DNA from: a virus
Length of the DNA stretch: 21,268 nucleotides
Strand: one strand, 5' to 3'
Virus record (IMG/VR): IMGVR_UViG_3300037584_001461
Coordinates: 1 to 21,268 of that record
Both the position numbers and the translations under genes were made by a program. Position 1 is the stretch's first letter; each line of letters begins with the position of its first letter. Positions 1 through 21,268 of this stretch are shown here, piece by piece. The notes under the pieces are model-generated. The model did not search any database. It saw only the letters and a list, made by a program, of their open reading frames with translations, and was not told where the DNA came from.

Positions 1-114
1 ATATTGTCTAGCATATTAGAAGAGTCAGCAAGATTGGCAGGAGAATATTACAACTTAAGATGTCCAATAGCAGCAGAGTCAAAGACTGGACTGAATTGGG
101 CAGAAGTACATTAG
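1..114 (+). CDS. DNA polymerase, family A (3' end only)
   Basis: This is the last 37 codons of an open frame that enters from the left edge and ends at TAG 112-114. The peptide contains LAGEYYNLRCPIAAESKTG and ends NWAEVH. That is the pattern at the extreme C-terminus of T7-type family A DNA polymerases (T7 gp5), where a 'CPIAAE.K.G..W...H' tail closes the palm domain. The exonuclease gene starts 3 bases later, which is the usual neighbour in cyanopodoviruses. The catalytic motifs lie outside the window, so the call rests on the tail motif and on synteny. Confidence 0.85.
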   Translation: MLSSILEESARLAGEYYNLRCPIAAESKTGLNWAEVH

Positions 115-117
115 TTT

Positions 118-882
118 ATGAAATTATTAATAGATGCCGATTACATAGTATATAAATGCTGTGCATCGACAGAAACGGAGATTGATTTTGGTGAAGATTT
201 AATCGTAGTAACTTCTAATTTTACTGATGCATATAAATGCGTAAAACGTGAATTAGACAAAATACAGAAAGAATTAGGTGAGTTTGATGAGATGATTCTC
301 TTCTTTACAAGCCCTAATAATTTTAGGAAAAAAATCTTACCGGAATATAAAGGTCATCGACAGAGAAAAAAGCCCTGTGGATTCAAAAGGGTCATAAATA
401 ACCTTAAGCTTGAGTACAAAGTAATCATTAAGGATACTTTAGAGGCAGACGATACTTTAGGTATCTATGCAACTAAGTACAAAGGCAACATAATTGTCTC
501 ACCTGATAAAGATATGAGACAGATTCCTGGAAAATTATATGACTTTAAAGAGACAGTTGAGATTACTCCTATAGAAGGTGCTAAGTGGCATCTAATACAG
601 ACACTCGCTGGCGACAACACAGATGGCTACTCAGGTGTGCCAGGAATTGGTATCAAACGTGCCGAACAGATCTTCAAACAAAAAGGCTACACATGGAAAG
701 CAGTGGTAGAAACTTTTGAAGAAAAAGACATGACTGAAAAAGATGCATTAGTTAATGCACAACTTGCTCGCATACTTACTACTGACGATTACGACCATGA
801 CAAAAAAGAACCGATACTCTGGACCCCCAAAACCGATTACCGAATTGACGATGGAGCAGGATCTGAAGCTACGTCAGCTTGA
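118..882 (+). CDS. T7 gp6-like 5'-3' exonuclease (FEN/PIN superfamily)
   Basis: This 254-aa protein is a likely 5'-3' DNA exonuclease that degrades host DNA and removes RNA primers. Acidic metal-binding residues sit where the FEN fold needs them: D6 and D8 in LLIDADYIVY, E109-D111-D112 in LEADDTLG, and D130/D132 in VSPDKDM. A helix-hairpin-helix-like segment follows at 164-186 (AGDNTDGYSGVPGIGIKRAE). The C-terminal 'QMARIL....I.LW.P' signature of T7 gp6 appears here as QLARIL (about 215-220) and ILWTP (about 233-237). The length is somewhat below T7 gp6 (about 300 aa). It starts 3 bp after the polymerase stop with no clear Shine-Dalgarno sequence. Its last 32 bp overlap the next ORF. Confidence 0.9.
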   Translation: MKLLIDADYIVYKCCASTETEIDFGEDLIVVTSNFTDAYKCVKRELDKIQKELGEFDEMILFFTSPNNFRKKILPEYKGHRQRKKPCGFKRVINNLKLEYKVIIKDTLEADDTLGIYATKYKGNIIVSPDKDMRQIPGKLYDFKETVEITPIEGAKWHLIQTLAGDNTDGYSGVPGIGIKRAEQIFKQKGYTWKAVVETFEEKDMTEKDALVNAQLARILTTDDYDHDKKEPILWTPKTDYRIDDGAGSEATSA

Positions 883-1102
883 AATCCAACTAGCTAAACC
901 AGAGACAAGAAAAGAAGACATTGCAATAGTAATGATGGCATTACAGGAGCAAGCTTTTGTCTTATCAAATTGTATTAAAAACCTTATAGATAAATGGCCG
1001 AAACCACCAACGACCAAGGACCCTCATACTACAAACGAGGTTCCATTAATGTTTGGGATTTTATTAGAGACCAACGACTCGGATTCCACCTTGGAAACGT
1101 AA
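851..1102 (+). CDS. Small hypothetical protein, 83 aa
   Basis: The start is taken at ATG 851, giving a protein that begins MEQDLKLRQLEIQLAKPE. An upstream in-frame ATG at 755 would only read an out-of-frame shadow of the exonuclease. The first 55 residues look like real coding sequence: an amphipathic helical region (residues 1-45) and then LIDKWPKPPTT. It overlaps the exonuclease by 32 bp and, unusually, the DUF3310 gene by 109 bp. The last 36 residues are therefore specified by the same DNA as DUF3310 in another frame. I do not recognise the family. The true product could be shorter, or a frameshift could join it to the next frame. Confidence 0.55.
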   Translation: MEQDLKLRQLEIQLAKPETRKEDIAIVMMALQEQAFVLSNCIKNLIDKWPKPPTTKDPHTTNEVPLMFGILLETNDSDSTLET

Positions 1103-1212
1103 TTAAATATACATGTAGAGCAGGTCATAAAGATAACGACATAGAAGATTTACAAAAAGCAGTCCACTACTTACAAAATGAGATCGAATTTAGAACAAGC
1201 CAAAGAGTTTAG
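994..1212 (+). CDS. DUF3310 / T7 gp1.7-like protein, 72 aa
   Basis: The segment YYKRGSINVWDFIRDQ, followed by LGFHLGNVIKYTCRAGHKD and IEDLQKAVHYLQNEI, is the full DUF3310 signature (Y.rG.ieVwDfi...l.f.lGN.vKYi.RaG.Kd...DL.KA.hYL...I). T7 gp1.7, a nucleotide kinase, belongs to this family. Such proteins probably act in phage nucleotide metabolism, which suits the neighbouring exonuclease, MazG-like and RNR genes. The start is ATG 994, with the conserved domain beginning around residue 11. Its 3' end overlaps the MazG-like gene by 35 bp. The kinase activity is inferred from the T7 relative; this copy is short and may do something else. Confidence 0.8.
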   Translation: MAETTNDQGPSYYKRGSINVWDFIRDQRLGFHLGNVIKYTCRAGHKDNDIEDLQKAVHYLQNEIEFRTSQRV

Positions 1213-1558
1213 AACCCTGTACAACATACAAAACTCTGACAGTAAACCAGTAAGAGAATACCAAACCAGTTTAATTACTGAGGAGTACCAAGAGTTTATG
1301 GAAGCTGAGGGTATGTTGTTTAGAGACAACAACAAGTTTAAAGAAGAGTGTCTCAAAGAGTTAGCTGATCTTGTTTATGTCTGCTATCAATATGCAGTGA
1401 ACATGGGATGGGATTTAGATCAAGCTTTAGAGCTTATTCATCAAAGCAACCTATCAAAATTAGATGAAGATGGAAAACCAATATTAAGAGAAGACGGAAA
1501 GATATTAAAAGGACCTAACTATAAAAAACCTAATTTACATTCACTCATTAATGGCTAA
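1178..1558 (+). CDS. MazG-like nucleoside triphosphate pyrophosphohydrolase
   Basis: This 126-aa all-alpha NTP pyrophosphatase-like protein would hydrolyse (d)NTPs to monophosphates, or (as proposed for cyanophage MazG) alter host nucleotide pools. The metal-binding signature is visible: EEYQE at 35-39 (EExxE) and E61-LA-D64 in KELADLVYV (ExxD). The tail IHQSNLSKLDEDGKPILRED, followed by GKILKGPNY, is typical of phage members with the SNxSKldedGkpi..edGKi.KGpNY ending. It overlaps the upstream DUF3310 gene and shares 8 bp with the RNR start. No good Shine-Dalgarno precedes ATG 1178, so translation is probably coupled. Confidence 0.88.
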   Translation: MRSNLEQAKEFRTLYNIQNSDSKPVREYQTSLITEEYQEFMEAEGMLFRDNNKFKEECLKELADLVYVCYQYAVNMGWDLDQALELIHQSNLSKLDEDGKPILREDGKILKGPNYKKPNLHSLING

Positions 1559-2942
1559 CAAAATCGCACGGACTGGTCGAGTCCAATCATGGATTGATAA
1601 TCCAACATCACGTCTGCCCGTATCATGCACAATCTTCGTAGTTGAAGATTCAATGGAAGGACCCAATGGAATCGAAGCAAGCTGGAGATTTGTATCGCAT
1701 GCTCTCAGATATGGAGCAGGCGTTGCAGTCCACCTGTCGCAACTTAGACCCAGCGGAACAAAAACAATTAAGGGAACTGATACTCTCGTTGCATCAGGAC
1801 CCGTCTCATTTGCCAAAATCTATTCAACATTAAATGAAATACTTAGACGCGGAGGTACGTACCGTAATGGTGCGTGTGTTCTCCATCTTGATATTAACCA
1901 CGCCAATATTATTGACTTCGTGCAAGTCCCCAGACAAGAACTCCCATGGGTTAAAAGATGTGTTGACCTTACCCAAGACTGGTGGGCTGATGCAGAACCA
2001 AGAGTTAAGAAAGCAGTTATTAAAGGAATTGCCAAAGGAGACATTTGGCTCAACAAAATAAAACATGATGAACAAGGAAATAGAATCTACTCAAACGTCT
2101 GTCTTGAGGTTTACTTGCCCTCACGCGGAACGTGCCTCTTACAGCACCTTAATATGTCAGCCTGTCGTATCGGCGACATACGAGAAGGTATGCGTGAAGG
2201 TATGTCAGATTTGTGCCAGCTCCATAGTCGGACAGGGATTGACAAGTCTGGAGAATATCTTGCGCCAGATATCGACAGGCAAGTTGGATTCGGACTCTTA
2301 GGTCTAGCCAACTTCTTAGCAAATAACAAGATTACCTACGCCCAGTTTGGCGAAGCTTTGGAAGCCATCAATGAAGGCAGAAGCTACGAAGGTTACGCGG
2401 GACTGGCTGCTCGTGAACTTTACTTGGGCGTAATTGAAGCAGCCAACATAGCTAAAGAACACAAGATGGAAAGAGCATTTGCCATAGCTCCGACAGCTAG
2501 TTGTTCTTATAGAAGTAGAGATCTCAATGGCTTTACAGCAACTCCTGAGATCGCACCTCCTATATCAAGAACAGTTGATAGAGATTCAGGTACATTTGGG
2601 GTAGAACAAGTTCAATATGGCAACGTAGAAATCGCATCCGAGGTTGGATGGGAGACATATAAAAAAGTAGCAGATCAAATAATGATCATGCTAGATAGAA
2701 CTGGATTGCTTCATGGCTATAGCTTCAATTCTTGGAGCGACATGGTGACTTACGATGAAGCATTTATCGAAGAGTGGCTTTCGAGTCCACAGACTTCGCT
2801 CTATTATTCTCTACAAGTAATGGGCGACACTCAAGATAAGTCTGATGCATATGCTGCACTAGATCAATCCGAAGTTGATGATTACTTGGCAGAAATAATG
2901 AGCAACAAACCTGATGAAATAGCTTGTGACTGTCAACAATGA
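1551..2942 (+). CDS. nrdA: Ribonucleotide reductase class I, large (alpha) subunit, short cyanophage form
   Basis: This 463-aa protein reduces ribonucleotides to deoxyribonucleotides. It is much shorter than a typical class I alpha subunit (about 750 aa) and has no N-terminal ATP-cone. Active-site elements are present: C26 in LPVSCT (one of the redox pair), N182-C184-E186 in SNVCLE (thiyl radical site), C195 (partner), APTASCS at 313-319, a tyrosine dyad Y418-Y419 in SLYYSLQ, and C459/C461 near the C-terminus. The dyad matches the class I radical-relay tyrosines (E. coli Y730/Y731). With the beta gene next door, it points to class I, although such genes were once labelled class II. The start overlaps the MazG stop by 8 bp. 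The stop overlaps the beta subunit start (ATGA). Confidence 0.85.
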   Translation: MANKIARTGRVQSWIDNPTSRLPVSCTIFVVEDSMEGPNGIEASWRFVSHALRYGAGVAVHLSQLRPSGTKTIKGTDTLVASGPVSFAKIYSTLNEILRRGGTYRNGACVLHLDINHANIIDFVQVPRQELPWVKRCVDLTQDWWADAEPRVKKAVIKGIAKGDIWLNKIKHDEQGNRIYSNVCLEVYLPSRGTCLLQHLNMSACRIGDIREGMREGMSDLCQLHSRTGIDKSGEYLAPDIDRQVGFGLLGLANFLANNKITYAQFGEALEAINEGRSYEGYAGLAARELYLGVIEAANIAKEHKMERAFAIAPTASCSYRSRDLNGFTATPEIAPPISRTVDRDSGTFGVEQVQYGNVEIASEVGWETYKKVADQIMIMLDRTGLLHGYSFNSWSDMVTYDEAFIEEWLSSPQTSLYYSLQVMGDTQDKSDAYAALDQSEVDDYLAEIMSNKPDEIACDCQQ

Positions 2943-3652
2943 ACCCCTACGAAAAATTATTAAGCAGAAAAAGAAAATGGACACCGGTCCAAACCACCAA
3001 AGGAAAACTTAAATATGGCGCAGAAGAAACGGTGTACCGTGCTCTCGCTGTACGCAACATGGAATGTCCAGTTGGCGCGTTTGTATCTGATTCACTCTCT
3101 GAGATTCCTGAGAAAAGTAGAACGCTTTTGGAATCAAACATAAAGGATGAAGACAACCATGACTTAGCTCTTGGATATATCGCTAACGCCATAGGCGTAG
3201 ATGATGAAGCTGAAGCTGAGGCACTGCGCCTTAAAGAAGCATGGATTGCCCACCCAGATCACACCATACTTAAAGCATTGGTAATTGAAAGAGCAATATT
3301 TTTTGTTCTCCTACCTTTCTTTAGGTTTAATGGTGATGCTGGTTTAAGAACTGTTAGTGCAGATATATCAAGAGATGAGCAGATACATGTGGCTACTAAT
3401 AGCCTTGTATGTGCTGAACTTGGACTAACTCCTAGTCCTTCCTTAGACAAACTGAGGAAGGCAACAATTAACTGGATAATGCAACCGTTACAGATGACAC
3501 ATTCCGATAAATATTTGAGCAAAAAATTTTGGCTCGATGCGAGTGATCGTTTGATGTATGAAGGTAGAGCACCAGAATTTAATGCCACCAAAGCTGCACG
3601 TATGCCAGCTTTCTTTGAACATGCAAACACAAATCTCCCTCAATACTCTTAA
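2939..3652 (+). CDS. nrdB: Ribonucleotide reductase class I small (beta) subunit, divergent, no radical tyrosine visible
   Basis: This 237-aa helical protein starts inside the alpha stop codon (ATGA, 2939-2942). Ferritin-like di-metal ligands are visible: E71-DN-H74 (ExxH), E117 in VIERAIFF, and E147-QI-H150 (ExxH) in SRDEQIHV. These match E115/H118, E204 and E238/H241 of E. coli NrdB. E42 is a possible sixth ligand. The residue four after the first histidine, where class Ia has the radical tyrosine (Y122), is leucine (L78). Y236, one residue from the C-terminus, could serve in the alpha-beta radical path. From memory, P-SSP7-type RNR has been re-annotated as class I with such a beta subunit, close to tyrosine-free subclasses. 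The length is well below the usual 320-375 aa. Confidence 0.78.
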   Translation: MNPYEKLLSRKRKWTPVQTTKGKLKYGAEETVYRALAVRNMECPVGAFVSDSLSEIPEKSRTLLESNIKDEDNHDLALGYIANAIGVDDEAEAEALRLKEAWIAHPDHTILKALVIERAIFFVLLPFFRFNGDAGLRTVSADISRDEQIHVATNSLVCAELGLTPSPSLDKLRKATINWIMQPLQMTHSDKYLSKKFWLDASDRLMYEGRAPEFNATKAARMPAFFEHANTNLPQYS

Positions 3653-3812
3653 GCTTCACAACGAAAGGTTAGACAAGCTGCTAGTAAGACTTGAGGAAAA
3701 CTTTGGATGGAAACCTATCCATCCTAAAGAAGATGTACAAACAATAATGTACAGAGCTGGTCAAGCCAGCGTTATTGAATATATAAAATCCATTATGGAC
3801 GAGGAAATTTAA
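3621..3812 (+). CDS. Small hypothetical protein, 63 aa
   Basis: The start is set at ATG 3621 (MQTQISLNTLKLHNERLDKL). The frame is open from an ATG at 3558, but that stretch only shadows the NrdB C-terminus in another frame. The C-terminal part, WKPIHPKEDVQTIMYRAGQA followed by SVIEYIKSIMDEE, looks like a compact helical domain with an 'IMYRAGQASVIEYI' block. It overlaps NrdB by 32 bp, and its TAA overlaps the next ATG (TAATG at 3810-3814). It lies where the early/middle module gives way to the structural module. I do not recognise a function; the overlaps and codon pattern support a real gene. Confidence 0.65.
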   Translation: MQTQISLNTLKLHNERLDKLLVRLEENFGWKPIHPKEDVQTIMYRAGQASVIEYIKSIMDEEI

Positions 3813-4063
3813 TGTGTATTTTTAGCAGACCATCATCACCACCACCTCCACCACCATTAGCACCATCTCCTCCACCACCTCCAGCTCCACCAGCTCCAAC
3901 ACCACCACCTAAACCGATTGGAACTGATATGGACCCACAGGTGAAAAGGAAAAAAAGTAAAAAAGATAAAAATCCATTTACTAAAGGAACTGGTTCTTTA
4001 AGAATTAAGTTAGACCCTTCAGTAAATATTGGATCTGATACTACTGGGACACCAAATCAATGA
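3812..4063 (+). CDS. Proline-rich T7 gp7.3-like virion/tail assembly protein
   Basis: This 83-aa protein starts MCIFSRPSS and has an almost pure proline tract at about residues 10-36. A basic stretch follows (VKRKKSKKDKN), and then GTGSLRIKLDP and NIG. T7 gp7.3 and its relatives also sit just before the portal and share a low-complexity N-terminus, a lysine-rich segment and a conserved 'G..SL.i......ni' C-terminus. The gp7.3 family is linked to tail assembly and adsorption. The start overlaps the previous stop (TAATG). The end overlaps the portal start (ATGA, 4060-4063), so it is translated in coupling with the portal. Assignment to gp7.3 is by position and C-terminal pattern only. Confidence 0.6.
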   Translation: MCIFSRPSSPPPPPPLAPSPPPPPAPPAPTPPPKPIGTDMDPQVKRKKSKKDKNPFTKGTGSLRIKLDPSVNIGSDTTGTPNQ

Positions 4064-5646
4064 ATACAGCACGTGAATTATATGAGAAACTTAGCGGTGA
4101 TAGAAACCAATTTTTAAACACTGCTACAGATTGCTCAGAACTCACGTTACCTTATTTAATTGATGACGATTTATCTACTAGACCTAATCATAAAAAACTT
4201 GTCACTCCATGGCAGAGTGTGGGAGCTAAGTGCGTAGTTACATTAGCTGCAAAGTTAATGCTTGCCTTGCTCCCTCCTCAGACTACATTTTTTAAATTAC
4301 AAATTAGAGATGACAAGATAGGAGAAGAGTTACCACCTGAAATTAGAAGTGAATTAGATTTATCATTTTCCAAAATGGAAAGAATGATAATGGATTACAT
4401 CGCAGCTTCTAGTGACCGTGTAGTTATTCATCAAGCACTTAAACATTTAATTGTTGGCGGTAATGCTCTTATATTTATGAGTAAGGATGGTCTTAAAAAC
4501 TATCCATTGAATAGGTTTGTAGTTAATAGAGATGGTAATGGTAACGTAGTAGAAATACTTACAAAAGAACTTATAGATAAAAAGGTATTAGGTATTGAGT
4601 TACCTGAACCTGATCCATCAACAGTGGTGGATGATAATAAAAGCTCAGGATCTAACGATGTAGAGGTGTATACCCATGTCCGACTAGATAGTAAGAGTGG
4701 ACGCTGGATCTGGCACCAGGAAGTAGATGGAAAAATCTTACCTAATAGCCGTAGTACAGCACCAAAGAATGCTAGTCCGTGGTTGGTCCTACGATTTAAT
4801 ACAGTTGATGGTGAAGATTATGGAAGAGGTAGAGTAGAAGAATTTCTTGGCGACCTTAAATCTTTAGAAGGTTTATCACAAGCTCTTGTTGAAGGAGCTA
4901 GTGCTGCTGCCAAAGTTATATTTCTTGTCTCACCTTCCAGTACAACTAAACCAGCAACCATTGCACAAGCTGGTAATGGTGCAATCGTTCAAGGAAGAGC
5001 TGAAGATGTACAGGTAGTACAAGTTGGTAAGACAGCTGACTTTGCTACGGCTGCAAACATGGCGCAAGCTATAGAAAAAAGATTACTTGAAGCGTTCTTA
5101 GTTATGAATATAAGAAATGCTGAGAGAGTAACTGCTGAGGAGGTACGCCTTACTCAGTTGGAATTAGAACAACAGCTAGGTGGACTATTCAGTTTACTTA
5201 CAGTTGAGTTCTTAGTACCTTATCTCAATAGAACTTTGTTAGTTTTACAGAGAAATAAAGAGATACCAAGCATACCTAAAGATTTAGTTAGACCACAGAT
5301 AGTAGCAGGAGTTAATGCTCTTGGTCGTGGTCAGGATAGAGAAAGCTTGACTGCATTTATAGGAACTATTGCACAGACATTAGGTCCTGAAGCATTAATG
5401 CAATTCATCAATCCAACAGAAGCTATCAAGAGATTGGCAGCTGCTCAAGGTATAGATGTTTTGAACTTAGTTAAGACTGAGCAACAGCTTATGCAAGAGA
5501 AGCAAGCAGCTCAACAACAACAAACACAACAATCATTAGTTGACCAAGCTGGTCAGCTTGCAGGGACACCACTTATGGACCCTACTAAAAACCCTTCAGT
5601 AGCTGAAGCAGCAACTGGAGAACCACCTGAACAACCAATAGAATAA
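4060..5646 (+). CDS. Portal protein (head-tail connector, T7 gp8-like)
   Basis: This 528-aa protein would form the dodecameric portal at the capsid vertex through which DNA is packaged and the tail attaches. T7 gp8-family blocks are recognisable: the N-terminal helix ARELYEKLSGDRNQFLNTA, PWQSVGAKCVVTLAAKLMLA (about residues 50-69) followed by LLPPQTTFFKL, the wing/crown region WLVLRFNTVDGEDYGRGRVE then EFLGDLKSLEGLSQAL, and RVTAEEVRLTQLELEQQLGG. The C-terminus is glutamine-rich (QQQQTQQS). Length matches the family (T7 gp8 is 536 aa). It starts in an ATGA overlap and is followed one base later by the scaffold gene. Confidence 0.95.
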   Translation: MNTARELYEKLSGDRNQFLNTATDCSELTLPYLIDDDLSTRPNHKKLVTPWQSVGAKCVVTLAAKLMLALLPPQTTFFKLQIRDDKIGEELPPEIRSELDLSFSKMERMIMDYIAASSDRVVIHQALKHLIVGGNALIFMSKDGLKNYPLNRFVVNRDGNGNVVEILTKELIDKKVLGIELPEPDPSTVVDDNKSSGSNDVEVYTHVRLDSKSGRWIWHQEVDGKILPNSRSTAPKNASPWLVLRFNTVDGEDYGRGRVEEFLGDLKSLEGLSQALVEGASAAAKVIFLVSPSSTTKPATIAQAGNGAIVQGRAEDVQVVQVGKTADFATAANMAQAIEKRLLEAFLVMNIRNAERVTAEEVRLTQLELEQQLGGLFSLLTVEFLVPYLNRTLLVLQRNKEIPSIPKDLVRPQIVAGVNALGRGQDRESLTAFIGTIAQTLGPEALMQFINPTEAIKRLAAAQGIDVLNLVKTEQQLMQEKQAAQQQQTQQSLVDQAGQLAGTPLMDPTKNPSVAEAATGEPPEQPIE

Positions 5647-5647
5647 T

Positions 5648-6436
5648 ATGGCTGACACATTAACAGTTAATGATGCACCTGAAAATACTGGTGAACTTAC
5701 TAAAGAAGAACAAGATTCTTTAAAAGTAGGAGAAGAATTACAACAGGAACAGCAGGAATTATTAGCTGGTAAATATAAAAATGCTGAAGATTTAGAGAAA
5801 GCATATGTAGAACTTCAAAAAAAATTAGGAGATCAAGAACCTAAAGCAGAAGCAGAAGAGACTACTGAAGAGGAGACAACTGAAGAAGAAACAGAATCAG
5901 ATAACCCTGCATTAGATTTAATCAACGAGGCATCTGCTGAGTTCTATAAAAATGATAATCAATTGTCACCAGAGACAATAGAAAAATTCTCTCAACTCGA
6001 CAGTAAACAATTAATAAGTGCATACCTACAAAGCATTCAGAACTCACCTGAAGTACAACAACAAGCTGAGGCAGATCTAGCCCAAAAAGATATAGATCGT
6101 ATAACACAAAGTGTTGGTGGTGAATCTGAATATAAAAAAGTAACTGAATGGGCAGCAACAAATTTAAACCAATCTGAAATATCTAGCTTTGACAAAGTGG
6201 TCTCCACTGGAGATCCTAATGTCATTGAACTAGCAGTAGCTGGTTTAAAAGCTAAGTATGACAACTCCAATGGATACGAGGGTCGAATGCTGACGGGTAA
6301 AAATACAAGTACCTCTGATGTATTTAGAAGCCAAGCTCAATTAGTAGCTGCTATGGCTGATCCTCGCTACGACAATGACCCAGCTTATAGAGCTGACGTT
6401 GTAGCAAAACTTGAAAGATCAGATTTACAATTTTAA
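5648..6436 (+). CDS. Capsid assembly scaffolding protein (T7 gp9-like)
   Basis: This 262-aa, strongly acidic, helix-rich protein lies between portal and capsid, as T7 gp9 does. Residues 17-110 are rich in Glu/Gln, with repeated EETTEE units around 75-90 that give a near-tandem repeat in the DNA (about 5857-5900). The C-terminal part (about 195-262) carries AVAGLKAKYDNSNGYEGRML and ends QAQLVAAMADPRYDNDPAYR followed by ADVVAKLERSDLQF. The 'A..DPRY..DpaYr..V..kl..S' ending is characteristic of podovirus scaffolds and likely makes the capsid contact. It would be an internal scaffold lost on DNA packaging. Confidence 0.92.
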   Translation: MADTLTVNDAPENTGELTKEEQDSLKVGEELQQEQQELLAGKYKNAEDLEKAYVELQKKLGDQEPKAEAEETTEEETTEEETESDNPALDLINEASAEFYKNDNQLSPETIEKFSQLDSKQLISAYLQSIQNSPEVQQQAEADLAQKDIDRITQSVGGESEYKKVTEWAATNLNQSEISSFDKVVSTGDPNVIELAVAGLKAKYDNSNGYEGRMLTGKNTSTSDVFRSQAQLVAAMADPRYDNDPAYRADVVAKLERSDLQF

Positions 6437-6438
6437 TC

Positions 6439-6495
6439 ATGCCAAAAGGAAAAGGTACTTACGGTACTAAAAAAGGTAGACCACCTAAAAAATGA
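6439..6495 (+). CDS. Tiny basic protein, 18 aa
   Basis: ATG 6439 to TGA 6493-6495 encodes MPKGKGTYGTKKGRPPKK. It begins 2 bp after the scaffold stop and its ATGA overlaps the hli start, so the spacing is that of a coupled real gene. The frame has no room to be a shadow of another gene, because it occupies the whole scaffold-hli gap. Very short Lys/Gly/Pro-rich ORFs of the form 'MPKGKGTYG.k.GRPpKK' are, as I recall, widespread in marine phages, but their role is unknown. The GRPPKK tail resembles an AT-hook-like DNA-binding segment. That is only a similarity. Confidence 0.6.
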   Translation: MPKGKGTYGTKKGRPPKK

Positions 6496-6683
6496 AAACT
6501 AAAGACCTCGATACGCTACTCAATAACGAGTATGCGTACGAACCCCCTATACGACTTTTACCAAAACAAAAACTAATGTCACCAGAAGCAGAAAGATTTA
6601 ATGGCTGGGCAGCAATGCTTGGCTTCGTAGCAGCTCTAGGAGCCTACGTAACAACAGGACAAATAATACCAGGAATTTTTTAA
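6492..6683 (+). CDS. hli: High-light inducible protein (Hli, one-helix chlorophyll a/b-binding-like)
   Basis: This 63-aa protein has a hydrophilic N-terminus (1-32) and one membrane helix, AERFNGWAAMLGFVAALGAY (33-52), ending TTGQIIPGIF. E34 and N37 form the chlorophyll-binding ExxN motif; the position that is often Arg in 'ExxNGRxAM' is W39 here. Hli proteins sit in the thylakoid membrane, bind pigment and protect photosystems from excess light. Phage copies are thought to maintain photosynthesis during infection. It starts in the ATGA overlap with the tiny ORF and its TAA directly abuts the psbA ATG, forming an hli-psbA pair. Confidence 0.95.
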   Translation: MKTKDLDTLLNNEYAYEPPIRLLPKQKLMSPEAERFNGWAAMLGFVAALGAYVTTGQIIPGIF

Positions 6684-7766
6684 ATGGCAGCAATCTCAGT
6701 ATCAAGAGAAAGCACACAATCAAATTGGCAGAAGTTCTGCGAGTGGGTTACTAGCACAGAGAACCGCCTATATGTAGGTTGGTTTGGTGTGTTGATGATC
6801 CCTTGCTTACTAGCTGCAACTACATGCTTTATACTCGCCTTCATCGCAGCACCGCCTGTAGATATAGATGGCATACGTGAACCAGTTTCCGGTTCTTTAA
6901 TCTATGGAAACAATATTATTTCAGGAGCAGTAGTCCCTAGCTCCAATGCAATTGGACTGCACTTTTACCCGATCTGGGAAGCCGGCACTTTGGACGAGTG
7001 GCTATACAATGGCGGACCATATCAACTCATTGTCTTTCACTTCTTAATTGGAGTAGCAGCCTACGCTGGTAGACAGTGGGAACTTTCATACAGACTAGGA
7101 ATGAGACCATGGATATTTGTAGCATATACAGCACCACTATCAGCAGCTCTCGCAGTGTTCTTGGTTTACCCTTTCGGACAGGGGAGTTTCAGTGATGGTA
7201 TGCCTCTTGGTATCTCTGGTACTTTTAACTTTATGTTCGTATTCCAAGCAGAACATAATATACTCATGCACCCATTCCATATGGCTGGTGTTGCTGGGGT
7301 ATTCGGTGGATCTCTTTTCTCTGCTATGCACGGAAGTCTTGTTACTTCCTCACTTATTGCCGAAACGTCAGAGGAGGTCTCGCAGAATTATGGCTATAAA
7401 TTTGGGCAAGATGAAGAGACATATAATATTGTCGCTGCACACGGGTACTTTGGGAGATTGATATTTCAATATGCGTCTTTCAATAACTCTCGTTCTCTTC
7501 ATTTCTTTCTTGCTACTTGGCCGGTTGTTGGCATATGGCTGACATCTATGGGTATATGCACAATGGCATTCAACCTAAATGGATTTAACTTTAACCAGTC
7601 AATAGTAGATAGTAATGGAAAGGTAGTACCAACATGGGCTGATGTAGTTAACAGAGCTAACCTTGGTTTTGAGGTTATGCACGAGCGTAACGCTCACAAC
7701 TTCCCACTCGATTTAGCATCTGCTGAGTCTACAAACATTGCATTAACAGCTCCAGAAATTGGTTGA
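6684..7766 (+). CDS. psbA: Photosystem II reaction centre protein D1
   Basis: This complete 360-aa D1 protein is numbered +1 relative to the usual scheme. Key residues are intact: Tyr-Z Y162, P680 ligand H199, H191 next to Tyr-Z, non-haem iron/QB ligands H216 and H273, and manganese-cluster ligands D171, E190, H333, E334 and D343. A345 is the mature C-terminus in [10 protein letters not shown], with a 15-residue processing extension after it. The residue at conventional position 130 (Q131 here, in GRQWEL) is Gln, the D1:1-type form. Five membrane helices are expected. The phage copy would replace rapidly damaged host D1. AGGA lies about 10 bases before ATG. Codon use changes within the gene (about 7190-7550). 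Confidence 0.98.
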
Positions 7767-7810
7767 AAAATTTGTTTTATATTTAACATTAATAACTAAT
7801 CTATTTATAT

Positions 7811-7836
7811 GTTCCGGTGTCATGCGGCATTGGAAC
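7811..7836 (+). other. Stable hairpin downstream of psbA
   Basis: GTTCCGGTG (7811-7819) pairs with CATTGGAAC (7828-7836) over nine positions, two of them G.T, closing an 8-base loop TCATGCGG. No T tract follows (CAACTTACC), so it is not a classical intrinsic terminator. It could stabilise the 3' end of hli-psbA mRNA, be a processing site, or be part of the structured leader that begins 20 bases later. AT-rich DNA at 7767-7810 shows nothing else. Confidence 0.5.
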
Positions 7837-7854
7837 AACTTACCTAATCAATGT

Positions 7855-7925
7855 CCCGTCCGTTCATCCCTTATTAGGGACGCATGAAACCACAGCATGG
7901 AACGGGGTTGTGGTACTGAGGTGAA
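7855..7925 (+). ncRNA. Glutamine-II (Downstream-peptide motif) riboswitch candidate
   Basis: The conserved blocks are CCGTTCATCCC...GGGACGCATGAAACCA and GCATGGAACGG, followed by a Shine-Dalgarno sequence. Pairing seen: P1 CCGTTC (7860-7865) with GAACGG (7900-7905); hairpin TCCC (7867-7870) with GGGA (7877-7880) around TTATTA; and ACCACA (7889-7894) with TGTGGT (7909-7914), which encloses the P1 3' strand and so makes a pseudoknot. The pseudoknot helix ends three bases before GAGGTG (7918-7923), the ribosome site of the peptide at 7928. Glutamine-II riboswitches are known in marine picocyanobacteria and phage, fold as pseudoknots, and lie upstream of short ORFs. Ligand binding is expected to mask the ribosome site. 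The match is from memory of the motif. Confidence 0.8.
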
Positions 7926-7927
7926 TT

Positions 7928-8026
7928 ATGACTCAAGTAGAATTGCAAGCTCGACTTAAAGAGCAGAAAGATTTCAAAAGAGAAACTTTACTTAAGTATC
8001 GTGGCATCACATACACAAAAAGATAA
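7928..8026 (+). CDS. DUF4278-like small peptide, 32 aa, riboswitch-controlled
   Basis: ATG 7928 opens a 32-codon frame beginning MTQVELQARLKEQKDFKRE and ending LLKYRGITYTKR. The 'LkYRGvxY' ending is the hallmark of DUF4278-type mini-proteins of cyanobacteria and cyanophages. A good Shine-Dalgarno (GAGGTG, 7918-7923) lies 4 bases before ATG, one of the clearest in this window, and directly follows the riboswitch pseudoknot. The product is a charged helix plus the YRGITY tail. Its function is unknown. In this RNA family's normal context the peptide is the regulated output, so a role tied to nitrogen or glutamine status is inferred. Confidence 0.72.
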   Translation: MTQVELQARLKEQKDFKRETLLKYRGITYTKR

Positions 8027-8064
8027 TCGGTAAGCCGACTGGGAGGTGCAAGTCCTCCCTTATC
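8022..8064 (+). ncRNA. Unassigned structured RNA, compact three-way junction
   Basis: Three helices stack almost without unpaired bases: GATAA (8022-8026) with TTATC (8060-8064); TCGG (8027-8030) with CCGA (8035-8038) around TAAG; and GGGAGG (8041-8046) with CCTCCC (8054-8059) around TGCAAGT. The first helix starts at the stop codon of the 32-aa peptide. The third stem-loop looks like a tRNA T-arm (7-base loop) but no tRNA body precedes it. AAGCC (8032-8036) can instead pair with GGCTT (8070-8074), excluding the TCGG/CCGA helix. I do not match it to a known RNA family. It could be a regulatory element, a processing signal or a terminal mRNA structure. Confidence 0.5.
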
Positions 8065-8087
8065 AATTTGGCTTTTGACCCGTACGC

Positions 8088-8153
8088 GGATACTCATCAG
8101 CCGTCTAGACGGTGGGATAGACCACAAATATTAATGAGTCCAATTAAGACTCA
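8088..8153 (+). promoter_or_regulatory. Structured leader before the capsid gene with competing helices
   Basis: Two pairings compete for ATGAGT at 8134-8139. One uses ACTCAT at 8092-8097 and encloses two small hairpins: CCGT/ACGG around CTAG (8101-8112, a perfect 12-base palindrome) and GTGG/CCAC (8112-8125). The other is the local hairpin TGAGTC (8135-8140) with GACTCA (8148-8153) around CAATTAA. Both bury the ATG of the 24-aa ORF at 8134. Mutually exclusive helices around a start codon suggest regulation. Only pairing seen by eye supports this. Confidence 0.35.
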
Positions 8154-8208
8154 CAACTTTTCACGTGAAGAGACAAGTAAATATACCCTTACATTTAACC
8201 TAAAATAA
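8134..8208 (+). CDS. Putative 24-aa leader ORF overlapping the capsid start
   Basis: ATG 8134 opens MSPIKTHNFSREETSKYT and ends with TAA 8206-8208, whose last base is the A of the capsid ATG (TAATG). The same TAATG junction joins other neighbouring genes in this window (3810-3814, 9982-9986). The capsid gene lacks a visible Shine-Dalgarno, so translation could reinitiate from this short ORF. No good ribosome site precedes ATG 8134 either, and the start lies in possible hairpins. The frame may therefore be chance. I do not recognise the peptide. Confidence 0.35.
   Translation: MSPIKTHNFSREETSKYTLTFNLK
8157..8172 (+). other. Palindrome upstream of the capsid gene
   Basis: CTTTTCAC (8157-8164) and GTGAAGAG (8165-8172) are inverted repeats with one G.T pair, centred on the exact 10-base palindrome TTCACGTGAA (8160-8169). 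As RNA it would form a short hairpin with an ACGT loop. As DNA it could be a protein-binding site. It lies 36 bases before the capsid ATG. Confidence 0.35.
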
Positions 8209-9311
8209 TGGCTAATACTTTAGTTACAAGTTTAGGTAGCGTTAACAATACCAGTACAACTCCTTTGGCGTTGAACACTGCGTACGATACTAAGTATGCT
8301 ACCTATTTAAAATTATTTTCGGGTGAGCTGTTTAAAGGCTTCCAGCACAACACAATAGCTAGAGACCTTGTGATGAAGAGAACATTGAAGAACGGTAAGA
8401 GTCTTCAGTTCATCTACACAGGTCGTATGGATGCTGAGTACCATACTCCAGGAACTCCAATCCTTGGTAGTAACAACCCTCCAGTAGCTGAAAAAACTAT
8501 TGTTATGGACGACCTACTCATTAGTTCTGCATTCGTGTATGACCTAGATGAGACACTTGCTCACTACGAATTGAGAGGAGAAATTTCCAAGAAGATTGGA
8601 TATGCTCTCGCAGAAAAATATGACAGATTAATCTTCCGTGCTATTGCACGTGGAGCTAGAAAAGCACATCCAATATCTGCTACAAACAAAGTAGAACCCG
8701 GCGGAGCACAAGTACAAGTTGGTACTGGTACAGGCTCAGCTGCTGATGCAACAGATTCTGTCAAATTGAAGAATGCTTTCTATGATGCTGCACAACTTCT
8801 TGATGAGAAGGGTGTAAGTGGAGAAGGTAGAGTGGCAGTTATCGCTCCTGCTCAATACTATGCACTTATCCAAGACATCGGAAATAATGCATTAGTAAAC
8901 AGAGACGTACAAGGTACAGCTCTACAGTCTGGTCAAGGTATCGTTGAGATAGCTGGTATCAAAATCTTTAAATCAATGAATGTTCCATTCCTTGGTAAGT
9001 ATGGTACTACTACAACAAACGGTTCTTTCGTTGGCGTTTCTACAGAAGATGGTAGATCTTCAGTACAAGGTATTAATAATAACTATGGTAACGCAACTTC
9101 ATTTGCAAAATCATGTGGATTAATTTTCCAACGTGAGGCTGCTGCTGTTGTTGAAGCTATCGGACCTCAAGTACAGGTAACAAATGGTGACGTATCCGTA
9201 ATGTATCAAGGTGACATAATCCTTGGTCGTTTAGCAATGGGTGCTGATTACCTTAACCCTGCTGCTGCTGTCGAGTTACACACAACTAACTCTGCTGACG
9301 CTGCATTCTAA
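8208..9311 (+). CDS. Major capsid protein (T7 gp10-like, HK97 fold)
   Basis: This 367-aa protein forms the icosahedral shell. T7-type features include YLKLFSGELFKGFQHNTIAR near residues 32-52 (compare T7 'F...f.GEVl.aF.r.sv'), the GRMDAEYHTPGTPILGSNN stretch at 72-90, DDLLISSAFVYDLDETLAHY, and RVAVIAPAQYYALIQDIGNN near 209-228. Length fits the family (T7 gp10A is 344 aa). It is the first gene after the structured spacer and is followed 15 bases later by an intrinsic terminator hairpin, matching the high-expression layout of T7 gene 10. No Shine-Dalgarno is evident; the ATG overlaps the stop of a 24-aa ORF. Confidence 0.96.
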   Translation: MANTLVTSLGSVNNTSTTPLALNTAYDTKYATYLKLFSGELFKGFQHNTIARDLVMKRTLKNGKSLQFIYTGRMDAEYHTPGTPILGSNNPPVAEKTIVMDDLLISSAFVYDLDETLAHYELRGEISKKIGYALAEKYDRLIFRAIARGARKAHPISATNKVEPGGAQVQVGTGTGSAADATDSVKLKNAFYDAAQLLDEKGVSGEGRVAVIAPAQYYALIQDIGNNALVNRDVQGTALQSGQGIVEIAGIKIFKSMNVPFLGKYGTTTTNGSFVGVSTEDGRSSVQGINNNYGNATSFAKSCGLIFQREAAAVVEAIGPQVQVTNGDVSVMYQGDIILGRLAMGADYLNPAAAVELHTTNSADAAF

Positions 9312-9326
9312 TTTATACTTTTATAC

Positions 9327-9351
9327 GGGACCTTAGGGTCCCTTTTTTTTT
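9327..9351 (+). terminator. Intrinsic terminator after the capsid gene
   Basis: GGGACC (9327-9332) pairs perfectly with GGTCCC (9337-9342) around TTAG, and nine T residues follow (9343-9351). This is a textbook Rho-independent terminator placed as T7 T-phi is after gene 10. The T tract runs directly into the ATG of the next gene (9352), so tail genes depend on read-through. Confidence 0.92.
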
Positions 9352-9984
9352 ATGACAACTCCCACAACAATTGACACCGATACAAACCTATCCGCAGTGA
9401 ACTCAATACTGGGAGCTATCGGTCAAAGTCCAGTAACAGAATTAAACTATCAAAACCCTGAACTAGGATTTATATTTAATATTTTAACTGAAGTAAATAA
9501 GGACGTACAAAATGAAGGTTGGGTATTTAATGTTGAGAAACATGTACCGGCACCAATTAACAGCAACAAACGTGTGCCAATAGCTAACAATATTTTAAGA
9601 TATGATCTTCATGATAACTATACATTTAGAACACAAGATTTAGTTAGACGCACAGATCCTACCGATGATCAGACATATCTATATAACACAGTCGATCACA
9701 CATATGAATTTACAGATCCATTTAATTTAGATGTGGTTTACCTATGGGAATTTAAAGATCTACCTTCAGTATTTCAACGCTACATAATTTCAAGAGCTTC
9801 AGTTAGAGCAGCTACTCAGTTAGTTAATAATCCACAACTTGTACAACTACTACAACAACAAGAAGCTATGAACAGAGCTAGTTGTATGGAGTATGAATGT
9901 ACACAAGGAGATCATTCTTATTTTGGTTTAGGTCATAACCAAACTTATCAATCTTACGAACCTTTTAGAGCACTACAACGCTAA
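9352..9984 (+). CDS. Tail tubular protein A (T7 gp11-like, adaptor/gatekeeper)
   Basis: This 210-aa protein links portal and tail nozzle. The N-terminal block LSAVNSILGAIGQSPVTEL (13-31) matches the T7 gp11 opening 'LSAVN.ILa.IGe.PV', followed by NKDVQNEGWVFNVE (about 49-62; T7 'nr.iq.rGW.FN.e'). The C-terminal half has LPSVFQRYIISRASVRAATQ and MNRASCMEYECTQGDHSYF, again gp11-like. The ATG is the first codon after the terminator T tract and has no Shine-Dalgarno. The conserved block begins only 12 residues in, which supports this start. Its stop overlaps the next ATG (TAATG). Confidence 0.93.
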   Translation: MTTPTTIDTDTNLSAVNSILGAIGQSPVTELNYQNPELGFIFNILTEVNKDVQNEGWVFNVEKHVPAPINSNKRVPIANNILRYDLHDNYTFRTQDLVRRTDPTDDQTYLYNTVDHTYEFTDPFNLDVVYLWEFKDLPSVFQRYIISRASVRAATQLVNNPQLVQLLQQQEAMNRASCMEYECTQGDHSYFGLGHNQTYQSYEPFRALQR

Positions 9985-12947
9985 TGACAAGTATCACTCA
10001 AAAAATAAATTCGGTTAATGGTGGTATTTCTCAACAGCCTGACGAATTAAAAATTCCAGGACAAGTTGTTACAGCAAAGAATGTATTTCCTGATGTAACT
10101 CATGGATTACAAAAGCGTCCTGGAAGTCAGTTAGTTGCATCATTAAGTAATGGAACTAAGAACTCATACACTACTGGTAAATGGTTTAGCTATTACAGAG
10201 ATGAGAATGAACAGTATATAGGGCAAATAATTAGACGCAGTGGTCATGCTGATAATGGCAAAGTAAGAATGTGGAAATGTAGTGATGGATCAGAAATGAA
10301 TGTTGTTGGTGACACAGCTGCAATTACTTCTTATCTACAACATACAGATGACGATGATATACAAACACTAACTCTTAATGACTTTACCTTTATAAACAAC
10401 AGAACTAAGCCAACTGCAATGGCTTCTACTATTGAGCCAGCACAACCTCATCAAGCATTTGTTGAATTAAAGCAAGTTAAATATGCTAGTCAATACGGTT
10501 TGGAATTGTTTGATAGTACTGCTTCTAACACTTTAGCTGAAGTTAGTACTGCAACTAGATTAGGAGTAACTTTTCATGTAAGTGATTCAGCTTCTGGGAG
10601 TGCAACTAACTCTGATGGAAGTCGAATTGAATTTGATTTAGATCAACAAGGTACTTGTAATAGTGTTGGTACTGAATTGTTTGCTGTAAGTTATAACGAC
10701 AGCAGTTCATATGATGCTCTTTTTACAGATAGTTCCGCTTCACATGGAAGCAATGAAATAGGAAATCGTGGTGAAGATTTAATTTTTAGAATTACAACTA
10801 CTGGACAACCAACTACTACTGGAGGTTCTGAACCTGATTATGAGTGTAGATACACAGTAAAAGTTGATCTATTACACGGAGGAAAAGGTTGGCAAGCGGG
10901 AGATAAGATACGTGTAAGAATGCGTAATTCACATCACAATACACAATACACAATTCATGTAGAAGAAATTAGTACCTCAAAAATCGCAGCAAATAGATCA
11001 CCAAACCAAAAGCCAATACGTCCAACACCTACACCATTTGATGGAGAGACTGCTATTACTGGAGACATGATTCTTGGTAAATTAAGAGAAGGAATTACTG
11101 GATCTGCATCAGGTGTTAGTGGTAATAATTTTGAAACAGAACAAATAGGTAATGGAATATATATCAAAGCTACAAGTGGTGGAGCATTTAATATAAATAC
11201 ACCTGTATCTGAATTACTTAATGTACTTACAAATGCTGTTCAAGATGTAGCTGACTTACCTAAGCAATGTAAACATGGTTATGTAGTTAAGGTACGTAAT
11301 AGTGCTAATGATGAAGATGATTATTATTTAAAATTTTTAGCTAATAATGGTTTAAGTGGAGAAGGTGTTTGGGAAGAATGCAACAAACCAGAAAGAAGAA
11401 TTGCATTTGACAAAAGCACTATGCCAATTCAATTGGTTAGAACAAGTGCTACACAATTTACATTAGGTCAAGTTGATTATGAAGACTGTGGAGTAGGAGA
11501 TCAGTTTACTGCACCTAAACCAAGTTTTATATCTACTGTCGCAGGACAAGATGAAGACACGGTTACTGTTAATAGAACAATAAACAAGATGCTTTTCTTT
11601 AGAAATCGACTGGTATTTCTAAGTGATGAAAATGTAATTATGTCTAGACCTGGAAATTTCTTTAATTTCTGGCCGAAGTCTGCTATTGCTGCATCAGCTG
11701 AAGATCCAATTGATTTATCTTGTAGTTCAGAATATCCAGCAACTGTGTTTGATGGCATACAAGTTAATACAGGATTAGTTCTATTTACTAAAAATCAACA
11801 GTTTATGTTGACTACTGATAGTGATGTACTAAGTCCAGTTACTGCCAAGATAAATGCATTATCTACGTATAACTTTAATGTCAAAACAAATCCTATATCT
11901 CTTGGCACAACAATAGCTTTTCTAGATAACGCTGGTAAGTTTACCAGAATGTTTGAAATGGCTAGTGTTTTGAGAGAAGGTGAACCGGTAATACTTGAAC
12001 AAAGCAAAGTTATTAGTAAATTATTTCCAAAAGATATAAACCTTATAGCTAACAGTAGAGAAAATTCATTTATTGTATTTGCTGAAAAAAATTCAACCAG
12101 TCTGTATGGATTTAGGTATTTCACTTCTGGTGAAAAAAGAATTATGCAGTCTTGGATAACTTGGGAACTATCGGGAAATATACAACATTTATGTATGTTA
12201 GATGATGCTATTTTTGCAGTTGTTAGATCTAACGGTGTAGATGTAATGCAAAGATTTAATCTTAAATTAAGTGGTGAAGCTACAGAGTCAGTTACTGAAG
12301 GAGATAATACTTATAAAGTTTATTTAGATAATATTAAATCAGTTACTACTCCTGCTAACTCCTACACTGCATCAACAAATAAAACAGAATTTACAAGACC
12401 AGATGGTTTTACAAGTGCTAAATTATTAGCTGCATATGATATAGATTCTGGAGATGATATTGGTCAATACATAGGTAAAAAAGAAGATGGTACAAGTGCT
12501 GTTACTATTTCAAGTGATGGTACTAAAGTTGTAATTGAAGGTGATTGGTCTGGACAAACCTTTTTACTTGGTTATTTATATGACATGGAAGTTGAGTTTC
12601 CTAAATTCTATGTAACTCAACAATCAGGTGAAAAATTTATATCTGATGTACAAAGTAATTTAGTTGTACATAGAGTTAAGCTTAACTTTGGACCATTAGG
12701 TTTATATGAAACAACATTAAAACGTACAGGTAAAGCTGACTATAACGAAACTTTTGAATCTACTTTTGCTGATGATTATGTAGAAGGAGAACTTGCTATA
12801 GCAGAAGAACAAGAAGTAACACTTCCTGTGTATGAGAGAAATAAAAACTATACATTAACACTTAAATCAAGTCATCCAACACCAGCCACACTTTATTCAT
12901 TGGCTTGGGAAGGAGATTATTCAAACGCATTTTATAAACGTGTCTAA
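9984..12947 (+). CDS. Tail tubular protein B (T7 gp12-like nozzle)
   Basis: This 987-aa protein forms the tail nozzle below gp11. Family features: the N-terminus SITQKINSVNGGISQQPDEL then KIPGQVVTAKNVFPDV and GLQKRPGSQ (residues 3-48), the classic gp12 opening; the central INKMLFFRNRLVFLSDENVI, MSRPGNFFNFWPKSA and EDPIDLSCSS; and LVLFTKNQQFMLTTDSDVLS then PVTAKINALSTYNF. Length is above T7 gp12 (794 aa), with the extra mass in the first half (about 150-450, Ser/Thr/Gly-rich). It starts in a TAATG overlap and its end overlaps the next gene by 8 bp. Confidence 0.95.
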   Translation: MTSITQKINSVNGGISQQPDELKIPGQVVTAKNVFPDVTHGLQKRPGSQLVASLSNGTKNSYTTGKWFSYYRDENEQYIGQIIRRSGHADNGKVRMWKCSDGSEMNVVGDTAAITSYLQHTDDDDIQTLTLNDFTFINNRTKPTAMASTIEPAQPHQAFVELKQVKYASQYGLELFDSTASNTLAEVSTATRLGVTFHVSDSASGSATNSDGSRIEFDLDQQGTCNSVGTELFAVSYNDSSSYDALFTDSSASHGSNEIGNRGEDLIFRITTTGQPTTTGGSEPDYECRYTVKVDLLHGGKGWQAGDKIRVRMRNSHHNTQYTIHVEEISTSKIAANRSPNQKPIRPTPTPFDGETAITGDMILGKLREGITGSASGVSGNNFETEQIGNGIYIKATSGGAFNINTPVSELLNVLTNAVQDVADLPKQCKHGYVVKVRNSANDEDDYYLKFLANNGLSGEGVWEECNKPERRIAFDKSTMPIQLVRTSATQFTLGQVDYEDCGVGDQFTAPKPSFISTVAGQDEDTVTVNRTINKMLFFRNRLVFLSDENVIMSRPGNFFNFWPKSAIAASAEDPIDLSCSSEYPATVFDGIQVNTGLVLFTKNQQFMLTTDSDVLSPVTAKINALSTYNFNVKTNPISLGTTIAFLDNAGKFTRMFEMASVLREGEPVILEQSKVISKLFPKDINLIANSRENSFIVFAEKNSTSLYGFRYFTSGEKRIMQSWITWELSGNIQHLCMLDDAIFAVVRSNGVDVMQRFNLKLSGEATESVTEGDNTYKVYLDNIKSVTTPANSYTASTNKTEFTRPDGFTSAKLLAAYDIDSGDDIGQYIGKKEDGTSAVTISSDGTKVVIEGDWSGQTFLLGYLYDMEVEFPKFYVTQQSGEKFISDVQSNLVVHRVKLNFGPLGLYETTLKRTGKADYNETFESTFADDYVEGELAIAEEQEVTLPVYERNKNYTLTLKSSHPTPATLYSLAWEGDYSNAFYKRV

Positions 12948-13395
12948 ATTTATTCACCCAGTCACGATGGAGGCTGCACTTGCTGTAGCTTCCAATCTTT
13001 TACCAGATGACCGTAGAGAAGTAGAAGAGGGTCATGGACATGATCCTGTAGTGGCAATACCTCGTTGTACTCAAATAGGTGACAGCGTGTATTTCACAGT
13101 TCCCAACGGTGATTTAGCAGGAGTAGCAGGAGTACAGGAAGATGGCAGAATCTGGATGCTATGTACACCCGCTATTCATAAATACCCACTAACTTTTGCT
13201 AGAGAAGCAAAAAGATATGTGGAAAGTAGACAAGAGAAGTTGCTTTGGAACATCGTTGATAAACGAAACAAAGTTCATATAAAACTACTCAGATTCCTAG
13301 GGTTCAAATTTTTAAGGGAATTAAAACACGGACCTAATAATTTATCCTTTATGGAGTTTTGCCGTGTGTTTAGGAGCACAAGCGAGAGCAGCTAA
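12940..13395 (+). CDS. DUF2833 / T7 gp13-like internal virion protein A
   Basis: This 151-aa protein reads from GTG 12940, with an 8-bp overlap with the nozzle gene; an in-frame ATG at 12967 is an alternative. It opens SKFIHPVTMEAALAVASNLL then PDDRREVEEGHG. It has GVAGVQEDGRIWMLCTPAIH and ends KLLWNIVDKRNKVHIKLLRF then LGFKFLR..KHG...FMEFCRV. The 'N.vD.rN..Hi.wL..lGF.f' pattern is that of DUF2833/gp13-type proteins, which resemble GNAT acetyltransferases in outline. T7 gp13 is needed for assembly or is present in small amounts in virions. Its last 32 bp overlap the next gene, and the ATGGAG at 13351 supplies that gene's ribosome site. Confidence 0.82.
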   Translation: MSKFIHPVTMEAALAVASNLLPDDRREVEEGHGHDPVVAIPRCTQIGDSVYFTVPNGDLAGVAGVQEDGRIWMLCTPAIHKYPLTFAREAKRYVESRQEKLLWNIVDKRNKVHIKLLRFLGFKFLRELKHGPNNLSFMEFCRVFRSTSESS

Positions 13396-13963
13396 TGCTA
13401 ATGCTCGCAGACAATATCAAGCAGCTAATAATCAGCGTGAATCCAACTGGATGCAATCACTTGCTGTTTATAATGCAAAAATAAATCAGTATGAACAGGA
13501 TTTAGATAACACACAAGTTGCTATCGGAAATCAATATGCTGATGCACAAAGAAAAAAGAATGAGATTAGGCAAGAAGCTGAATTAAAATATGAAGGTTTA
13601 TATGCTGATCTTTTACAAAATAGTAAATATAGTGAGTTATTAGCTAGTGGTAGAACAGGAAGGTCTGTCGCAAGACAAGGTGTTTTAGATGCTGCTAGTT
13701 ATGGTCGAGATGTCACTAAAATTGCTAGAAAAATTTTATTAACTGATAACCAAGCTGATAGAGATGCTGCTAAAGCAGTTAATGCATTGATTGGTAGAAG
13801 AGATCAACAGTACGCAGGAGTTGCTTTCCAACCTATACCAGATGTTGAACCACCACAACCTGTTATGCAGAGTGTAGGTGCAGCTGTGTTTATGGATGCT
13901 TTATCTATTGGTTCAAAAGTAATTACAGGTCTTGGACCTACAGGATTTGACGTATTAGGATAA
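13364..13963 (+). CDS. Internal virion protein B (T7 gp14-like)
   Basis: This 199-aa, alanine- and glutamine-rich helical protein starts at GTG 13364 (MCLGAQARAANANARRQYQA). GGAG at 13353-13356 lies 7 bases upstream. The 'MC' start, the Ala-rich helix and the EAELKYEGLYADLLQNS...GRTGRSVARQGVLDA centre resemble T7 gp14 ('MCW...', '..GSS..RI.R..'). In T7, gp14 leaves the virion core and inserts in the outer membrane during DNA ejection. It lies between gp13- and gp15-like genes, as in T7. Sequence conservation in this family is low, so synteny carries much of the call. Confidence 0.85.
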   Translation: MCLGAQARAANANARRQYQAANNQRESNWMQSLAVYNAKINQYEQDLDNTQVAIGNQYADAQRKKNEIRQEAELKYEGLYADLLQNSKYSELLASGRTGRSVARQGVLDAASYGRDVTKIARKILLTDNQADRDAAKAVNALIGRRDQQYAGVAFQPIPDVEPPQPVMQSVGAAVFMDALSIGSKVITGLGPTGFDVLG

Positions 13964-13965
13964 TT

Positions 13966-16191
13966 ATGACAAACAGTTTTATACCAGCACCTGATTACAG
14001 TTCAATACTAGAACAATCATTTTCAAAAATTAATGCCAGTCTTGCAAAAGCTGAACAAATGGAGAGGGACAATGATAGGCGTAGATTACAAAACGCTGCT
14101 GTTCCACTACAAGTATTTGAATCACTAATAGATTTCTCTACTACTGCTGCTAAAACTTTTAAATTAGCTGAAGCAAATAAGTGGGCAGAAGCAGAAAGTG
14201 AAGGACCTACTTCAGAAGCTTTACAAGCAGTTGATCAGGATTTTAATCCAACCGTAGACAGTGCATTTGAATTAGCTTCAAAACTTAAGGGTGTAGAAAC
14301 TAAAATTGAATTTGAAGCTTTAAAAAATAATGACACCGATATTGCACAAGAACAGAAATTTGGAACAGGACATATCTCAATAGGGAAAAGAGACTATGGA
14401 AGAGCTTTAGTAGCTAAAGCACCAATCTTATGGGCAAAATTTGGATTTGATAAAAAGTTTAATGAAGCTACAACTTTACAAGCTAAACAACGTGTTTTTA
14501 AAGAATTTAATAAACGAATTAAATTAGTTGCTGCTGAGCGTGATATTAATGAAAGAACATATAACAAGTTTGTTGCAAAAGACATTAATGCTTTTGGAAG
14601 AGAAAAACTTAATAAAGGTAATCAAGATATACAAAAGCAAATTTATACCGACAGGTTTAAAAATATGCGGGCTAATTTGTCATTAATATTACGTGGTAAT
14701 CCAGAAGAAATACACGCTAAAGTGGCAGAGTTTAAAGATGAAAATAGAGGATATTTTCCTGATGATTTAAACGGAGTTACTAAATTTGTTTTTGATGTTG
14801 CCTTAACAGAAAAAGATATCCCACCTGAAATTGTAGAAATTTTAAAAAAAGAACCAACTATTCATAAAGGTACAGGTAAGCTTACTGAACTTGAAAAAAT
14901 ACTGAATGAGCAACAATTACAAGAGTATGATGATTTTATTTATAGTAAGCAAAAAGAAATTGTAGAAAAGCATGAACAAAAAGTAGAAACAGATAGGAAA
15001 TCAGCTGATATAGCTTTTAAACGTGAAGAAGCCGAGCTATTAAAGAATGAAGGTAGAAGATTTACTGAAGCTGAAATTAAAAAAAAAATAAAAGAATGGA
15101 GAGCTAATAGTGTTCATCCATTACCTGAAGAATATAAAACAGCTTTGTCTGTAGAAGACCAAGTAGAAGAAGATGTAGTGGATAGATTGTCTTACAAGTA
15201 TGCAAACAAGATACCAATATATGAGGAAGATTTAATAGGTTTACAAGATCCAGATAAGATTAGATATTGGAGACCTTTACAGCAAAGCAGTGACCAATGG
15301 GCAATACCTCAAGATATTAAAAGCATGGCTAATGGAAGACTTGATACTATTACAAGTAAATGGTTAAAAGAAACCACTGCAAGTAACGATAAATCAGATC
15401 AATGGAGAATAACTAGAGATAATGCAGGACTTAGATATTTAGAACGATATGAACATTACAGCGATAAGGAAAGTACACCATTAAAAATACATGATAGAGC
15501 TTTAGCAGATGTAAAAGCAGAAATATTAAATGGAGACCATGATGCTGAAAGGGCTATTGATCCCGAAAATAGATACGCATTAAATATTGAACTAGCACAT
15601 ACAGCTATTGCTGCAAATAGAAATATTATTTCTAGTGCTGTAATTCCTGGAACTGAAGAAGCTTTAAAAGAAGCAATTGAAAATCCAAATACTATTCCAA
15701 AGATGTATAAAGACATTGCAAGTAAATACAAAACAATGTCACCACATGATTTGATGTATGCACAAATGGAAGCTGCTGGAAATAAAGTTGAGAAAGATCC
15801 TGTTACTAAAGAAGTTGAAAAGTTAGACCCTGATGTACAACAGCTGTTAAAGCATCACCCAACACATGGTCGAGTAGCTCGTGCTTTACTTAAGGAATAT
15901 CAAAAAGATGGTGAGATAACTTATGACGATGTTGAGTTTTTATTAGAAGAAGTTAAGCAAGATCAAATTAAAAAGCTTGACAAAAAACTTAAAGATGCTG
16001 GTTATGTAACTCCTCAACTGGGTGAACTGAAACCACAAAAAGGTGATTGGCAAACTCTTGAAAATGGAACTTACATAGTTTGGGATGGTGATATGTGGCA
16101 ACAAAGAGGTTTCTTTGCTACTAACAAGGAACCATATATAGGAAACATAGAAGAATATCTAGATAAAGATCTAATTAGACGAAAATTTTAA
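13966..16191 (+). CDS. Internal virion protein C (T7 gp15-like core protein)
   Basis: This 741-aa, highly charged, helix-dominated protein (T7 gp15 is 747 aa) opens TNSFIPAPDYSSILEQSF. It contains ALQAVDQDFNPTVDSAFELA and long Lys/Glu-rich helices at about 330-380. In T7, gp15 is part of the core stacked on the portal and later forms the periplasmic part of the ejection channel. AGGA ends a few bases before ATG 13966, a reasonable ribosome site. The call rests on length, composition and position between gp14- and gp16-like genes. Confidence 0.85.
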   Translation: MTNSFIPAPDYSSILEQSFSKINASLAKAEQMERDNDRRRLQNAAVPLQVFESLIDFSTTAAKTFKLAEANKWAEAESEGPTSEALQAVDQDFNPTVDSAFELASKLKGVETKIEFEALKNNDTDIAQEQKFGTGHISIGKRDYGRALVAKAPILWAKFGFDKKFNEATTLQAKQRVFKEFNKRIKLVAAERDINERTYNKFVAKDINAFGREKLNKGNQDIQKQIYTDRFKNMRANLSLILRGNPEEIHAKVAEFKDENRGYFPDDLNGVTKFVFDVALTEKDIPPEIVEILKKEPTIHKGTGKLTELEKILNEQQLQEYDDFIYSKQKEIVEKHEQKVETDRKSADIAFKREEAELLKNEGRRFTEAEIKKKIKEWRANSVHPLPEEYKTALSVEDQVEEDVVDRLSYKYANKIPIYEEDLIGLQDPDKIRYWRPLQQSSDQWAIPQDIKSMANGRLDTITSKWLKETTASNDKSDQWRITRDNAGLRYLERYEHYSDKESTPLKIHDRALADVKAEILNGDHDAERAIDPENRYALNIELAHTAIAANRNIISSAVIPGTEEALKEAIENPNTIPKMYKDIASKYKTMSPHDLMYAQMEAAGNKVEKDPVTKEVEKLDPDVQQLLKHHPTHGRVARALLKEYQKDGEITYDDVEFLLEEVKQDQIKKLDKKLKDAGYVTPQLGELKPQKGDWQTLENGTYIVWDGDMWQQRGFFATNKEPYIGNIEEYLDKDLIRRKF

Positions 16192-16208
16192 ATTACTAAG
16201 GTAATCAA

Positions 16209-19200
16209 ATGTACTCAGGATTCGATCCTAATAGTATTGATGTCCAAGATGCACTTGATGCTGCTGCTGAGACCAGTCAATACATAGAAGAACAAGAACA
16301 ACAGCGACTTCTAAGGGAGCAACAAGCTGTTGAATTACAAAAACAAGAAGAACAAACTTTAGCTGAAAAAGAAGATCCCAGAAACAAAGAAGGTGGAGGA
16401 GGTCTTCGAGGAGTAGTTAAAGAACTAAAATCAGCTGTTGGCGGAGGTTTGCAAGATACTGCATCTTCAGCTGTAACCTTACCTGAAAGAGCCATTGATA
16501 TGTTCAGTGGAGAGATGGTAGAAGAACAAGCTACTGAAGAAGGTTATGGAGCTGAATGGGACGACTGGTTTGTAGACGATTCAAACCCAATAGAAACTAA
16601 GACTTGGTGGGGAAGTGCTATCCGTGGACTTGTCCATTTCGGTACTATGGCTGCTGCTATTATTCCTGTTGCTAAGGCAACTGGTGTAGCTGCCCTTACT
16701 GCTGGTTTAGGTTCAATAGGAAAAGGTGCACTTATTGGAGCTGCATCTGATGTTGTTTCCAAATATTCACAAGAAGATAATGGTTTAGCGATACTAAGAG
16801 ATCGTTACAACTTTATAGATACACCTCTATCTACAAAAGAAGAAGATCACCCTGCTATGAAAACATTTAAGAATGTTGTAGAAGGTATGGGTATTGGTGC
16901 GATATTTGATGGTTTAAGTATCGTCTTAGGTAAGGGTGTAAAAAGGATAAGAGGTAAAGATGGCAAACTAACACCTATACCTGAATCTAATCAGTTACCT
17001 AGTGGTGCGGTTGTAGAAGATGGTGTGCAAGATGCAGTACAGAAAGCTGTAGCGAGAGAACAGAATGTCAATGCACAAATAGCAGAGAAAGCTAGATTAC
17101 AAGCCGTATCTAAAAGAGGAAAGTTTGGTGGTTATAAAAACAAACCACTAGCAGACTCATGGCAAGCAGCTCCTACATCTACTGGTAAAGCGTATGACGT
17201 AGCAATGCAAAGAAGAAGAATAGAAACTGATTGGGGTTCCGAGCATGGTTCTACTGATTCTTTACATACACCAGTTCAGCTAGAAAGAACTGCAATGAGT
17301 GCAGAGATGGCAGAGAAAGAAGTAGCTAGAGTTCTTGAAGACTTTATGTCTGATGCAAGAATCCAAGTTGAAATCAAACTTGCCAAACAAAAAGGTACAA
17401 CTCTTGCAGAAAAATATACTTATGCAGCTAATAAAGCTAGAGAAATAATTGAAGGTAGGAATACTTCTGACGTATCTACTGAAGAGTTCTGGCAAGAGTT
17501 TAATCTTGATATGAACCGAATAGAAGGTAGGGACGTTTGGAAAGCTAAAAATGTTGTAGCAGCTGACCTAGTAGTTGGTTCTCTTATGAGAGAAATTAGA
17601 GATATGGGTATAGCTAGTAGAGAACTATTTGATATTGCCGATGTAGCTGATGTCGATGGTCCAGCTAAAGCTATGTATGAAAAAATCATTGCTGGTTTAA
17701 CACAAATTAAACTGCAAAAAATGACTCTTTCTGATGAATTTGCTGGACTAGGTGCAAGACAAATAAAGCGTGAAGTTAATGATTACATAGTTGAAGTAAA
17801 AGATGCAATGGGTCTAGCTATGAAAATAGCTGGTGATGATGCGGATGACAGTTTATTCCGTGCTATTCACGAAGTTGTTTCTATGTCTGATGACATACAC
17901 AACCTCACTGACTTTAGTGAATGGGCTAGAAAGACTCTTAGTGCTGGTGGTTTTGACGGTAAGACTAAATCAGGATTACTTGTAAAAGAACTACAGGCAG
18001 TAATGGTTAACAGTGTTCTTAGTGGACCTAAAACATCTGCTAGAGCAATCATGGGTACAAGTTCAGCTACCTTTATGCGTCCTATGGCTACATATTTAGG
18101 TGCAACTTTAAGAGGTAATGTTGCTACACGTAGAGCTGCATTAGCATCTATGAATGCAATGTTTGAAGCAATACCAGAATCTTTTAAATTATTTAAAAGG
18201 AATCTGAATGCTTACTGGTCAGGAGATATTTCAACAATAAAATCAAGATTCAACGAAACTACTAAACGTGATGAAACTTGGAAAGTTTTAGGTAACTGGA
18301 TTGAGAATAGTGATGAAGCTAATTTAGGAGATAAGTTTGCTTTCTATGTAGCTAACTCAGCAAGAGCTATGAATGACAATAAGTTTTTAACTTATTCAAC
18401 AAAGATCATGGCAGCTACTGATGATGCTTTTGGTTACATCATGGCAAGAGCTAAAGCTAAAGAAAAAGCTATGCGTGAAGCAATGGATCAGTTTGGTCTA
18501 GATTATGATGTAACTCCAGATATGTTGAAAAATGCAGAGAACAGGTTCTTAAGTACAATTATGGACCAAGATGGAAACATCACTGATGCTGCAACTTTAT
18601 ATGCAAAGAAAGAAGCTACTTTAACGACAGACCTTACTGGATTTGCAAAAGGTTTAAATAGTGTTTTTGAATCAGTTCCATGGGCTAAACCATTTTTCTT
18701 GTTTGCAAGAACAGGTGTAAACGGATTAGCACTAACAGCAAAACATACGCCAGGATTTAATTTCTTTGTTAAAGAGTTTAATGATATAGCTTTTGCCAAA
18801 CCAGATGATCTTAGAGGTGTACTTAAATATGGTATTGAAACAGCAGACGAATTAGCTAATGCTCAAGCACTACAGACTGGAAGATTAGCTATAGGTGCTG
18901 GTGTTTTAAGTCTAGCTATTCAAGCTTATGTAAGTGGAAATCTACAAGGTAATGGTCCTACAGATCGTAGGATGAGACAGACATGGATTGATGGTGGCTG
19001 GAAACCTAGAACAATTACTCTTGGTGGAGTACAAGTTGGATATGATGCCTTTGAACCATTTAATTTAATACTTTCAAGTGTTGCTGATATCGGTGATCAT
19101 TTTGAGTTGATGGGTGAGCAATGGACTGAACAACAGTTTCAAAAAGTAATGATGGTTATAGCTCAAGGTATAACAAGTAAATCTTATTTAGCTGGAATAC

Positions 19201-19958
19201 AACAGTTTGTTGAACTATTTGCACCTGAGCAACAGGGTTCACAGGAAAAGATAATTGCAAGTCTTATTAACAACCAAGTACCTTTATCATCTTTAAGAAA
19301 TGAATTAGGTAAACTATTTAACCCACACATGAAGGAATTAAATAGTGGTTGGCAAGATGCTATTAGAAATAGAAACTTAATTACTGAAGGATTAGCTGTT
19401 GATGGTGGTATACCTACTAAGTACGACATGCTCAACGGTAAACCTATAAGAGACTGGGACTTCCCTACTCGTATGTTTAATATGTTCATGCCTTTTACTG
19501 TGAACTTAGATCAGGGACCTGGCAGGAAATTATTGTTTGAAAGTAAATATGACTTAAGAACATCAACATACTCCGCCCCAGATGGCTCATTAGATTTAAG
19601 TGATTTACCTGTAATTAGATCTGCATATCAAAAGGCAATAGGAGATCAGAATATAGAAGCTAAATTAGACAAACTTGCTAAAGATCCTAAAATTCTCAAT
19701 TCTTTAAGAGAAATGAATGCTGATCTTAATGCTGGTTTAAGAGAAAAAGATCCTATGCTTTCTTATTTTCATAACAAAAAAATCAAGAATTTATTTGATG
19801 AAGCTAAAAAAATAGCATGGGCAAAGATTAGTAAAGATCCTCAAATAAAAGCACTAATAGAAGAAGAGAAACAAAAGAAAATAAACATGATTCAGACTCT
19901 TAATAGAACTACAGAGTTTGAACCAGCACAAAGTGAAATACTAAACATGTACAGATAA
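16209..19958 (+). CDS. Internal virion protein D (T7 gp16-like core/ejection protein)
   Basis: This 1249-aa protein is the largest in the window (T7 gp16 is 1318 aa). It starts with a Gln/Glu-rich helix (about 20-55) and a glycine-rich joint (61-65). A long hydrophobic stretch, [20 protein letters not shown] to DVVSK (about 135-185), could enter a membrane. The C-terminal part has the gp16-like block [20 protein letters not shown] then [13 protein letters not shown]...[21 protein letters not shown]7 gp16 carries an N-terminal lytic transglycosylase; no such catalytic motif (E-S near the N-terminus with GLMQ) is visible here. AAGG lies about 8 bases before ATG 16209. It would help carry DNA across the cell envelope. 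Confidence 0.88.
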
Positions 19959-21137
19959 ATGACACTTTCATACAAAATACATACAGCCACAACTGGAGAT
20001 GTCACTGGACAACCGTTAGGATATTCCTTTAGTTTTCCATCTTTATCTGCGAATGATATAACCGTTACAGTTGGCGGCGAACCTAAAACAATAACAACTC
20101 ATTACACTGTTGAAAATTGGACAGCTGATGCTGGTAATAATCCCTATATAAAATTTACATCTAGTACTGCTAGAGGTTCTGGAACTATAAGGATATCTAG
20201 AGGAACTACTTCTACATCTCCTACCCATGACTTCCAAGTTGGATCAGCTATTAAAGCTTCTGATTTAAATAGTTGTAATCAACAAAATATTTATTTAGCA
20301 CAAGAAAATAGAGATTCAATAAATGCTTTAGCGTTAGGTGATGCTAGTTCAGCTATACAAATTGATAGTGCAAATATAAAAAACCTAACTATTCAAGCAA
20401 TAGATTTAGCTACAGATGCAGTCGAAACAAATAAGATTAAAGATTTAAATGTTACGACAGGTAAGATAGCTGACGATGCAATTACAACAGATAAACTAGC
20501 TAATTCAATAAACTCAACAATAGCTGCTAACACAGCAAAAGTAACTAACGCAACTCACACAGGTGATGTAACAGGATCAACAGCTTTAACTATTGCTAAT
20601 GGAGTTGTGACTCAAGCCAAACTAAATAGTGCATTACTTGCAGCTTTGCAAACACATTTCAGTAATCCAGTTGGTACAGTTATTTGGTTTTTAGGTGAGC
20701 GACCACCTGTTGGTTATTTGAAATGTAACGGACAGACTATTAACAATGGTAATACTACTATTAGTGGGAATTACATAGATAACACTGCGATAGGAACTGT
20801 TGATACTTCTACTCTTTACTCAATAATAGGAGGTACAATTCCTGACTTAAGAGGAGAATTTATTAGAGCATGGGATGATGGCAGAAATATTGACGTAGGT
20901 AGAGCACTGAACTCTTTTCAAATGGATGCTGTACAAAACCACGAACACCAATTTGGTGGTGATGACATGATACCCAGTCAAGGTGGATACCAAAATAGTG
21001 GTGGTACTTTTTCTTATGATGCTACTTCTACCGCCAGTGGTTCAGGTCAACATATGTCTACAAAAAACCAAACAGGAAGAGTAAATACACAAACAAGACC
21101 AAGAAACGTAGCTTTATTAGCTTGTATTAAATATTAA
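19959..21137 (+). CDS. Tail fibre with T7 gp17-like N-terminus and collar domain
   Basis: This 392-aa protein has three parts. Residues 1-125 are the T7 tail-fibre attachment domain (LSYKIHTATTGDVTGQPLGY; SFPSLSANDITVTVGGEPKT; SCNQQNIYLAQENRDSI). Residues about 130-230 are a low-complexity shaft with repeats of the form 'DLxxxxxxTxKIxDxxxTxxKI'. Residues 237-392 form a phage collar-type domain: PVGTVIWFLGERPPVGYLKC, then PDLRGEFIRAWDDGRNIDVG, an HEH motif at 328-330, and RPRNVALLACIKY at the end. It would attach to the tail and bind the host surface. It starts one base after the gp16-like stop and is shorter than T7 gp17 (553 aa). Confidence 0.93.
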   Translation: MTLSYKIHTATTGDVTGQPLGYSFSFPSLSANDITVTVGGEPKTITTHYTVENWTADAGNNPYIKFTSSTARGSGTIRISRGTTSTSPTHDFQVGSAIKASDLNSCNQQNIYLAQENRDSINALALGDASSAIQIDSANIKNLTIQAIDLATDAVETNKIKDLNVTTGKIADDAITTDKLANSINSTIAANTAKVTNATHTGDVTGSTALTIANGVVTQAKLNSALLAALQTHFSNPVGTVIWFLGERPPVGYLKCNGQTINNGNTTISGNYIDNTAIGTVDTSTLYSIIGGTIPDLRGEFIRAWDDGRNIDVGRALNSFQMDAVQNHEHQFGGDDMIPSQGGYQNSGGTFSYDATSTASGSGQHMSTKNQTGRVNTQTRPRNVALLACIKY

Positions 21138-21150
21138 TTAAAAAAAAACA

Positions 21151-21268
21151 ATGGCATACCCAAGTAAATACAAAGACGCTCAGGTAGAGATATTAGGTGA
21201 ACCTTCTACAGCTAGACAACTAACTGCTGGTTCAGCATCTAGTAACACTGCACTGACAACAACAGTTC
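21151..21268 (+). CDS. Hypothetical virion-type protein (5' part only)
   Basis: ATG 21151 opens a frame that runs off the right edge after 39 codons. It reads MAYPSKYKDAQVEILGEPST and continues in a Thr/Ser/Ala-rich stretch. It follows the tail fibre by 13 bases, the gap being almost all A, without a real Shine-Dalgarno. Small Ser/Thr-rich proteins after the fibre gene are common in cyanopodoviruses and are probably virion decorations or fibre-associated. This is inference from position and composition. Confidence 0.6.
   Translation, partial: MAYPSKYKDAQVEILGEPSTARQLTAGSASSNTALTTTV

Follow-up and report, generated by a model that had tools for sequence, protein, structure and literature searches.

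Genes and RNA elements between psbA and the capsid gene

The stretch of DNA analysed here (21,268 nucleotides; hereafter the window) is part of the genome of a T7-like marine cyanophage. The 441-nt spacer between its psbA and major capsid protein genes holds a riboswitch, a micro-ORF and a structured RNA, hereafter denoted the capsid-leader RNA; the closest annotated relatives of this spacer are those of P-SSP7, P-SSP2, P-SSP3 and S-RIP2. The genes and principal features are as follows, the scaffold and psbA genes being named from their sequence and from synteny with P-SSP7.

5648–6436: scaffold gene
6492–6683: hli
6684–7766: psbA
7858–7914, plus strand: glutamine-II riboswitch aptamer (Rfam RF01704; covariation in 21 relatives)
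7918–7923, plus strand: Shine-Dalgarno sequence GAGGTG of the micro-ORF, 3 nt past the last stem of the aptamer
7928–8026, plus strand: 32-aa YRG microprotein MTQVELQARLKEQKDFKRETLLKYRGITYTKR with a single C-terminal YRG unit (YRG conservation, selection and weak DUF4278 similarity)
8022–8064, plus strand: tRNA-like 5′ domain of the capsid-leader RNA (T-arm and acceptor-like pairing in the group; complete tRNAs at this place in five relatives)
8068–8126, plus strand: core of the capsid-leader RNA (covariance model R1 and covariation; no Rfam match)
8208–9311, plus strand: major capsid protein gene (Gp10A-like, E 5.2e-72), lacking a recognisable Shine-Dalgarno sequence

This layout supports the initial annotation in that a T7-like cyanophage here encodes, after psbA and before the capsid gene, a mini-protein with a glutamine-II riboswitch. 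The capsid gene (start at 8208) is preceded by no Shine-Dalgarno match longer than 4 nt in any of 49 related loci, despite its presumed high expression.

The glutamine-II aptamer and its micro-ORF

A cmscan search of the whole window returned a match to RF01704 at 7858–7914 on the plus strand, which spans the full length of the model (positions 1–60) and scores 58.0 bits against a gathering threshold of 33 (E 6.6e-12), and no other Rfam match; the glnA-type glutamine riboswitch RF01739 reached 21.6 bits in the region 7700–8300, below its cut-off of 35. Judged by its sequence, the window aptamer is a member of the known glutamine-II class, as the initial annotation had suspected. Its helices, read from the sequence, are:

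7860–7865/7899–7904, plus strand: pseudoknot, CCGTTC/GAACGG
7867–7871/7876–7880, plus strand: hairpin, TCCCT/AGGGA
7889–7894/7909–7914, plus strand: stem, ACCACA/TGTGGT

The initial annotation had taken ACCACA/TGTGGT for the pseudoknot, which is wrong: this is an ordinary stem, and its loop houses GAACGG, the 3′ strand of the true pseudoknot. It was correct that this helix ends three bases before the Shine-Dalgarno sequence (stem end at 7914, GAGGTG at 7918–7923), and the gap is 2–6 nt in most relatives that have a Shine-Dalgarno sequence.

Across an alignment of 21 relatives, 96.3% of the cells at aptamer pairs are paired, compared with 83.1% in shuffled controls and at most 58.5% in versions of the structure slid along the alignment; two-sided changes in the stems number 45, against 10.2 after shuffling. 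Loss of the pseudoknot in relatives, which the initial annotation had said would count against the riboswitch, was not seen: its strands are nearly invariant (five of six pairs identical in every sequence of the alignment) and carry no covariation signal, in a set of aptamers gathered by a pattern that fixes both strands. Folded alone, with a program that ignores pseudoknots, the region 7850–7935 is no better than its shuffles.

The class is known to bind L-glutamine and to act as an ON switch (PMC6698751, PMC6316151), probably at the level of translation (PMC6698751). The ligand stabilises the pseudoknot and, in the published model, makes the ribosome site accessible (PMC6698751). A simple folding comparison of 147 aptamer–ORF junctions revealed no systematic opening of the Shine-Dalgarno sequence or the AUG in the bound state, and the attempt to derive ON or OFF from folding was dropped; the direction of switching therefore rests on the literature for relatives.

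Above the RF01704 cut-off, a single copy is present in seven of nine phage genomes checked, with a partial copy in an eighth; isolates with the riboswitch include P-SSP7, P-SSP3, S-RIP2, NATL2A-133 and P-GSP1. A wider set of 163 distinct phage aptamers was collected by pattern from phage records and IMG/VR contigs. In this set, 158 closely precede a YRG micro-ORF and the other five run off the end of their contig, such that the YRG motif is universal (158/158) where enough sequence is available.

In the window the micro-ORF starts with the ATG at 7928 and stops at 8024–8026, and its ribosome-binding sequence GAGGTGA is the longest Shine-Dalgarno match among all of the window's genes. Between nearest neighbours, codons that differ by one base do so synonymously in a fraction of 0.66, compared with 0.22 expected, and within the YRG portion of the long class described below this fraction is 0.88; this excess indicates that the peptide is a selected product. 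The 32-aa ORF claimed in the initial annotation is thus real, on the strength of the window's best ribosome-binding site and of purifying selection. Micro-ORF lengths, which rest on a mechanical choice of start codon, range from 9 (cut by a contig end or stop) to 84 residues, nearly all lying between 12 and 43, and the shortest complete examples have about 13–14 residues. Two phage forms can be distinguished, one of about 13–20 residues with little beyond the YRG unit, the other of about 32–43 residues with a charged N-terminal stretch; the window's micro-ORF is of the longer form. It contains KYRGITY at residues 23–29, which matches the YRG..Y motif, and ends three residues past this unit.

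Given the late-operon position right before the capsid gene, the riboswitch could instead act directly on the capsid operon, through its transcription or through translation running into it, with the micro-ORF as a bystander. We regard this as very improbable: the aptamer abuts the micro-ORF Shine-Dalgarno sequence at similar spacing whatever comes after, and the capsid gene is distant in many phages.

The capsid-leader RNA

Downstream of the micro-ORF lies a second structured RNA, missed in the initial annotation; nearly all of the cyanopodoviral relatives examined have it in front of the capsid gene. Its core comprises:

8070–8073/8099–8102 and 8076–8078/8094–8096, plus strand: first stem
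8080–8089, plus strand: UACG hairpin
8101–8112, plus strand: palindrome CCGTCTAGACGG
8112–8115/8122–8125, plus strand: last hairpin

Eight of nine phage genomes each have one mismatch-free copy of the core element GACGGTGGGATAGACCAC, before the capsid gene; in the ninth, P-GSP1, a core copy was found by covariance model. Model R1, built without the window, recovers the window copy with 64.8 bits (E 1.4e-15 to 1.5e-14), and RNAalifold arrives at the same core fold unprompted. Within a set of 26 sequences, 94.1% of cells at core pairs are paired (78.8% when shuffled), and 61 changes affect both sides of a pair, compared with 20.5 after shuffling. Of 128 parsed sequences, 108 have CG as the third pair of the first stem, 9 have TG, 7 AT and 4 TA, so that it is paired in all of them. 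The inner hairpin takes the form of 18 different helices in the same sequences, mostly with UACG loops, although the parser picked this hairpin by complementarity. The last hairpin is invariant in the 26-sequence set, with both sides changed in the divergent contigs L012, L013 and L014. We are highly confident that the capsid-leader RNA is real.

At gathering thresholds, no Rfam family beyond the aptamer was matched in the region 7700–8300 of the window, and none in the L008 locus. The capsid leader of L074 gave sub-gathering Rfam fragments only, the best of which (E 0.31) is a T-arm match of 17 nt to tmRNA. None of 30 phage records matching the capsid-leader RNA annotates it as a feature. A pattern search permitting one mismatch showed the core to be absent from 101 Prochlorococcus genomes, and a model search, run without a positive control, did not find it in six genomes of the RCC307 genus. 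The element is apparently undescribed in the open-access literature searched, though earlier descriptions may exist.

Two other readings of this region were rejected. A resemblance between GGGATAGACCACAA and the 5′ end of T7 phi10 transcripts had prompted a promoter reading of the core, but each genome has a single exact copy, located before the capsid gene, and the stems covary. Translation of 8068–8208 as a 46-aa ORF with a TTG start is contradicted by helix lengths in relatives, which shift by 2 nt and so break the frame; the ORF has no family match.

The palindrome centre CCGTCTAGACGG is self-complementary in nearly every version seen (about ten), for example CCGTCATGACGG, CCGTCGACGG and CCGCAGCTGTGG, the last with wobble arms. 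Such a centre would be consistent with dimerisation or with a binding site of two-fold symmetry.

The 5′ domain, directly upstream of the core, is tRNA-like in the window:

8022–8026/8060–8064, plus strand: acceptor-like helix, GATAA/TTATC, containing the micro-ORF stop
8027–8038, plus strand: small hairpin
8041–8059, plus strand: T-arm-like hairpin, GGGAGG-TGCAAGT-CCTCCC

Relatives have in this place either a complete tRNA, a fold resembling one, or a single kind of alternative hairpin. Rule-based sorting of 177 unique copies assigned 85 to a T-arm-like hairpin with a tRNA-type 7-nt loop, 91 to the alternative hairpin and one to neither. An acceptor-like helix of at least 5 bp accompanies 55 of the 85, compared with a mean of 24.8 and a maximum of 33 on swapped strands; that of the window has 5 bp only. 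ARAGORN finds no tRNA in the window and a complete cloverleaf is lacking, and we accordingly rejected calling the window's 5′ domain a tRNA. In five contigs (L012, L101, L105, L107 and L145) a complete tRNA ends directly before the core; that of L012 lies at 2813–2883, tRNA-Gly (UCC) is among the five, and ARAGORN calls Leu in L101 and L105. The alternative hairpin is built around CACCTCAG[A/T]GTCGGA and is perhaps a minihelix mimic; it occurs once per genome in the four isolate and fosmid genomes that have it. It replaces the T-arm upstream of the core in L003, L005, L007, L008, L009, L013 and others.

tRNA-like processing signals are familiar from tRNA punctuation and from mascRNA at the 3′ end of MALAT1. 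The capsid leader would resemble these in having its structured RNA immediately preceded by a tRNA or tRNA-like fold; the likeness is one of analogy and not of membership, as the mascRNA covariance score of L074 (15.7 bits against 42.5) is at chance level.

The position of the micro-ORF stop relative to this fold suggests a further possibility. At 53 of the 56 loci with both the tRNA-like form and an adjacent micro-ORF, the window included, the stop lies inside the domain, 6–32 nt before the T-arm, whereas at loci with the alternative hairpin its distance scatters from 7 to 1071 nt. In the window the stop codon TAA (8024–8026) falls within the acceptor-like strand (8022–8026). In the window's lineage a terminating ribosome would thus be expected to open the domain. 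The micro-ORF might accordingly be mainly a leader, whose glutamine-gated translation ends in the tRNA-like domain and so prevents or alters the way in which the capsid mRNA folds or is processed; the peptide would then be of secondary importance. The stop positions and the shortness of the smallest complete micro-ORFs are as such a leader would have them; yet a pure leader would need neither the purifying selection on the peptide nor a YRG motif common to host proteins, many phages have the riboswitch and micro-ORF hundreds of bases from the capsid leader, and the overlap could merely reflect compact genomes. On balance we consider it unlikely that the micro-ORF is principally a leader.

Cyanobacteria have both RNase P and RNase Z (PMC10989914). 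The capsid leader may set the 5′ end of the capsid mRNA or its translation, for example via one of these host enzymes. That glutamine-gated translation of the micro-ORF alters the fate of the capsid mRNA through the tRNA-mimic leader, giving virion production a nitrogen-status input, is a tentative proposal to which we give a low probability.

Host counterparts and a proposed role for the switch

In picocyanobacteria, DUF4278 proteins are encoded behind type 2 glutamine riboswitches (PMC6316151). Host psbA loci led to 12 genomes, 10 of which contain RF01704, in up to five copies. Behind several of the Prochlorococcus copies lie either 33-aa ORFs carrying two YRG units or longer, three-unit ORFs, and the two host YRG sequences scored against DUF4278 exceed its cut-off (33.4 and 42.9 bits); other host copies front ORFs without YRG. 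In L376, L385, L387, L388 and L389 a host RF01704 copy precedes a different protein of 53–56 residues (MNELSQIREKI...PYRRSVFEERI), which lacks YRG.

The phage micro-ORF is like the host DUF4278/YRG microproteins (PMM1846 and the N-terminus of IF17) in its YRG..Y motif, the aptamer in front and its small size (PMC6316151). Unlike the host proteins, which have two or three units and pass DUF4278, it has one unit and falls short of the cut-off: DUF4278 (PF14105) scores 13.9 bits against the 32-aa ORF (E 0.071; curated cut-off 25.3), the match covering only the last 12–20 of the 57 profile positions. The phage ORFs tested score 13.9–18.7 bits on the last part of the profile, apart from two without a match. 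The description ‘DUF4278 mini-protein’ thus holds as a resemblance, through the YRG..Y motif, and not as membership. Glutamine synthetase, which the initial annotation had mentioned as a possible target by way of cyanobacterial precedents, is unsupported in this role: the DUF4278 part of IF17 has been described as dispensable for its function (PMC6316151), which weakens the idea, and the glutamine synthetase-inhibitory region that lies beyond the DUF4278 part in IF7/IF17 is absent from the 32-aa ORF.

We favour, with good confidence, a phage glutamine-II riboswitch that acts as a translational ON switch for the 32-aa YRG microprotein, the latter being a reduced copy of host proteins and probably their mimic or competitor. 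At high glutamine, the aptamer and its pseudoknot would fold, rendering the Shine-Dalgarno sequence 3 nt downstream usable so that the 32-aa protein is made; without ligand, this sequence would be occluded. The product would be a one-unit version of the host's glutamine-switched YRG/DUF4278 microproteins and most likely acts at the same host partner as they do. The absence of a folding signal at the 147 junctions, and the host aptamers that precede ORFs lacking YRG, count against this reading. Glutamine binding and ON behaviour are taken from the literature; the aptamer, its conservation, the ORF, the selection on it, the pairing of aptamer with YRG and the host counterparts are computed.

It is about an even call whether the riboswitch and YRG ORF are a host-derived cassette, kept for a general nitrogen-status function unrelated to the capsid, with the site after psbA serving as a hotspot for auxiliary genes. 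Hosts have the same aptamer and YRG motif; psbA is found within 700 nt of 79 of the 125 aptamers whose upstream sequence is long enough, and NATL2A-133 has other small genes between the riboswitch cassette and the capsid gene. A host origin of this kind does not account for why one phage group has a fixed overlap between micro-ORF and tRNA-like domain. It is compatible with, and not opposed to, the ON switch for the YRG microprotein that we prefer.

Relative to the Downstream-peptide motif RF01704, the window copy is alike in sequence, stems, pseudoknot and position before the Shine-Dalgarno sequence of a short ORF (PMC2864571), and differs in lying in a phage genome, within the late structural operon, and before an ORF cut to one YRG unit. 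Other marine phages with glutamine aptamers have been described, among them T4-like cyanophages and Melnitz on OM43 (PMC9602691, PMC9964418, PMC9004378); where a type is given it is glnA, in myoviruses, and the Melnitz copy is linked to a tmRNA gene. We found no published description of this cyanopodovirus RF01704 copy in the open-access literature. The suggestion that the locus is an undescribed regulatory system thus stands in part: the riboswitch class has been described before, as have its activation by glutamine and its short downstream peptides, whereas the covarying RNA before the capsid gene appears undescribed. A one-unit YRG target common to marine cyanopodoviruses appears to be new, judged by the open-access literature.

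Abundant ocean phages carry a metabolite sensor and, with it, a pared-down form of the host protein under its control, and the one-unit phage protein offers a short handle on YRG/DUF4278 function. As the riboswitch is present in cultured isolates, it can be tested in existing phage–host pairs. The capsid-leader RNA, for its part, would represent a novel type of phage 5′ leader, one joined to tRNAs.
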